NCBI GenBank assembly: GCA_008534395.1
Contig: SHMQ01000007.1
Coordinates: 1 to 64,000 of the forward strand
Origin: Candidatus Acidulodesulfobacterium acidiphilum
Lineage (GTDB): Bacteria; SZUA-79; Acidulodesulfobacterales; Acidulodesulfobacteraceae
Direction of reading: 5' to 3'
DNA: 64,000 bases
Positions within the stretch are counted from its first letter, which is position 1. The number at the start of each line of letters is the position of its first letter. A model generated the notes under the pieces. It did not search any database and was not told the origin of the DNA. It was given only the letters and a program-made list of their open reading frames with translations. Below, piece after piece: positions 1 through 64,000 of the stretch. The position numbers were made by a program, and so were the translations under genes.

Positions 1-288
1 GGCAAAGGGGGTGATGAAGGTTGATTGCGATTATTAATAAAACGTATTAAAAGCAAAATAATAATACAAAGATATTATGACAAATTAAAAGTTAAATTCA
101 ATAGACAAATTAAAAGTTGACAACATATATTTTTTTCCAAAAATTGCCGAACCCCTTATAATCCTTGTATGACATCAATATACGGCTTTAAAAACTCAAG
201 CGTCTTCTACACTTTGCTTCGATACATAAAAGACAATTATTATGAAGCAATCACGCTCAAAATTGCAATAAAATTATACAAAATAAAT
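1..288. other. Gene-poor window edge downstream of uvrA
   Basis: No convincing gene is seen. Two perfect 15-bp direct repeats (gacaaattaaaagtt) lie at 79-93 and 104-118, exactly 25 bp apart. The stretch follows the stop codon of the leftward uvrA. A 47-codon rightward reading frame at 169-312 lacks a ribosome binding site and overlaps the uvrA 3' end, so it is not called. No clear uvrA terminator was found. Confidence 0.5.
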
Positions 289-3099
289 TTATTTGAAATC
301 AAGCAACGGTAACAAATATTTGCCGATAGACGAATTCTCGTTTACGGAAATCTCTTCCGGCGTTCCGGCAGCTATTATTTCTCCGCCGCCTTCGCCTCCT
401 TCATGACCCATATCTATTATGTAATCTGCCGATTTTATTACGTCTAAATTGTGTTCAATAACTATAACGGTATTTCCTGCTTCTACGAGAAGGTTTAATA
501 TGATCAAAAGCTTGCCGATATCGTCGAAATGAAGCCCTGTCGTCGGTTCGTCAAGTATATATAATGTTTTATACTGTCCAGGTCTCGATAATTCTTTCGA
601 CAGCTTTATTCTCTGGGCTTCGCCTCCCGAAAGCGTAGTTGCAAGCTGGCCGAGATTTATATAATCCAATCCGACGTCTATTAAAAATTTTAGTTTATGG
701 GCAAGCGGCGGAATAGCGTTAAAAAAAACGTAAGCTTCTTTAACCGTCATATTTAAAACGTCGTAAATATTTTTATTTTTATAAGTGATTTCTAACGTAG
801 GAGCATTATATCTTTTACCTTTGCATACGTCGCACATAACATAAACGTCGGGCATAAAAAGCATTTCTATTTTTTTTACGCCGTCTCCGCTGCAGGCTTC
901 GCATCTGCCTCCTTTAACGTTAAAACTGAATCTGCCTGGATCGTAGCCCCTTGATTTCGATTCTTTAGTGCCGGCGAAAATTTCCCTTATTAAAGTAAAA
1001 ATTCCGGTATACGTTGCAGGATTAGACCTTGGAGTTCTTCCTATAGGCGACTGGTCTATATTAACTACTCTGTCGAAATAATCTACGTTCTTTATAGCAT
1101 CGATATTAAACCTTTTAAAATCGATTGCATAACCGTTCTTATAGGCAAAAACCGCCTGATATAGAGTATCCAAAATCAAAGTGCTTTTCCCCGACCCTGA
1201 AACTCCAGTTATACATACGAAATTATTCAACGGAATTTTAACGTCAATATTTTTCAAATTATTCATCTTTGCGCCTTTTATTTCTAAATAACCGGATAAA
1301 TGCTCCCTTCTGAATTCTGGTATAGGAATTTTTAACTGCCCAGTCAAATATTTGCCGGTTAAAGAATCCGGATTTTTCATAATTTCTTCCGGAGTTCCGT
1401 GCGCTATAACGTAGCCGCCGTTCTTCCCCGCACCAGGGCCCATATCGATTATATAGTCCGATTTGAGCATTGTAGTTTCGTCGTGCTCCACGACTATCAG
1501 ACTGTTGCCTTTATCCCGCAATTCAAAAATGGTCTTAAGAAGCCTCTCGTTATCCCTCATATGCAGTCCTATACTCGGCTCGTCCATTACGTATAAAACG
1601 CCGGTAAGACCGGAGCCGATTTGCGAGGCCAATCTTATCCTCTGCGATTCCCCGCCCGACAGCGTCTGCGCCTGTCTTGAAAGAGTCAGATATTCAAGCC
1701 CTACGTTTACTAAAAACCTTAACCTTTCTTTAACCTCGTTTAAAATTTTTGCCGCAATTTCAATCTCGTAATTGCTTAATTCAAGCTTATTAAAAAAATC
1801 CAGCTCATTTTTAACGTTTAAATCCGAAATTTCCGCTATATTTAGTCCGCCTATTTTATAGCTTAAAGATTCTTTCCTCAACCTGAAACCGCCGCATTCG
1901 GGACAAACTTTTTCCGATTTGAATTTATTAGGATCCAGTAGATAATTTCCTTCGGCTATATTTCTTTCAAGCATTGGTATTATACCTTCCCAATGCCTTA
2001 AATGATAGGAAGAGCCGCCGGTCGCATCGAAAAATTTAATTTTTTCTTCTCCCGAACCGTATAGTAATGCCTGCTTTATATCTGCGCTCAAATCTTTATA
2101 AGGAGTATATAAATCAAATCCGTAATGTTTTGAAAGCGAGTTAAAAATTTGGCTTTTATATACGGGAGTAGAATTTTTAAAAATAATTATAGCATCTTCT
2201 TTTAACGAAAGATTTTTATCGGGAACTATCAGATCCTCGTCAAAATATTCCTTGTAACCCAAACCGCCGCATTCGGGACAAGCGCCCTGCGGGCTGTTAA
2301 AGGAAAAAACTGCGGGTTCCGGTTTGCCGTAACTTATATTGCAGTTTAAGCAGATAGAATTTTCGGTTAATATTTCTTCCCTGTCTTCATATCTAAGTTT
2401 TAATATGCCGGAAGATAATTTTAAAGCAAGTTCTATGGAATCGAACAGTCTTTTTTTATTTTCTTCTTTTATTGTCAGCCTGTCTATGACTAAGTCTATA
2501 TTATGCTTCTTTTTTTTGTCTAAATTAATCGGTTCGTCTAAATTATATTCCTTCCCGTCGGCATAAATTCTATAAAAACCATGTTTTAAGTAATCGTCGA
2601 ATTTTGCCTTAAACTCTCCCTTTCTGTTAATTGCTATAGGAGATAGAACTATAAGTTTTTCGCCGGCTTTATTGGAATAAACCGATTTCACCATACTATC
2701 TATGGTTTTTGGTTCGATTTTTTTACCGCACTTATAACAGTACGGAATACCTATTCTGGCGAAAAGAACTCTTAAATAATCGTATATTTCGGTAATTGTG
2801 CCGACCGTAGAACGGGGATTTTTACTGACGGACTTTTGTTCGATAGAAATGGCCGGAGAAAGTCCTTCTACCGAATCTACGTCCGGTTTATCCATTTGTT
2901 CCATGAACTGCCGCGCATATGACGACAGAGATTCAAGATATCTCCTTTGCCCTTCTGCAAATACGGTGTCGAACGCAAGGGAGGATTTGCCGGAGCCTGA
3001 AAGTCCCGTTATAACTACAAGCTTGTCTTTGGGTATCTCGACGTTTATATTTTTTAAATTATGCTGTCTTGCTCCTTTAATAACTATCTTTCTTTCCAT
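289..3099 (-). CDS. uvrA: UvrABC excinuclease subunit A
   Basis: UvrA is the damage-recognition ATPase of nucleotide excision repair. It loads UvrB on lesions in the cytoplasm. The 936-residue length is normal for the family. Both ABC modules are intact: Walker [10 protein letters not shown] near residue 33 and GVSGSGKST near 630, with signatures LSGGESQR near 475 and LSGGEAQR near 820, each followed by a DEPS/DEPT Walker B. The zinc-binding cysteine pairs (CLNC, CPECGG, and the CEAC...CDVC pair in the second half) are present. The ATG start overlaps the 3' end of pdxA by 16 bp, so it is probably the last gene of a surA-pdxA-uvrA operon. No SOS box was identified. Confidence 0.97.
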
Positions 3100-4142
3100 C
3101 TTTTTCTATTCTCCGATATCCTGCCGACTAATTTTATGGATTCTATCATACTGCCGCAATCAGCCTTGTTCTTACCGGCAATATCGTAAGCCGTTCCGTG
3201 AACCGGTGACGTCCTGATAAATTTTAAACCCGCCGTAACGTTGACCCCCTTATGAAACGAAAGCAGTTTAAAAGGTATCAACGCCTGATCGTGATACATA
3301 GCAACGATTAAATCGAATTTTTTATATTTTTCGGCAAAAAAACTATCCGCAGGGAAAGGGCCGGCTATATTTTCTTTATAATTTTTAAATTCCTCTATAA
3401 CGGGAACTATAATTTCTTTCTCTTCGTTTCCTATTCTTCCGTTTTCCCCCGCATGAGGATTTAAACCTAGAACGGCAATATTAGGACTATTTTTCCCCAG
3501 GTCTTTTTTTAACCATTCTATAGAAATTTTTATTATTTTTCTTAGCAGATTTTTAGTAATTTTAACTGGAACTTCCGAAATAGGTATATGAATAGTCGAA
3601 AGAATTGTAATAAGTTTATCCGAATAGAAAAGCATGGCAAAATCGTCGGAACCTGCTAAATACCCTAATAGCTCGGTGTGTCCGCCGAATCTTGCCCCTC
3701 CCTTAAGCATCATATCTTTATTTATAGGAGCAGTAGCAAAACCTAGTATTTTTTCTTTTATAGAAAAATCAACTGCGGTTTCTATAAATTTTTCGACGTC
3801 TTTTGCATAAGTGTGGTTAACGTTTCCATACTTAACCTGCGCATAAGATTTAGAAGCTAAATCTATTACGTTTATTTTTCCTGTTTGATAAGCATAATCT
3901 ATAAAAGAATCAGGCTTAATTAAATTTATAGGGATATCGGTTTTTATTATATTTTGCGAAGTATATTCTATATTTTCAAAAGATCCGAAAATAATCGGTT
4001 TAATATATTCGGCTTCGTTTTCTATGAAATGCTTAACGGACTTAATTGCTATTTCCGGCCCTATTCCACCGGGGTCGCCCATAGTAATGCCTATAAAACG
4101 GCTCTCTTCATTCAATTTTAGTTCTACTTTTTTATGCTGCAA
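3084..4142 (-). CDS. pdxA: 4-hydroxythreonine-4-phosphate dehydrogenase
   Basis: PdxA oxidises 4-phosphohydroxy-L-threonine in the DXP-dependent pyridoxal 5'-phosphate pathway. The three metal-ligand histidine motifs of the family are seen: GGHTELLGY near residue 153, [10 protein letters not shown] near 283 and [13 protein letters not shown] near 312. NPHAGENG is also present. The length of 352 residues is slightly above average because of a short N-terminal extension before [12 protein letters not shown]. The start overlaps the SurA-like stop by 11 bp. The surA-pdxA order is the same as in enterobacteria, which supports both calls. Homologous PdxA2-like dehydrogenases acting on other substrates cannot be fully excluded. 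Confidence 0.93.
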
Positions 4143-5145
4143 TCAATATTTTAACGTAAGAATTTTTTCTTGCTTTTTTTAAAATTTTCCTTAAGTATTT
4201 ATTCGTTCTATGTTTTTCAAGGATCGAAAATATTTCAGGCTTTACCTGTTTAAAAGTTCTAAACGCACCCATCTTTTTGCCTACCGATTTCAATACAGCA
4301 TAACCGAATTTAGTCCTTATAACCGGACTTATCTGACCGACATGCAGCCTGAATGCAATATCGGAAAAATTGGGCGACAGTTTATTTTTATAAACATATC
4401 CTATCCTCCCGCCGTTTTTTTCGGAAGGGTCTTCGGAATATTCCCTTGCAAGTCCGGAAAAGCTTTTAGTTCCGGATATAGCATTTTCTCTTATTGCGGA
4501 AATCCTTTTGTATATTTCTTCCTTAGTTTTTTTATTTGCATTTTGAGGAACGGCTAAAAAAATCAGCTTTAGGTCAACCTGAGGCTCTCCTCTGAATTCT
4601 TCAATGTTTTTCCTGTAATACTCTATCAATTGATTTTTTGTTATTACCATTTTATTTCCAAAAACTTTCCTCAAAAGTTCTACTTCCATAAAATGATTTT
4701 TGACCTGTTTCAGATACGCTTTTTTACTTATTCCCTTTTTAGCTAAAAACTTAAAAAACTGCTTAACCGTAAAGTTATTAGCAAGAGCCACCGCCCTTAC
4801 ATAGGCTTTTAACTGTTTAGGCGCAATATAAATAGCGGCCTTTTCTTCTTCATGCCTGATTAACATTTTATTTATTAAAGCATTAAGCACAGCCTTGGTC
4901 TTAGACATAACCGCCGTGTCTTCCTGGGTAAAAATACCCTGCGACGCTTCGTTTTGCATCTGTTCGTACTGCTCGAAAGCCGGTCTGTCGAATTTTGCAA
5001 AATCGTATAGAGTTATCGGCGTTTTATTTACTACCGCTATTACCTGGTCTATTATTACGGCGTTTGCATTTTTTATTATTGCGGAAAATAAAACCGACGT
5101 TAAAACTGCGGATATTAAAATTATAAAAATCTTATTTTTTCTCAT
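4132..5145 (-). CDS. surA: SurA-like periplasmic chaperone / peptidyl-prolyl isomerase
   Basis: A secreted folding factor for outer-membrane proteins. Residues 8-30 form a hydrophobic signal segment ending NANA. A SurA N-terminal chaperone domain (VIIDQVIAVVNKTPITLYDF...) follows, then one parvulin (PPIC) domain around residues 185-290 (DLKLIFLAVP...YSEDPSEKNGGRIGYV...GQISPVIRTKFGYAVLK). At 337 residues it is shorter than E. coli SurA, which carries two parvulin domains. The C-terminus is basic. It overlaps pdxA by 11 bp, and a strong hairpin lies 50-85 bp upstream of its start. The protein paralog at 5280-6197 has the same domain plan but is a lipoprotein. Confidence 0.85.
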   Translation of the reverse strand: MRKNKIFIILISAVLTSVLFSAIIKNANAVIIDQVIAVVNKTPITLYDFAKFDRPAFEQYEQMQNEASQGIFTQEDTAVMSKTKAVLNALINKMLIRHEEEKAAIYIAPKQLKAYVRAVALANNFTVKQFFKFLAKKGISKKAYLKQVKNHFMEVELLRKVFGNKMVITKNQLIEYYRKNIEEFRGEPQVDLKLIFLAVPQNANKKTKEEIYKRISAIRENAISGTKSFSGLAREYSEDPSEKNGGRIGYVYKNKLSPNFSDIAFRLHVGQISPVIRTKFGYAVLKSVGKKMGAFRTFKQVKPEIFSILEKHRTNKYLRKILKKARKNSYVKILIAA

Positions 5146-5196
5146 TTTTTTATTAATAAAACGGATATAATTCCGTAATTATTATTACTTATAAGC

Positions 5197-5230
5197 GAAT
5201 ACGGCATAAATTATATTTTATGCCGTATTC
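5197..5230. terminator. Perfect stem-loop between the two foldase genes
   Basis: Perfect 14-bp arms (gaatacggcataaa and its complement) enclose a 6-nt loop. It lies between the stop of the lipoprotein foldase and the start of the SurA-like gene, both leftward. The side downstream on the minus strand is AT-rich but has no clean U-run, so it may be an attenuator, an RNA-processing site or a weak terminator. Confidence 0.5.
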
Positions 5231-5279
5231 TGATTATCAAAATATTTTATTTTAGCGTTTATAATACTTTTAACCGTTT

Positions 5280-6197
5280 TTATTTTTTTGCAGCCGCTTT
5301 AGTTTGACCTGTCGATGCCTGAGGAACTGTAGAATTTGCAACCGGCAAATTTTTGTAAAAATATTTTATTTTAGCTTTCTTTCTCAAATTCCCTACAAAA
5401 GATTTTAAAATTTTAGACGCCTCTTTCTGTTTCATTATCATTATTATCTGATTTTTTAAAGACAAAAAAGGTTTAGGTTTGCCGGTAACTACGTTATTTA
5501 ATTTTATAATGTCGTAATGGCTGCCGACCTTTACTATCTTCGATATGCCGCCGACCTTAGGAATGCTGAAAGCCGCATTGTTAAATGCGGGTGTAGTTTC
5601 CTGGAATTTTATCCAGCCGAGCATACCGCCGTTTTTAGCATTAGGCGCCATCGAATATTTTTGAGCTACCGCAGGAAAAGGTTTGCCGGAAGTAAGCATT
5701 TTATATGCTAACTGGGCTTTTTTCGGAGAATTTACCTGTATATAGCTTACGTTAATTTTAGAAGGCAGATTAAAAGAAAGATAATGCTTTTTATAATAAG
5801 CCTTGGCATCAGCCGTAGTAACTTTTACTTTATTTGCAACTTCTTTATGGAGCAAAAGCTGGACTAAAAGACCTTTTTTAAAATCAGAAATCTGCGTTTT
5901 ATAAGATTTTGATTTATTTACTCCTTCTTTTAAAGCTTCGTTTACTAAAATCTGCCTGTCCACAAGACTTTTTAGCAGTCTCTTTTCGCCGGTCGGCGTT
6001 TCGAGATAAGATCTTAGTTCAGGCGGAAATTTAGACATTTCCTCTTGAAATTTTGCGGCTGTAATAGGTTTTCCGTTTACTTCCGCAATTACTTTAGAAG
6101 GTGCGGCGGTCTGCTTCTTTGCGCATCCGTAAAGACCCATCGATAATACTATCGAAAACAGGGCAATTAATAAAATAGAACCTTTAAGCTTTTTCAT
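5280..6197 (-). CDS. PpiC-type peptidyl-prolyl isomerase lipoprotein
   Basis: A predicted periplasmic foldase anchored by lipid. The N-terminus (ILLIALFSIVLSMGLYGC) is a lipoprotein signal with a lipobox cysteine at about residue 25. A SurA-N-like helical segment (VIAEVNGKPITAAKFQEEM) is followed by a parvulin domain around residues 145-250 (INVSYIQVNSPKKAQ...AVAQKYSMAPNAKNGGMLGWI). The C-terminus is Ala/Lys/Thr-rich and low in complexity. PrsA and PpiD proteins share this architecture. Being next to the SurA-like gene, it is probably part of the same outer-membrane biogenesis cluster. The specific family member is not resolved. A purine-rich GAGGGG sequence lies just before the ATG. Confidence 0.85.
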   Translation of the reverse strand: MKKLKGSILLIALFSIVLSMGLYGCAKKQTAAPSKVIAEVNGKPITAAKFQEEMSKFPPELRSYLETPTGEKRLLKSLVDRQILVNEALKEGVNKSKSYKTQISDFKKGLLVQLLLHKEVANKVKVTTADAKAYYKKHYLSFNLPSKINVSYIQVNSPKKAQLAYKMLTSGKPFPAVAQKYSMAPNAKNGGMLGWIKFQETTPAFNNAAFSIPKVGGISKIVKVGSHYDIIKLNNVVTGKPKPFLSLKNQIIMIMKQKEASKILKSFVGNLRKKAKIKYFYKNLPVANSTVPQASTGQTKAAAKK

Positions 6198-6254
6198 TTT
6201 CCCCTCTTGAACAAATAAAAGTTAAATTAAGTTAATTTAAAGCAAATACAATTA

Positions 6255-9200
6255 TTAAATATTAACATAGCCGTATAATCGTTGCAAGATAATTTTAGCT
6301 TTCTCTATTTTATCCTGCTTAGAATCTAAATGTTTAAATCTTAGCCTCATTTTAAATTCGTCTATAAAATTAATTATATATTCAGACGAAGATTCTTTAT
6401 CGTTTATAAATTTTATCAGCCTTTCAAAAATGGACGCCGCCGAATTATGAAATTCCATAATAAACTCGGCATCTTTAATCTCTATAATGCTTACTTTGCA
6501 ATTTTTCATATTAATTTTAAGTTCTGCAATTTTTAACAGATTTTTAACGGAATCTTCCATCCTGCCGAATCTGTCTTCAAACTCCTTTTTTATATTTTCC
6601 ACGTCGTTAATAGTTACGCAATTAGCCAGTTTTCTGTAAAAAGAGGTCTTTGTTTTTTCGTCTTCTATATAGCTTTTAGGAATATAAGCGGATAAATTAG
6701 TCTTAACTTCCGGATTAATCTGTGCAGGCAATATTACGCCGCGCATTTTTTCAATTTCTTCCTTCAACATCTGCATGCACATCTCAAGACCGACCGAGTT
6801 TATATGTCCTGATTGCGCTCCTCCCAAAATATTCCCCGCTCCCCTTATTTCCAAATCCGCCATGGCAAGTTTAAATCCCGAACTCAATTCGCTGTATTCT
6901 TTAACGGCGACTAGCCTTTTTAATTGTTCCGGGCTTATATTTTCAACGGGCGTTCCAGTAACGGCATAGCAATATGCCTGAATGTGCGATCTCCCGACCC
7001 TTCCCCTTAATTGATAAAGCTGGCTAAGCCCTAATTTTTCGGCATTATTTATAATAATCGTATTTACGTTAGGATTGTCCAATCCCGATTCTATTATGGC
7101 GGTCGAAAGCAGGATGTCGTATCCTTTATCGTGAAAAATATGCATAATATCCATAATTTTTTCAGGCTGTAACCTCCCGTGAACTACCCCTATTCTTATA
7201 TCCGGCATAATTTTAGCAAGCCTGTCGCGAACGGAATCTAAATGGGATATCCTGTTATCGATAAAATAAACCTGTCCGCCTCTGCTTATTTCGTTAAATA
7301 TCGCTTTCTTTATTATCTCTTCGTCGTAGTTTGCTATTTCCGTTATAACGTTTTTTCGACCGGAAGGAGGCGTGCTTATAATGCTTAAGTCCCTTATTCC
7401 CGACATAGACATATAAAGCGTCCTCGGAATAGGAGTTGCGCTCATCGCCAAAACGTCTATCGAATATCTTAATTTTTTTATTTTTTCTTTCTGCAGTGCG
7501 CCGAATTTTTGTTCTTCGTCGATAATCAGAAGACCTATATCCTTATATTCTATTTTTTCCGACAGCAATTTATGCGTCCCGATTATTATATCTATCTCTC
7601 CGCTTTTAATTCCTTTAACGATTTCTTTTTCTTCGTTCTTCTTGACGAATCTTGAGATATGGGCAATTTTTACGGGATACTTATCAAATCTTTTTTTAAA
7701 ATTTTGATAATGCTGGTCTACTAAAATAGTAGTAGGAGCTATTAAGGCAACCTGCTTGCCGTCCATAGCCGCTTTGAAAGCCGCTCTAATAGCTACCTCG
7801 GTTTTGCCGAATCCGACGTCTCCGCATATCAGCCTGTCCATAGGTTTATTGCCCTGCATATCCCGTAAAACTTCTTTAATGGCTCTTGCCTGGTCTTCCG
7901 TTTCTTCAAATTCAAAATTTTCCTCGAATTCTCTATATTCTTCATCTTCCGGAGAAAATGCAAACCCCCTGTCCGTCATTCTTTTTGCGTAAAGAACTTT
8001 TAAATCTTCCGCAATTTCTTCAATTTTCTTTTTTGCTTTGGTCTTGGCTTTCTCCCATGATTTATTGCCGAGTCTGTTTAAAACCGGAGCATTATCTTCG
8101 GAAGAAGATATATACTTATGTAAAAGATAAATTTTTTCCGACGGAACGAATAGCTTATCTCCTCCTTCAAACATAAGGGTAAAATAATCGGACGATATGC
8201 CGTTGAGCGTAATATTTCTAATTTCGGTAAACTGTGCAATTCCGAACTCGTCGTGGACTACGTAATCTCCGGGATTCAGCTCTTCTATGCTTTTAAAATA
8301 ATCTAATCCCGAAGTTTTTAACCGGCTTGAACTTTCGGAAACGATATCTAAATGTTCCCTGAAAAGTTCTTCCCCTTTAATTAAAAAAAGTTTATCTTTT
8401 TTAGATATAAAACCTGATGAAACGTTACCGTTAATAATTTTAAATAATCCGTTTTGTATTTCTTCTTCGCTTAATCCTATGGAAGCAAAAATATTTTTAA
8501 GCCTTTCCCTGTGAATTTCGTTTTTGGAAACGACGGTTACCTTGTATTCTTTATTTATAAGATTGAGGATTATTTTTCTTATTAGAGTTAGATTTAATTT
8601 GCCGTTTTCATATTTTAACTTTTCGGCAAAACGGCTATTTACCGATTTTATTTCCGAAAATTTTTCCCCTATGTTATTGCCGGTATCGTTTTTAATTCCG
8701 TAATATATCGAAGATTTTTTAATATTAAAATAATAAAATTTATTTAAATTATTTAAAATCCTATTAAAACTATTTTTATTATCCGTGCCGCGGTTTAAAA
8801 AATCTAAAAGTTCGGTTTCGGGTTCTTCTATGTATAAAACCGAATTCGGAACGGATTCGGATATATTTATAGTTTTAGGATAATAATTAGATTTTACGGG
8901 GAATACGGTAAATGCATCTATGCTTTTAATGCTTAACTGCGTATTGAGGTCAAAATACCGCAAATCTTCTACGGTTTCGTCAAAAAAATCGATCCTGACC
9001 GGATAAAGAGAATCTGCATTGCTTATGTCTATTATTTCCCCTCTTACAGCAAATTCGTTTTCGTTTTCTATAATATTCGTTCTTTCATAGCCGTACGAAG
9101 CGAGAGTTTCTATAAAAACGTCGCGCGAAAAGTTTGAACCTTTTTTTATATGGATAAACGAGTTAAGAAGGCTGTCCGGCTCCGGCACTTTAGAGAAAAA

Positions 9201-9443
9201 AGAAATAGGAGTCGTAACTACAGCGGCAGAGGCGGTTTGCCTTAAATCATACAAAAGGCTTACGGGGATTATTTCTTCGCAGAAAAATATTTTCTGCGAA
9301 GAAAAAAACGACAGGTTGCCGTACAAAGCTTTAGCGGAGGCGTAATTATCGCATAAAAAAATAAATATTCCTTTCTCTCTTTCTATAAACGAAGCAGCGT
9401 CTAAAGAAAAAGCGGCAAGCGTTTTTAAATCTAATGGTTCCAA
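6255..9443 (-). CDS. mfd: Transcription-repair coupling factor Mfd
   Basis: Mfd removes RNA polymerase stalled at DNA lesions and recruits UvrA. The 1062-residue protein has a UvrB-like N-terminal region without catalytic motifs, the CarD-like RNA-polymerase interaction domain near residue 394 (GDYVVHDEFGIAQF), and a RecG-type helicase: Walker A GDVGFGKTE near 543, DEEQ near 641, SATPIPRTL and QLRGRVGRS. The TRCF C-terminal domain closes it. It is about 90 residues shorter than E. coli Mfd, mostly in the N-terminal part. The start lies 9 bp after ppdK. A 15-bp perfect inverted repeat lies inside the 5' coding part at 9272-9304. Confidence 0.96.
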   Translation of the reverse strand: MEPLDLKTLAAFSLDAASFIEREKGIFIFLCDNYASAKALYGNLSFFSSQKIFFCEEIIPVSLLYDLRQTASAAVVTTPISFFSKVPEPDSLLNSFIHIKKGSNFSRDVFIETLASYGYERTNIIENENEFAVRGEIIDISNADSLYPVRIDFFDETVEDLRYFDLNTQLSIKSIDAFTVFPVKSNYYPKTINISESVPNSVLYIEEPETELLDFLNRGTDNKNSFNRILNNLNKFYYFNIKKSSIYYGIKNDTGNNIGEKFSEIKSVNSRFAEKLKYENGKLNLTLIRKIILNLINKEYKVTVVSKNEIHRERLKNIFASIGLSEEEIQNGLFKIINGNVSSGFISKKDKLFLIKGEELFREHLDIVSESSSRLKTSGLDYFKSIEELNPGDYVVHDEFGIAQFTEIRNITLNGISSDYFTLMFEGGDKLFVPSEKIYLLHKYISSSEDNAPVLNRLGNKSWEKAKTKAKKKIEEIAEDLKVLYAKRMTDRGFAFSPEDEEYREFEENFEFEETEDQARAIKEVLRDMQGNKPMDRLICGDVGFGKTEVAIRAAFKAAMDGKQVALIAPTTILVDQHYQNFKKRFDKYPVKIAHISRFVKKNEEKEIVKGIKSGEIDIIIGTHKLLSEKIEYKDIGLLIIDEEQKFGALQKEKIKKLRYSIDVLAMSATPIPRTLYMSMSGIRDLSIISTPPSGRKNVITEIANYDEEIIKKAIFNEISRGGQVYFIDNRISHLDSVRDRLAKIMPDIRIGVVHGRLQPEKIMDIMHIFHDKGYDILLSTAIIESGLDNPNVNTIIINNAEKLGLSQLYQLRGRVGRSHIQAYCYAVTGTPVENISPEQLKRLVAVKEYSELSSGFKLAMADLEIRGAGNILGGAQSGHINSVGLEMCMQMLKEEIEKMRGVILPAQINPEVKTNLSAYIPKSYIEDEKTKTSFYRKLANCVTINDVENIKKEFEDRFGRMEDSVKNLLKIAELKINMKNCKVSIIEIKDAEFIMEFHNSAASIFERLIKFINDKESSSEYIINFIDEFKMRLRFKHLDSKQDKIEKAKIILQRLYGYVNI

Positions 9444-9452
9444 ATCTATTCC

Positions 9453-12113
9453 TTAAGATTTCACCTCTTTAATCGAAGCCTGAGCGGAGGAAATTATTGC
9501 AACCGGAACCCTGTAAGGCGAACAGCTGACATAATTAAGATTGATGCTGTGGCAAAATTCTATAGAGCTTGGGTCGCCTCCGTGTTCTCCGCATATGCCG
9601 AGTTTAATATCTTTTCTTGTTTCCTTGCCCTTCCGTACGGCAATTTTCATTAATTCGCCTACACCGCTTCTGTCTAACTCCATAAACGGATCTGTCTTAA
9701 GAATATTTTTATTAAGATAATCGGGTAAAAAAGAACCTATGTCGTCCCTTGAAAACCCGAAAGTAGTCTGTGTAAGATCGTTTGTACCGAACGAAAAAAA
9801 TTCGGCCTCGCCCGCTATTTCGTCGGCTACCATACATGCTCTCGGAAGTTCTATCATAGTTCCGACTAAGTAGTCGAGTTTAGTGCCGTATTTATTCATA
9901 ACTTCTGCAGCTTTTTTATCGACTAATTCCTTTAATAACCTTATCTCTTCATAAATCCCGACGACCGGAATCATAATTTCGGGAATAATCTTGTTGCCGT
10001 TTTTATAAAATTCGCATGCGGCTTCCATAATTGCCTGAACCTGCATTTCATATATTTCGGGATAACTTACTCCCAGACGGCAGCCTCTGTGACCAAGCAT
10101 CGGGTTGACTTCGTGTAGGGAAGCCGTCTTTGCGCTGAGCCTCTCGTATGAAATACCCATAATTTCGGATAACTCTCTTATGTCTTTTTCCGTTTTCGGA
10201 AGAAATTCATGCAGCGGCGGGTCAAGAAGCCTTATGTTTACCGAGTAGCCCTTCATTTCTTCGTATAATTCTATAAAGTCGGATTTTTGCATGGGGAGAA
10301 GCTTAGCAAGTGCTTTTTGTCTTTCCGCAGCCGTTTCGGAAAGAATCATCTCTCTGACGGCTTTTATTCTGTCGCCTTTAAAGAACATATGCTCCGTTCT
10401 GCAAAGTCCTATGCCTTCGGCTCCGTAACCGCGCGCAACTTTTGCATCCTCGGGAGTATCCGCATTTGCCCTTACGCTCAATTTTCTAAACTCATCCGCA
10501 TATTTCATTATCGTCCTGAAATCTTCGTTTATTTCCGGCGTTATCATTTTTACGTAACCGGAATAAACTTCCCCGTTGGATCCGTTTAACGTAATAATAT
10601 CTCCTATTTTTATGTTTCTGTTTCCGACTGTTATCTCCCCTTTCTTTTCGTTAATTTCAAGAACCGAACAGCCGGTAACGGCGCATTTCCCCATACCTCT
10701 CGCAACTACGGCGGCGTGGGAAGTCATGCCTCCCCTGGCGGTAAGAATACCTTCGGAAACGCTCATTCCGTGTATATCTTCGGGAGAAGTCTCCATTCTT
10801 ACCAATATTACTTTTTTGCCTTTTTTTACTTCTGCTTCCGCTTCTTCTGCCGAAAAAACCACTTCGCCGCTTGCCGCTCCGGGCGAAGCAGGAAGCCCTT
10901 TTGCTATAACGTCTTTTTTTGCGCTGAGATCTACCGCCGGATACATAAGCTGCGCTATAGAATAGGGGTCTATTCTTAAAACGGCTGTTTTTTTATCTAT
11001 CATACCTTCCTTGACCATATCTACCGCAATTTTAACCGCTGCTTTCGCCGTCCTTTTTCCCGTCCTTACCTGAAGCATGTAAAGTATGCCTTCCTGAATA
11101 GTAAACTCGAGGTCAAGCATATCTTTATAATGTTTTTCCAGCCGGCTTGCATATTCCAGAAGGTCTTTATATACTGCGGGCATAGCTTTTTCCAAAGAAA
11201 GATCTTCGGAATTTTTCTTGGAAAGTTCGTTGACGGGCTGAGGCGTCCTTATTCCCGCCACGACGTCTTCGCCCTGCGCATTAATAAGATATTCGCCGTA
11301 AAAACCGTTTTCTCCGGTAGAAGGATTTCTGGTAAACGCTACTCCGGTTGCGGAAGTTTCTCCCATATTTCCGTAAACCATAGAAACAACGTTTACTGCG
11401 GTTCCCCAGTTTTCAGGTATTTTATTGAGCTTTCTGTATGTTATAGCTCTCGGTACGTTCCAAGATTCAAAAACGGCAGAAATGCCCATCCACAACTGCT
11501 CCTCTGGATCGTCTGGAAATTTTATTCCTTTTTCTTTTTCCACGACTTTTTTAAATTCCGATACCAGATAGCGAAGATCGGCTTCATTTAATTCGTTGTC
11601 GTTTTTAACCGATTTTTCTTTCTTTTTATCTGCTAAAATAGATTCCATAATTCCGGAATCTATTCCAAGAACTACGTTTGAAAACATCTGAATAAATCTT
11701 CTGTATGTATCGTATGCAAATCTTTCGTTGCCCGATTTTTCGATAAGGCCTTTAATGGTAGTCTCGTTCAATCCGAGATTTAAAACCGTGTCCATCATTC
11801 CGGGCATCGATACCCTTGCCCCGCTTCTTACGGAAACCAACAGGGGATTTTTAGCGTCGCCGAACTTAGACCCCATTGCATCTTCCATCTTTTTTATATT
11901 TTCTTTTACCTCGCTTTTTAATTCATCGGGATATTTTTTGCCGTGTTCATAAAAATAAGTACAAACTTCCGTGGTTATCGTAAAACCGGCAGGAACTCTT
12001 ATGCCGAGGTTAGTCATCTCCGCCAAACCGGCTCCTTTTCCGCCAAGCAAATTTTTCATGGAACCATCGCCGTCCGCCTTTTTGTTGCCGAAAAAATAAA
12101 CGAATTTACCCAT
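9453..12113 (-). CDS. ppdK: Pyruvate, phosphate dikinase
   Basis: PPDK interconverts pyruvate + ATP + Pi and PEP + AMP + PPi. The 886-residue length is typical. The N-terminal nucleotide-binding domain begins GGKGAGLAEM. The phosphohistidine domain carries GGMTSHAAVVARGMGK near residue 462 with the catalytic His. The C-terminal PEP/pyruvate barrel ends with GICGEHGGDPSS near 844, which includes the active-site Cys. PPDK in place of, or beside, pyruvate kinase is common in anaerobes using PPi-linked glycolysis or gluconeogenesis, and enolase is encoded 28 kb away. It is followed closely by mfd, so readthrough is likely. Confidence 0.97.
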   Translation of the reverse strand: MGKFVYFFGNKKADGDGSMKNLLGGKGAGLAEMTNLGIRVPAGFTITTEVCTYFYEHGKKYPDELKSEVKENIKKMEDAMGSKFGDAKNPLLVSVRSGARVSMPGMMDTVLNLGLNETTIKGLIEKSGNERFAYDTYRRFIQMFSNVVLGIDSGIMESILADKKKEKSVKNDNELNEADLRYLVSEFKKVVEKEKGIKFPDDPEEQLWMGISAVFESWNVPRAITYRKLNKIPENWGTAVNVVSMVYGNMGETSATGVAFTRNPSTGENGFYGEYLINAQGEDVVAGIRTPQPVNELSKKNSEDLSLEKAMPAVYKDLLEYASRLEKHYKDMLDLEFTIQEGILYMLQVRTGKRTAKAAVKIAVDMVKEGMIDKKTAVLRIDPYSIAQLMYPAVDLSAKKDVIAKGLPASPGAASGEVVFSAEEAEAEVKKGKKVILVRMETSPEDIHGMSVSEGILTARGGMTSHAAVVARGMGKCAVTGCSVLEINEKKGEITVGNRNIKIGDIITLNGSNGEVYSGYVKMITPEINEDFRTIMKYADEFRKLSVRANADTPEDAKVARGYGAEGIGLCRTEHMFFKGDRIKAVREMILSETAAERQKALAKLLPMQKSDFIELYEEMKGYSVNIRLLDPPLHEFLPKTEKDIRELSEIMGISYERLSAKTASLHEVNPMLGHRGCRLGVSYPEIYEMQVQAIMEAACEFYKNGNKIIPEIMIPVVGIYEEIRLLKELVDKKAAEVMNKYGTKLDYLVGTMIELPRACMVADEIAGEAEFFSFGTNDLTQTTFGFSRDDIGSFLPDYLNKNILKTDPFMELDRSGVGELMKIAVRKGKETRKDIKLGICGEHGGDPSSIEFCHSINLNYVSCSPYRVPVAIISSAQASIKEVKS

Positions 12114-12174
12114 AACACTATCCTCCGAATAAATAAAAATATATTTAATATATTATTAGAATTAAAAAATATAA

Positions 12175-14295
12175 TTATAAATCTAAATTGGAAAAATCGC
12201 AAAAATTTTTAAAAAGATTCAAAATATTATTTAATAATCCGATCCTTGAATTCTTAATTTCTTCCTGTTCGGTTAAAATCATGACGCCGTCGAAGAAAGC
12301 GTTTACCGGCATGACCAATTTATGCATTTCGCTTAAAACCGTTTTAAAGTCGTTTTGTTTAAGAGATAAGATTATATCTTTGCTTACCTTTTTAAAAATT
12401 GAAATAAGCTGTTTTTCTTCATACAAAGTTAATTTTTCTTCATTAAAAACCGTTATATCGGAAAATTTGTAAGTAATATTGTTAATTCTCTTATATATCT
12501 GCGATAGTTCAAAAATCGCTTCATTTTCTTTATATTTTGAAAGAAAATCTATTTTAATAAACTCCGTATAAAAATTTTCACGAACCGAAGAATTTAATAC
12601 GGCGGCTATTTCGTCGGATTTATAACCGGACGTAAGCATAAAATTCTTAAATCTCGTATCGGCAAAATTTATAAAAGCATTTTTTAATTCTTCTTTATTT
12701 AATTTTCTATCATTAAAAAATTCTTTAAAATAAAAATCAAATGCCTTTATTAAATTAATCTTATATTTTTTATCTAAGATAATTTCTATTATGCCTATCA
12801 TAGCCCTTCGGAGATAAAAAGGGTCGGATTCTCCTGAGGGGAGTTTTTTTAGCATTACAAAAGCAAAAACCGTGTCTAATTTGTCCGCTAAAGCGCATAA
12901 AGCCGATAAATCGTTAGAGGGAAGTATTTTCTTTTTATCTCCGCCGGTTTTGGATGCCGGATAATAATGCTCTTCTATTGCGGTTGATATACGAGAGTTT
13001 TCTCCTGCCGCTTTAGCGTATATCCTGCCCATTATTCCCTGCATTTCAGGAAATTCATAAACTGCGTGGGTTGCAAGATCGAATTTTAACAAACCGGAAG
13101 CCGTTTTAAAATCGGACAAAATTTCTGCGCCGAAATTAAGTTCGTCTCCAATAAAAAGACCCAAATTTTTTATGCGTAAAGTTTTATCGAAATAGGTGCC
13201 TAAACCCTGATAAAACATTATATTTTTAGTTTCTTCGACAAAATCTGCAAGCTTTTTTTTGGTATCTTCGTTAAAAAAAAATCCCGCGTCGGCAAGTCGT
13301 GCGCTAAGTACTCTGGAATAACCGGACTTTATATTTTTTTCTAACGATTCTTTAAACTCGTTAAGAGGATTTACGTCGGCAATAGCAATAAAATTTGAAA
13401 TTAATTTGCCGCTTTTTGAAAGCGGAAAAAAACGCTGATGTTTTTTCATAACGACCGAAAGCAGTTCTTGCGGAATAGAAAGAAATTTTTCGTCGAATCC
13501 GCATAATAAAGCATAAGGAGTTTCGGTCAGTCCCACTATTTCGTCTATAAAATCTTCGCCGCATTCGGGAATATCGGCGCCGGCCGTTTTCGATATATCT
13601 TTTAATGCAGATTCTATATAATCTTTTCTTTCGATATTTTTTAGTATTATCCCGTTTGCGGATATTATATTAAAATAATCTTGAGCGCTATATATTTTTA
13701 CCGGCCTCATTTTGTATGATAAAGGCGGTTTTAAGTAAGTGCGGTTAGAGGTTTTAATGCCGCCGAAATCAAACGCCGCTGTTTTTCCGTCGAATACCGA
13801 CGTTATCCATAAAACAGGCCTTGGATAACGTATTTCCTTATCTAACCAGAACATAGTTTTTTTAAAGGGGATTTTCTTTATAAACAAAGGTATATTTTGT
13901 GCAAGCAGATCTTTTAAAAGCGCTCCTTTTATTTTCTTTTTGCATGCGGCGTAAACCCCCTTTTTTTGATTAACCGTATAGATTTTCTTATGGTCGGAAA
14001 TTCCGGTTTTTTTCATAAACTGCAAAAGAGGCTCCGCCGGAACGCCCCCATGATACGAAATATTAACAGGAGGCCCTATTATTTCTATTTCCCTGTCCGG
14101 CGATTTTGCCGGCAGTTCTTTAATAAACAATACCGTGCGTCTTGGAGTAGCGTAAGTTTCGACATGCGGTTTTTCGGCGAGAAAAAGCTCGTCGGCGAGA
14201 AAATTTTCTACTATTTTTTTTAAAGCCGGCGGTATTTTCCTCACCTCTTCGTAAGGAAGCTCGCCCGAACCTATTTCGAGTAAATATTCGCTCAA
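12175..14295 (-). CDS. glyS: Glycyl-tRNA synthetase beta subunit
   Basis: The beta subunit of the bacterial alpha2beta2 glycyl-tRNA synthetase binds tRNA. The protein is 706 residues long, as expected. It opens with the family start LLEIGSGELPYEEV and includes the HD-domain-like region GIMGRIYAKAAGE...AIEEHYYP and the LCALADKLDTVFAFV segment. A C-terminal DALR-like anticodon-binding region follows. The gene begins 26 bp after glyQ, the usual glyQ-glyS order. Note the lysine/isoleucine-rich, AT-driven composition of the C-terminal third. Confidence 0.95.
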   Translation of the reverse strand: MSEYLLEIGSGELPYEEVRKIPPALKKIVENFLADELFLAEKPHVETYATPRRTVLFIKELPAKSPDREIEIIGPPVNISYHGGVPAEPLLQFMKKTGISDHKKIYTVNQKKGVYAACKKKIKGALLKDLLAQNIPLFIKKIPFKKTMFWLDKEIRYPRPVLWITSVFDGKTAAFDFGGIKTSNRTYLKPPLSYKMRPVKIYSAQDYFNIISANGIILKNIERKDYIESALKDISKTAGADIPECGEDFIDEIVGLTETPYALLCGFDEKFLSIPQELLSVVMKKHQRFFPLSKSGKLISNFIAIADVNPLNEFKESLEKNIKSGYSRVLSARLADAGFFFNEDTKKKLADFVEETKNIMFYQGLGTYFDKTLRIKNLGLFIGDELNFGAEILSDFKTASGLLKFDLATHAVYEFPEMQGIMGRIYAKAAGENSRISTAIEEHYYPASKTGGDKKKILPSNDLSALCALADKLDTVFAFVMLKKLPSGESDPFYLRRAMIGIIEIILDKKYKINLIKAFDFYFKEFFNDRKLNKEELKNAFINFADTRFKNFMLTSGYKSDEIAAVLNSSVRENFYTEFIKIDFLSKYKENEAIFELSQIYKRINNITYKFSDITVFNEEKLTLYEEKQLISIFKKVSKDIILSLKQNDFKTVLSEMHKLVMPVNAFFDGVMILTEQEEIKNSRIGLLNNILNLFKNFCDFSNLDL

Positions 14296-14321
14296 TTTGT
14301 AATAACCCGAATTATCATAAA

Positions 14322-15221
14322 TTATTTTAAATTAGGCTTCATGTTTTTATTTTCTTCTTCTTTAGAATAAAATCCCGTATAAAGTTTTGCGCATCCTTCG
14401 GCAAGCGTCCTGACTCTCAATATATAATTCATTCTTTCGGATACGCTTATAAGCCCTCTTGCATCAAGCAAATTAAAGGCATGCGAACACTTCAGGCAAT
14501 ATTCGTAAGCAGGTTTAACTAATTCTTTCAGCCGAAAAGAAAGAAGTTTTTTCGATTCGGCTTCATATATATTGAATAAATTATAAAGCGCTTCTGCGCT
14601 TGAATATTCAAAATTATATTTGGAAAATTGGAATTCGTCGTCTTTATGTATATCGCCGTATTTAAAAGAACCGTTCCATTGCAGGTTAAAAACCGCGTCT
14701 TTATTTTGAAGGAACATGGCTATCCGCTCCAATCCGTAAGTAATTTCTATAGCCGGTTTGGAAAGTTCTATGCCTCCTATCTGCTGAAAATATGTAAACT
14801 GAGTAACTTCCATGCCGTCGAGCCAGACTTCCCATCCGAGACCCCATGCGCCGAGAGTAGGCGATTCCCAATCGTCTTCTACAAACCGGACGTCATGCAT
14901 AATAGGGTTAATATCGACGCTCTTTAAACTGTCTAAATATATCTCCTGTATGTTATCGATATACGGCTGTATAATAACTTGGAACTGATAATATTTTCCC
15001 AATCTGTTGGGATTTTGACCGTACCTCCCGTCGGTAGGCCTTCTTGACGGCTGGACATAAGCGACTCTCCAGTCCATACAATCCAAGCACTTAAGAAACG
15101 TATAGGGCGCAAATGTAGCCGCTCCTACTTCTATATCGTATGGCTGCAGAATTACGCACCCAAAGTCCGACCAGAAGTTCTGCAGATTAAATATTAGCTG
15201 TTGAAATCCCGATGTTTTAAT
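14322..15221 (-). CDS. glyQ: Glycyl-tRNA synthetase alpha subunit, ATT start codon
   Basis: Catalytic alpha subunit that activates glycine; it works with the adjacent GlyS. Key motifs are [18 protein letters not shown] and the class II core [21 protein letters not shown]. The first in-frame ATG (15086) would delete about 45 conserved residues including [16 protein letters not shown] and [11 protein letters not shown]. The frame stays open upstream to an in-frame stop near 15270 without any ATG, GTG or TTG in the proper range. An ATT codon at 15219-15221 sits 6 nt after a strong AAGGGG Shine-Dalgarno sequence (15225-15236 region) and gives 299 residues, the family's normal length. ATT is therefore the best start. 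The homology and reading are seen; the initiation codon is inferred. Confidence 0.92.
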
Positions 15222-15261
15222 AGACTTCCCCTTTTTAAAGTAAAATTGAATTAAAATTATA

Positions 15262-16203
15262 CTAAAGGGCTAACATATTTTCAATAGATTTTCTTGCCTT
15301 GATTCTAACGTCTTCAGGAATTTTAATAATATTCTTCATCTGAGCCAATGAATTAATAACATCGTCCAAATGCGTTTTTTTCATATTAGGACAGACTAAA
15401 CCATTATTTGACGGAATAAATACTTTGCCGGGATTTTCTTTCTTCATTTTATACATTATGCCCCTTTCGGTTCCGATAATAAAATATTTTGCGGTTGATT
15501 CCCTGACAAATTTATACATGCCGGAAGTAGATGAAACATGGTCGGCAACATCGATAGTTTCGGGTGAAGATTCCGGATGGGCTACAAACACGGCTCCAGG
15601 ATATTTTTGTTTAAGAACTTTGATATCTTCCGGCGTAGTTCTTTTATGCGGCGGACAGTAACCCGGCCAGTTTATAACTTCTTTGTCGGTAAACCTTTGA
15701 ACGTAACTTCCTAAATTTTTATCGGGAACCATTATCGCTCTTTTAGAGCTTAACGAGTTAACGACTTTAACGGCGTTAGCCGAAGTACAGCAAATATCGG
15801 AAACGGCTTTGCATTCCGCAGACGTGTTGACGTAAGCAACGACGGGGGCATCGGGATAATCTTTTTTTAAGTTAAGAATATCTTGCGCCGTTATCATGTC
15901 AACCATTGGACAGCCGGCATTTTCGTTTGGAAGAATGACGGTTTTTTCCGGATTCATAATAGCCGCGCTTTCCGCCATAAATCTTACGCCGCAAAAAACT
16001 ATTATATCGGCATCGGTTTTATTAGCTTTTATAGAAAGTTCAAGCGAATCTCCTTGAAAATCGGCAATTTCTTGTATTTCGTCCCTCTGATAGTTATGGG
16101 CAAGCAATATTGCATTTTTTTTTCTTAAAAGTTCTTTTAAAAACTTTTGTTTGTATTTTACCGAGCCGGAATTTTCTTCTTTATTTTCGTCGTTATTATT
16201 CAT
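15262..16203 (-). CDS. nadA: Quinolinate synthase A
   Basis: NadA condenses iminoaspartate with dihydroxyacetone phosphate to quinolinate, the precursor of NAD. It uses an oxygen-sensitive [4Fe-4S] cluster. The 313-residue protein has the family opening [27 protein letters not shown]. The three cluster-type cysteines lie at about residues 97 (AGCPMVD), 136 (CCTSAN) and 269 ([10 protein letters not shown]). Related features are [11 protein letters not shown] and STSGMYKFV. No nadB or nadC is nearby. It heads the long leftward run, and its promoter should lie in the 16204-16451 gap shared with divergent trpS. Confidence 0.96.
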
Positions 16204-16401
16204 ATTTGACCTTATATATAGCCGCGAATTAAAATTTAACGTTTATATCTATATTTAAATTTAATCCTATTGGGCGTTTTATTTACATCAGTTTATTATA
16301 TTATTTAATACATTTTTTATTGTTATTATAGCAATAGAGATTTTTAACTTGTTTATAATATTATAACATAATATAATCTAAAGTTAAAAATCAATTTGTG
16401 G

Positions 16402-16428
16402 CGGGGACAGAATTGAATTCTGTCCCCG
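16402..16428. repeat. Palindromic repeat, family A copy 1
   Basis: Perfect 13-bp arms (cggggacagaatt / aattctgtccccg) around a single central base. The flank aatttgtgg lies on the left, the reverse complement of the ccacaaaat tail that follows copies 3 and 4, so this copy is in the opposite orientation. It lies between the divergent nadA and trpS and just upstream of trpS. It resembles the GACAGAATT-type REP palindromes linked to Y1 (RAYT) transposases, an association known from other genomes and not shown here. Confidence 0.8.
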
Positions 16429-16451
16429 TGTTTAAAAAAGGAATTAAAATT

Positions 16452-17492
16452 ATGGATTTAAAAACCGACAATTCGGCAATAGCCGACGAATCAAAATACA
16501 AATACAAAAGAATATTGACCGGGGACAGGCCTACAGGACCTCTTCATCTGGGACATTACGCAGGTTCTTTAAAGAACAGGGTAAAGCTTCAGTATAAATA
16601 CGAAACTTTTATTTTAATAGCAGATATCCAAGCTCTGACTACTAATTTCGAACATCCGGAAAAACTTAAAGAAAATATCTTTCTTGTAGCATTGGACTAT
16701 CTTTCGGCGGGAATAGACCCGACAATATCCACTATTGCGATACAGTCTATGATACCGGAAATTTCGGAACTGACGACTTTTTTTTCGATGCTTGTTTCGG
16801 TAAACCCCTTAAGACATAATCCTACCATTAAAACCGAGGCTAAAGAAAGAGGCTACAAAGAATTAACTTACGGATTTCTTGGTTATCCGGTAAGCCAGAC
16901 CGCAGATATAGCAGTTTTTAAAGCAGACCTGGTGCCGGTTGGTATAGACCAACTTCCCCATATCGAAATAGCAAGAAAAATAGTAAGAAAATTTAACGAA
17001 TTATATTCCGGCAAACTCATAGAGCCTTTCGCACTTATAGGCGAATCCCCAAAACTCGTCGGGCTTGACGGAAATTTAAAAATGAGCAAATCATACGGAA
17101 ACGCTATAAATCTTTCTGACGATTTCGATTCCGTTAAAAATAAAATTAAATCGGCGCTAACGGACAAAAACAGAATTCACCCGACCGACAAAGGCAATCC
17201 CGATATATGTACTATATTCTCTTACCACAAGGCTTTTTCAGGCGGCGATTTAATTAATGAAACCGAATACAACTGTGAAAACGGAAAAATAGGATGCGTA
17301 AAATGCAAAGAGAATCTGTTCAATGTTATTAAATCTTTATTAGAACCTATGAATGAGCGTAGAAACCGTTATCTAAAAAACAAAGACGAAGTGTGGGATA
17401 TACTGTTTGACGGAACTAAAAAATCCCGAATAATCGCTTCCGAAACGATAAAAGAAGTTAAAAATTCAATGGAAATATTGTATAATAAATAA
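16452..17492 (+). CDS. trpS: Tryptophanyl-tRNA synthetase
   Basis: Class I aminoacyl-tRNA synthetase charging tRNA-Trp. The HIGH motif appears as HLGH near residue 31 within TGDRPTGPLHLGHYAGS, and KMSKS appears near 209 (LKMSKSYGNAI). The ATG at 16452 is preferred over an in-frame GTG at 16398, because the latter would translate straight through a palindromic repeat while AAGGA lies about 10 bp before 16452. This gives 346 residues. The C-terminal half has CVKCKENL, a CxxC pair possibly binding metal, as seen in some TrpS proteins. Confidence 0.95.
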   Translation: MDLKTDNSAIADESKYKYKRILTGDRPTGPLHLGHYAGSLKNRVKLQYKYETFILIADIQALTTNFEHPEKLKENIFLVALDYLSAGIDPTISTIAIQSMIPEISELTTFFSMLVSVNPLRHNPTIKTEAKERGYKELTYGFLGYPVSQTADIAVFKADLVPVGIDQLPHIEIARKIVRKFNELYSGKLIEPFALIGESPKLVGLDGNLKMSKSYGNAINLSDDFDSVKNKIKSALTDKNRIHPTDKGNPDICTIFSYHKAFSGGDLINETEYNCENGKIGCVKCKENLFNVIKSLLEPMNERRNRYLKNKDEVWDILFDGTKKSRIIASETIKEVKNSMEILYNK

Positions 17493-17545
17493 ATATTAAT
17501 ATTTTTATTTTCAAAAAAATTTTAAAAAATGGAGGCATAAGTATT

Positions 17546-17923
17546 ATGGCAAACAAACTTTTTATAATGCTTCAAAACACTTCCCCTTCAAATCCTCATG
17601 CTCTCGGAGCCCCTTTTTTCCAGGCGGCGGCGGCGGCGGTAATGGATTACGAAGTAGAAATTGTCCTGACGGCGGATGCGGGTCTTTTAATGAAAAAAGG
17701 CGTTGCAGAAAATCTCAGGGCGAAAGAAGGTAGTCCTAAATCGATATACGATTTCATAAAAGACGCCTATAATGCGGGAGTCGTTTTTAAAGTCTGCACT
17801 CCGGCATTAGAATTAAACGACTTCACCAAAGATGATTTGATTGAAGAATGCAGCGGCGTAGTAGGCGGAGCATACGTAGTTCAAATGGTTATGGACGATA
17901 ACGTAAAAACGCTTTCGTATTAA
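17546..17923 (+). CDS. DsrE-like sulfur-relay family protein
   Basis: A 125-residue cytoplasmic protein of the DsrE/DsrF-like fold (KLFIMLQNTSP...AAAAVMDYEVEIVLTADAGLLMKKG...VCTPALELNDFTKDDL). It has two cysteines, near residues 91 and 107, that could carry persulfide. DsrE/TusD relatives move sulfur between proteins during sulfur oxidation or thiouridine synthesis, and many homologs have unknown roles. A good GGAGG precedes the ATG. A family A palindrome follows 8 bp after the stop. No dsr genes are in the window, so the sulfur role is inferred from family only. Confidence 0.7.
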   Translation: MANKLFIMLQNTSPSNPHALGAPFFQAAAAAVMDYEVEIVLTADAGLLMKKGVAENLRAKEGSPKSIYDFIKDAYNAGVVFKVCTPALELNDFTKDDLIEECSGVVGGAYVVQMVMDDNVKTLSY

Positions 17924-17928
17924 TAACT

Positions 17929-17957
17929 ATGGTGACAGAATTCAATTCTGGCACCAT
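17929..17957. repeat. Palindromic repeat, family A copy 2
   Basis: Arms of 14 bp (atggtgacagaatt / aattctggcaccat) with one mismatch around a single central base, followed by gcaaaatgg. It lies between the convergent DsrE-like gene and trxB, where it could also serve as a bidirectional hairpin. The core (cagaatt-N-aattctg) matches copies 1 and 4. Confidence 0.75.
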
Positions 17958-17974
17958 TGCAAAATGGAAAAGCC

Positions 17975-18889
17975 TTAACATACGTCGCAAATAAATTCTT
18001 CTGCCGCTGTTGCCGCAAGAGCGCCTTCGCCGACCGCGGTAGCAACCTGAAGCAGTTTCTTGGAATGGGCATCGCCTGCGCAAAATACTCCGGGCATTGA
18101 CGTCATTAGCGTATAAGGATCTGTTTTGATAAAACCGTATTCGTCTTTTTCTATATTTTTAAGGAAAGACGTTTGAGGGCTAATGCCGATAAAAATAAAA
18201 ACTCCTTTAACGGGGACCGTCGTTCTTTCTTTAGTTTTAACGCTTTCTATAGTTATAGATTCTACGGTTTTATCTCCGTTGATAGAAACTGGAATATGCT
18301 CTAATTGCATAATTACGTTCTTTGCATTATGAAGCCTTTCCTGAATTATTTTTTCAGCCCTAAATTCCTTTCTTCTGTGAATTAAAGTCACCGATTTAAC
18401 TATTTTAGTCAAATAGTTAGCCTCTTTTAAAGCGGCATCCCCGCCGCCGACTACTGCTATATCCTGGTCTTTAAAAAAAGGGCCGTCGCAGGTGGCGCAG
18501 TATGATACGCCTCTTCCGGTAAACTCTCTTTCGCCTGGTATATTAAGCCTTTTAGGCGATGCCCCTACCGTTATAATAACAGTTTTAGTCTGATAATTTT
18601 CATTAACGCCTCTTAAGGTTTTATATTCGCCGTCGTCGGATATGTCTTTTATTTCGTCGTATATAATTTGCAAGCCCAGTCCTTTAGCGTGTTCTTCAAA
18701 TTTCTGCATTAACTCTACGCCGGAAAGAGAAGGAAATCCCGGATAATTTTCTATATTATCCGTAAGAGCTATCTGACCGCCTACGGCCATTTTTTCTATC
18801 AGGACAATGTTAAGGCGCGCTCTTAAGGCATATATAGCGGCCGACAATCCGGCGGGTCCGCCGCCGATTATAACTAAATCGTAAATCAT
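17975..18889 (-). CDS. trxB: Thioredoxin-disulfide reductase
   Basis: NADPH- and FAD-dependent reductase that recycles thioredoxin. The FAD motif is VIIGGGPAGLSAA at the N-terminus. The redox-active CATC lies near residue 133 (SYCATCDGPFF). The NADPH motif is VVGGGDAALKEA, and the FAD-binding end is GVFCAGD. The start at 18889 has a good AAAGGAGG 8 nt upstream; a longer frame starting at 18958 would run into a repeat element and is rejected. This yields 304 residues. The C-terminus adds an uncommon pair of cysteines (ICDVC). Confidence 0.95.
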   Translation of the reverse strand: MIYDLVIIGGGPAGLSAAIYALRARLNIVLIEKMAVGGQIALTDNIENYPGFPSLSGVELMQKFEEHAKGLGLQIIYDEIKDISDDGEYKTLRGVNENYQTKTVIITVGASPKRLNIPGEREFTGRGVSYCATCDGPFFKDQDIAVVGGGDAALKEANYLTKIVKSVTLIHRRKEFRAEKIIQERLHNAKNVIMQLEHIPVSINGDKTVESITIESVKTKERTTVPVKGVFIFIGISPQTSFLKNIEKDEYGFIKTDPYTLMTSMPGVFCAGDAHSKKLLQVATAVGEGALAATAAEEFICDVC

Positions 18890-18938
18890 CAGAAAATCCT
18901 CCTTTGTATTATAAATATTTAAAAATATTGGAAAAAAC

Positions 18939-19008
18939 GTCAGATTAATTTTCCGCAATACACTTTATATATTAATTGACCTTAACAAAAGCGGAAAAAA
19001 AATCTGAC
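18939..19008. repeat. GTCAGATT-type inverted repeat, family B copy 1
   Basis: An 18-nt arm gtcagattaattttccgc (18939-18956) pairs with gcggaaaaaaaatctgac (18991-19008), with two mismatches and a 34-nt loop. A pyrimidine run (acctttttcttt) follows. Copy 2 at 34663-34733 has the same ends and almost the same total length, so this looks like a small dispersed element and not a simple terminator. It lies between divergent trxB and the APC permease. The remaining gap to 19148 shows nothing else clear. Confidence 0.7.
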
Positions 19009-19148
19009 ACCTTTTTCTTTAAAACATTTTATTATAACTTAAACATTCTATCGGCAATTTTGGAAATATTTTTATTGTTGTTTTATTAGAAAATGATTAA
19101 TATAATACATTAAATCATATTGTATTTTTTAAATCAAATAATGAAACG

Positions 19149-20720
19149 ATGAAAAAAACATTAAACCTGCTTCAGCTGACTTTTGCTTCGACAAGCGCAA
19201 TCATCGGCTCGGGATGGCTTCTGGGCGTTTATGTAAGCGCAAAATATGCAGGCCCGGCATCTATATTGTCATGGTTTATCAGCGGATTTGCCGTTATGCT
19301 TATTGCTCTCGTTTACAGCGAACTCGGAGCGATGCTTCCTTCGGCGGGCAGTCTTGCAAGATACCCGAAATATACGCACGGCGCATTTCTTGGGTTTATA
19401 ACAAGTTGGATACTCATTATAGCCGGCGCGGCCGTCAGCACCATAGAAACAGAAGCTACGGTTCAGTATCTTAACCGGTATATTCCGGGTTTATTCATAA
19501 ATAACTCTCCTACGCATTTCGGAATGTTGTTTTCATTTTTTATTCTTTTAATTTTCTTTATTTTAAATTTTTTCGGCGCGAAAATTTTTGCAAAGACTAA
19601 TACTTTCCTGACGTACTTTAAAATTTTTATCGTATTAGCCGCTTCTATAGCGCTTATATATGTTTCCGTTAAAAACGGCAATATAAAAAATCTTCACGTA
19701 TATAACTTAATGCCTTACGGATATGACGGCGTTATGAAGAGCGTATCGCTGGGCGGAGTTATATTTTCATACCTCGGTTTCAGGCAGGCCATAGATTTGT
19801 CCGGCGAAGCTAAAAACCCAGGAAGAGACGTTCCCATTGCTACAATTCTATCCGTAATAATAGGCATTATAATTTATACTTTGCTTGCATTCAGTTTTAT
19901 TATATCCGTTCCTGCAGTTAAAAATAATAATTGGAATCTGCTTAATTTTTCTTCGCCTTTCGTAAATTTATTGAATTTATACGGACTTCCGGCATTCGCG
20001 ATTATGGTAATGGTGGGCGCGGTTATATCGCCTTTTGCTACGGGTTTGGTATATATGGGAACGACTTCCAGAATTACTTTTGCAATGTCCAAGATGAAAT
20101 TTTTGCCGGAAAGTTTTAATAAAAATTTCAATAAATACGGTACCGCCTATATCTCTTTACTTGTGACTTTTATCCTGTCGGCGTTATATCTTCTTCCGTT
20201 TCCGAGCTGGCAGTCTTTAGTGGGCGTAATTACGTCCGGAATGGTTTTTACTTATGTCCTCGGACCCATAGGGCTTATGACGTTCAGAAAGTTGGACGCC
20301 GAAAGAAAGCGCCCTTTTTATCTGCCTTTTGCAAATATTATTTCTTTATCGGCGTTTATAGTAGGCACCCTCATTATTTACTGGTCGACTTTTACCGTAT
20401 TATGGAAATTGGGCATCGGAATATCGGCCGGAATTATACTGTTTATTATTACTAATTTTAACGGCATTAAAACAAAATTTAAACAGACAGTAATGCCAGG
20501 CTTATGGTTTCTTTTTTATATAGCCGCGCTTATAATTATATCTTTTTTCGGCAGTAATAATTTCGGCGGAGATAATGCCGTTAAATCCCCCTACGACTTA
20601 ATAATAGTGATATTAACGGCAGTCTTATTTTACTTTATAGCAATCAATGCCTCCATAAAGAAAGAAGAAATGAAAATGATAATCGAGGAAGAGTTCATAG
20701 GAGAGGAGTTTGAAATATAA
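19149..20720 (+). CDS. APC-family amino acid permease
   Basis: An inner-membrane secondary transporter of 523 residues with about 12 hydrophobic helices. The N-terminal signature of the APC superfamily is clear (LTFASTSAIIGSGWLLGVYVSAKYAGPAS), as are GGVIFSYLGFRQAIDLSGEAKNPGRDVP and SRITFAMSKMKFLP. The substrate is not predictable; close families move amino acids or amines by proton symport. The C-terminal tail is acidic (MIIEEEFIGEEFEI). It stands alone between trxB and the convergent CDGSH gene, with stop codons only 1 bp apart. Confidence 0.85.
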   Translation: MKKTLNLLQLTFASTSAIIGSGWLLGVYVSAKYAGPASILSWFISGFAVMLIALVYSELGAMLPSAGSLARYPKYTHGAFLGFITSWILIIAGAAVSTIETEATVQYLNRYIPGLFINNSPTHFGMLFSFFILLIFFILNFFGAKIFAKTNTFLTYFKIFIVLAASIALIYVSVKNGNIKNLHVYNLMPYGYDGVMKSVSLGGVIFSYLGFRQAIDLSGEAKNPGRDVPIATILSVIIGIIIYTLLAFSFIISVPAVKNNNWNLLNFSSPFVNLLNLYGLPAFAIMVMVGAVISPFATGLVYMGTTSRITFAMSKMKFLPESFNKNFNKYGTAYISLLVTFILSALYLLPFPSWQSLVGVITSGMVFTYVLGPIGLMTFRKLDAERKRPFYLPFANIISLSAFIVGTLIIYWSTFTVLWKLGIGISAGIILFIITNFNGIKTKFKQTVMPGLWFLFYIAALIIISFFGSNNFGGDNAVKSPYDLIIVILTAVLFYFIAINASIKKEEMKMIIEEEFIGEEFEI

Positions 20721-20721
20721 T

Positions 20722-20907
20722 TTATTTATCGCCTGAGCCGTTTTCACTCGGTTTATCGTTTTTGCTTTCTTTAACCGGTTTATCGCATCCGTGTTTCCAG
20801 TCGCAGTACGGCAGTCTGCTGGATAAACCGCATTTACAATAATATAAAGGTCTTTCCCTTACTTTAGATTTTAATTTCGTTAAATCGACTTTATCCACTT
20901 TTTTCAT
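20722..20907 (-). CDS. CDGSH iron-sulfur domain protein
   Basis: A 61-residue protein holding a single CDGSH-type [2Fe-2S] motif: CKCGLSSRLPYCDWKH fits C-x-C-x2-S-x3-P-x-C-D-x2-H, with three Cys and one His ligands. The central G-S is replaced by W-K, a variation seen in some bacterial members. The tail is rich in Lys, Asp, Glu and Ser. The ATG overlaps the stop of the upstream MFS gene (ATGA), with GAGG 8 nt before it, so the two are co-translated. Its redox partner is unknown. Confidence 0.85.
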   Translation of the reverse strand: MKKVDKVDLTKLKSKVRERPLYYCKCGLSSRLPYCDWKHGCDKPVKESKNDKPSENGSGDK

Positions 20908-22061
20908 TTTTTAATCCTCATAATTAAAAGATAGCAAATTAAAGAAGAAGCAATTAGAATAGCAGGTATGAAACTGCGGTAGCTTTCATACAGCAACCCT
21001 GCTATGCTTCCTCCTATAAAACTTCCCAAAAATTGCAAAGTATTGTAAACCCCCATGGAAGTGCCCACAAAAGACTTATCCGATGAAGACGACACTAAAG
21101 AAGGCATTATAGGTTCGGTAATTGAAAAGCCGGTAAAAAACAAAATTCCGCCTATTATAATTACCGGCAGAGCATAACCTTTAGCATCGGAAAACATAAA
21201 AATGCTTGAAACAGCCATTAATAAAAAACTTAACTTCAATAGATGAACTTCATATCCCATATCGGCTTTTTTTGAAGCTTTCATCATGGCAAAAAGAGAA
21301 AATACTACCATAGGGATTAAAACCTTGTAATAATATCCTGTTCCTAATTCATGCTTGACTATTAAAGGCAGACCGAAAAAGAAAACGGTCATAAAGAAAG
21401 ACAAAAGAAAACCCTGTAAGGAAAGATTTGCAAGCGTTTTGTTTTTGAAAACGGCAACGGCGTCTTTAAAGGAAACTTCTATTTCTTTCAGCATTTCTTT
21501 GCTCTTGGGTTCCTCCACCAGAACCATAATTAAAAGGGCGGAAATAATGCCGAATATGCCGGAAATATAGAATAAAAAAGGATAACCGAAGTAATAAGAA
21601 AGCAAAGGACCCATTACGATACCCACGACAAAACTTAATCCTATAGGGATACCGAGAAATGCCATAGCTTTTGTCCTGTCGCTCTCGGAAACGGTATCGG
21701 AAACCAATGCGAACGCCACGGAGCTTTCTGCGGCGACTCCTTGAAGAAACCTAAACAGTATAAGTTCGTAAATATTATCGGAAAAACCTATTATAAAAGT
21801 AAATATGCCGAATAAAAGCATGCCGAAAAACAAAACGTTTTTTCTTCCTATTTTATCGGAAATATAACCGAACGGAATCTGAAAAATCGCCCTCGATAAG
21901 CCGTAAATACCGAATGCAATTCCGATTAAAATAAAACTTGACGTAAATTTTTCGGCGAACAGCACGAAAACCGGCAAAACAAGAAATACCGCAAGCATCC
22001 TTAAACCAACTACAGAACTCATAGCCGCAATAGTCTTTTTCTGCTTTTTGTTAAAAGCCAT
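20904..22061 (-). CDS. MFS transporter, 12-TM drug/sugar type
   Basis: An inner-membrane major facilitator with about 12 helices. The MFS motif A appears as GYISDKIGRKNVLF after the second helix, with GLSRAIFQIPFG before it. An ATG at 22061 with AGGGGA about 8 nt upstream gives 385 residues; a start at 22100 is open but has no good ribosome site. Sequence style resembles YajR/DHA1-like exporters. The substrate is unknown. Coupling to a CDGSH protein by an ATGA overlap is unusual. Confidence 0.82.
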   Translation of the reverse strand: MAFNKKQKKTIAAMSSVVGLRMLAVFLVLPVFVLFAEKFTSSFILIGIAFGIYGLSRAIFQIPFGYISDKIGRKNVLFFGMLLFGIFTFIIGFSDNIYELILFRFLQGVAAESSVAFALVSDTVSESDRTKAMAFLGIPIGLSFVVGIVMGPLLSYYFGYPFLFYISGIFGIISALLIMVLVEEPKSKEMLKEIEVSFKDAVAVFKNKTLANLSLQGFLLSFFMTVFFFGLPLIVKHELGTGYYYKVLIPMVVFSLFAMMKASKKADMGYEVHLLKLSFLLMAVSSIFMFSDAKGYALPVIIIGGILFFTGFSITEPIMPSLVSSSSDKSFVGTSMGVYNTLQFLGSFIGGSIAGLLYESYRSFIPAILIASSLICYLLIMRIKK

Positions 22062-22145
22062 TCTGTATTCCCCTAATATGATTAAACTTTTTGACCGCAA
22101 ATCGCTTATTTTCTAATAATCTGGATTCCCGCTTAGCATTTTAAA

Positions 22146-23036
22146 TCACTTTCCCGCTCTTATCTGACGGGATTGATAGCTTCTTATAGCTCGTAAAAAA
22201 TCTATTTCCCTGAACTCTGGCCAATATGCATCGCAGAAATAAAACTCGGAATATGCGCTTTGCCAAAGCAGAAAACCGGACAATCTAATCTCGCCGCTGG
22301 TTCTTATAATTAAATCCGGGTCGGGAGAACCTTTTGCATAAAGATATTTGGATATATTTTCAACGGTAATAATATTAGACAGATAATCATAATCGTCGGT
22401 ATAACCCGAAGAACATCGCCGGCTATTAGCGTTTTCTATGGACGGACTTTCATGCAAAATTCCTTTTTTATTTCCGCCTGAACCTTCGCATAGGCCGCTT
22501 GTTTTATTTATTATATAAATATTATCCGAAATAAAATTTATTATGGCGTCGCATATCTCCTGTCTTCCTCCGTATCCGACGGCTATATATAGTTTTAGGT
22601 TTGAATAATCTTTAGTTTTATTTTCGAGCCTGTCGATGACTTCTATTAAATCTTCGGATAGTAATTCTCTTTTGCCGATAACCGAAACTCTTATTTTATT
22701 TTCGTTTATAAATTTTGAATTTATATAAGATTCAAGCTGATCTTTAATAATATGCATTAAACTGTCGATTTCGGAGGGGCTTCTTTTAAAATTATCCGTA
22801 GAAAATGCCCATACGGTAACGACTTTGATTTTTAAATCTAAACACCAGGAAAGAACTTCGTAAAGTTTATCGGCGCCTTTTCTATGCCCCCTGCTTGCAT
22901 CTTCAAAACCGCATTTCTTAGCGTATCTTCGGTTGCCGTCTAATATTATTCCTATGTGCTGAGGGATTTTATTCTTTAATATCTCTTTTTCTAACTTTTT
23001 TTTATAATAAAAATATGCTAATTTTTTTACGAACAT
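22146..23036 (-). CDS. uppS: Undecaprenyl diphosphate synthase with insertion
   Basis: Cis-prenyltransferase making the C55 lipid carrier for peptidoglycan and O-antigen. Signature motifs are IGIILDGNRRYAKK near residue 28 (catalytic Asp), VWAFSTDNFKR, LKLYIAVGYGGRQEI and PDPDLIIRTSGEIRLSGFLLWQ. At 296 residues it exceeds the usual 240-250. The excess is a hydrophilic segment of about 45 residues (roughly 175-220, with two Cys and many Ser/Asn/Gly) between the GYGGR helix and the IRTSGE strand. No cdsA or ispC neighbours are present. The insert's effect is unknown. Confidence 0.93.
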   Translation of the reverse strand: MFVKKLAYFYYKKKLEKEILKNKIPQHIGIILDGNRRYAKKCGFEDASRGHRKGADKLYEVLSWCLDLKIKVVTVWAFSTDNFKRSPSEIDSLMHIIKDQLESYINSKFINENKIRVSVIGKRELLSEDLIEVIDRLENKTKDYSNLKLYIAVGYGGRQEICDAIINFISDNIYIINKTSGLCEGSGGNKKGILHESPSIENANSRRCSSGYTDDYDYLSNIITVENISKYLYAKGSPDPDLIIRTSGEIRLSGFLLWQSAYSEFYFCDAYWPEFREIDFLRAIRSYQSRQIRAGK

Positions 23037-23115
23037 TTTATTTATATGTTATAATCTTTTTAATTAACTTTAACTTTTAATATAACATATTTTGACTATT
23101 TTTTAAAATTATAGC

Positions 23116-23982
23116 GTGCCGTATAAAGAACTTAGCGAAATAAAAATTTTTTATATTTTTCATAAATCTTCGAACGTCAAAAATAAAGACGGCGAAAACA
23201 AATGTATTCTTCTGATTCACGGCGCCGGCGGAAATCATCTTTCGATGCTTTCTATTTTTAACTATATAAAAAAAAACTTCGGCAAGACTTTTAATATTTT
23301 AGTCCCCGATTTACCGTTTCATTTTAGATCTTTACCTGTTGACGTCGATTCTAACGATGATAATAAGCTAAATTTTGTAATGCCTGAAAACGACGGCATT
23401 TCTTTTTACGCAAAATCTATAAATTCAGTAGTCGAAGAACTTGTGGAAAAGGGCGCCAAAATAACCTTAATAGGTCATTCGATGGGAGCGCAGGTATGTT
23501 TAAAATATGCGGCTTTATTTCCGGAAAATACCGAAAAAATTATGCTGATAGCGGGATGCCACGATACGGGCATCAGCGACAGTTTCATCAGAAGCTTAGA
23601 AAATTCTTTCGACAGGACTATTATGCTTTTTTTAAAAGATGCTCTCGGTTCAAGGGATAAAAATATTTTAAAAAAAGCATTAGCCGATATAAAAAGAACT
23701 CCTGATACGGCAGTCGTTAACGACTTTAAATATTCTCAAGATTACGGTAAAATCCGAAACTATAAAAAAGACGTAAAATTTATTAACGAGAATTTTAAAA
23801 AAATACTTTTTTATTTTGTTTACTCTGAAAAAGACTTAATAATAAAACAAAAATGTATTCAAGATTTATCCAAAAAAATTATAAACTCCGTTATCAATAA
23901 CATTCCGGCAAAAAATCATATAGATTTTTTATACGGAAATTATAGCATGGAAAAAGAAATCGATAAATTTTTATTGACATGA
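23116..23982 (+). CDS. Alpha/beta hydrolase
   Basis: A 288-residue alpha/beta-hydrolase-fold protein. The oxyanion-region motif is LLIHGAGGNHLSM, the nucleophile elbow is GHSMGAQ, and a plausible Asp (VYSEKDLIIK) and His (KNHIDFLYG) complete the triad. No signal peptide is visible. The substrate is unknown. The start is GTG without a clear Shine-Dalgarno sequence, so the true start is uncertain. It runs divergent from uppS across an 80-bp AT-rich gap and is followed by a family A palindrome before aspS. Confidence 0.75.
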   Translation: MPYKELSEIKIFYIFHKSSNVKNKDGENKCILLIHGAGGNHLSMLSIFNYIKKNFGKTFNILVPDLPFHFRSLPVDVDSNDDNKLNFVMPENDGISFYAKSINSVVEELVEKGAKITLIGHSMGAQVCLKYAALFPENTEKIMLIAGCHDTGISDSFIRSLENSFDRTIMLFLKDALGSRDKNILKKALADIKRTPDTAVVNDFKYSQDYGKIRNYKKDVKFINENFKKILFYFVYSEKDLIIKQKCIQDLSKKIINSVINNIPAKNHIDFLYGNYSMEKEIDKFLLT

Positions 23983-24043
23983 ACGGCATTAAAATTATAA
24001 ACTTAAAAATTGAACAAAAAAAATCCTGCCGTTTTATAAAAAC

Positions 24044-24072
24044 GCAGTACCGGAATTGAATTCCGGTACTGC
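24044..24072. repeat. Palindromic repeat, family A copy 3
   Basis: Perfect 14-bp arms (gcagtaccggaatt / aattccggtactgc) around one central base, followed by cacaaaatggttacaaaatg. Copy 4 has nearly the same tail, so the unit is longer than the palindrome. Compared with copies 1 and 4 the outer arm sequence differs, but complementary changes keep the pairing. It sits between the hydrolase and aspS. Confidence 0.8.
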
Positions 24073-24113
24073 CACAAAATGGTTACAAAATGATTGGAGA
24101 GATAAGGTTAATA

Positions 24114-25886
24114 ATGCGGACATTATGCGAAGATATTAAAGAATCGGATATAGGCAAAGAGTTTACGTTTAAAGGATGGGTAATGCACTACCGCGACCAC
24201 GGCGGTTTGATTTTTATAGATTTGAGGGATTATTCGGGAATACTGCAGATAGTCTTCGACGAAAACATTGAAGGCGGGTCTTTTAAGACCGCAAAAAAGC
24301 TTAGGAACGAATATGTTATTGCCGTAAGCGGAACGGTAAGAAAAAGACCGGAAGGAACCGAAAACGATACTTTAAAAACCGGCAGTTTGGAACTTGCGGC
24401 TAAAACAGTCGAAATTCTTAATACCTGCGAAGTTTTGCCTTTCCAGATAGACGAAGAATCGGAAGTCAATGAGTTTACCAGGCTCAAATACAGATATTTA
24501 GATTTAAGAAGCAAAAGATTAAAAGATAATTTAATTTTTAGGTCTAAATTTACGCATCTCGTAAGAGAATTTCTTGACGGAAAAGGTTTTTTCGATATAG
24601 AAACGCCTTTTTTGACGAAAAGCACGCCTGAAGGTTCAAGGGATTTTCTTGTCCCTTCCAGATTAAACAACGGCAGGTTTTTTGCCCTTCCACAGTCGCC
24701 GCAATTATTCAAGCAGATTTTGATGGTCGGCGGATTTGAACGGTATTATCAAATAGTAAGATGTTTCAGGGACGAAGATTTAAGGGCAGACAGACAACCC
24801 GAATTCACCCAGTTGGATATGGAAATGTCTTTTGTAGAAAACAAGGACGTTATTTCAATCGCCGAAGAACTGTTCGTCATGCTTTTCGAAAAACTTTTAA
24901 ACGTTAAAATAGAACGTCCGTTTAAAGTTATAGATTACGACGAGGCGATGGACAAATACGGAAGCGATAAACCCGATACAAGATTTGAATTGATTATTCG
25001 GAGCTTAACGGATGTTTTTGAAAACTCCGCCATGAACGTTTTTAAAGAAAATATTAAAAACGGCGGCGTTATTAAAGCGGTTTGCCTGCCTGACGGCGCT
25101 AATCTTCTTTCCAGAAAAGATATAGACGAACTTCTAAACACCGCAAAAGATTTCGGGGCTAAAGGTCTTGCATGGACGAAAGTTTCCGAAAATAATGCTT
25201 TAGAAGGAGGGATTTCTAAATTTATATCCGACGAAGAGAGAAGTAATCTCATTAAGGTAACCGGAGCTAAAAACGGCGATATAATATTTTATCAGTCGGA
25301 TTCAAAAAAAACTGCGGAAAACGTACTTGGAAGACTGAGACTGCATCTGGCTAAAAAATATAATCTTATAAATAAAGACAGGTTGGATCTTTTATGGGTC
25401 GTCAATTTTCCTTTATTCGAATACTCCGAAGAGGAAAAAAAGATAGTTGCCGTTCATCATCCTTTTACTTCTCCGGCAGTTAAAGATATCGAAAAACTTG
25501 AAACAGACCCTTTATCCGTTAAATCGGACAGTTACGATCTCGTGCTTAACGGAGAAGAAATAGGCGGCGGAAGTATCAGGATACATAATTCTAAACTGCA
25601 GGAAACTATTTTTAAAATTCTTTCTATATCGCCGGAAGACGCTAAAATAAAATTCGGCTTTCTTTTAGATGCTCTGAGTTTCGGCGCTCCGCCTCACGGA
25701 GGCATTGCTTTTGGATTGGACAGAATATTAATGATACTGAGAAATGAAGAATCTATAAGGGACGTAATAGCTTTTCCGAAAACGCAGAAAGCATACTGCC
25801 CTCTTACGGACGCTCCTTCCGGCGTTAATACGATTCAGCTTAGAGAATTAGGAATAAAATTAAACGAAAATATAACGAAAATATAA
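24114..25886 (+). CDS. aspS: Aspartyl-tRNA synthetase
   Basis: Class II synthetase charging tRNA-Asp (or tRNA-Asp and tRNA-Asn). The 590-residue bacterial type contains the N-terminal OB anticodon domain, motif 2 FRDEDLRADRQPEFTQLD, an inserted GAD domain and motif 3 GAPPHGGIAFGLDR. The ATG at 24114 matches the usual N-terminus (MRTLCED); an ATG at 24090 lies inside the tail of a palindromic repeat and is less likely. Discriminating versus non-discriminating type was not decided. No gatCAB genes are in the window. Confidence 0.96.
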   Translation: MRTLCEDIKESDIGKEFTFKGWVMHYRDHGGLIFIDLRDYSGILQIVFDENIEGGSFKTAKKLRNEYVIAVSGTVRKRPEGTENDTLKTGSLELAAKTVEILNTCEVLPFQIDEESEVNEFTRLKYRYLDLRSKRLKDNLIFRSKFTHLVREFLDGKGFFDIETPFLTKSTPEGSRDFLVPSRLNNGRFFALPQSPQLFKQILMVGGFERYYQIVRCFRDEDLRADRQPEFTQLDMEMSFVENKDVISIAEELFVMLFEKLLNVKIERPFKVIDYDEAMDKYGSDKPDTRFELIIRSLTDVFENSAMNVFKENIKNGGVIKAVCLPDGANLLSRKDIDELLNTAKDFGAKGLAWTKVSENNALEGGISKFISDEERSNLIKVTGAKNGDIIFYQSDSKKTAENVLGRLRLHLAKKYNLINKDRLDLLWVVNFPLFEYSEEEKKIVAVHHPFTSPAVKDIEKLETDPLSVKSDSYDLVLNGEEIGGGSIRIHNSKLQETIFKILSISPEDAKIKFGFLLDALSFGAPPHGGIAFGLDRILMILRNEESIRDVIAFPKTQKAYCPLTDAPSGVNTIQLRELGIKLNENITKI

Positions 25887-25914
25887 AAATAGAAAAAAAC
25901 AGGGGGGCATTAAA

Positions 25915-27408
25915 TTGGAAAAAAAATCTGGTTTTCCTCATCCGTACTTTGAATCTCATCCAAATTGGAAATGGTTTATACTTTCAACGGTTCTGGTAGG
26001 CGCAACAATGTCTGCTTTAGACGTGAGCATAGTCAACGTCGCTATGCCGACTATGGAAAAAGGCTTTCAAGTAAATATGGCGGTTATAGAATGGGTTGCA
26101 ATGGCTTATATGCTGACTCTTACAGTTTTTTTACCTTTATTTGGAAGACTCGCCGATATGTTCGGAAGAACAAAGATGTATAATACCGGTTTCGTTGTTT
26201 TTACAGTCGGTTCGGCGCTTTGCGGCATTGCGCCTAATGCAAATTTTATTATTTTTTCCCGTGTTCTTCAGGCGGTAGGAGCAGGACTTCTTCAGGCTAA
26301 TTCCGTTGCGATAATAACTCAGGCTTTTCCTTCTAACGAACTAGGCAAGGCTATAGGGCTTCAGGGTTCCGTTCAGGCTATCGCAATGTCTATAGGCCCT
26401 TTTGTAGGCGGTATGATTATTGCGGCTATAGGATGGCGCTGGATATTTTACGTTAACGTGCCGATTGGAATCGCAGGAACGTTTATGGCTTTATTTATCC
26501 TGCCGTCAAGCAAAGCTAATATGAAGAAAAAAGAAAAAATAGATTACTTTGGAATTTCTTTTTTTGCGGCAGGACTTGCCTTCCTAGTTCTGGCAGTCAA
26601 TGAAGGAACAAAATTAGGCTGGTCTTCGCCTATTATAATTACTTATTTTGTTATTGCCGCAGTTTTTCTGCCTCTTTTCGTTTATACGGAAATTAAAGTG
26701 GAACATCCGATGATAGATTTAAAACTCTTTAAAAAATGGGGATTTTCTGCAGGAAACGTTACGGGTATGCTATCTTATTACGTCTTATTTGCCGTCCTCT
26801 TCCTTATGCCTTTTTATCTTGAAAATTTACTTCACTATAATGCGGCGGCAACAGGCTCTCTTTTAACGCCTATTCCTCTTTCTATGGCTATTATAGCGCC
26901 TTTTGCTGGAGCTATATCGGACAAGGTAGGTTCAAGAATTATGACTACGCTCGGCATGTTCGTATGCGCCATAGCTACTCTTCTATTGTCGTTTTTGGGC
27001 AATTCCGTAAATATTTATATGCTTATTTTCGATTTTATCATTTTAGGTGTCGGAATGGGTATATTTACTCCGCCTAACAATAGCGCAATTATGCTTTCCG
27101 CTCCTCCGGAAAGACTTGGAGTCGCAGGTGGAATTCTTAACATGATGAGGGCATTAGGTTTAATATTCGGGGTTGCCATTTCAGGACTTATAGTTTCCTC
27201 GACAAAACATAGCTATGCCAAAGCTCACGGTTTTGCATTGCTTAAAGATATACCGGAAAAAATCGCCAATATTGGTTTCTTGCACGGCCTTACAATCGTT
27301 ATGTTTATGCTACTCGGCATTAACGTATTTGCGACCATAATGTCCGTAGCTAAGAAAAACGTAAAGATAACAAAAATCGAAGGCGCTGAACCCATAGACT
27401 TAATGTAA
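25915..27408 (+). CDS. DHA2-family MFS drug exporter (EmrB/QacA-like)
   Basis: A 14-helix proton antiporter of 497 residues. The first helix shows the DHA2 signature MSALDVSIVNVAMPTM, followed by the motif A loop GRLADMFGRTKMY and helix 5 GGMIIAAIGWRWIFYVNVPIG. The start is TTG after a strong GGGGGG sequence. No EmrA-type adaptor gene is adjacent, so it would export only to the periplasm, unless an adaptor lies elsewhere. It lies 28 bp after aspS and 33 bp before an oxidoreductase-like pair. Confidence 0.88.
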   Translation: MEKKSGFPHPYFESHPNWKWFILSTVLVGATMSALDVSIVNVAMPTMEKGFQVNMAVIEWVAMAYMLTLTVFLPLFGRLADMFGRTKMYNTGFVVFTVGSALCGIAPNANFIIFSRVLQAVGAGLLQANSVAIITQAFPSNELGKAIGLQGSVQAIAMSIGPFVGGMIIAAIGWRWIFYVNVPIGIAGTFMALFILPSSKANMKKKEKIDYFGISFFAAGLAFLVLAVNEGTKLGWSSPIIITYFVIAAVFLPLFVYTEIKVEHPMIDLKLFKKWGFSAGNVTGMLSYYVLFAVLFLMPFYLENLLHYNAAATGSLLTPIPLSMAIIAPFAGAISDKVGSRIMTTLGMFVCAIATLLLSFLGNSVNIYMLIFDFIILGVGMGIFTPPNNSAIMLSAPPERLGVAGGILNMMRALGLIFGVAISGLIVSSTKHSYAKAHGFALLKDIPEKIANIGFLHGLTIVMFMLLGINVFATIMSVAKKNVKITKIEGAEPIDLM

Positions 27409-27441
27409 TATTAATGCAATAATATTTATAAAATAAATTTC

Positions 27442-29226
27442 ATGAGAATTTTTAGTAAAAGAAATAAACTCGCCGTCAAAAATAATGACGGCGAGTTTAT
27501 TTCCGGCGTAGAATATATAATAAAAAGAACCTTAAACAACGGCATAAGCAATATATTCTTAGAAGACAATATTGCAAAGGCAATGCCCGAAATTCCGGCA
27601 GTTTCTCCTTTAAACGTCGAATATAATCTGGATTTTTTATGGACGGAGGTTTATTCTCTTTCCGTAACTAACCGCAGGACTTCGGTTTTTGCTTATGATA
27701 TTTCATTTTTAAACTATGCGCATTTAGAAGAATATTTTATTAAAAATGAAGCGTTAACAGGCGGCACGGTACTGTTTCTTTTTAAAAAACAGGGGTTAAA
27801 AAAATTTTCTTTTGATTTCAAAAGCGTTTTTCCAGTTTATAATTATTATAAAGTTTCGAATTTTATCGATTATATTCCGTATTATTTTGAACTGTCGGAA
27901 AAACTAAAACTCCCCGTTATTATTTATCTTAACGATTCCGTAATGAACGAATATATTCTCGAAGAAAAAAAAGAATATACCGAAAGAACGGCATCAATGC
28001 CCGATTTTACACTAAAAAATCTTACGGATGCATATTATAAAAGTACCGGTGAAGAAAAAGGGCTTATTCAAAATATACAATCCTTTAAAAATACAGGAAA
28101 ACATATAGATTTTTTTAAAAAAATCTCTGAAAGTTCAGGCGAAAATAACCTTATCTTTACAGATGCAAAAAATTTTCACCGCATAATAGAAAATAAAAAA
28201 TTCTCTGAAAATTCCAATATTATTTTGTTTTATCTGCTTAATCCAATTAACTATTTTGAATTAAATGAAATTATAAAAGATAATTGCGGCGGTTTTTATA
28301 AGAATATATATATATTCGACTCATACTCGCTGTTAAATTTTAAGCTTATAAATATAATTGAAAATAACAAAAACATAATTAAATATGAAAATTTATCGGT
28401 TGTAGAGTATAAAAACGATAGCGGCATCGAGTTGGGTTTTTGTTCCGACGATTTCGAGATTAAAGACTCAAAAATACCTAAATCTTTTTGTGTCGGATGC
28501 AATCTATTTTCTTTTTTATCGTATCTTGAAAAAAAAATAGGCAATTCGGAAAACGATGTTTTAATCGGAGATACAGGATGCTTTTCTTTATTGCAATCCA
28601 GCGCTTTAAAATTTTCTTTTAACAATATAGCAACAAACGATAATCCTGTTTTTTTCATCTCTACGATGAATTCGAAAGATTTAAATAAAAATTTTTATGT
28701 TTTTATTACTTATTTAAAATTTTACGAAAATATAGATAAATTTTTTAAAATTTATAACGTAGCAAAAACTAACGGCAGAATAATATTTGTTGTGTATAAA
28801 TCTATATTCGATTATGATTTTAATGCGGAAAACTTAATTTTAAATCCTGCCTTAAAAACTTTTAAAAAAAATATTATAAAAAAGAGCACTCGATTTAAAG
28901 ATTTAAATATAGCTCCCGATAGTATGCAGTTAATATTTATAGATAACGATTGTTTCAATAATGCAAAATCAGGACGAGATTTGAATTATAAATCGTATCT
29001 TATTATAAACAATAACGTTTGCAAAAAATTTGACTGCAGGTTATGCTACCAGAAAACAAAATGTCCGGCTATAAAAATAGATATAAATAAAGATATATTT
29101 GTAGAACCTGAAATTTGTAATTTTTGCAAATTATGTATTGATATTTGTCCGCATAATGCTATTAAATCTAAAAAACGTAAAAAAATTAAAGTAAAAAAAT
29201 CTTTAGAAAGTAAAATTAATTTATAA
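27442..29226 (+). CDS. Degenerate IorA-like 2-oxoacid oxidoreductase subunit
   Basis: Resembles the alpha subunit of indolepyruvate:ferredoxin oxidoreductase but is very divergent. Residues 17-170 match the pyrimidine-type domain (GEFISGVEYIIKR; then FELSEKLKLPVIIYL). Around 350, SFCVGCNLFSFLSYL resembles the TPP-domain entry FCxGC, and DVLIGDTGCFSLL near 375 resembles GDIGCYTL. The later TPP/Mg motif is not recognisable, since the region reads NPVFFISTMNSKDL. The C-terminus (about 527-572) keeps two ferredoxin-type Cys sets, CKKFDCRLC...KCPA and CNFCKLCIDICP. At 594 residues the length is near IorA. Its catalytic capacity is doubtful. A strong hairpin lies within its first codons. Function is inferred from remote similarity. 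Confidence 0.6.
   Translation: MRIFSKRNKLAVKNNDGEFISGVEYIIKRTLNNGISNIFLEDNIAKAMPEIPAVSPLNVEYNLDFLWTEVYSLSVTNRRTSVFAYDISFLNYAHLEEYFIKNEALTGGTVLFLFKKQGLKKFSFDFKSVFPVYNYYKVSNFIDYIPYYFELSEKLKLPVIIYLNDSVMNEYILEEKKEYTERTASMPDFTLKNLTDAYYKSTGEEKGLIQNIQSFKNTGKHIDFFKKISESSGENNLIFTDAKNFHRIIENKKFSENSNIILFYLLNPINYFELNEIIKDNCGGFYKNIYIFDSYSLLNFKLINIIENNKNIIKYENLSVVEYKNDSGIELGFCSDDFEIKDSKIPKSFCVGCNLFSFLSYLEKKIGNSENDVLIGDTGCFSLLQSSALKFSFNNIATNDNPVFFISTMNSKDLNKNFYVFITYLKFYENIDKFFKIYNVAKTNGRIIFVVYKSIFDYDFNAENLILNPALKTFKKNIIKKSTRFKDLNIAPDSMQLIFIDNDCFNNAKSGRDLNYKSYLIINNNVCKKFDCRLCYQKTKCPAIKIDINKDIFVEPEICNFCKLCIDICPHNAIKSKKRKKIKVKKSLESKINL
27461..27503. other. Perfect 18-bp stem-loop at the start of the IorA-like gene
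   Basis: Arms gaaataaactcgccgtca (27461-27478) and its exact complement (27486-27503) flank a 7-nt loop. The hairpin occupies codons 7-21 of the IorA-like gene, 50 bp after the stop of the DHA2 transporter. The placement suits an attenuator or an mRNA stabiliser between two genes of one operon; it could alternatively be the transporter's terminator on the 3' side. Confidence 0.7.
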
Positions 29227-29233
29227 AACTTTT

Positions 29234-29830
29234 ATGGAAAACATTAATTACAATCTTATACTTAACGGAGCGGACTTTAAAGAAATAAATTACCTGAGTA
29301 AATTTCTTTATTACTCTTTAAAAAATGAAAACTTCAACGTGTCTTTGCTCATCAAACCTACGTCTAATATATCCAATTACAGCATGACATATGCGGTTAT
29401 AAAGGTGGGTAAATTTGAATCGATAAGCTGCCTGAATAATATCGATGCGGTTATAAGCTTAGATTTTCAATCCTTGTTAAACTATTATACTTTTATCGGA
29501 AAAAATACGCTTTTAATTTCGGATTATTCCTCGTTTAACGTTTGCGATTTCTGGCTGACAGACAACGAATCGACTATGCAAAAATTAAAAGAAAAAACGG
29601 AAAATATTTATAAAATACCGCTTAAAAACATAGTAGACCAAGATTCCATGGGTAAAAACAGGGTAAGTTCCTATATTGCCCTTATAGGAGCATTTATATC
29701 TAAAAGCAGTCTTTTAGATCTTGATTCAGTTTTGAGACAGACGGCTTTGTTTTCCGAAAACGACGCTTTAAAGAAAAATATGATTCAAACTATTCTAAAA
29801 GGTTACGATTATGTAGCCGAAAATCAATAA
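29234..29830 (+). CDS. Degenerate IorB-like oxidoreductase subunit
   Basis: A 198-residue protein placed 7 bp after the IorA-like gene. The layout matches IorB/gamma subunits: an N-terminal strand-turn-helix (YNLILNGADFKEINYLSKFLYYSLKNENFNVSLL), an AVIKVG strand, and NIDAVISLDFQSLLNYY in place of ADVLLAFEPLEALRY. The glycine-rich GxGGQG motif of IorB is absent (GADFKE). The call relies on gene order plus weak pattern similarity. Taken alone it would be called hypothetical. Confidence 0.5.
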   Translation: MENINYNLILNGADFKEINYLSKFLYYSLKNENFNVSLLIKPTSNISNYSMTYAVIKVGKFESISCLNNIDAVISLDFQSLLNYYTFIGKNTLLISDYSSFNVCDFWLTDNESTMQKLKEKTENIYKIPLKNIVDQDSMGKNRVSSYIALIGAFISKSSLLDLDSVLRQTALFSENDALKKNMIQTILKGYDYVAENQ

Positions 29831-29838
29831 AATTAAGA

Positions 29839-30318
29839 TTAAACGGAAATGCTTTCGTTTGAAGCAGTTTCTTTATAACATAAACCGCATAAACCGTAAA
29901 ATTCTAATCCATAATTATTAATATAATATTTTTCTTTAAAATTTTCTTTTATCTTTGTTTCAAAAAATCCTTTAAAATCCGATTCGTCTATTTTAACGTC
30001 TATTATTCTGCCGCATTTTTCGCATATAGCATGACCGTGCAAAGAAATATCTCCGTCATAATGCACCGAATTCTGCAGGGTTCTTATTTCTTTAACTTCA
30101 TGTATAGACGACAAAAGAGAAAGATTTTTATAAACTGTATTTAACGAAATCATCGGATATGCTTTTCTAATTTTATCGTAAACGTCTACCGCAGATGGAT
30201 GACTTTTTGATTCCGAAACTATTTTAATAATTTCAAGCCTTTGAGGGGTTAGACTGTACCCCATTTTTTTTATTTTAGAAACTATATCATTTAACCGTAT
30301 ATTAACTTGCTGTTTCAT
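29839..30318 (-). CDS. Fur/PerR-family metalloregulator
   Basis: A 159-residue DNA-binding repressor of the Fur superfamily. The winged-helix domain covers about 1-90 (GYSLTPQRLEIIKIVSESKSHPSAVDVYDKI, ISLNTVYKNLSLL). The dimerisation domain shows HGHAICEKCGRIIDV and CGLCYKE, the paired CxxC structural zinc site usual in PerR and Fur. The spacing resembles PerR (peroxide sensing) more than Fur, but the sensing residues were not assigned firmly. Upstream, 10-bp direct repeats (attattatat) at 30334 and 30351 may be an autoregulatory site. It converges with the IorB-like gene. Confidence 0.85.
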   Translation of the reverse strand: MKQQVNIRLNDIVSKIKKMGYSLTPQRLEIIKIVSESKSHPSAVDVYDKIRKAYPMISLNTVYKNLSLLSSIHEVKEIRTLQNSVHYDGDISLHGHAICEKCGRIIDVKIDESDFKGFFETKIKENFKEKYYINNYGLEFYGLCGLCYKETASNESISV

Positions 30319-30375
30319 TTTAAATCTCCAAAAATTATTATATAGTATTAATTATTATATAATATAAAAAAAATG

Positions 30376-33354
30376 TCAAACGTTTTCAGGTTTTATTTTA
30401 AAATCTTTAATGCTGTCGTAAAAAGCTTCCAATCTCGTAACGTAACCGGCATCGGCATTATGCTCGTCTATTTCTATTTCAAGATAAGGTTTATGTTTCA
30501 TATATTCAGCAAAGAAGTTTTTTATGAAAGAGTCGGGGCCGCATGCATAATTAGTAATATAAACTGCATTCAATTTCGGATTATCCATGACTATTTTAGC
30601 TGCCGACAAAATTTTATGTCCCGAATGCCAGAACATGTTGTCGTGTTCTTCATAAATAGAAACGCCCTCTATATCTAAAAAATCCATAGGCATGACTGTT
30701 TTGCCGAGAGAAGCAATTTTATTGGATATCGAAAGATTAATTCCTTCGTCCTGAGTATTATAAGTCCTTCCTATAAGCACCGTAATATCATCATAACTTT
30801 CTAATACTTCCTTGCCTTTTGTTTTTAATCTTTCATAAAATAGTTTCTGCTTATTAAGCGCTTTATCGAAAGCGGTAATAATTTTATTTTTAGATATACT
30901 GAATTTTTTAAGATTTTTTAAAAAATGGTCGATCGTCAAGTCATAATCATGTTTAACGCCGAACAATCTTACTTCCGGCGAAATAACATGTATTTTGTTA
31001 AGCTCTATCAACGATCTGGCTATAAACGGCACTCCCTGTATATAAGGACACTGAAATGTATTTTCTTGAAAATCATGATTTTTTTCCCTGTTAACTAATG
31101 CCGGCAAAAAAACCGCTTCTATTTTTTTTTCTATCAGATTCTTTACGTGACCAGCTACTAATTTTACAGGAAAACACGTATCGGTAACGGAAAGCATATT
31201 AGATGAATTTATTATATTTCTATTTGTTTCCGTAGATAAAATAACGTTAAAACCTAAACTACTAAAAAATTCGTTATAAAATGGAAAAAGATCGTAGGTT
31301 TCGAGGCAGAAAGGAATACCAATGCGCGGTTTAGAATAATCGGATTCATTAGAGTCGGAATATCCTTCTAACAAGAGTTCCTTTCTATACTTAAAAAAAT
31401 TATCTCCTTTTTTCGTTTTGGCTTTATCTACTTCAAATATGTCGCATCTTGCTCCGTAATAATGTGCAGGTTCATTTTCAACAACTACTTTATTAACGTC
31501 GCATAAATTTGAACATTTTAAACATTCAAAAGATTCCTGCGTATATTTCCTGTTTCTTAAATCGAAACCGACAAACTTAGACTCGGAATTATTGGTAAAA
31601 GCTATTAACGCGCTACCTATAGCTCCCGTTACTTCATTATGCCGCGGAACTATAATTTTTTTTCCGAGAAGCGTTTCAAAAGCGCTTACTACTGCTTTAT
31701 TTAAAGCTACGCCTCCTTGAAAAAGTATATGTTTACCCACAGGTTTTCCAAGAACTACTTTATTTAAATAATTTTCGACTATTGAATAAGCTAATCCCGC
31801 TATAAGCTGGTCTTTATTTGCCCCTTTCTGCTGATGCGAAACAAGGTCGGATTCCATAAATACGGTGCATCTGTCGCCGAGATTGCAAGAACTTTCGGCG
31901 TTAAAGGCTTTATCCGAAAATTCTTTTATAATATCGATATTAAGTTTTAAAGCCTGTTCTTCAAGGAATGAACCGGTGCCTGCCGCGCATGCTTTATTCA
32001 TTTCAAAATCCACTACTACGCCGTCTTGAATCCTGATATATTTTGAATCCTGTCCGCCTATTTCAAAAACTGTATCGACGTCTTTGTCTATAAATATAGA
32101 CGCCGCGGCCTGTGCCGTTATTTCATTTTTTACGATGTCGGCGCCTACGTAATCGGCTATTAAATAGCGTCCGGAGCCGGTCGTACACACCCCTTTTACC
32201 GTAACTTCTATATTGAAATTTTGTAATTCAAGATAAATTTCGTAAAGAGTGTCTCTTACTATTTCAATTGGTTTGCCGTTTGTTTTTTTGTATTTTTTAA
32301 CTAACAGATTTTTATTTTCGTCTAATAAAACTACGTTGGTTGAAACGGAACCGGTATCTATGCCTATATAAACCGGAATATTGAGACCGGAAAGAGATTT
32401 AAGGGAAGTTAAACTATCCATTTCCGCATTATTAAACTTTTCATCCGCAAATTGCATGGATTTCAATCTTTCCCTATATCTGCCGGAAGATTTGTCTTTT
32501 TCTATAAATTCCCTTAGAGGTTCCAAGCCGTTAAATTTAAAATCTTTTTCGTCACGCGAAATTATAGCTATGCCTATAGCCGGCATAACGGTATGATGCT
32601 CCGGTATTATAAGTTCGCCTTCTTTAAGCCCGAGAATATCTTTAAAGGCTCTTATCATACCTTTATTAAATGCAACTCCGCCTTGAAATATAACCGGTTT
32701 TTCAAACTTTTTACCTTTTGCTACGGTTCCTATAAAAGTTCTTGCGACCGCATAACATAATCCTGCAACAATATCTGATATAGGCGTAGAAACCTGCTGA
32801 AGATGTATCATATCCGACTTTGCGAAAACCGTGCATCTTCCCGCAATCTTAGCCGGATTTTTAGACTCAAGCGCCATATTGCCGAATTCGTTTTCTATGC
32901 TTATATGAAGTCTTTCCGCCTGTTGGTCTAGAAAAGAACCGGTGCCAGCCGCGCATAAATCGTTTAAGCCGAAGTCTTCCAAAAATATTCGACCGGTTTC
33001 TTCGTTTTTCCTTAGCATTAAAAATTTGGAGTCCTGCCCACCGATTTCTATTACGGTTTTAACATTCGGATAAAAATATTTTACTGCTTCCGTCTGCGCT
33101 ACTAATTCATTTATGTTAGGAATACCTAAAACTTCGCCTAACGTCCGCGAACCGGAACCGGTAGCCCCTATTCCGGCAAAAAGGTTTTCAGGATATTCTT
33201 CGAATATTTTTTTTAAAACGTCATAAGCCGTTTTTATTGATTCGCCGTTAGACCTTATGTAGTCTTTCTTTATAAGATTAAGTTTATCGTCTAAAATTGC
33301 AAATTTAACTGTAGTAGAACCTATATCTATCCCAAGATAAAGCTTTTCCTTCAT
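30376..33354 (-). CDS. Two-domain 2-hydroxyacyl-CoA dehydratase-type activase
   Basis: A 992-residue protein of the HgdC/BadF/BcrA ATPase family fused to a DUF2229-type domain. Two ASKHA ATPase modules occur at about 5-255 and 320-580. Each begins GID(I/T)GS and each keeps the cluster cysteines (CAAGTGSFLDQQ + GRCTVFAKSD; CAAGTGSFLEEQ + DRCTVFMESD). The remaining 400 residues contain conserved Cys/Asn-rich stretches (TDTCFPVKLVAGH, TNYACGPDS). HgdC relatives use ATP to push an electron into radical dehydratases or benzoyl-CoA reductases. No partner dehydratase is near, and the function of this fused form is unknown. Start 33354 gives an ATGA overlap with the MoaD-MoaE gene. Confidence 0.85.
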   Translation of the reverse strand: MKEKLYLGIDIGSTTVKFAILDDKLNLIKKDYIRSNGESIKTAYDVLKKIFEEYPENLFAGIGATGSGSRTLGEVLGIPNINELVAQTEAVKYFYPNVKTVIEIGGQDSKFLMLRKNEETGRIFLEDFGLNDLCAAGTGSFLDQQAERLHISIENEFGNMALESKNPAKIAGRCTVFAKSDMIHLQQVSTPISDIVAGLCYAVARTFIGTVAKGKKFEKPVIFQGGVAFNKGMIRAFKDILGLKEGELIIPEHHTVMPAIGIAIISRDEKDFKFNGLEPLREFIEKDKSSGRYRERLKSMQFADEKFNNAEMDSLTSLKSLSGLNIPVYIGIDTGSVSTNVVLLDENKNLLVKKYKKTNGKPIEIVRDTLYEIYLELQNFNIEVTVKGVCTTGSGRYLIADYVGADIVKNEITAQAAASIFIDKDVDTVFEIGGQDSKYIRIQDGVVVDFEMNKACAAGTGSFLEEQALKLNIDIIKEFSDKAFNAESSCNLGDRCTVFMESDLVSHQQKGANKDQLIAGLAYSIVENYLNKVVLGKPVGKHILFQGGVALNKAVVSAFETLLGKKIIVPRHNEVTGAIGSALIAFTNNSESKFVGFDLRNRKYTQESFECLKCSNLCDVNKVVVENEPAHYYGARCDIFEVDKAKTKKGDNFFKYRKELLLEGYSDSNESDYSKPRIGIPFCLETYDLFPFYNEFFSSLGFNVILSTETNRNIINSSNMLSVTDTCFPVKLVAGHVKNLIEKKIEAVFLPALVNREKNHDFQENTFQCPYIQGVPFIARSLIELNKIHVISPEVRLFGVKHDYDLTIDHFLKNLKKFSISKNKIITAFDKALNKQKLFYERLKTKGKEVLESYDDITVLIGRTYNTQDEGINLSISNKIASLGKTVMPMDFLDIEGVSIYEEHDNMFWHSGHKILSAAKIVMDNPKLNAVYITNYACGPDSFIKNFFAEYMKHKPYLEIEIDEHNADAGYVTRLEAFYDSIKDFKIKPENV

Positions 33355-34037
33355 ATTCTTTTCCACTTACCGCCTTCTTCGAATATTTCTTTTTTCCATA
33401 TAGGAACAGTCTCTTTTATTGCGTCTATTAAAAATTTTGAAGCCAGATAAGAATCTTCCCTGTGCGGACTTGAAACGCCAATGGAGATGGATATTTCTCC
33501 AATTTCCATTTTTCCGGTTCTATGTACTATGCAAACTTTTAATATATTATATTTGTTAAACGCTTCTTTTATCAACTTTTTGATTTCTTTAACCGCCATT
33601 TCTTCATAAGCTTCATAGTAAAGATACTCTACCGGTTTTCCGTCTTCATTATCTCTTACCGTTCCGTTAAATAAAAGCACGGAACCAGAGGAAGAATCGG
33701 AAACAAAATCAAGAACTTCATTGCAGTTTATTCTTTCAGCCGTTATTTTAATATTAAAAGCGGCATCCGCAATAGAATAAAAAGAGGAAACTCCGCCGCT
33801 TACCGGCATAATAACCGTGATTTCGTCTCCTTCCGACAATTTTTTTCCGGCGTCGGCATATTCCTGATTAACGGCATACTTAGATACTTTAAGAATATTT
33901 TTTATGTCGGGATAACTTGTTTCCATTATTGAAATAATATCTTTTACCGATGAACCTTCTTTTACGGTAAAATCTAATAAATTTTTCCCTATTAATTCTT
34001 TTAAAGCGGCAAATAATCTTACTTTTATATTTATCAT
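33351..34037 (-). CDS. MoaD-MoaE fusion, molybdopterin synthase
   Basis: Single chain of 228 residues joining both molybdopterin synthase subunits. Residues 1-82 are MoaD-like (ubiquitin fold) and end at MPVSGG, the diglycine that must become a thiocarboxylate. Residues about 90-228 are MoaE with GTVRDNEDGKPVEYLYYEAYEEMA, VCIVHRTGKMEIGE, SPHREDSYLASK and the catalytic-region PIWKKE. Because the diglycine is internal, activity needs cleavage after Gly82 or a different mechanism. Cleavage is described for MoaX of mycobacteria. Gene order moaB, moaD-E supports the cofactor role. It overlaps the activase by four bases. Confidence 0.9.
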   Translation of the reverse strand: MINIKVRLFAALKELIGKNLLDFTVKEGSSVKDIISIMETSYPDIKNILKVSKYAVNQEYADAGKKLSEGDEITVIMPVSGGVSSFYSIADAAFNIKITAERINCNEVLDFVSDSSSGSVLLFNGTVRDNEDGKPVEYLYYEAYEEMAVKEIKKLIKEAFNKYNILKVCIVHRTGKMEIGEISISIGVSSPHREDSYLASKFLIDAIKETVPIWKKEIFEEGGKWKRI

Positions 34038-34061
34038 ATATATTATTTTAAGGTTGTTATT

Positions 34062-34589
34062 TTAAGAAAGGTGTTTTGAAATTTCATAATAAAGATGTCC
34101 CATTTCTTTAAGGATTATATTATTCATAGCAAGCGTTACGGCATTAATAGAACCGGGAACGGAAAAAATTACCTTTCCGTTGTATATCCCTGCGGAAGCG
34201 CGGGACATTATTGCGGAGGTACCTATTTCGTTATAGCTTAAACTCCTGAACAGCTCCCCAAAACCGTATAATTCTTTATCGTATATATTTTTTAATGTTT
34301 CGTAAGTTATGTCTTTGTAAGAAACGCCGGTTCCGCCGTTTATAATAACAGAATCGATTTTCGGCTTATGTTCCGCACCGCAAACCTTGACGATTAAGCT
34401 CTCAAGTAAATCTTCGTCGTCTTTTATTAAAGCGTAGCCCGATACTTCATGTCCTGCCGACGCAAGCGCTTTTTTTATATAATCTCCGCTTTCGTCTTCG
34501 CTTTCTTTTCTTGAGTCGCTCAGCGTTATAATATAAACGTTAAGCGGCTTGTTAGCGTTAATATTTTTTTTATGCTCGATATGCCCCAT
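34062..34589 (-). CDS. moaB: MoaB/MogA-family molybdenum cofactor protein
   Basis: A 175-residue protein of the MoaB/MogA fold, which binds molybdopterin and adenylates it or, for MoaB, has a less certain role. Characteristic elements are YIITLSDSRKESEDESGDYIKKAL, INGGTGVSYKDITYETL and GFGELFRSLSYNEIGTSAIMSRASAG with FSVPGS. It is followed after 24 bp by the MoaD-MoaE fusion. The molybdoenzyme served is not in the window. Confidence 0.9.
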   Translation of the reverse strand: MGHIEHKKNINANKPLNVYIITLSDSRKESEDESGDYIKKALASAGHEVSGYALIKDDEDLLESLIVKVCGAEHKPKIDSVIINGGTGVSYKDITYETLKNIYDKELYGFGELFRSLSYNEIGTSAIMSRASAGIYNGKVIFSVPGSINAVTLAMNNIILKEMGHLYYEISKHLS

Positions 34590-34662
34590 ATTACATAAAT
34601 TTTAAACTAATAAGCGAAAAATGTCAATTTTCTTATACCTGTTATACCTGCATTAAAAAAAA

Positions 34663-34733
34663 GTCAGATTAATTTCATGCAACATCTTTTATCGTTAATT
34701 GTTTCTTTTCGTGTGAATAAAATAAAATCTGAC
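34663..34733. repeat. GTCAGATT-type inverted repeat, family B copy 2
   Basis: Begins gtcagattaattt and ends aaaatctgac, 71 nt in total, followed by acttttttcttt as at copy 1. The inner spacer sequence differs from copy 1. It lies in the 260-bp gap between moaB and the groEL terminator. The ends fit the GTCAGATT palindromes known near RAYT-type transposases; no such transposase is in the window. Confidence 0.65.
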
Positions 34734-34764
34734 ACTTTTTTCTTTATTTTTTTATATAAAACAA

Positions 34765-34805
34765 AAGTGCCGAAAATACTTAAGTTTAAAATATTTTCGG
34801 CACTT
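34765..34805 (-). terminator. Rho-independent terminator of groESL
   Basis: Perfect 14-bp arms (aagtgccgaaaata and its complement) with a 13-nt loop. On the minus strand it is followed by TTTGTTTTATAT. It starts 46 bp after the groEL stop. Confidence 0.8.
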
Positions 34806-34850
34806 GTTTGTTTATTTAAACAGCAATTTATTTATTCTAAGCGGCATCAA

Positions 34851-36506
<1,656 letters not shown>

Positions 36507-36543
36507 TTAAATTTGAATTTAAATTATTAAATTTTAAAATTTC

Positions 36544-36834
36544 TTATTTTTCTACTATAGCCAAGATGTCGTCTTCTTTCATAATAAGATATTCCTTATC
36601 GTCAATTTTTACGTCGTTTCCTGAATATTTTGCAAATAAAACGATATCGCCTACTTTAACGTCCATCGGGATTTTTTTCCCGTCTTCTAAAATTCTGCCG
36701 TTTCCCGCAGCGACGACTTTGCCCTGCATAGGCTTTTCTTTCGCAGAATCAGGAATAAATAATCCTCCCTTAGTTTTTTCTTCTTCCTGAAGTCTTTCTA
36801 CTAAGACTCTGTCTTGCAATGGTTTAACTTTCAT
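36544..36834 (-). CDS. groS: Co-chaperonin GroES
   Basis: Ten-kDa lid of the GroEL folding chamber. The 96-residue sequence has the usual N-terminus ([33 protein letters not shown], mobile loop included) and the C-terminal [16 protein letters not shown]. It begins 54 bp downstream of the CIRCE operator on the minus strand, with an AAGGAG site close to the ATG, and precedes groEL by 52 bp. Confidence 0.98.
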
Positions 36835-36888
36835 AAACTTCTTCTCCTTATTTAAATTTAATTTAATTCATAAACAAAATTAAAATTT

Positions 36889-36915
36889 TTAGCACTTATT
36901 AGCTTTGAGTGCTAA
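36889..36915 (-). promoter_or_regulatory. CIRCE operator of groESL
   Basis: ttagcactt - 9 nt - gagtgctaa fits the HrcA operator TTAGCACTC-N9-GAGTGCTAA with one mismatch, the last base of the left arm on the plus strand. It lies 55 bp before groS and just downstream of a sigma70-like -10. HrcA repression of groESL at normal temperature is therefore expected. hrcA itself is not in the window. Confidence 0.93.
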
Positions 36916-36922
36916 CCTTTTT

Positions 36923-36951
36923 AATATACACTTATGCTTTTAAAAAAACAA
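36923..36951 (-). promoter_or_regulatory. Sigma70-like promoter of groESL
   Basis: On the minus strand TTGTTT (36946-36951) and TATATT (36923-36928) are separated by 17 bp, and the CIRCE operator starts 7 bp past the -10. This is the usual architecture of HrcA-controlled promoters. Confidence 0.7.
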
Positions 36952-37126
36952 TATCATAAATCTTTAACTATTTTGTAATTAATTTAAGATATTTTATATT
37001 GACAGATAAATAATCGATATTTTCTTTATATTTTTCGATTATTTGTAATTTTATTACGTTTTACTTATATTTTCAATTTTATTTTTTTATTTTATCGTCA
37101 ATTTAAAAGTGATATAATTGAATTAA

Positions 37127-37849
37127 ATGGAAAAATATATTCTCGAAATAAACGGCTTAACAAAAAACTTTAATCGCTTAAAGGTCTTAAGCGAAGTTAG
37201 TTTTAAAATTAAATACGGTGATTTTTTTGGATTAATAGGTCCCAACGGCGCAGGAAAATCCACTCTTTTAAAAATTTTATACGGAATAGTAATTCCTGAT
37301 TCCGGAAATATTTCTATTAACGGATTGGATTTTTTATATAATTATAAAAAAATTAAATATTCTTTAGGAATAGTCCCGCAGGAAGATAATTTAGACGAAG
37401 ATCTGTCCGTTAACGATAATCTGACCGTATATTCAAAATATTTCGGAATTACCGGCGTCGAATCTCGCAGGCGCGCAAACGAACTTCTAAATTTTTTCGA
37501 TATGGGCGAAAAAAAATATTTTAAAGTTTCGGAACTTTCCGGCGGATTAAAAAGACGGCTTATGATTGCCAGAGCATTAATCAACAATCCGTCCTTAATT
37601 ATATTAGACGAGCCTACAAGCGGATTAGATCCCGAATACAGGCAAAATATATGGGAAAAACTTAAGGCATTAAATAGGAACGGGGTTACTATTCTTATGT
37701 CCACGCATTATATGGAAGAAGCGGAACGGCTTTTTAAAAACATTATAATATTAAATCACGGCAATATCGTTTTTAACGGCGCTATTAGCGAAATTACCCT
37801 TAATAAAAAATCTTTGGAAGAAATTTTTCTTGACATCACAAAAACATAA
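37127..37849 (+). CDS. ABC transporter ATP-binding protein (ABC-2 type)
   Basis: A 240-residue cytoplasmic ATPase. The Walker A is GLIGPNGAGKSTLL, signature ELSGGLKRRLMIARAL (a drug/NodI-like LSGGLKRR), Walker B LIILDEPTSGLD and the H-loop STHYMEE. It pairs with the ABC-2 permease that follows 63 bp downstream; a family A palindrome fills that gap. The pair resembles NodI/NodJ and polysaccharide or drug exporters. Cargo unknown. Confidence 0.9.
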   Translation: MEKYILEINGLTKNFNRLKVLSEVSFKIKYGDFFGLIGPNGAGKSTLLKILYGIVIPDSGNISINGLDFLYNYKKIKYSLGIVPQEDNLDEDLSVNDNLTVYSKYFGITGVESRRRANELLNFFDMGEKKYFKVSELSGGLKRRLMIARALINNPSLIILDEPTSGLDPEYRQNIWEKLKALNRNGVTILMSTHYMEEAERLFKNIIILNHGNIVFNGAISEITLNKKSLEEIFLDITKT

Positions 37850-37867
37850 ATTCATCATTAACAAACA

Positions 37868-37896
37868 GCAGGGACAGAATTTAACTCTGTCCCTGC
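37868..37896. repeat. Palindromic repeat, family A copy 4
   Basis: 14-bp arms (gcagggacagaatt / aactctgtccctgc) with one mismatch around a central base, then cacaaaatggttataaatgg. Its tail matches the one after copy 3 except for small changes, and in both cases the tail ends in an ATG. Here that ATG is the predicted start of the permease. The element lies inside an apparent operon, between the ABC ATPase and the permease. Confidence 0.8.
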
Positions 37897-37912
37897 CACA
37901 AAATGGTTATAA

Positions 37913-38710
37913 ATGGAACTTTTAAAAAAAGTAAACAAAACAAATTCAAATTTAAGCAAAAGTTTATTTACCGTTTTTTACCGTAACTATTTAGTATGGC
38001 TAAAATATTACAAACCCGGCATAATAGGAGATATTCTTGAGCCGCTTTTATATCTTGCCGCTTTAGGATTTGGAATAGGCAGATTTATCCATAATATAAA
38101 CGGAATATCTTACGTTAAATATATAGTTCCGGGAATAATTGCCTCTTCTTCAATGTATGCGGCGGCATTCGAATCGACTTTCGGCGCATATACGAGAATG
38201 GTTACGAACGGGATTTATCAGGCAATTTTACTTACCCCCATAGGCATAGAAGACATAGTTTCCGGCGAGATTCTTTGGGGAACGGCAAAAGCTTTTATGA
38301 GCGGAACCGCCGTATTGATAATCGGAGCGGTTTTCGGGTGGATAATATCGCCTGCGGCTCTTATTATCCCTATTGTCATCGTTCTAAACGGGATATTGTT
38401 TTCTTCGTTATCGCTGTTAATAACATCATTTTCGCCGTCGTACGACTTTTTTTCCTATTATTTTACTATAGCAATATCTACTATGTTTTTATTCTCCGGC
38501 GTATTTTATCCTGTTTCTTCCCTACCTTATTTAATCAGATATTTCGTTTATATTATGCCTCTATATTACACCGTAAGTATAATGAGAATGCTTGACGAAG
38601 GCAAAATTAATCCGGTTTTGTTATTTTCCTATTTGTCGATAATTATATTATTTGCGCTTATATTTTTTTATGCATCGGTTTATTTTATAAAAAAAAGAGT
38701 TATAAAATAA
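37913..38710 (+). CDS. ABC-2 type permease, NodJ-like
   Basis: Inner-membrane permease of 265 residues with about six helices. The sequence LEPLLYLAALGFGIGRFI, YVKYIVPGIIASSSMYAAAFESTFGAYTRM and LLTPIGIEDIVSGEILWG is typical of NodJ-like ABC-2 proteins, and FLFSGVFYPVSSLP is also typical. The start codon lies in the tail of palindromic repeat copy 4, without a Shine-Dalgarno sequence, so translation may depend on readthrough coupling or the repeat may have displaced the original leader. It converges on dcd with only 3 bp between stops. Confidence 0.87.
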   Translation: MELLKKVNKTNSNLSKSLFTVFYRNYLVWLKYYKPGIIGDILEPLLYLAALGFGIGRFIHNINGISYVKYIVPGIIASSSMYAAAFESTFGAYTRMVTNGIYQAILLTPIGIEDIVSGEILWGTAKAFMSGTAVLIIGAVFGWIISPAALIIPIVIVLNGILFSSLSLLITSFSPSYDFFSYYFTIAISTMFLFSGVFYPVSSLPYLIRYFVYIMPLYYTVSIMRMLDEGKINPVLLFSYLSIIILFALIFFYASVYFIKKRVIK

Positions 38711-38713
38711 ATT

Positions 38714-39259
38714 TTAAAGTTTCGGCAGGGTTATGCCGACCTGAGACTGGTATTTGCCTTTTTTGTCTTTATAGGAAACCCTAGGCTCTTCGCCTTCAAA
38801 AAAAAGAACCTGGGCAATACCTTCATTGGCGTAAATTTTAGCGGGAAGCGGGGTGGTATTAGATATTTCCAAGGTAACGTATCCTTCCCATTCCGGTTCA
38901 AACGGTGTAACGTTAACTACTATACCGCATCTGGCATATGTAGATTTGCCGAGGCATATGGTGACCACGTTTCTTGGTATTTTAAAATATTCAACCGATC
39001 TGCCGAGCGCAAAAGAATTAGGCGGAACTATGCAGACGTCCGATACTAGGTCTATAAAAGACTTCGAATCGAAGTTTTTAGGATCGACTACCGTATTATT
39101 GATATTAGTAAATATTTTAAATTCGTTTGATATACGCAAATCATAACCGAAGGAAGAAACGCCGTAAGATATAACTCCGTTTCTTACTTGTGAACTTTCA
39201 AAAGGGCTTATCATCCCTTCTTTAGCTTTTTCTTCGATCCATTTGTCGTTTTTAATCAT
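38714..39259 (-). CDS. dcd: dCTP deaminase
   Basis: Converts dCTP to dUTP (or to dUMP in bifunctional forms) for thymidylate synthesis. The 181-residue protein contains [50 protein letters not shown] with the catalytic Glu in the TLE motif. It also has [14 protein letters not shown] near the N-terminus. It lies 36 bp after the LOG-family gene. Confidence 0.95.
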
Positions 39260-39295
39260 ATATTAAAATATTTTTTATAAATTATTAATGTTAAT

Positions 39296-39979
39296 TTATA
39301 AATTAAAGTTTAAAATAAAATCGGTTATTTCGTCCGGATCATCCATGATTTTAATTATATCAAAATCTTTTGAGGAAATATAAGATTTTTTTAAAGTATT
39401 GCTTTTAATCCAGTCTATTAATCCTTTCCAATAGTCAGAGCCGTATAAAATTACCGGAAAAGGTTTTGTTTTACCGGTCTGAATCAATTCTACGGTTTCA
39501 AAAAGTTCGTCTAAAGTTCCGAAACCTCCGGGCATCATAATATATGCGGAAGCATATCTTACAAGCATAACTTTTCTTACGAAAAAATATTTAAACTCTA
39601 AAGTTACGTCGGCAAATTTGTTAAGGGTCTGCTCATGCGGAAGTTTAATATTTAATCCTACCGAACTCACGTTTAAACCGTGCTGTTCCTTGGCTTCCCT
39701 GCATCCCCTGTTTGCGGCTTCCATTACTCCCGGACCTCCGCCTGAAATTATGGAAAAACCCTTTAAAGCTAATTTATGAGCCAATTCTTTAGTTTGTAAA
39801 TATACTTCTTCATTTTCCTTTACTCTTGCACTTCCGTATATAGTTACAGCCGGACATACCGACGGCAATATATCGAACCCGTCCACAAATTCCCCTATAA
39901 TCCTAAAAAGCCGCCATGGTTCCGTATGGTCAAACGAATTTAGTTCGTATCTTTTTATATCTTCTTTTTTAATAGGCAT
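39296..39979 (-). CDS. LOG-family (TIGR00730) protein
   Basis: A 227-residue Rossmann-type protein. The family motifs are SGGGPGVMEAANRG and PGGFGTLDELFE. Members are cytokinin-activating phosphoribohydrolases (LOG) or nucleotide 5'-monophosphate nucleosidases such as PpnN, often misnamed lysine decarboxylases. Which reaction applies here cannot be told from sequence. Neighbouring dcd suggests a nucleotide context. Confidence 0.85.
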   Translation of the reverse strand: MPIKKEDIKRYELNSFDHTEPWRLFRIIGEFVDGFDILPSVCPAVTIYGSARVKENEEVYLQTKELAHKLALKGFSIISGGGPGVMEAANRGCREAKEQHGLNVSSVGLNIKLPHEQTLNKFADVTLEFKYFFVRKVMLVRYASAYIMMPGGFGTLDELFETVELIQTGKTKPFPVILYGSDYWKGLIDWIKSNTLKKSYISSKDFDIIKIMDDPDEITDFILNFNL

Positions 39980-40004
39980 AATTTATTTTAAAAAATTTTA
40001 AAGG

Positions 40005-40066
40005 AAAAGCAGAGGTAAAACATTTAAATATTAATTTATAAATTTAACGGTTTCCCCTCTGCTTTT
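40005..40066 (-). terminator. Stem-loop downstream of the ferredoxin gene
   Basis: Arms aaaagcagagg (40005-40015) and cctctgctttt (40056-40066) enclose a 40-nt AT-rich loop. On the minus strand it follows the ferredoxin stop by about 30 bp and precedes the LOG-family gene, with T-rich sequence after. Probably a transcription terminator; the long loop lowers confidence. Confidence 0.55.
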
Positions 40067-40097
40067 AAATAAGATTAAATTTGATTGGTTTTATACA

Positions 40098-41749
<1,652 letters not shown>

Positions 41750-41867
41750 ATTGCAACGTCCCCTAAAAGTTAATTAAATTCAATTATTAGATTAATTTTT
41801 AAAAAATCTTAAACATTATACCACTTTTTTTATGTTTTAAAAATATTTTCTTTTATTTTTTTATAGC

Positions 41868-43322
41868 CTATAAAGCGTTTATTTCTTTAATCGTTTGATT
41901 TATAAGGTAATCCGTCAACTTTTCGTCTTTACTCTCTGCGTAAATTCTTAGAACAGGTTCCGTTCCGGAAGGGCGTATCAGCAGCCATGATCCGTCGTTA
42001 TATTCAAATTTAAATCCGTCCTTAAAATTAAGATTAGTAATTTTATTCTTAAAAGGCAGGCTGAAATCTTCCGCTTTAAGTTTTTCAATAAGAATTAGTT
42101 TTTTCGTATCGTTTATTTTGATATCGACGCGTTTATATATATACGGATAATTTTCTCCAAAAATATCGTTTAATAGTTCGTTTAAGTTCTTTTGCTTAAC
42201 AACCATAATTTTTAAAAGCATCAATGCATTAAATATACCGTCTCTTTCCGGCAAATGCGAAGCGATTCCTATGCCGCCCGACTCTTCTCCGCCTATAAAT
42301 ACGTCGCTGCCGTCTTTTATCATAAGCTCGGCTATATTTTTAAAACCTATAGGCGTTTCATACAGCTTAATTCCGTTTTTACCGCAAATATCGCCGATAG
42401 ATTTAGATACCGAAACGGTCTTGACTACGCTTCCGGAAAAACCTTCTTCTATAAGATAATTTAAAATTATAGTAAAAATTTTATGCGAATCGATAAAATT
42501 TCCCCTGTCGTCCACCGCCCCAATTCTGTCTGCATCCCCATCCGTAGCGAAACCAACCGCAAATTTATTTTTATTCCCCCTTTTTTTTACGGAAAATTTT
42601 AATTTATTAAGATTGGCGTCTATAGGCTCTGGGTTTAAACCGGGAAAAGCGGGATTAACGATATTATTGACGGAGGAATGGCTAACGGAAAAATCTTTTA
42701 ATATAAGGGACAAGTAACCTATTCCGGCACCGTACATAGGGTCTATCACTACGTATAACGATTTTAAAAAATCCTTATCTGAATTAGACAATACTCTATT
42801 GACACCAGTTAAATCAATTATCCTTTTAATATAATCTTTTTTAAAATCCGCATATTGAAAATTATAAATATTTTTTTTAAATTTATTATATTCTTTGCCG
42901 TATTTCTTTCCGTCTTCATTTGCTATTTTTTCAATTTTTTTAACTTCGGATTGAAGCATAGAAGCGCCGAAACGGCTTTTAAATTTCAAACCGTTAAACA
43001 TAAACGGATTATGGCTGGCGGTAATCATTATACCGGCGTCATATCCTTTATTCTTTACAAAATAAGATAAAACCGGGGACGGACAAAAATTATCGCTTAA
43101 CGTCGCATCTATCCCGACGGACTCAAGCGATTCTGCCGACTTCAAGGCAAATTCTTTAGACAAAAAACGTGTATCGTATCCTATTGCCACCTTCTTGGAA
43201 GAATTTGATTTTAAATACTCTCCAAGCGCACAACTGATACGGCCGACATGCTCAAATGTAAAATTATCGCCTATTACTCCTCTATATCCGTCGGTACCAA
43301 AATTTATTAATATATTATTCAC
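41868..43322 (-). CDS. Phosphoglucomutase / phosphomannomutase family protein
   Basis: Alpha-D-phosphohexomutase of 484 residues. The phosphoserine loop is MITASHNPFMFNG, the metal loop is DGDADRIGAVDD, the sugar-binding loop is GGEESGGIGI and the phosphate-binding loop is RPSGTEPVLRIYAE. Its substrate (glucose-1-P, mannose-1-P or glucosamine-P) is not resolved. The start is GTG, 13 bp after the CCA end of tRNA-Arg(CCG), so the tRNA and gene are likely transcribed together. Confidence 0.92.
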   Translation of the reverse strand: MNNILINFGTDGYRGVIGDNFTFEHVGRISCALGEYLKSNSSKKVAIGYDTRFLSKEFALKSAESLESVGIDATLSDNFCPSPVLSYFVKNKGYDAGIMITASHNPFMFNGLKFKSRFGASMLQSEVKKIEKIANEDGKKYGKEYNKFKKNIYNFQYADFKKDYIKRIIDLTGVNRVLSNSDKDFLKSLYVVIDPMYGAGIGYLSLILKDFSVSHSSVNNIVNPAFPGLNPEPIDANLNKLKFSVKKRGNKNKFAVGFATDGDADRIGAVDDRGNFIDSHKIFTIILNYLIEEGFSGSVVKTVSVSKSIGDICGKNGIKLYETPIGFKNIAELMIKDGSDVFIGGEESGGIGIASHLPERDGIFNALMLLKIMVVKQKNLNELLNDIFGENYPYIYKRVDIKINDTKKLILIEKLKAEDFSLPFKNKITNLNFKDGFKFEYNDGSWLLIRPSGTEPVLRIYAESKDEKLTDYLINQTIKEINAL

Positions 43323-43335
43323 AAGCCACCGTATG

Positions 43336-43412
43336 TGGTGTGTCCGGCGGGATTCGAACCCGCTGCCTCAGGAGTCGGAGTCCTGCACTCTGTCCAGATG
43401 AGCTACGGACAC
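43336..43412 (-). tRNA. tRNA-Arg(CCG)
   Basis: A full cloverleaf is seen on the minus strand: 7-bp acceptor gtgtccg/cggacac, anticodon stem cagga/tcctg with loop ctccgac (anticodon CCG), T arm gcggg-ttcgaat-cccgc, discriminator A and encoded CCA. It reads codon CGG. It lies 13 bp upstream of the mutase start. Confidence 0.97.
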
Positions 43413-43450
43413 TAAATAAATTAGCATTGCTTAATAGAAAATTAAAATTT

Positions 43451-43474
43451 TACATATATTATATAATATATGTA
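43451..43474. promoter_or_regulatory. 24-bp perfect palindrome at gene start
   Basis: Arms of 12 bp (tacatatattat and its complement) form a perfect palindrome that abuts, and includes the first base of, the ATG of the hypothetical gene. It may be an operator or simply AT-rich sequence. Confidence 0.4.
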
Positions 43475-44175
43475 TGGGGAAAAAAAATAAAAAAAATATA
43501 CTATTGTATTTATTGAATTCTAACGCTACAAAACTGGCTTATATCGTCGAACAAAATATAGAAGGAATTTTAAACGAGGTCATCACAAATAATTACAAAA
43601 TACATGACAGCGGTATAAAGGATTTTTTTTTCAATATAAGTAAGAATGAATTTGATATTATATGCGAAGAAATTAACACTTTATCGCTAAAAATATTGGA
43701 AAAAGACGAAATAATATTTTTCAAACCGGTATTTAAGAAAAAAAAGATTAAGCAATTAAATATAATATACAAAACACTGCGTATAATAAAATTTACGGAA
43801 AACATGAAAAATATTTACAATAATTTAGAATTAATAAAATTAAATATAAACGAATTATATAAATATCCCGTGCTTAAAGTTCAAACTTATATACCGGAGT
43901 TATGTCTTTACCTGAGCGCTTTTTTTAAGGAAAATATAGATACTTTTTTTATGGAGATAAACCATGGAGATATAAAAGAAAGAAAGAAAATATTAATGGA
44001 GAAGCTACATAAAATAATATCGCTTGGAAACAAAATAATTAACGAATTCTATATATATATTATATCTGACGAAAAAAGCGATATTCAAAACGGAGGTCAT
44101 GTAATTTATCATTCCAATATAATATCGATAATACAGATAATATCTATTAACTGCGTGGAATTTAACCTTTTATAA
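43474..44175 (+). CDS. Hypothetical protein, possible PhoU-like helical
   Basis: Not recognised with confidence. The 233-residue chain is mostly helical, Lys/Ile/Asn-rich, without signal peptide or clear membrane segment. The pattern of two long helical hairpin repeats (MKNIYNNLELIKLNINEL; then SNIISIIQIISINCVEFN) faintly recalls PhoU-type domains. No Shine-Dalgarno sequence lies before the ATG. The next gene rightward is an MFS exporter about 100 bp on. Its codon use is strongly AT-driven compared with its neighbours. Confidence 0.5.
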   Translation: MGKKNKKNILLYLLNSNATKLAYIVEQNIEGILNEVITNNYKIHDSGIKDFFFNISKNEFDIICEEINTLSLKILEKDEIIFFKPVFKKKKIKQLNIIYKTLRIIKFTENMKNIYNNLELIKLNINELYKYPVLKVQTYIPELCLYLSAFFKENIDTFFMEINHGDIKERKKILMEKLHKIISLGNKIINEFYIYIISDEKSDIQNGGHVIYHSNIISIIQIISINCVEFNLL

Positions 44176-44271
44176 TTTTCTAATTTTTCAATTATTTTAT
44201 TAAAATGATTTTTTTAATTAAGTCTTATAAAATTAATGACTATTAAGTCACTATATGGTAAAATTTAATTT

Positions 44272-45804
44272 ATGTACTCTAAAGAATATAAAAATTTGAT
44301 TTTATTGTTACTCGTAGCGTTTTTCTTTATGGTTATGCTCGACATGAGTATAGTAACTATAGCTATACCGAAAATTATGTCAAGCTTAGGCGTAAATCTT
44401 GAAGACGTCGACTGGGTAATGATAGCTTATAACGTGGCTACGGCAATAATAATTATGCCTATAACATTCATAATAAGAAAAATAGGGTTAAAGATACCTA
44501 TTGTCCTTAGCATAATATTTTTTACTATTTCTTCCGTGGCTTGCGGTTTTGCCACCTCTATAAATATGCTGATAACATTCCGTGTCATACAGGGGCTTTC
44601 GGGCGGAGGTATTGCGCCTCTTGGATTAGCGCTTATGGGCAAGGTTTTTGAACCGCATGAAAGAGGAAGGGCGATGGGAATATGGGGTATCGGAGCAATG
44701 GCGGCTCCGGCTATCGGTCCTACCTTAGGCGGCTGGATTACCGACCATCTTACATGGAGGTGGGTATTTTTCGTGAATGCTCCTATTGCGGTAATAACTC
44801 TTATAGGGATACTCATAATTATGGAAGATGACCATAAAGGAATTAATTTTAAAGCAAATTTTGATTTTTTAGGTTTTGCTTTTTTTGCGATAGCTATAGC
44901 ATTCATGCTCGTAGCTTTTAATGAAGGACAGAATAAAGGATGGGATTCAAGCTACATTCATATCTGCGAAATTTTAAGCGCCGCAGGGTTTTTTATGTTC
45001 TTTTTATTTGAACCGTTTATTTCTCGTCCATTAATAGATTTTAAAATATTTAAAAATTATAATTTTACTTTAATAACGTCTATTAATGCAGTAAGGGCTA
45101 TAGCCTTGTTCGGCTCGTTGTTTATTATGCCCGTCTTTTTGGAAAACATTATGGATTACACGCCTTATATGACCGGTCTTATTATGATGCCGTCGGCGAT
45201 AGCCGTTGCATTATCGGCTCCCGTTTTCGGTAAAATGGCAGATAAATGGGGCCCAAAATATTTTATTGTTTTCGGTATGCTGACGACGGCTATCTCCCTC
45301 TTTTTATATTGGAATCTTTCAACGCAGTCAAGCCTCTACGATATAATATATCCTTCAATTATAAGAGGCATAGGGCTTGGCATGCTATATTCGCCCATTA
45401 TGAGCGCAGGATTAAATTCGGTCAAAAAAGACCAGATACCTGAAGCTTCCGGTCTGCTGCCTATAACCATGAGACTTGCTTCCGGCTTCGGCATCGCTTA
45501 TTTTGCAAACTATCTGGCTACAAAAAAGGTTTATTATCTTACAAGATACGGCGATAAAATAAACTACAAAAACAATACTTTTATTAAAATGAAATCGACG
45601 TTTGGCAGTAATGGGCTTTTTAAGGCTAATACCGCAGTCATAGCTAATTCGGCAAAAATTAATCCGGGCATGGGTTTTATAGACTCCGTAGTTAAAATGT
45701 TTGCGACCGTCCAATCTTACGACGACGTATTTGTCGTTGCGGGAGTCATATGCCTTATAGGAATAATACCGGCTCTTATGTTAAAAAATAAGATACATCG
45801 TTAA
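44272..45804 (+). CDS. DHA2-family MFS drug exporter (second copy)
   Basis: 510-residue, 14-helix proton antiporter. The first helix is MLDMSIVTIAIPKIM, then AGGRIQGLSGGGIAPLG-type motif C region (RVIQGLSGGGIAP), and APAIGPTLGGWITDHLTWRWVFFVNAP. It is related to, but distinct from, the transporter at 25915. No EmrA or TolC partner adjoins. The stop lies 5 bp from the stop of the convergent pilus gene. Confidence 0.88.
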   Translation: MYSKEYKNLILLLLVAFFFMVMLDMSIVTIAIPKIMSSLGVNLEDVDWVMIAYNVATAIIIMPITFIIRKIGLKIPIVLSIIFFTISSVACGFATSINMLITFRVIQGLSGGGIAPLGLALMGKVFEPHERGRAMGIWGIGAMAAPAIGPTLGGWITDHLTWRWVFFVNAPIAVITLIGILIIMEDDHKGINFKANFDFLGFAFFAIAIAFMLVAFNEGQNKGWDSSYIHICEILSAAGFFMFFLFEPFISRPLIDFKIFKNYNFTLITSINAVRAIALFGSLFIMPVFLENIMDYTPYMTGLIMMPSAIAVALSAPVFGKMADKWGPKYFIVFGMLTTAISLFLYWNLSTQSSLYDIIYPSIIRGIGLGMLYSPIMSAGLNSVKKDQIPEASGLLPITMRLASGFGIAYFANYLATKKVYYLTRYGDKINYKNNTFIKMKSTFGSNGLFKANTAVIANSAKINPGMGFIDSVVKMFATVQSYDDVFVVAGVICLIGIIPALMLKNKIHR

Positions 45805-45809
45805 TATCG

Positions 45810-46421
45810 TTAATCATTTAAATATTTATATAAAATTTTCCCTTTACGCGTATAAATTATTTTTGAAGGCTCGACTTTTAAAATAAAAATACCGCCTATA
45901 TTTTCTCCCGTATGAATATAATGTTTTTTACCGTTTATTGCTACCAAAGCAGTATTGCCGCCCGTAAATATTAAAACCACTGTCCGTTTATTTTTGCCTG
46001 AAAATCCTTTAAATTTCAAATTTTTAACGACGTTGCTTAAATTTCCGCCTTTATTAAAACCGCTATTTGCGTTAATGAGATACGGCGCCGGTTTTGCAAC
46101 GTAGTCCGCGACTACATTTTTTTGTGACTTTGAGTGCAAAATAAAAAGTCTGCTGTAATTTTCGTATTTTTTATTCGGAATACTAAAAATATCTTTAAGC
46201 GGTTTTTTAGATAATTCCGTAGATTCAGCTTTCAGGTCTGTATATTTACCTTTAACGCTTAAATTGAGCTTAGTAATTTTTTTATTTTTACAAGACGTAT
46301 TATGCAAAATATTTATTTTTTTATTATTTCCCGATTTTAGTCTGCTTAACGTCGATAGCACCGTTATAAATATAAAAAATGCAAAAATAATAACCGCAAA
46401 TTTTTTAACTTTAGATTTCAT
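45810..46421 (-). CDS. PilP/MshK-like pilus assembly protein
   Basis: A 203-residue protein with one N-terminal membrane helix (FAVIIFAFFIFITVL), a basic unstructured middle and a C-terminal domain. The C-terminus ALVAINGKKHYIHTGENIGG...VEPSKIIYTRKGKILYKYL matches the small beta-domain of PilP, MshK and GspC-like proteins that bind the secretin in the periplasm. PilP is usually a lipoprotein, but this version is helix-anchored. GAGGGG lies before the ATG. It is the last gene of the pilus locus. Confidence 0.65.
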   Translation of the reverse strand: MKSKVKKFAVIIFAFFIFITVLSTLSRLKSGNNKKINILHNTSCKNKKITKLNLSVKGKYTDLKAESTELSKKPLKDIFSIPNKKYENYSRLFILHSKSQKNVVADYVAKPAPYLINANSGFNKGGNLSNVVKNLKFKGFSGKNKRTVVLIFTGGNTALVAINGKKHYIHTGENIGGIFILKVEPSKIIYTRKGKILYKYLND

Positions 46422-46449
46422 CAGCCCCTCTTTTTATTAAAATTTATTT

Positions 46450-46953
46450 TTATTTAAAACCAATAAGTTCGGCGTTTATAATTGCATCTATTTTTCTTCC
46501 GGATTTAATATTAATTTTTTTTATTTCGAATGGAAACGATTTAAGCGTCTTTATTAAAGAAAATAAGGCATCGATGTCCGAAAAATTACTTAATGCCACC
46601 GTAAAGTTAGTTATTTTTAAATAAACATCTTGAACATTTTTCCTATTTTCCGTCTTTTGGATGCTAATTCCGATATTAAATCCGTTTTCTTTTAAATATC
46701 TCGCATAAGATAAAAAAGACACCATATAACTATAAAATTCATGTTTTCCAGCCGTAAATTTAATAGTTTTAATCTTATTATCTTTCTTAATATTAATTTT
46801 TAACTGTCTGATAGTATTTTTTTCGTAAGTATATGATTTATTTAATTTATAAAAATAGCTTATAGAAGGTATTAACCCATAAAACAATATACAAGCCGAG
46901 GTTAAAGATAATAAAATTAATATTATCGACCTTTTGTTCTTAATTTTTTTCAT
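46450..46953 (-). CDS. PilO/MshJ-like pilus assembly protein
   Basis: A 167-residue inner-membrane protein with one N-terminal helix (SIILILLSLTSACILFYGLIPSI), a short coiled-coil stretch and a ferredoxin-like periplasmic domain (FNIGISIQKTENRKNVQDVYLKITNFTVALSNFSDIDALFSLIKTLKSFPFEIKKINI). This is the pattern of PilO and GspM-type proteins. Support is from its place between PilN-like and PilP-like genes as well. Confidence 0.65.
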   Translation of the reverse strand: MKKIKNKRSIILILLSLTSACILFYGLIPSISYFYKLNKSYTYEKNTIRQLKINIKKDNKIKTIKFTAGKHEFYSYMVSFLSYARYLKENGFNIGISIQKTENRKNVQDVYLKITNFTVALSNFSDIDALFSLIKTLKSFPFEIKKINIKSGRKIDAIINAELIGFK

Positions 46954-47002
46954 TTTGTATTATTTTTTAATTTGTCGTATTTTGAATATTAGTTTGTTTA
47001 AT

Positions 47003-48196
47003 TTATTTTTTTAGTAATCCTAAAAATTTCATTGAAGGTTTTCCAGATTTGTCGAAAAAATATTTAACGCTTAAAGTTTTTTTTCCGTCCAACTTTTTTG
47101 ATAGCGCATTATAATTATGCGAGAATATCCTATAACCGTCGGTACCAAATACGGTTGCATTAAAAATATATCCTGCTCCCGATTTTATAATATTGATTTT
47201 TTTTATTTTGACGCTTTTCGGTAAAATCGCAAAAAATTTTTTTAAATAATTCGCAATATTAACTTTAGGGAAATCCTCGTTAAATAAAATTTTACTTTTA
47301 TCTTTATCTATTTTTAAAGATAAAACGGAAATTTTTTTGTTCATTTCTCTTATTTTTTGCACTTCGTAAAATGTTTTTTTTCGGTAAGATACAACCAGCA
47401 CTTCCATTAAAAATATAGCAAATATTAAAACTGCGATATAAATATTTTTTGCCCTATTTTTTTTATCTTCTATTTTTTTAAATTTTATTTCTATATCTTC
47501 AAAATGAGGGGTATTTTTGTTTATGCTTTTAAAATATTCAAAAAAATCTTTAGCCGTAAAATTTAATATTTCTACATTTCCGAAAAAATTTTTAAAATCG
47601 GCGCAATCGCATTCGGCAATTATCTGCTCTATTTTAATGCCAATATTTTCGGAATCTATTCTGGTTTTCAAAATATTAAGATTATCCATTAACATATCCG
47701 CCTTAAAACTTAAAACCGGCATTATGCTAAAACCGTTTGAAACTAAAATCATTTTATATACGTCGTCGGTTTTTTCTATAAATAGAAAATCTTTTTTAAG
47801 ATTAATGCCGTTAAATTTTTCTTTTAAAAACTCTATCACCAAAAAATCGTATGGAATAACTATATCTATTCCTTTAAATAACGAATAATATTTTTTAATA
47901 TTTAAAGGCAGGGTATGATAAAATCCGCATCCTCCATTTATACCATCCGCAAAAAAATAAGATTCGTTCTTATAAGATTTTCCTACGTAACGGCTTAAAT
48001 AAAATTTTTTACCGTCTTTTAATCTTTTTTCCGGTATAATCGAAAAATTTATATTTTTAGATATTATCGAAACTGCATGTTCTATTTCAAAATCGGCTGC
48101 ATAATCGTCGATACGTTCATGCGAAAAAAATGATTTATCGCCGTCAAAATACTGATATATATCGTATTCTTCAATATAAATAAAATTTTTATACAT
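47003..48196 (-). CDS. PilM/PilN-like (GspL-like) assembly protein
   Basis: A 397-residue protein: a cytoplasmic N-terminal part of about 240 residues, one membrane helix at about 248-268 (IYIAVLIFAIFLMEVLVVSY), a coiled-coil (VQKIREMNKKISVLSLKIDKDKSKIL) and a periplasmic domain (FFAILPKSVKIKKINIIKSGAGYIFNATVFG). The C-terminal half resembles PilN. The N-terminal half sits where PilM would be and may be a degenerate PilM-like domain; no actin-fold motif was recognised. A GspL-like fusion is the simplest reading. Confidence 0.6.
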   Translation of the reverse strand: MYKNFIYIEEYDIYQYFDGDKSFFSHERIDDYAADFEIEHAVSIISKNINFSIIPEKRLKDGKKFYLSRYVGKSYKNESYFFADGINGGCGFYHTLPLNIKKYYSLFKGIDIVIPYDFLVIEFLKEKFNGINLKKDFLFIEKTDDVYKMILVSNGFSIMPVLSFKADMLMDNLNILKTRIDSENIGIKIEQIIAECDCADFKNFFGNVEILNFTAKDFFEYFKSINKNTPHFEDIEIKFKKIEDKKNRAKNIYIAVLIFAIFLMEVLVVSYRKKTFYEVQKIREMNKKISVLSLKIDKDKSKILFNEDFPKVNIANYLKKFFAILPKSVKIKKINIIKSGAGYIFNATVFGTDGYRIFSHNYNALSKKLDGKKTLSVKYFFDKSGKPSMKFLGLLKK

Positions 48197-48210
48197 AATT
48201 TTTTTTAAGT

Positions 48211-49173
48211 TTAATTTAATTTTATAAGGTCTGGAAGATAATTTGCAGGTATTTTTATCTCATATCCTGCGGGTTCTACTTGAACGTAATTCATTCCGCC
48301 TTCCCAATAAGAATACCTTACGTTCCCGTAAACTTCAGGAAGATATTTACTCTGAAACGCTCCTCCTACCCAGTAATTTTCGGTATAGGTAACGCCGGAA
48401 TTATTTGTATATGCAGAACCTCCGCCGCATCCGGAATAAGGATCGTTGGCATAGCTCAATATAGCGCTATTTCCGTCAATAGCTTCAACTATAAAATATA
48501 ACTTCAATTCGCCGTCTGCCCAGTCTCTTGACCATCCGTCACGATTATAACGACTCATAGTTTGCGTAACATAACAAATTGCGCCTGTAATATAAAAACT
48601 CTTTCCTATGTACTGTTCATAAATGCCGCCGTCTCCATTGCTTAAGGCTATAGGGTCTATATAAATTATTTCGTTTCCGTTAACTAACGAACTTCCGGGA
48701 ATATCGTGCCTTATTTCTTTATAAAAATTATAATAGTCGTTAGGTTCGCCGCTTTGCGAAGGAGTAACGGCAAGAGTATAACTGATTTCCTGAGCGGTAC
48801 CATTATTAACGGCATTATTAACGCTTAAACATATTTTAGTATCGTCTTCCGTTTTTATACTTCCGTATATGCAATTCGAATTTGGATTGCCTCCGACAAA
48901 ATTTATGCCTATGCCTTTAGCTATGTACCCTGCAGATTGAAGAGAACTTATGCTACTGAATTTACTATTATTATTAACATAGGTACTTTCGGCATTTATC
49001 AAAGTATTTGCCAGAACAGATACGTTTTGCGCTCTATTTTCGCATACAATACCCTGAAGCGCAGGTATGCTTAACGCAGTCATTATCGACAAAACTATCA
49101 TTGAAACAATAATTCCTGCAAGCGAAAATCCTTTATTATTATTTTCTAAAATTTTAGCAAAATTAATATTCAT
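48211..49173 (-). CDS. Large type IV minor pilin without Glu5
   Basis: A 320-residue prepilin. The 15-residue leader ends in Gly (NNNKG) and is followed by FSLAGIIVSMIVLSIMTALSIPAL, a standard hydrophobic helix. Residue +5 is Gly rather than the conserved Glu, as in GspK-like tip subunits. The globular part resembles the next pilin-like protein in its first 100 residues (AQNVSVLANTLINAESTYVNN) and then extends by about 150 residues rich in Tyr, Gly and Asn. A good GGAGG precedes the ATG. A tip or adhesin role is inferred. Confidence 0.75.
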   Translation of the reverse strand: MNINFAKILENNNKGFSLAGIIVSMIVLSIMTALSIPALQGIVCENRAQNVSVLANTLINAESTYVNNNSKFSSISSLQSAGYIAKGIGINFVGGNPNSNCIYGSIKTEDDTKICLSVNNAVNNGTAQEISYTLAVTPSQSGEPNDYYNFYKEIRHDIPGSSLVNGNEIIYIDPIALSNGDGGIYEQYIGKSFYITGAICYVTQTMSRYNRDGWSRDWADGELKLYFIVEAIDGNSAILSYANDPYSGCGGGSAYTNNSGVTYTENYWVGGAFQSKYLPEVYGNVRYSYWEGGMNYVQVEPAGYEIKIPANYLPDLIKLN

Positions 49174-49186
49174 AACACCTCCATTT

Positions 49187-49855
49187 TTAAAAAAGACTTA
49201 AGACAGATGCAAAAAAGTTTGTTATTGTCTGCGTTACTTTTGTTAATAAATTGCTCTGCGTCCCTACGGTATTGGTATAATTAATACCTCCGTTGGCGTT
49301 AGGACTTACGTTTACCGATGAAACCGGTGAAGACGCGCCAGTATTAGAGTTAGAGGCAGAAGCAGAATGAAAAGAGGGCGCTGCGTCGTTTAAACTAAAA
49401 GTTACTACGCCTAAGCCGTTAATATCGGAAACCTGCCCCGTCTTACCCGTTATGCCTTTGCTTATTTCTTTAGCGACTATATCTTCATTGGCCAAATTTA
49501 AAGGAATATAAATTTCGATTGATTCGTTTTGTAAATTAATGCATATATTTGTCGTGCTTTTAAAGAGTAATTTTTCTAAACATGAATCTCCTTGAAAATT
49601 ATAAACTTTCATCGGACTTAAATACGCCGGCTTATTGTTTTCCAAACTCGTGATATCCGTAAAAGTTCCCGTGTTTTGAAAATAAGCATGTTCTGCCTTT
49701 ATTAATAAATCTGTAATATTGACGATATTTTGCGCTTCCATATTATATATTTGACCCTTAGGCATACCGGACATTCCGAAAGAAAATTTTGGCAATAAAA
49801 ATAAGTAAAAAACAAACATTATATTTAAAATAATGTAATAGCCGTAACGTTTCAT
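49187..49855 (-). CDS. Pilin-like globular protein on a Sec signal peptide
   Basis: Begins at ATG 49855, with AAAGG 8 nt upstream; a TTG at 49900 would extend it but lacks a site. The 222-residue protein has an ordinary signal peptide (YYIILNIMFVFYLFLLPKFSFG) and no prepilin G-F cleavage motif. Its first 100 mature residues are clearly related to the neighbouring minor pilin: EAQNIVNITDLLIKAEHAYFQN versus RAQNVSVLANTLINAESTYVNN, followed by F-x2-I-x-SL, then N-F-x-G-x2-C and ICI. The tail is Ser/Asn-rich. It looks like a secreted pilin domain without the polymerisation helix. Such proteins were not recognised by the author as a known family. Confidence 0.6.
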   Translation of the reverse strand: MKRYGYYIILNIMFVFYLFLLPKFSFGMSGMPKGQIYNMEAQNIVNITDLLIKAEHAYFQNTGTFTDITSLENNKPAYLSPMKVYNFQGDSCLEKLLFKSTTNICINLQNESIEIYIPLNLANEDIVAKEISKGITGKTGQVSDINGLGVVTFSLNDAAPSFHSASASNSNTGASSPVSSVNVSPNANGGINYTNTVGTQSNLLTKVTQTITNFFASVLSLF

Positions 49856-49934
49856 ATAAATAACCTTTAATAGCTTTTTTAAGGATTTAATTAATTTCAA
49901 TTTAATTTTCGCTGTTTTAACGATTGTTAACTTG

Positions 49935-50588
49935 TTAATTAAATGTAAAGGTCAGGCTTCCCTGAAAATTTGAATTATTTGCCGAAGCTGCATTACCGTT
50001 GAACAGATCCGTCAAGCAATTTTGACCGTTACCTATGTTAAAGACGGGACTGCCCTCGGTATCTACGCCGGATATTGAGTTTTCTAAAGAATTGCATATG
50101 TTTAAAGCCTGGGCATTCGTCATCTGCGGAGCGTTTATGCCGATGACGTAAATATACTGTCCCGGATTTGAATCGGTAGAAATTTGATATGCGGAAACAA
50201 AACCCGCATTAGGCGGTATAACGTTATTGCCGTTAACCGTCCATGAAGAAGGGAGCAGGTTGTCTTCCTGCATAGCATATGGAAGAGAAACGCCGGCAGG
50301 GGGAATTATACTCCCGCCGTTTACCTGCATATAAGAATTTACGGCCGATTCTAATTTAGTAACCGATTGAACCGTTGCAGTAACATTGGAAGAACCTATT
50401 AATCCGTTATAAACCATTAATCCCCCTGCCGAAAGTATTCCGACTACTATCATTGCGACTATAATTTCCATAAGGGTAAAACCGTTCCCGTTTTTATAAA
50501 TTTTTAGTGAGTGAAAATCCAACTTGTCATTAATTTTTTTGCTTTTTTTGCTTTTAATTTTAATTTCTTTCTTTTTTAGCGCAATCAT
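49935..50588 (-). CDS. Long-leader type IV pilin (PilS/TcpA-like)
   Basis: A 217-residue prepilin. The 36-residue leader (MIALKKKEIK... ending NGNG) precedes FTLMEIIVAMIVVGILSAGG with Glu at +5, so it is assembly competent. The long leader is real because GGAGG lies before this ATG and no later Met exists. The mature domain (NSYMQVNGGSIIPPAG, YVIGINAPQMTNAQALNICNSLENSIS, CLTDLF) has the pattern of PilS/TcpA-type, type IVb pilins with a C-terminal disulfide. It is probably the major subunit. Confidence 0.85.
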   Translation of the reverse strand: MIALKKKEIKIKSKKSKKINDKLDFHSLKIYKNGNGFTLMEIIVAMIVVGILSAGGLMVYNGLIGSSNVTATVQSVTKLESAVNSYMQVNGGSIIPPAGVSLPYAMQEDNLLPSSWTVNGNNVIPPNAGFVSAYQISTDSNPGQYIYVIGINAPQMTNAQALNICNSLENSISGVDTEGSPVFNIGNGQNCLTDLFNGNAASANNSNFQGSLTFTFN

Positions 50589-50647
50589 AATTTTCCTCCG
50601 GATAAATTTAATTTTTTTGTTTTTTAGTTTTAAATTTATTTATAATT

Positions 50648-51925
50648 TTAGTAATTAGCCGACAAACCCACCATTCCCTGAATAAGAGGTAAAAATAAAG
50701 AAAAAAACATTAATAGCAAAAAAAGTACTACGCCTATCATTGCAAGCAAAAACAATCCTTTAGTAAATATTTTCATATATCTGTCCGCTTTTTCTTTAAA
50801 TTCCTTAGAAAGATTCAAAACCGTTTCGGATAAAAACCCTCCTATTTCGCCGTACCTTATAGACTCTATGGCATCCTCCGGCAAAAAATCGGCTTTATGC
50901 AAAGAATCAAACAACGTATTGCCTTTAATTAAATCTTGATAAACTGATTTAAATTTATTTCTAAAATATACTTTAGAACTGTTTTTTCCAAAATAATCGA
51001 ATACTGCGTTAACCGTCACGCCCGAAGATATCATTAAAGAAAATTGATAAAAAATCCAGTTTAAATAAGAGTAATTTAAAATATTTTTTAACTGAGGTAT
51101 GTTTTGCAAAAAGGAAAACGCTTTAGTTTTTATTCCGGATAAATCCGACAAAAAAGCGGCGAAAATAAGAACGGCGAAAAATATTATATAGATAAAAATA
51201 TTTTTTAACCGCCCGAACAATTTTAACGTATAAACCGTAGACAAGGGAATATTCGGAAACTGCTTAAAGAATAACGAAAAAGTCGGAACGACGTAATAAA
51301 GAAAAACCGAAAAAGCTATAAACAGCAGTAAAAATAAAAATAAAGGATAAGCTAAGGTTCCTATAATATTTTTTTTATAAATATTTTTAGTTTCGAAATA
51401 TTCGGATATTTTTAAAAAAGATTCCGAATAATCGCCGGTAGATTCCGCTAAATCTATTAAGGAAAGTGCTATTTCTTCAAAATTATTCCTCGCAAACGCT
51501 TCTTTAACGCTTTCCCCTTTATCCAACAAATAAATGCAGTTTTTTATCAATTTTTTACGATTTTTTATCTTTGAAAGCTTATGGCTGTAATATAGGCGCT
51601 TTAATAAATATAGCAAATCATATTTTTTTGAAGATTCAGGCGTTGGTATATCTTTGTCCATATAACTAAAAGATTTGCCGACCGAACCGGTAGATTTGAC
51701 GAGATGATGCAGTTCATTAAAAAACACCGCAAGCTCGGCGTCTTTCATTCCTCCGTTGCCGGTAGGGTTTATTGCATCTAAAAAAATATTGGGTAAAACA
51801 AATGACGGCATATAGCCTTCTTCTAAAATAAGCGTTTCCGCATCCGATAAATTTTGCGCCTTAATATTTCTTATCAGACTTTTACCTTCAGGGGTATAAA
51901 ATTTGACTAAATAATTTTTTAACAT
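50648..51925 (-). CDS. PilC/GspF inner-membrane platform protein
   Basis: A 425-residue polytopic protein with the tandem T2SSF domain structure. First domain is around 150-235 (SVKEAFARNNFEEIALSLIDLAESTGDYSESFLKISEYFE) and second is around 280-420 (NWIFYQFSLMISSGVTVNAVFDYF...FLPEDAIESIRYGEIGGFLSETVLNLSKEF). It coordinates the assembly ATPase with pilin polymerisation. It starts 4 bp after the ATPase stop. Confidence 0.92.
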   Translation of the reverse strand: MLKNYLVKFYTPEGKSLIRNIKAQNLSDAETLILEEGYMPSFVLPNIFLDAINPTGNGGMKDAELAVFFNELHHLVKSTGSVGKSFSYMDKDIPTPESSKKYDLLYLLKRLYYSHKLSKIKNRKKLIKNCIYLLDKGESVKEAFARNNFEEIALSLIDLAESTGDYSESFLKISEYFETKNIYKKNIIGTLAYPLFLFLLLFIAFSVFLYYVVPTFSLFFKQFPNIPLSTVYTLKLFGRLKNIFIYIIFFAVLIFAAFLSDLSGIKTKAFSFLQNIPQLKNILNYSYLNWIFYQFSLMISSGVTVNAVFDYFGKNSSKVYFRNKFKSVYQDLIKGNTLFDSLHKADFLPEDAIESIRYGEIGGFLSETVLNLSKEFKEKADRYMKIFTKGLFLLAMIGVVLFLLLMFFSLFLPLIQGMVGLSANY

Positions 51926-51929
51926 AAAT

Positions 51930-53651
51930 CTACCTCGACAAACTAAAATAAGCTTGGGGATCTATATCGCCTGCAAGCAATTTTTCAAATGCCTGCGTTT
52001 TTAAAGATTTAAATCCCGATAAATTTATTAAAACGGATTCTAAGTAAGACTGATTAAACAATAAATTTAAGTCTTTATATATTTCCTCTTTTGCAGATTC
52101 ATTAAACTCGGCAATTTCAATAAGCGGCTTTCTTTTATCGTATCCCGTTCCGCCGCAACTGTCGCAGTTTTTTTCTCCTCTCACAAAAACGGCATCGAGA
52201 AATTTTACCTCTTTAAAATCTGAAGTCGTATCGATAAATCTTGCTATGTTATTTTTACTTTTTATATTCATTTCATAACCTGTTTCTGGGGTAAATCGTA
52301 AGTCCTGCATCAGGGCTTTTTTGTAAATAGAAGGTAACTCTTCGAAATATATCTTTTTTTTGCATTCTGGACATAAAGGATTATACAGCCTCTGCGCCGT
52401 TACGAATCTTAATACCGAAAATAACTGAACGACATCTATATTTAAAGATTTAAATCTTCCGAATATCGACAGAGACGAATTAGCGTGAAGCGTAGTCATG
52501 ACGAGATGACCCGTTTCTGCAGCCATCAGCGCATGTTTTGCGGTAATTTCGTCCCTTATTTCGCCTATCATCATTATATCCGGCTCGCTTCTCAACATAA
52601 CCCTGACGGCTTCAGGATATCCAAAATCTTCAGATATATTCATTTGCGTTATATTCGATTCGCGTAATTCTATTTCTACCGGATCTTCTATAGTCAAAAT
52701 CGTACCTTTTTTCTGGGACAGCAGTTTAAGCATTGCATAAAATGTAGTAGTTTTTCCGGAACCGGTCGGTCCGGTAGCTATAATAAGTCCGTTTGGGTGT
52801 ATATAAGATTTTTTTAGCAATTCGGCATTTTCTTCCGTAAAACCTATCGATTCAAAATCGAATACTTTATTCAAACCATGAATTCTAAGGACTGCTTCAA
52901 AAAGCATGGTTTCTTTGTCGAGCTTCGATGAAATGGGTAAAAATGCAACTCTAATGCTAACTTTTAACCCTTTATAAAAATTTGAAACAAAAATAAATTT
53001 TGCGTCTAATCCCTCGCCTTTTTTTAAAGTAATTCTGCAATTTGCGGCTATAATATTTATTATCCTCTGTCCCGACTCCAAGCTTAGAACTCTTATGTTT
53101 TCCTGATAAATTTCTCCGTCCATAATAATCATGTAAAAATTTTCCGTTCTTTTTATCCTTAAATTAGGTGATCCTTTTAATAACGCTATTTCAATTGCCT
53201 CGTTTAAAATTTCTTTTTCGGAGAACTCTTTATTGCTAATAAATATCTTACTGAGCGCTTCGTAAATTTTTCTTTTCGTAGAAATAGCTATTTTATAAGA
53301 TTTAAGACGTTCGTCAAAAGCTATCTTTCCCGACAAAGATGATGTAATTTCATTGCAAACTATATAGCTGATCCCGTCTTTTTTTGCTATTACGGCTGGA
53401 ATATCATATAGCAGGGCAAAGCCGAAATATTCATTTTCCTTTTTATCTATATAAAACGAATTTAAATCGCCGAAAAATTCTCTTCCTGAACTGTCTGCCG
53501 CATAAAGCGCTATATCGGCATCTGTAACATAGCCACAATCCGTTAATATTTCACCCAGTCTTTTTTTGCCGATAGACTGCATGAATAGTGCATCTTTAAG
53601 CTGTTCTTCAGTAAACTTTCTTTTCGATATAAAATATTCGCCGATTTTCAT
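51930..53651 (-). CDS. PilB/MshE-like pilus assembly ATPase
   Basis: Hexameric ATPase powering pilin insertion. An N-terminal MshEN-like domain (KFTEEQLKDALFMQSIGKKRLGEILTDCGYVTDADI) may bind c-di-GMP, though its motif was not verified. The core has Walker A GPTGSGKTTTFYAML near residue 292, the Asp box EDPVEIEL, Walker B GEIRD and the His box TTLHAN. Two Cys pairs, CPEC near 446 and CDSCGG near 508, form the usual zinc site but are about 60 residues apart, an unusually long insertion. Start ATG 53651 is chosen over TTG 53666. This gives 573 residues. Confidence 0.92.
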   Translation of the reverse strand: MKIGEYFISKRKFTEEQLKDALFMQSIGKKRLGEILTDCGYVTDADIALYAADSSGREFFGDLNSFYIDKKENEYFGFALLYDIPAVIAKKDGISYIVCNEITSSLSGKIAFDERLKSYKIAISTKRKIYEALSKIFISNKEFSEKEILNEAIEIALLKGSPNLRIKRTENFYMIIMDGEIYQENIRVLSLESGQRIINIIAANCRITLKKGEGLDAKFIFVSNFYKGLKVSIRVAFLPISSKLDKETMLFEAVLRIHGLNKVFDFESIGFTEENAELLKKSYIHPNGLIIATGPTGSGKTTTFYAMLKLLSQKKGTILTIEDPVEIELRESNITQMNISEDFGYPEAVRVMLRSEPDIMMIGEIRDEITAKHALMAAETGHLVMTTLHANSSLSIFGRFKSLNIDVVQLFSVLRFVTAQRLYNPLCPECKKKIYFEELPSIYKKALMQDLRFTPETGYEMNIKSKNNIARFIDTTSDFKEVKFLDAVFVRGEKNCDSCGGTGYDKRKPLIEIAEFNESAKEEIYKDLNLLFNQSYLESVLINLSGFKSLKTQAFEKLLAGDIDPQAYFSLSR

Positions 53652-53822
53652 ATGACTAAAAAACAAATAAATTTATTATTGATTTATTTTGATATCTTTA
53701 TTGTTTGTTTATAAATCTTTATGCTCTATATATACGTATATACATAAACATCTATAATAAACACGAATGAAAATTTTTATTTTATACTCATTTTCTGCTG
53801 CAAATTTTTTGTAAATTCAGCT

Positions 53823-55556
53823 TTATCTGATTATTTTCGGCGTAAGCATTATAAGCAGGTCTTCTTTTTCATCGGTATCGTTTACAGACTTGAAAAAATT
53901 GCCAAACAGAGGTATTTTAGAAAATATAGGAATTCCGTACGTATTTTTAACTTTATCAGTCGTAAGTATTCCTCCTACAAGTATCGTCGAACCCGACTTT
54001 ACGTTTACGGTGTCGGAAAAGCTTTTCGATTCTATTACAGGATTACTGAAACTTTCCTCCCCGATTGCAAAAGACTGATAGCCTGTAATAGAATTATCTA
54101 TTAGGCTTAACGTAACGGAAACGGAATTATTTTTAAAATTTATATGAGGAGTAAAAGATATCGAAAGCCCCGTTTGAACCTGAGATATAACAGGATAAGT
54201 TTCCGTCTGCGACAAACTTAGCGACATCGTCTGAATACTCGAAACATAAGGGGTTATAGTGCCGGAAGATATAAGCCTCGTCTGCCCATCCATTAAAACA
54301 AGCCTTGGCTGAGAGATAACGTCGACTGCCCCCTGAGTCCTCAAAGCGTTTAAAATTGCGCTGTTGCTTCCAGAACCCTTAAAACCTATATACGGCGCAT
54401 TAGAAATATTGTTTGAAGACGCAAGCTGAGCCGAAACCGACAATGAATCCGCCCCAAAAACATTAGACTTAAAAGCCTGATTAAATAATAAATTCCAGTT
54501 TATTCCCGCCTGAAATCCTTTATTTAAATTTACGTCTATTACCTCAACTTTTAAAAACACCTGTTTTGAAAGAAACTTATTTATTCTTTTTATATAAGCC
54601 GCAACTTCATTGACATTTGAAACTCTGTCTTTTACCCATATCAATCCGTCTTTCGGATTAATAAAATATTTTCCGTTTTTAGTTAACATTTCTTTTATAT
54701 TTCTGGAAATTATAGAATATAGACTGTCCGATTCCGACAATGTAAGCGAAAGCGAACCGGAAGGATTGCCCGAATAACCGCCGCCGTTTCCATAATTACC
54801 GTTTACGCCGGAGTTTATTAAACCGGAAGACAAAGAATCAGAAGAACCTGAACCGGATGATTCGGTATTTCCTCCTGTAATACCCGTCCCGCCTCCTTCC
54901 GGTATTTCTTGAGTATTTCCGTTATTAATGCTAGAATTAACGCCTCCTCCTTCTATACCGCTCATGCCGACTGTCGAAGAAAAAGTTGATAATAGATCCG
55001 ATACCGGAATATGGAAGGTTTTTTCTTCTACGGCATAAACATAAAGCATTTTATTTTTATAACTGTAAGCAAAACCGTTAGAAACCAAAAGTCCGTTTAA
55101 AACTTTATACAACGGAATATCTTTATAATATGCTTCGTTCTTCAATTTATCAGGAAAACCCCTGTAAATTACAAAAGGAACGCCCGTTTCATGAGATAAA
55201 GTCATTAATGCGGATTTTACGCTTCCGTTTCCGGAAAGTGAAATTCTTTGCCTCAAAAAATAAGGCATATTCATATTCATTTTAGTTAAACTTTTTTTGC
55301 AGATTGCTCCGTTAATTTCTTCACAACCTCTATTTTTACGAACATTTACAGATAGACGATCCTCCTTTTTCCCATCGAAATTAATATGTACTATTCCGGC
55401 TTTTTTAATTTTTATCCCGTATTTCTTAAGTAATTCGTTAAAACTGTTTTGATTCTTATTATAAGCTGCGCATACTTTAACCGAAAAAATCATACCGATA
55501 CTTGCAACTGCAGTAATAAATATAAACGCCGATAATTTTTTGTTTTTAATTTTCAT
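53823..55556 (-). CDS. Outer-membrane secretin, MshL/PilQ-like
   Basis: A 577-residue exported channel subunit. A signal peptide (FIFITAVASIGMIFSVKVCAA) is followed by an N0/STN-like domain (VPFVIYRGFPDKLKNEAYYKDIPLYKVLNGLLVSNGFAY). A Gly/Ser/Asn-rich linker occupies about 195-270. The secretin domain ends with VDVISQPRLVLMDGQTRLISSGT and SILVGGILTTDKVKNTYGIPIFSKIPLFGNFFKS and the terminal KEDLLIMLTPKII. It is the first gene of the pilus locus and lies behind the six-repeat promoter. Confidence 0.93.
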   Translation of the reverse strand: MKIKNKKLSAFIFITAVASIGMIFSVKVCAAYNKNQNSFNELLKKYGIKIKKAGIVHINFDGKKEDRLSVNVRKNRGCEEINGAICKKSLTKMNMNMPYFLRQRISLSGNGSVKSALMTLSHETGVPFVIYRGFPDKLKNEAYYKDIPLYKVLNGLLVSNGFAYSYKNKMLYVYAVEEKTFHIPVSDLLSTFSSTVGMSGIEGGGVNSSINNGNTQEIPEGGGTGITGGNTESSGSGSSDSLSSGLINSGVNGNYGNGGGYSGNPSGSLSLTLSESDSLYSIISRNIKEMLTKNGKYFINPKDGLIWVKDRVSNVNEVAAYIKRINKFLSKQVFLKVEVIDVNLNKGFQAGINWNLLFNQAFKSNVFGADSLSVSAQLASSNNISNAPYIGFKGSGSNSAILNALRTQGAVDVISQPRLVLMDGQTRLISSGTITPYVSSIQTMSLSLSQTETYPVISQVQTGLSISFTPHINFKNNSVSVTLSLIDNSITGYQSFAIGEESFSNPVIESKSFSDTVNVKSGSTILVGGILTTDKVKNTYGIPIFSKIPLFGNFFKSVNDTDEKEDLLIMLTPKIIR

Positions 55557-55600
55557 AATTTTTTTATTTTTAATTAAGTTAATTTTTTAAATATAATTCA

Positions 55601-55676
55601 ATTATATTTTTTTAATGTTTCCACATTATGACAATTTTGTTACATTTACATTAAATTTTTGTTAAATTTATGTTAC
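55601..55676 (-). promoter_or_regulatory. Six-unit 11-bp-phased promoter of the pilus operon
   Basis: On the minus strand, pentamers GTAAC, TTAAC, TTAAT, GTAAC, GTCAT and GAAAC begin at exactly 11-bp steps (plus-strand starts 55672, 55661, 55650, 55639, 55628, 55617). TATAAT follows at 55601-55606, 45 bp before the secretin start codon. The same six units, spacing and -10 position recur at 62856-62931 before comM. The repeated TTGTCATAAT-N3-GAAACA block is shared almost exactly. An 11-bp phase suits an OmpR/PhoB-type activator, which is inference. Confidence 0.8.
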
Positions 55677-55984
55677 ATATCGGGCAAGATTATAGTAAAA
55701 ATCTTTATTGAAAGGTTTTTATAGTGAATCGCGGACTAAAAAAACGAAATATATATACAAAAATTCATGATGATATTTTAGAAAATTTTAAATGACTATA
55801 ATCAAACAACTAAATAAAAATAGAATCAATGGATAAACCTTGGCCGACGACGCTTAATATTCACAAGCTCCGTTTAATACATGCTTTCGACACAACGTAC
55901 TTTAAAAAACGCATTTCGATAATTGACAGAAATAGGTATAAATGGTATTATTTATATATATTAAAGATAATACTATCCAATTAT
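55677..55984. other. AT-rich gap before tRNA-Arg(TCT)
   Basis: No supported gene. A rightward frame at 55829-56023 runs into the tRNA and is not a protein gene. Nothing else specific is seen apart from likely tRNA promoter sequence. Confidence 0.5.
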
Positions 55985-56061
55985 GCGTTCATAGCTCAGA
56001 TGGATAGAGCAACAGCCTTCTAAGCTGTGGGTCGCAGGTTCGAATCCTGCTGGACGCACCA
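55985..56061 (+). tRNA. tRNA-Arg(TCT)
   Basis: Complete cloverleaf: acceptor gcgttca/tggacgc, D stem gctc/gagc, anticodon stem acagc/gctgt with loop cttctaa (anticodon TCT, codon AGA), T arm gcagg-ttcgaat-cctgc, encoded CCA. Both tRNAs in the window are arginine tRNAs. Confidence 0.97.
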
Positions 56062-56287
56062 TTAAATCAAGGGTTTTAATATCGTTTTTAAAACCTTCTC
56101 GCGTCAAAGAAATGTAAAGTTTCGGGAAATATATACATAGCTTATATTTAAAAATTCTTCCTTTGTAAACATTTTAAAACTCTTAAAATAAGAAATTATT
56201 TTAAAAATATAACATATTTATATTTTAAAATTTTCTTGATATAATTTAAAAAAAATGATATCTTTAATAGCGCTTCAATGTTAGTTT

Positions 56288-56320
56288 ATATAAAAATATA
56301 ATATCGTTATATTTTTATAT
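56288..56320. other. AT-only stem-loop before the TDT gene
   Basis: Perfect 14-bp arms (atataaaaatataa and its complement) with a 5-nt loop, 41 bp upstream of the transporter ATG. Could be an operator, a leader structure or chance AT-rich symmetry. The rest of the 56062-56360 gap shows no gene. Confidence 0.35.
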
Positions 56321-56360
56321 CTAATAATTAAACAATATAAATATAATTTATTTAAAATCT

Positions 56361-57539
56361 ATGAAAAAAGATATTAAAAAAAACGGCTCGTTTGTCAACA
56401 ATTTGCGCCCGTTGAAACAAATGAACAAACCGAGCGACCTTATAAGACAATTCACCCCAAACTGGTTTACTATGAATATGGGTACTGGAATTTTGTCTCT
56501 TATGCTGGGAGCTTTCCCGTTTTATGTGCCGGGTCTCTTAATGGTAGCTAAAACTTTATGGGTTATAAATATTTTTCTTTTTGTAATCTTTAGCGTTTTA
56601 TTTATAGGCAGATTTGTTTTTTATTTTAAATCGGCGGTAAAGTTGTTCGGCCACCCGATTCAATCCATGTTTCTTGGAGCTATTCCTATGGGATTGGTAA
56701 CTATTATAAACGGTTTTTTAAATTTCGCAGGCCCGAAAATGGTCAATCTTGCTTTCTATTTATGGTGGATAGACGTAATAATAAGCGTTATTGTAGGTAT
56801 TCTTGTGCCTTTCTATATGTTCACTAACCATACCCACAGCATTGAAGACATGACTGCCGTATGGCTATTGCCTATAGTACCCGCCGAAGTTGCGGCTTCT
56901 TCGGGAGGTTTTCTTGCTCCGCATTTAGCGGCGGCGGCGGCAAGAGTAGTAGTAGTTACCGGCTATGCTTTATGGGCATTCTCGGTTCCTTTAGCTTTCG
57001 GCGTTCTCGTTATACTGTTTTTGCGTCTTGCCTGGCACAAATTGCCGCATAAAGATATGGCGGTTTCTACCTGGTTGACGCTGGGTCCGATAGGCACGGG
57101 AAGTTTAGGACTTCTTCTCCTGGGAAGCGATGCACCGCGTGCATTTATCGGCACTAAACTTTTTATTTACGCTAAAACGGCTGCAGCATTCGGTCCTATA
57201 GGCGGGCTGGTTATATGGGGATTCGGTTTCTGGTGGCTTATTATTGCATTATTATTAACTATAAGATATGTAAAAGAAGGAATGCCTTTTAATATGGGCT
57301 GGTGGGGATTTACCTTCCCGCTGGGTGTTTACACTGCAGCTACGATTATATTCTATAGGATTACCGGTATTGAATTTTTCAGGATTACTGGGGCTATATT
57401 CGTCATAATGCTTGCTGGATTCTGGACGTTAGTTACGTCGAGAACGCTTCATGGCATGTGGCACGGCTATCTTTTTAAAGCTCCGTGCCTGTCGACAGAA
57501 ACTGGTTTGCCGGACGAATCTAAAGAATGCCCTGTTTAA
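56361..57539 (+). CDS. TDT-family anion/dicarboxylate transporter
   Basis: A 392-residue integral membrane protein of the TehA/Mae1/SLAC1 family with about 10 helices. The opening FTPNWFTMNMGTGILSLMLGAFPF and later AVWLLPIVPAEVAASSGGFLAP, and MGWWGFTFPLGVYTAATIIFY are hallmark sequences. Members export sulfite, malate or other anions, or are anion channels. The substrate here is unknown; sulfite or C4-acid export would fit a sulfur-cycling anaerobe, but this is inference. Confidence 0.88.
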   Translation: MKKDIKKNGSFVNNLRPLKQMNKPSDLIRQFTPNWFTMNMGTGILSLMLGAFPFYVPGLLMVAKTLWVINIFLFVIFSVLFIGRFVFYFKSAVKLFGHPIQSMFLGAIPMGLVTIINGFLNFAGPKMVNLAFYLWWIDVIISVIVGILVPFYMFTNHTHSIEDMTAVWLLPIVPAEVAASSGGFLAPHLAAAAARVVVVTGYALWAFSVPLAFGVLVILFLRLAWHKLPHKDMAVSTWLTLGPIGTGSLGLLLLGSDAPRAFIGTKLFIYAKTAAAFGPIGGLVIWGFGFWWLIIALLLTIRYVKEGMPFNMGWWGFTFPLGVYTAATIIFYRITGIEFFRITGAIFVIMLAGFWTLVTSRTLHGMWHGYLFKAPCLSTETGLPDESKECPV

Positions 57540-57559
57540 TTCAATATCTTAATCTTGCA

Positions 57560-58162
57560 TTATAATACAACCGTAATAACTTCTTCGACATTCATCCTCG
57601 ACGATTTAGACTTTCTTTCGACCGGTTTTCCGACAGGAATCAATGCAACGAGATTGTCGGGGCTTTTAATACCGAGTATGTTTTCTATTTCAGGTTTGGC
57701 GATTAGGGGTCCCGTCATCCAGCATGCCCCAAGTCCTTCGTTGTGAACTACAAGCAAAATGTGGGCTATAAAGCTGGATACGCCCTGAAGTCCCGGATTT
57801 ACTATAAATTTTCTGGCGAAATTCCTGTCTTTATTTTTATCGTTATTTTCAAGTATTTTATCAATACTGCCGGTATACGGCTTCTCCACGACTGCAAGTA
57901 CGACCGGCGCTTCGTTAAAAAATGCATAAACGTCCGGCGCATCTTTGCCCGTTACGTTTTTATATACGGTTTCCACTTCGCTTCTCATTTTATTAAGAAT
58001 ATCTTTGTTTTTAATTATATATGTAAACCAGTTTTGAGCGTTTCCCCCGCTTGGCGAATTTATAGAAATTTCCATAATTTTTTTTATCAGATTCAAATCA
58101 ACGTCTTCAGACTCGAATTTTCTTATGCTCTTTCTGGTTTTAACTGCTTCTATTAAGTCCAA
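57560..58162 (-). CDS. Nitroreductase-family protein
   Basis: A 200-residue FMN-binding oxidoreductase. The N-terminal motif is RKSIRKFESEDVDLNLIKKIMEISINSPSGGNAQNW, with a C-terminal GLGACWMTGPLIAKPEIENILGI and VALIPVGKPVERKSK. The family reduces nitro groups, quinones or other acceptors. The start is TTG with GGAG 7 nt upstream. The gene is convergent with the TDT transporter, 20 bp apart. Confidence 0.9.
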   Translation of the reverse strand: MDLIEAVKTRKSIRKFESEDVDLNLIKKIMEISINSPSGGNAQNWFTYIIKNKDILNKMRSEVETVYKNVTGKDAPDVYAFFNEAPVVLAVVEKPYTGSIDKILENNDKNKDRNFARKFIVNPGLQGVSSFIAHILLVVHNEGLGACWMTGPLIAKPEIENILGIKSPDNLVALIPVGKPVERKSKSSRMNVEEVITVVL

Positions 58163-58255
58163 TTTACGTCTCCTTTTTGCAAAACATTTATTTATATGCT
58201 TATTTCGTTTAAAGCTCCGAAATTATCGTAATATTATATAACAAAAACGATTTAA

Positions 58256-60541
58256 TTAAAACGGCTGATTCAATCCGAAATAATATCTGACCCCGTATTC
58301 AGAGCCGACTCTGTCGCCGAACGCTTTTGCGGCGTAAAAACTAAACATTTCGGGATATATCCCGAAAAAGTAAGTTTTGAAGTGCAAACCGAGTCCCGCA
58401 AAACTATATATAACGCCTTTATGAATAACCGAAGGAACGGTATCGTCAAGCTTGCCTGCGCCGCCTATTACGTTTCCGGTCACGGCGGTTATATCAATAA
58501 GGTTATCTAATAGATTCAAGTTTAATCCCCGGTATATATTTCTTTCATAATCTGCTTCGGCAATTACGGCATCGTTACCGATAAAGGGTTCGCTTGCAGG
58601 TATACCCATAATGCCGTTAATTCCGCCCAGATAATAATCAAGAGCTTCGGGAACGTTTCCGTCGGCAAAAACGCCTATGCCTCTTACGGATATTATGTTA
58701 TCCGCATTTATTTTAAAATTTCTTACATACTGCAGCATAAACTGACTAAAGGAAAAAGGCGAAAATATATTTGAATTGGCTATATTATAAGTAAAGTTAA
58801 ACGATGAACCGTATTGAGGATTAATATTATAATCTACCGAATTATATCCATAGCCGACTGTAAATTCCGTCAGTCTTTTAGAATTTTGATAAATTACAGA
58901 ATCGCCCGATGCAGAGGGGCTTATCTGCATAAAATTTATCGAACCGAAAATCGACTGCCTGTATGTCTGGGCGACAGGAAAAAAATTTCCAAGCTGATGA
59001 GACAAACCTATGCTTATGCCTCTTCCGTAATATGTTTTAAATATATTAAATAAAATGCCGTTTCTATAACCGTGTTTTTTCGTCAGGGTAAAATTTAGAT
59101 AGCCTTCAGAACGTCCGCTATCAGGACTTATATTACCGCCTGTACTGCTTAGGAAAAGTTTATAATAGTCGTTTTTCTTTTTACTTAAAATTTTTTTTTC
59201 AATCTTTTCTTTGTTTATAATATTTAAATCGTTATTGTAATAATATACTCCGTTTTTAAACCCGTGCGTGCGCGGAAAACCTGTAAAATATATATAATAC
59301 AAAGGAAATATAGGATAATTTATAACCGTATTTACTCCCTGAATAAAATTAAATTTTTTAACGATATTTTTTATATTCGGATTGCTATTTATATATTTTT
59401 TCAAAAACGTTTTGAATTCTAAATCAGTATATTTTTTTAATTCTTGCGAATACAGGTAGTACTTGTAACTGCTCATACCAATGCTTATTTCGTTTATAAA
59501 TTTTTTATAATTAACCGTGTTTAAATATATTAATCCTTTTATAATATTTAATTTTTGATATATATAAAAATTTGGAAAAATATTGCCGAATCTCGTGCTT
59601 ATTAAAATAGTTTTTGAATATAAAGGCGGTTTTAGCCATAAACTCCGCCTTAAATGAACGTAAACTATATTTATTTTTTTTAATTTCAACATATTGTATT
59701 TATCCAATAATAACGCCGCCTTGTCTATTTTTTTATTTGACCGTCCAAAATTGTACGGGTAAGGCTGAAAAAAAAATATAGATAAACCTGTTTTTACGTT
59801 AGAAATTCTGCTTTTTATAAATTTTTTTGCGAATATTAAAGAAATAAAATTAGTTCTCTTCCCGATAAAAAAGTTTTTTTTATAAATTTTGCCGTTAAAA
59901 AACGCTTTATATCCGGCTTTTATTTTAAGATTAACTTTAAAATTAATATCGGTTTGGGGATTAAATTTTTTGCCTGAGGAAATATATGGATAAAACGGAG
60001 CATTAATTACTGTTTCTTGTTTAAAATGCCCGAAGTTGCCGATTGCCTGAGGAATTTTCGTCTTAAAAACAATTTTAACTTTATAAGATTTGTATAATTT
60101 ATGTATTGTCGAACTATAAGATAAACTCTTTATGCTTATATATCCCCTATTAAAATCGTAAGGGTAAAGCTGATGAAAATCAAAATCTTTTATATTCTTA
60201 GGTTTTTTATAAAAGATGTTCGGATAAAACATAATATAAAAATTACGATAAATTTTTATATATATGCCTCTGAAATTTTTATATTTATCGCCGATTTTTT
60301 TTATTTTACGATATTTTTCTTCATATTTTTTTTTAAAATTATACCGGATATAATTAATTATTTCACTGCCGGATATAGTTTCGGTTTTCGGATTAAAAAC
60401 AGCATTTATTTTAACGGTCTGCATAGGAAATTTGTCGCCGTAAATATGAATTATTCCCGCATATGCGCCGTTAGTGACGCATAACAAACAAAAAACTGCT
60501 ATCGCAAAACTTAACGTTAAAACTTTTACAAAGTTTTTCAT
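58256..60541 (-). CDS. Omp85-type barrel with degenerate M1-peptidase-like N-terminus
   Basis: A 761-residue exported protein. Start ATG 60541 gives a clean signal peptide (VLTLSFAIAVFCLLCVTNGAYA). After it, KINAVFNPKTETISGSEIINYI resembles the N-terminal beta-saddle of M1 aminopeptidases, and further on KTKIPQAIGNFGHFK and FYPYISSG recall the grooved region (W-x-P). No HExxH zinc motif was found. Residues about 500-761 are an Omp85/surface-antigen-type barrel (TEFTVGYGYNSVDYNINPQYG; GGINGIMGIPASEPFIG; NDAVIAEADYERNIYRG) ending in Phe. The combination is not a familiar one. The role may be outer-membrane assembly or secretion. Confidence 0.65.
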   Translation of the reverse strand: MKNFVKVLTLSFAIAVFCLLCVTNGAYAGIIHIYGDKFPMQTVKINAVFNPKTETISGSEIINYIRYNFKKKYEEKYRKIKKIGDKYKNFRGIYIKIYRNFYIMFYPNIFYKKPKNIKDFDFHQLYPYDFNRGYISIKSLSYSSTIHKLYKSYKVKIVFKTKIPQAIGNFGHFKQETVINAPFYPYISSGKKFNPQTDINFKVNLKIKAGYKAFFNGKIYKKNFFIGKRTNFISLIFAKKFIKSRISNVKTGLSIFFFQPYPYNFGRSNKKIDKAALLLDKYNMLKLKKINIVYVHLRRSLWLKPPLYSKTILISTRFGNIFPNFYIYQKLNIIKGLIYLNTVNYKKFINEISIGMSSYKYYLYSQELKKYTDLEFKTFLKKYINSNPNIKNIVKKFNFIQGVNTVINYPIFPLYYIYFTGFPRTHGFKNGVYYYNNDLNIINKEKIEKKILSKKKNDYYKLFLSSTGGNISPDSGRSEGYLNFTLTKKHGYRNGILFNIFKTYYGRGISIGLSHQLGNFFPVAQTYRQSIFGSINFMQISPSASGDSVIYQNSKRLTEFTVGYGYNSVDYNINPQYGSSFNFTYNIANSNIFSPFSFSQFMLQYVRNFKINADNIISVRGIGVFADGNVPEALDYYLGGINGIMGIPASEPFIGNDAVIAEADYERNIYRGLNLNLLDNLIDITAVTGNVIGGAGKLDDTVPSVIHKGVIYSFAGLGLHFKTYFFGIYPEMFSFYAAKAFGDRVGSEYGVRYYFGLNQPF

Positions 60542-60640
60542 TGATTTAAATAGCAAATTTATAATATAATCATAAAAAACATTAAAGCTATACTATTTTA
60601 ATTTTACCTTAAATAGTTTAAAAATAAAGCGTTAAATATT

Positions 60641-61123
60641 ATGGGCGTTACATTCAAACTCGCTGAAATTAACGGCGTAACACTTAAAAGAATCGAAAAA
60701 TATATAGACGAACGGGGTTGGCTTGCGGAACTTTACAGGAGCGACGAATTAGACGAATCCGTTTTCCCTCAGATGTCTTATGTATCTTTAACAATGCCTA
60801 GAGTGCAAAGAGGACCTCACGAACACGTATATCAAACCGACTATTTTTGCTTTATAGGCCCTTCCGATTTTAAAATTATATTGTGGGACAACAGAAAAGA
60901 TTCCCCTACATACATGAATAAAATGATACTGTTTCTCGGTGAAAATAAGCCTTCGGCACTGACGGTGCCTCCTGGCGTAGTTCACGCATATAAAAACATA
61001 GGCGGAAAAAACGGTCTCGTTATTAATGCCGCCAATAAATTATTCGCCGGAAAAAATAAAAAAGAGCCGGTTGACGAAATCAGATATGAATCCGACCCCA
61101 AAACTATATTTATTTTCGATTAG
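60641..61123 (+). CDS. RmlC-like dTDP-sugar epimerase family cupin
   Basis: A 160-residue cupin. The RmlC family motifs are DERGWLAELYRSDEL, MSYVSLTMPRVQRGPHEHVYQTDYF and ILWDNRKDSPTY, then TVPPGVVHAYKN. dTDP-4-dehydrorhamnose 3,5-epimerase relatives make rhamnose precursors for surface glycans. It is shorter than a standard RmlC (about 180), and no rmlA, rmlB or rmlD are adjacent, so the substrate is open. Confidence 0.85.
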   Translation: MGVTFKLAEINGVTLKRIEKYIDERGWLAELYRSDELDESVFPQMSYVSLTMPRVQRGPHEHVYQTDYFCFIGPSDFKIILWDNRKDSPTYMNKMILFLGENKPSALTVPPGVVHAYKNIGGKNGLVINAANKLFAGKNKKEPVDEIRYESDPKTIFIFD

Positions 61124-61145
61124 ATAAATATAATTTGGATAATCT

Positions 61146-62804
61146 TTACGCTTTTATAAGTTTTGTATTCCTGTAATTTAATGCTTCCAACACGGAATCT
61201 GCATCTACTTCTTCTTTCATGTCGAGGTCGGCTATAGTCCTTGAAACGCGCAATATTCTATAATAGCCCCTTGAAGAAATATTTAATCTTTTTACGGCTT
61301 TTTGTGCAAGATTAAGGGCTTCATTCGTTATGTTAAAATATTTTTCTATATCTGTGCTTTTTGCCGACGAGTTAAACCTGATGCAGCTATCTTTATATCT
61401 GCTAATCTGAATATTTCTAGTTTTTTCGACTAATTTTTTAATATCGTCGGAATCTGGCAAATCGGCTTTAACGGTTAATTCGTCTAAATCCGCAGGATAA
61501 ACCTCTATAAATATGTCGAATCTGTCGAGAATAGGTCCCGATATTTTAGTATAAAACTTATAAATGTCGGCGCTTGAACATTTACACTCATGTTTTGCGT
61601 CTCCGTAATAGCCGCAAGGACAAGGGTTCATTGCGGCGACAAGCATAAAATTGCTGGGCAGAATTATAGAAAAACGGCTTCTGGATAAATTAATATACTT
61701 ATCTTCCATAGGCTGCCTTAATCCATCTATAGTTTTTCTGTTAAGTTCGGAAAATTCGTCTATAAAAAGAACGCCGTTATGCGCAAGGCTTATATCGCCG
61801 GGCAGAGGATTAGAACCGCCCCCTCCGCCTATTAATCCCGCAAGAGATACAGTATGATGCACGACAATAAAAGGTCTTCTTAATATAAGTCCGTTTTCCT
61901 CGCCGCAATTTTTTTTATTTTTATTTGAAAAACTGTATATATTGGACGTCTCTAAAGATTCTTCAAGCGATAAGTCTGGTTGTATCCATGCTATACTATG
62001 CGCCAGCATAGTTTTTCCGCTTCCCGGAGGTCCGACCATTAATATGTTATGGTGACCTGCTATAGCGGTTAAAACGGCTCTTTTAGCAAACTCCTGCCCC
62101 TTTATTTCGGCAAAATCGACATACTGCCCCCGCTCTTTTTTTACGGCGTTTGCATTTTCGATAACATTTTTAAAGTAAAGATTTTCTTCATTCTCGTTAA
62201 CGTCATATTTGCCGTTTTCTTTATTTTCGTAATTTATATTTATCTTATTATTAAAATAAACTTGGGATTCTTTTTCTTCTATTGAATAATAATCTTTTCC
62301 TCCCGAAATAAACATACATAATTCTTTTAAACTGCCGAATGCCGCAAAATCGACTCCAAGAAATTTTGCCGCATTTATGTTTTCATACGGAATAATTAAC
62401 TTTTTATTTATTTTTTTAGCAAGTATTCCAAGCGCAATTATGCCGTTAATTTTTTTTATTTTTCCGTTTAAAGACAGCTCTCCGGCAATTATATAATCGT
62501 TAAGGTTTAAGGCGCATTTAAGGAGTCCTGCGGAAATTAAAATGCCTATTGCAAGCGGCAGGTCGAATATCGGACCTTCTTTCCTTATATCGGCAGGGGC
62601 TAGATTTATAGTTATTTTTTTAACCGGATATTCAAAACCGGAATTTTTTATCGCGGCTCTTACTCTGTCCTTGGCCTCTTTGGTGGAAACATCGGGTAAC
62701 CCTACTATCATAATGCCCGGTATGCCGCCCGATATAAAAACTTCTACGTTTACCCGAACTGCATCTATTCCGATGAAAGTCGCACTGTTTAAAGCAGTTA
62801 TCAT
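61146..62804 (-). CDS. comM: YifB/ComM-family Mg-chelatase-like AAA+ ATPase
   Basis: A 552-residue AAA+ protein. The N-terminal Lon-protease-like domain (MITALNSATFIGIDAVRVNVEVFISGGIPGIMIVGLPD) is fused to an Mg-chelatase-type ATPase with Walker A MVGPPGSGKTMLAH near residue 253, GVLFIDEFSELNRK and AAMNPCPCGYYGD. The C-terminal domain ends RGYYRILRVSRTIADLD. In several bacteria ComM is a helicase helping branch migration during natural transformation. Its promoter resembles that of the pilus operon in this window. It is convergent with the RmlC-like gene. Confidence 0.92.
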   Translation of the reverse strand: MITALNSATFIGIDAVRVNVEVFISGGIPGIMIVGLPDVSTKEAKDRVRAAIKNSGFEYPVKKITINLAPADIRKEGPIFDLPLAIGILISAGLLKCALNLNDYIIAGELSLNGKIKKINGIIALGILAKKINKKLIIPYENINAAKFLGVDFAAFGSLKELCMFISGGKDYYSIEEKESQVYFNNKININYENKENGKYDVNENEENLYFKNVIENANAVKKERGQYVDFAEIKGQEFAKRAVLTAIAGHHNILMVGPPGSGKTMLAHSIAWIQPDLSLEESLETSNIYSFSNKNKKNCGEENGLILRRPFIVVHHTVSLAGLIGGGGGSNPLPGDISLAHNGVLFIDEFSELNRKTIDGLRQPMEDKYINLSRSRFSIILPSNFMLVAAMNPCPCGYYGDAKHECKCSSADIYKFYTKISGPILDRFDIFIEVYPADLDELTVKADLPDSDDIKKLVEKTRNIQISRYKDSCIRFNSSAKSTDIEKYFNITNEALNLAQKAVKRLNISSRGYYRILRVSRTIADLDMKEEVDADSVLEALNYRNTKLIKA

Positions 62805-62855
62805 AATACCTAAACCTCTTCTAATTTAATAAATAATTAAAATCCGTTATTATTT

Positions 62856-62931
62856 ATTATAAAAAGAAATTGTTTCAGGATTATGACAAATATGTTACGA
62901 TTGCGTTAAATTTTTGTTACGATTGCGTTAC
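62856..62931 (-). promoter_or_regulatory. Six-unit 11-bp-phased promoter of comM
   Basis: On the minus strand, pentamers GTAAC, GTAAC, TTAAC, GTAAC, GTCAT and GAAAC at an exact 11-bp period (plus starts 62927, 62916, 62905, 62894, 62883, 62872), then TATAAT (62856-62861), 52 bp before the comM ATG. Unit order, phase and the 15-bp step to the -10 match the pilus promoter at 55601-55676. The linker between unit 5 and unit 6 begins AAT in both. Confidence 0.8.
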
Positions 62932-62937
62932 AATATC

Positions 62938-63345
62938 TTATAATCTCCAGCCTTTATCTATTGCAAGCCTGCTTATTTCTGATAACACGTCCGCAACGTT
63001 TTTTAAATCTTTTAAAATGGTCGAAGAAATAATATAATCAAAAACATCTTCGTAGAATTCTTTAAAATCCCCTATTATATTCATTGAACCTTCAAAATCG
63101 GTTCCGGGCAGAAAAAGATAAACAAAATCGTTTTTAACCGATACAACGTCGGAGTCTCTCAGCACGCCGCTTAATGTTTTTATAAAATCGCCATTGTATT
63201 TTTTTATATTTAAAATAACGATAGATACATAATCTATAGCCGTTAAATCTTCCGCAAGCCTGAGCTCTCTCCGTATCCTTTTCATATTGCAGACCGAATG
63301 ATCGAAAACCGGTTCAAAATATTCAAACGGGAAAAATTTAGCCAT
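62938..63345 (-). CDS. Small GGDEF-like protein, motif lost
   Basis: A 135-residue protein without signal or membrane helix. The central part (DYVSIVILNIKKYNGDFIKTLSGVLRDSDVVSVKNDFVYLFLPGTDFEGSMNIIGDF) follows the GGDEF fold pattern, including the LRxSD strand region and LLPGTD-like loop, but the catalytic GGDEF is replaced by KNDF. It may bind nucleotide or be a fold remnant. The start ATG has GGAGG nearby. It stands between the partial penicillin-binding protein and comM. Confidence 0.55.
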   Translation of the reverse strand: MAKFFPFEYFEPVFDHSVCNMKRIRRELRLAEDLTAIDYVSIVILNIKKYNGDFIKTLSGVLRDSDVVSVKNDFVYLFLPGTDFEGSMNIIGDFKEFYEDVFDYIISSTILKDLKNVADVLSEISRLAIDKGWRL

Positions 63346-63464
63346 GACAGCCTCCGATATTATTTTTATTTATTATACATATCGCCGGTAATAACAAATT
63401 ATTATTGTATATATATAAATTACAAATATAAATTTAGAATATATGAGAATATGTAAATATTATA

Positions 63465-64000
63465 TCAGAAAAAATAAGCTAAGAGTGTTTTTTCGGAAAC
63501 GCCGCCGCCTTCTATTCTCCAGACCGGCTTTTCCACGACCAAAGCCGATAATGCTATTTTCTTTTTGTTTTCTTCTCCGAAACCGGCAAACCACTGGTAT
63601 AAACCTGTTGGATGATTTCCCGATATAGTTCCTGTTTTTCCTCCTGTAACAACGCCTGGAAGCATATAACTGCCGTTATAGCTATAGAAATCAGAATGCG
63701 CTATACCGTTAGTTACCGTTGCTATCATCATCTGTTTTAAAACATAAGCGGTTTTTAAAGTAACTGGATAACCTATAACTTTGATACCCTTATGCTTATA
63801 AATAATTTTGCCCGTTGTCGACATAATTTCCTTTATTATATAAGGTTCGATTAATCTCCCGCCGTTTATCGCCACACCCGCAACCATAGCCGCCTGGATA
63901 GGCGTTATCCTAACGTTTTCAAAACCGGCGCCGGTAAGCTCCAACTGGTAAAATTTTTTTGGTATATATGCTTTACTTTCCTGTAAATTTAATATAAAAG
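63465..64000 (-). CDS. Penicillin-binding protein transpeptidase, 5' cut off by window
   Basis: Only the C-terminal part of a class B transpeptidase is present, about 178 residues; the frame stays open to the window edge. The catalytic KTGT motif (GGKTGTISG) and the family stretch ENVRITPIQAAMVAGVAINGG are visible, as is YQWFAGFGEENKKKIALSALVV. It cross-links peptidoglycan stems. Assignment to FtsI, PBP2 or another D,D-transpeptidase requires the missing N-terminus. Confidence 0.85.
   Translation of the reverse strand, partial: FILNLQESKAYIPKKFYQLELTGAGFENVRITPIQAAMVAGVAINGGRLIEPYIIKEIMSTTGKIIYKHKGIKVIGYPVTLKTAYVLKQMMIATVTNGIAHSDFYSYNGSYMLPGVVTGGKTGTISGNHPTGLYQWFAGFGEENKKKIALSALVVEKPVWRIEGGGVSEKTLLAYFF

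What the first reader, a model, noticed from the sequence alone, without database searches (positions are those of the whole stretch)
49187..49855. Pilin domain carried on a plain signal peptide
This protein aligns with the globular region of the adjacent minor pilin (AQN-x9-LI-x-AE-x2-Y, then I-x-SL, F-x-G-x2-C and ICI) but lacks the prepilin motif and hydrophobic assembly helix, having a Sec signal instead. It could cap, chaperone or block pilus growth, or act as a free secreted ligand.
Basis: partly seen in the sequence, partly recalled or inferred. Interest (0 to 1): 0.75.

Follow-up and report, generated by a model that had tools for sequence, protein, structure and literature searches.

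The report
Soluble copy of a pilus-tip protein
Next to the gene for a pilus-tip protein sits a relative of it that has lost the greasy helix used to build pili and carries an ordinary export signal instead; the two genes are always kept or lost together, so the loose copy probably works with the pilus tip.

Summary
The 222-aa protein at 49187-49855 (-), "Q", is a diverged relative of the pilin domain of the adjacent minor pilin (profile-profile E 1.1e-6; score 42.3 against at most 23.5 in 200 shuffles). It has no prepilin motif. This is not a sequencing error: 14 orthologues in one phylum share the architecture, and in seven a stop lies 2-6 codons before the start. The likely signal-peptidase I site falls where Pro22 separates alpha1-N from alpha1-C in the minor pilin, so cleavage would leave a natural alpha1-N-less pilin. 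The mature part adds a variable linker, a conserved SPxxxGGxxY motif and an amphipathic C-terminal helix. Q always lies between major and minor pilin of a conserved pilus operon. Two nested lineages keep the operon but lack exactly Q and the minor pilin. Best reading: a Sec-exported, non-polymerising paralogue of the tip minor pilin that works with it at the pilus tip, comparable in logic to TcpF/CofJ. Holdase, cap or assembly brake remain open. A Geobacter-type split pilin is disfavoured (no short prepilin partner found). AlphaFold models were too weak to confirm the fold. New variant of a known kind.

The parts
49187..49855 (-). Q: soluble pilin-head protein, 222 aa
   Evidence: 15 orthologues, dN/dS about 0.17-0.32 overall
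49864..49868 (-). AAAGG ribosome-binding-like site for Q
   Evidence: sequence
49775..49855 (-). predicted Sec signal peptide (residues 1-27), likely SPase I site S-F-G|M; aligns with alpha1-N of the minor pilin
   Evidence: alignment; no SignalP available
49391..49756 (-). pilin domain (residues 34-155): alpha1-C, alpha-beta loop, beta region with C92/C105, EIS-x-GITG helix
   Evidence: hhalign; secondary structure of model; dN/dS 0.10-0.21
49310..49390 (-). variable Ser/Asn/Pro-rich linker (residues 156-182)
   Evidence: mean pairwise identity 0.47
49268..49309 (-). conserved SPNANGGINY motif (residues 183-196; S184, P185, G189, G190, Y193 invariant)
49190..49261 (-). amphipathic C-terminal helix ending in Phe (residues 199-222)
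   Evidence: hydrophobic moment 0.37-0.62 in 15 of 15 orthologues; helix 202-221 in the model (low confidence)
48211..49173 (-). partner: tip-type minor pilin, GFSL prepilin motif, Gly instead of Glu at +5, Pro at +22, extra C-terminal beta domain
49935..50588 (-). major pilin, GFTLME motif, about 35-residue leader
50648..51925 (-). platform protein (GspF/PilC-like)
51930..53666 (-). extension ATPase (GspE/PilB-like) with MshE-like N-domain
53823..55556 (-). secretin, best match MshL (below the curated cut-off)
47003..48196 (-). PilM/N-position inner-membrane protein (no family hit)
   Evidence: named by position in operon only
46450..46953 (-). PilO-position protein (no significant family hit)
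   Evidence: named by position in operon only
45810..46421 (-). PilP-position protein (no family hit)
   Evidence: named by position in operon only

Best explanation
Q is a paralogue of the tip minor pilin that no longer polymerises. Its former alpha1-N helix has become a cleavable Sec signal peptide, so signal peptidase I cuts at the old alpha1-N/alpha1-C boundary and releases a soluble pilin head with a flexible tail and an amphipathic C-terminal helix into the periplasm. There it most likely binds the adjacent-encoded minor pilin, which lacks Glu5 and so should sit at the pilus tip, and is carried out with the tip as a ligand or co-subunit, in the manner of TcpF/CofJ. Shown here: homology, missing prepilin features, conserved architecture, operon position, joint retention and joint loss with the minor pilin. 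Inferred: cleavage, binding, tip location, export.
For: Homology to the minor pilin's pilin domain, with a shared cysteine pair. 15 of 15 Q orthologues lie between major and minor pilin, and all nine genes are syntenic wherever the contig is long enough. G001 and G003 keep the operon but lack exactly Q and the minor pilin; they are nested in the pair-bearing clade, neither gene is found elsewhere in those genomes, and G001 keeps the untranslated leader seen upstream of Q in G009/G011. The signal region varies in length (Met to AQN 36-43) and has dN/dS up to 1.8 in single pairs, while the minor pilin's alpha1-N has no indel in 15 sequences and Q's pilin domain has dN/dS 0.10-0.21: what a cleaved signal peptide predicts and a packed assembly helix does not. 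The minor pilin has invariant Gly at +5; a TcpB Glu5 mutant still initiates pili but fails at retraction-dependent functions (PMC5207764). TcpF and CofJ are the precedent for exported proteins hooked on a tip minor pilin (PMC9565799).
Against: No binding or localisation data. Joint loss of adjacent genes can be one deletion each time, and only two independent losses were seen. AlphaFold confidence was low and Foldseek found no pilin. Q does not carry any of the published TcpF/CofJ N-terminal secretion motifs. Cleavage was judged by eye only. The relatives are draft, probably metagenome-derived, assemblies.
Confidence: 0.5

Rival explanations
1. Q stays in the periplasm and works as a dedicated holdase, cap or brake for the minor pilin. 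By offering the same pilin head without a polymerising helix it keeps the minor pilin soluble or blocks its interface until assembly starts.
For: Same pairing and joint-loss data. A pilin head without alpha1-N is the natural form of a non-extending competitor. The amphipathic C-terminal helix could shield a hydrophobic surface or sit on the membrane.
Against: The conserved SPxxxGGxxY motif in an otherwise variable tail suggests a specific docking peptide rather than a generic holdase. No direct test was possible.
Confidence: 0.27
2. Q is the head half of a split pilin, as with Geobacter PilA-C, and joins a short alpha1-N peptide to form a complete subunit.
For: Geobacter major pilins split stick and head into two proteins (PMC10191384, PMC5174107).
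Against: Q keeps its own alpha1-C. In the window's genome all seven N_methyl matches sit in open frames of 176-383 aa, so no short prepilin partner was found there at that threshold. There is no room for one beside Q.
Confidence: 0.07
3. Q is a leaderless pilin that keeps its hydrophobic segment and is inserted in the filament or membrane without processing.
For: The hydrophobic segment aligns roughly in register with alpha1-N.
Against: Length changes in several lineages and a fast-evolving segment; a [K/R]-x-[S/C]-x-[G/A] cleavage-like site at the segment's end in most orthologues; short hydrophobic cores.
Confidence: 0.09
4. Ordinary redundant or decaying minor pilin copy without a specific role.
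For: The sequence is diverged and hits no family.
Against: Purifying selection (dN/dS 0.17-0.32) and 37 invariant columns in 15 orthologues.
Confidence: 0.03

Closest known systems
TcpF / CofJ, secreted proteins of type IVb pili carried by the tip minor pilins TcpB / CofB
   Same: Exported by a signal peptide, same operon as the tip minor pilin, no prepilin helix; a small minor pilin set.
   Different: TcpF and CofJ bind through a flexible N-terminal peptide (FxxxYxSxS, SxGGAFT or YGF); Q's mature N-terminus runs almost straight into alpha1-C and its flexible part is C-terminal. TcpF and CofJ are listed as non-pilin effectors (PMC10191384), whereas Q is a relative of the minor pilin.
Geobacter PilA-C (GSU1497), the split-off head of the major pilin
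   Same: Pilin head encoded without the assembly helix, next to a pilin gene.
   Different: PilA-C pairs with a short stick-only pilin and concerns the major pilin; Q keeps alpha1-C, is a paralogue of a minor pilin, and no short pilin partner was found.
T2SS/T4P tip minor pilins (GspK; TcpB; R64 PilV-like)
   Same: Pilin domain; the partner minor pilin is tip-like, with no Glu5.
   Different: All of these keep the prepilin leader and alpha1-N; Q has neither.
PilY1/PilC1 tip proteins
   Same: Non-polymerising protein thought to sit on a minor pilin complex at the tip.
   Different: Large modular adhesins, unrelated in sequence and much bigger (from general knowledge and PMC10191384; not tested beyond the family scans).

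Membership tests
Type IV pilins | Prepilin leader and peptidase motif (G|F-x3-E) | tested here: not met
   no N_methyl or IV_pilin hit, no convincing motif in 15 orthologues
Type IV pilins | Hydrophobic assembly helix alpha1-N kept in the mature protein | tested here: inconclusive
   Hydrophobic run present but variable in length and fast-evolving; cleavage not measured
Type IV pilins | alpha1-C plus alpha-beta loop and head with cysteine pair | tested here: met
   By sequence homology to the minor pilin head
Type IV pilins | Pilin fold by structure comparison | tested here: inconclusive
   Model pLDDT 54, no Foldseek hit at E<=0.001
TcpF/CofJ-type pilus-secreted effector | Sec signal peptide and gene in the operon of the tip minor pilin | tested here: met
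   signal judged by eye
TcpF/CofJ-type pilus-secreted effector | N-terminal type IVb secretion signal with a critical aromatic | tested here: not met
   Motifs of PMC9565799 absent at the mature N-terminus
TcpF/CofJ-type pilus-secreted effector | Binding to the minor pilin and pilus-dependent export | not testable with these tools
   Needs protein
Split pilin head (Geobacter PilA-C) | Companion short alpha1-N pilin | tested here: not met
   no N_methyl match in an open frame under 176 aa in the window's genome
Split pilin head (Geobacter PilA-C) | Head without its own assembly helix, beside a pilin gene | tested here: met

The most novel reading that the evidence does not exclude
A pilin was turned into a soluble partner by moving its processing from prepilin peptidase to signal peptidase I exactly at the alpha1-N/alpha1-C boundary, giving a natural non-polymerising pilin that controls or crowns the pilus tip through head-to-head contact with its minor pilin paralogue, a class of pilus component not described in the papers consulted.
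Probability: 0.35. Interest if true: 0.72.

Novelty: new variant of a known kind. Interest (0 to 1): 0.55.

Why it matters
Structural biologists cut alpha1-N off pilins to make them soluble; here a bacterial lineage seems to have done this itself and kept the product under selection beside its tip pilin. It offers a naturally paired system for asking what sits on the very tip of a pilus, and whether pilin heads can dock without the polymerising helix. It also shows a route by which a filament subunit can become a secreted cargo or regulator.

Tried and rejected
Sequencing error or hidden prepilin start: rejected, as 14 orthologues agree and stops lie just upstream. TTG start at 49900: rejected, because ATG 49855 has the ribosome-binding-like site and is the start used in orthologues. 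Lipoprotein: rejected by inspection, as no lipobox precedes the cysteines. AlphaFold for Q and the minor pilin: mean pLDDT 54 and 46, so the Foldseek searches give no information. PDB profile search with Q: no hit. Pfam and NCBIfam: no family for Q. Homology to the major pilin: not supported (E 0.2). The genome-contig scan returned only three close relatives already seen as G005, G014 and G012. A resemblance of Q's SPxxxGGxxY to the SxGGAFT secretion motif of CofJ relatives was noted but not counted as evidence.

Full report
Observation. Q (49187-49855, minus strand) is a 222-aa ORF with its ATG at 49855 and AAAGG eight bases upstream. It shares AQN-x7-LI-x-AE-x2-Y (not x9), F-x2-I-x-SL and an IC[I/L] cysteine with the neighbouring minor pilin at 48211-49173. 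Pairwise BLASTP gives E=0.001. Profile against profile gives E=1.5e-6 over Q 7-138 and minor pilin 17-161. With the signal region removed it gives E=1.1e-6 and score 42.3, against a maximum of 23.5 in 200 column-shuffled controls. A whole-genome search with the Q profile in all 30 held genomes of the phylum found only Q orthologues and pilins at E<=0.001. So the resemblance is real homology. It is not detectable to the major pilin.

Not an artefact. Orthologues exist in 14 further genomes of the same family, at 33-80% identity. None has a convincing prepilin motif. In seven of them a stop lies within six codons of the start Met, which leaves no room for a leader. dN/dS over close pairs is 0.17-0.32 for the whole protein and 0.10-0.21 for the pilin domain. 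Thirty-seven columns are invariant.

Anatomy. Residues 1-27 form a short basic start, a hydrophobic run and [K/R]-x-[S/C]-x-[G/A] followed by M or L, which fits signal peptidase I. Two orthologues have Cys or a shifted site there. No signal-peptide predictor was available, so this rests on inspection. Counting back from the shared AQN, in the orthologues without the three-residue insertion after the site, this site falls at the +22 proline of the minor pilin, the usual boundary between alpha1-N and alpha1-C (with general knowledge of pilin structure). The minor pilin's alpha1-N has no indel in 15 sequences, while Q's segment from Met to AQN ranges from 36 to 43 residues (one orthologue counted from an internal position). 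The signal region also evolves faster. The simplest reading is that Q's alpha1-N became a signal peptide and is removed. The pilin domain follows (about residues 34-155, C92 and C105 invariant), then a variable linker, a conserved SPNANGGINY motif, and a C-terminal amphipathic helix that ends in Phe in every orthologue.

Context. The operon runs secretin, ATPase, platform protein, major pilin, Q, minor pilin, then three proteins in the positions of PilM/N, PilO and PilP. The last three are named by position only, since they hit no family. The secretin is closest to MshL and the ATPase carries an MshE-like N-domain, both below curated cut-offs. The minor pilin has GFSL at its cleavage site but an invariant Gly at +5 instead of Glu. 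In V. cholerae, a TcpB Glu5 mutant still makes pili but is impaired in retraction and TcpF secretion (PMC5207764). By that logic this minor pilin should be a tip subunit. This is inference.

Co-occurrence. All 15 genomes with Q have the minor pilin next door, and all nine genes are in the same order wherever the contig reaches. The PilM/N-position protein is also present in G001, G003 and G002. In G001 and G003 the major pilin is followed directly by the PilM/N-position gene: exactly Q and the minor pilin are missing, and profile and protein searches find neither orthologue elsewhere in those genomes. A tree of the other operon proteins nests G001 and G003 separately among pair-bearing genomes with 96-100% support, which implies two independent joint losses. 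The G001 junction still carries the untranslated leader seen before Q in G009 and G011. G002 holds a decayed operon fragment without either gene. Caveat: adjacent genes can go in one deletion, and these are draft assemblies.

Mechanism. The data support Q acting through the minor pilin. I favour a Sec-exported partner that docks on the tip minor pilin and leaves the cell with it, as TcpF and CofJ do on TcpB and CofB (PMC9565799). Against simple membership of that group: Q lacks their N-terminal motifs, and its flexible segment is C-terminal. A periplasmic holdase, cap or brake is the main rival. A Geobacter-like split pilin is disfavoured because Q keeps alpha1-C and the window's genome has no short prepilin at the N_methyl threshold. 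An uncleaved, leaderless pilin is possible but does not explain the indels.

What failed. AlphaFold models of Q and of the minor pilin had mean pLDDT 54 and 46, and Foldseek returned nothing meaningful. Secondary structure order in both models is alike (long helix, short helix, beta strands, helix, beta), which agrees with the homology but is no independent proof.

Novelty. Known precedents are split pilin heads and non-pilin tip ligands. A minor pilin paralogue made soluble by a switch from prepilin to signal peptidase I processing was not found in the papers consulted, but the search was limited to an open-access library. The three named database relatives are metagenome bins titled only 'bacterium'; the identity of the phylum was not established here.

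Noticed in passing
L048 421-1872, L049 5701-7433, L050 6346-8183, L067 9002-10515: Relatives carry a second pilus system whose tip minor pilin has a constant pilin stalk and different C-terminal tips. In L050 a second tip with the same SPPVASANYANSAG start lies on the opposite strand beside it, which suggests exchangeable tips as in the R64 shufflon; no clear inversion repeats were found.
   Followed up: partly
L048 1306-1872, L049 5701-6267: In that second system the slot before the tip minor pilin is held by a normal minor prepilin with FTLIE, not by a Q-like protein.
   Followed up: partly
L066 598-3472: In G002 the same pilus operon appears as a decayed remnant with frameshifts and a missing pilin region, while neighbouring genes are intact.
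   Followed up: partly
window 51930-53666: The extension ATPase carries an N-terminal segment matching the MshE-type cyclic di-GMP-binding domain just below the cut-off (35.9 against 38 bits), so this pilus may be controlled by cyclic di-GMP.
   Followed up: no
window 48211-49173, alignment A2: The minor pilin has invariant Gly at +5 in place of the usual Glu in all 15 orthologues.
   Followed up: partly

Follow-up and report, generated by a model that had tools for sequence, protein, structure and literature searches.

The window analyzed here, a 64,000-nucleotide stretch of the genome of Candidatus Acidulodesulfobacterium acidiphilum (this genome is denoted G000 and its contigs are denoted by C numbers), carries on its minus strand a secretin pilus operon and the gene comM, each preceded by an array of 11-bp repeats. 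The features are as follows.

45810..48196, minus strand: distal genes of the pilus operon (397, 167 and 203 aa), no Pfam match
48211..50588, minus strand: prepilin-like genes (49935-50588 matching PF07963; 49187-49900 and 48211-49173 assigned by eye)
50648..51925, minus strand: GspF/ComGB-like inner-membrane platform protein
51930..53666, minus strand: GspE/PilB-type assembly ATPase; its N-terminus bears an MshE-like c-di-GMP motif
53823..55556, minus strand: secretin (PF00263; in NCBIfam best matched by MshL, with a score under the cut-off), which is the first gene in the operon
55601..55606, minus strand: TATAAT, the -10 of the pilus operon; the last half-site starts 16 nt before it
55612..55677, minus strand: six PHO-type 11-bp half-sites 5' of the pilus (secretin) operon, read directly (singly 55667-55677, 55656-55666, 55645-55655, 55634-55644, 55623-55633 and 55612-55622)
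61146..62804, minus strand: comM/YifB (TIGR00368, 522 bits, over cut-off)
62856..62861, minus strand: TATAAT, the -10 of comM; the last half-site starts 16 nt before it
62867..62932, minus strand: six PHO-type 11-bp half-sites 5' of comM, read directly (singly 62922-62932, 62911-62921, 62900-62910, 62889-62899, 62878-62888 and 62867-62877)

The pilus ATPase and platform protein have ComGA-like and ComGB-like matches, respectively, and the distal genes of the operon, by their position, probably encode further assembly proteins. The c-di-GMP motif of the ATPase (51930-53666) is of the MshE type and scores just below the cut-off; the presence of such a motif suggests that the pilus may also be responsive to c-di-GMP.

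Read directly on the minus strand, the promoter of the pilus operon (55677-55601) is TGTAACATAAA TTTAACAAAAA TTTAATGTAAA TGTAACAAAAT TGTCATAATGT GGAAACATTAA AAAAATATAAT and the promoter of comM (62932-62856) is TGTAACGCAAT CGTAACAAAAA TTTAACGCAAT CGTAACATATT TGTCATAATCC TGAAACAATTT CTTTTTATAAT. Both consist of six head-to-tail 11-bp units followed by TATAAT, and the two 77-nt stretches align without gaps, with the majority of columns identical. The pentamers stand in the phases given for both promoters by the original prediction (GTAAC/TTAAC types at 0, 11, 22 and 33 bp, GTCAT at 44, GAAAC at 55 and TATAAT at 70), and the distances of 45 bp and 52 bp from the -10 to the ATG of the pilus operon and comM, respectively, were also reproduced. 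The TTGTCATAAT-N3-GAAACA block, described earlier as nearly identical in the two promoters, is indeed so, and the exact block is found at these two promoters only in the 2.09-Mb genome. The half-site consensus is TGTAACA/TTTAACA, and unit 5 alone reads TGTCATA (compared with the E. coli consensus CTGTCAT).

Runs of four consecutive [GT]T[AC]A[CT] pentamers occur four times in the window at 11-bp spacing and not once at spacings of 7–10 or 12–15 bp, and none appeared in 100 order-2 shuffles of the window. When the four-unit pattern was searched genome-wide with at most one mismatch, 43 overlapping matches were obtained, compared with 4 for the reversed control. Pattern and model searches of the whole genome converge on about 19 sites, nearly all of them directly 5' of open reading frames, rather than on the hundreds of random sites that would have spoken against a promoter element. 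Weak model matches at C14:41615 and C15:22184 and on C40, C9 and C25 were dropped after reading because they are coding or unlike the array. The sites fall into two classes, of which the short one comprises eight sites with three or four units:

Short array: pstS (TIGR00975, over cut-off)
Short array: gene for a phosphate:H+ symporter-like MFS protein
Short arrays, two sites: phosphoesterase/TonB cluster
Short array: CHAD-Ppx-Ppk
Short array: gene for a 518-aa protein
Short array: short gene with no named role
Short array: short gene directly 3' of ppk

Three of these eight sites precede genes without a recognizable phosphate role. All remaining sites constitute the long class and have six units each:

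Six-unit array: pilus operon
Six-unit array: comM
Six-unit array: VirB/VirD4-type (type IV) secretion operon on C11
Six-unit array: gene for a 109-aa protein
Six-unit arrays: two coiled-coil paralogues
Six-unit array: gene for a 465-aa protein that has an HNH-like motif; a TPR gene comes next
Six-unit arrays: a small gene present twice, next to tyrosine recombinases
Six-unit array: REP-type transposase
Six-unit array, tentative: ssb

None of the six-unit genes with a readable function is a phosphate gene. We do not count ssb as a clear target and keep it as tentative, as its array lies between ssb and divergent prepilin genes and a correctly spaced -10 is absent.

The short and the long arrays are nevertheless related. 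With a model built from the eight short arrays alone, those eight rank at the top genome-wide and the six-unit sites are the next 13, and therefore we regard both classes as a single motif, the PHO box; conversely, the short sites are recovered by the model (R1) built from the two window arrays. In every one of the eight short arrays the -10 lies 16 nt from where the last unit starts. Of nine long arrays, seven have this spacing, provided that the weaker hexamer TTAAAT (4/6) of the type IV secretion operon is included, and two have 17 nt. The promoters of E. coli phoA and pstS, measured as yardsticks, likewise have 16 nt between the last half-site and the -10.

The PHO box is described as two 11-nt direct repeats, each of seven conserved and four less conserved bases, with a consensus that varies by species (PMC4415409). 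The arrays described here share with the Pho regulon (PhoB in E. coli, PhoP in Bacillus, SphR in cyanobacteria) the 11-bp direct repeats of 7+4 bases (PMC4415409), a box that stands in place of the -35 at a fixed distance of 16 nt from the -10 (as in E. coli phoA and pstS), the occurrence of this element also at phosphate genes in the genome (pstS, ppk and ppx among them), and an encoded regulator whose recognition helix is identical to that of PhoB. They differ in the half-sites (TGTAACA/TTTAACA with one TGTCATA), in the existence of a second class with six half-sites, in targets such as the pilus, comM, VirB/VirD4-type and HNH-motif genes, and in that the PhoB-like regulator is not encoded beside a kinase gene. 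The closest match in layout is the four-unit promoter of E. coli pstS, TGTCATAAAAC TGTCATATTCC TTACATATAAC TGTCACCTGTT with TATTTT following at 16 nt from the point where the last unit begins; the pilus and comM arrays exceed it by two units. Consequently, the original prediction that a six-unit array is longer than the usual two-unit boxes holds only in part: six units are an extension of a known layout and not a new kind, while four units, as in E. coli pstS, are not unusual. Its proposal of activator-dependent promoters under an OmpR/PhoB-type regulator gains support from the identical spacing of units and -10 at pstS, the symporter gene and ppx-ppk and from the PhoB-like regulator encoded in the genome, and the comparison supports a more exact naming of the class, as an extended PHO box. 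Taken together, these sequence comparisons make it probable that the arrays at the pilus operon and at comM represent extended PHO-box promoters that are read by a PhoB-type regulator within the Pho regulon of the family.

Only two proteins with an OmpR-type DNA-binding domain (PF00486) were found in the genome, encoded on C15 and C1. The C15 regulator is matched best by the PhoB model TIGR02154, at 248 bits against a cut-off of 296, and RegX3 is its nearest relative with a solved structure. The recognition helix of C15, RTVDVHIRRLR, has exactly the residues found in E. coli PhoB; the genome thus encodes a PhoB/PhoP-type regulator with the matching helix, though one that scores below the NCBIfam cut-off for PhoB. 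It is an orphan without an adjoining kinase gene. The C1 regulator (G000:C1:250-954) adjoins a histidine kinase and has the helix RTVDVLIGRIR, which departs from that of PhoB. The C15-type regulator was not found in 6 of 16 genomes of the genus, where about two absences are expected from the stated completeness, and the four-unit pstS array persists in four of those six. Given its helix and model match, C15 is the likely reader of the arrays; its incomplete occurrence is the reason why we take this identity as likely and not as settled. The claim that both array classes are under one regulator is independent of that regulator's identity. Autoregulation of the PhoB-like gene was rejected, since no array was found at the C15 regulator gene, either in its own locus or in relatives.

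The six-unit model has matches in all 24 other genomes of the family (SZUA-79 / Candidatus Acidulodesulfobacterales) and in none of 16 genomes outside it. The relatives include Candidatus Acididesulfobacter diazotrophicus, and we take the names of the relatives to belong to the order SZUA-79 / Candidatus Acidulodesulfobacterales. An array found with the six-unit model lies directly 5' of comM in 16 relatives and an array in register lies 5' of the secretin gene in at least 14; nearly every genome of the family that possesses these genes has arrays at them. The secretin array has five or six units in 15 genomes, including G000, and comM has a weaker four-unit form in genus g2 and in G018. The pstS array has four units in all nine genomes where the start of the gene is readable. 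The difference between four and six units is accordingly a kept feature and not noise: the six-unit promoters are a family-wide set, longer than the promoters of pstS with their four units. The secretion operon, the 109-aa and coiled-coil genes, the HNH-motif gene, the small multi-copy genes and the transposase also recur with arrays in relatives.

The other six-unit genes include some with recognizable relationships. The secretion operon on C11 (L322:4776-18774) encodes VirB4/TraC-, VirB6-, VirB10- and VirD4/TraG-like proteins, a MoxR-type ATPase and a transglycosylase, as well as VirB2-, VirB3-, VirB5- and VirB8-like proteins that were assigned by position and by eye; no relaxase was found in the stretch of C11 that was read, and a TdeIII-type restriction system lies 3' of the operon. 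The operon is chromosomal, conserved in the family and has its own six-unit array. The 465-aa protein (G000:C27, L323:1801-4376) has H292, H293, N304 and H316 retained in all six aligned relatives, a HH...N...H pattern of the kind seen in HNH nucleases, although this putative assignment is marginal in Pfam (E = 0.36) and the predicted structure (mean pLDDT 41.5) is too poor for a structural search. The combination of this gene with the TPR gene and the six-unit array is conserved across the family.

A gene of about 77 codons (MFIxELIF...) has six-unit arrays (L031:388-467, L035:5042-5121) and is found in several copies per genome, with copies in relatives at L136-L138, L151, L173, L183 and L184. 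Its copies in G000 adjoin tyrosine recombinases, and it has the appearance of a mobile-element gene with a PHO-type promoter. The coiled-coil paralogues MEEIKKSEDYMNMS... (C14, L028:2179-2927; C19, L029:5200-5771) have near-identical promoters and are recurrent in relatives, and genes for REP-associated tyrosine transposases (L032:64-1092; L143, L164, L180) have six-unit arrays on their 5' side in several genomes. An inverted repeat rich in GTAAC/GTTAC is located at L035:4640-4715, between the integrase gene and the small gene of about 77 codons.

Other explanations of the six-unit arrays have to be weighed against an extended PHO box. The genome is AT-rich and some copies lie near integrases and a REP-type transposase, as one might expect from chance repeats or from a dispersed repeat element without a regulatory role. 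We consider this hardly credible, as chance in AT-rich DNA is disfavoured by the shuffles, the spacing test and the reversed-control scan, and a dispersed repeat is disfavoured by the conservation of position and spacing 5' of orthologous genes across several genera, with no match in the genomes outside the family. It is unlikely, though less plainly so, that the six-unit arrays are read by the C1 OmpR-type regulator in response to another signal while the Pho regulon is limited to the short arrays. Both classes agree in their last two units and in the -10 spacing, the model of each class finds the other, the C1 helix is unlike that of PhoB, and G011 and G013 have arrays while the only regulator found in them is of the C15 type; on the other hand, two OmpR-type regulators do exist in the genome, array length sets the recognizable phosphate genes apart from the rest, and several relatives in which no PhoB-like regulator was found do have one of the C1 type.

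The arrays could also represent a competence box dedicated to DNA-uptake pili, ComM and SSB with no relation to phosphate. This reading draws on the ComGA/ComGB-like ATPase and platform protein of the secretin pilus, on an operator common to the pilus assembly genes and comM, and on the array 5' of ssb, and it has a parallel in the CRP-S/Sxy competence promoters of Pasteurellaceae, where one operator is likewise common to comM and pilus genes. The CRP-S site is a palindromic CRP-type site, unlike the 11-bp direct repeats found here. Moreover, pstS and ppx-ppk carry the same boxes, the ssb array is without a -10 at the right distance, and ComEC (PF03772), which is present in Pasteurellaceae, was not found in G000, a genome rated 100% complete, by a search that was positive in 10 control genomes. 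The missing ComEC weakens the case for a classical competence regulon and makes ordinary competence or classical DNA uptake unlikely, and we judge the dedicated competence regulon to be very improbable.

If the arrays are extended PHO boxes, the six head-to-tail half-sites would constitute three PHO boxes bound by a phosphorylated PhoB-type regulator, most likely the orphan C15. The last pair of half-sites would take the place of the -35, and the regulator bound there would contact sigma-70, the -10 being 16 nt away from the last half-site, a spacing that E. coli phoA and pstS also have. The pilus operon and comM would then belong to a sub-group of the Pho regulon with six half-sites, compared with three or four at the genes for phosphate uptake and polyphosphate. 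The two additional half-sites probably shift the threshold or make the response steeper; by increasing occupancy or cooperativity, such upstream half-sites could provide a threshold specific to this second tier.

The six-unit set, which comprises pilus/secretin, ComM, VirB/VirD4-type, HNH-motif and mobile-element genes, looks like a set that serves, when phosphate is low, the exchange of DNA or the handling of nucleic acids. Arrays shared with a secretion system of the DNA-transfer type suggest that phosphate shortage may switch on a programme of DNA exchange; export, exchange or other use of DNA is possible, given that ComEC was not found in G000. A connection between phosphate starvation and type IV secretion has a precedent in the P1 promoter of Agrobacterium virG, a regulator of type IV secretion that is induced by phosphate starvation (PMC4285021). 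In Agrobacterium the effect on the type IV secretion regulon is exerted through the regulator gene virG, whereas here the arrays are located at the secretion operon itself. Among open-licence papers, we found none that connects PHO boxes in this manner with comM, with competence pili or with a type IV secretion operon. A stronger and rather speculative version, which we consider unlikely, is that six-half-site PHO promoters and phosphate starvation would bring a coordinated DNA-exchange machine into action (VirB/VirD4-type secretion, secretin pilus, ComM and HNH-type protein) in a family without detected ComEC, with DNA moved between cells or scavenged for phosphorus by a non-classical route and with the number of half-sites setting the order of response.

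The arrays are real and conserved, and they are best filed as an extended PHO-box variant with an unusual set of targets. If this reading is correct, the number of half-sites would split one regulon into two tiers conserved in the family, with three or four half-sites at the genes for phosphate acquisition and six at those for the pilus, ComM and secretion, and the family would offer a natural system for the effect of extra half-sites on the PhoB response. It would also tie phosphate shortage, in uncultivated acid-mine bacteria of which one genome has no detected ComEC, to the exchange of DNA.
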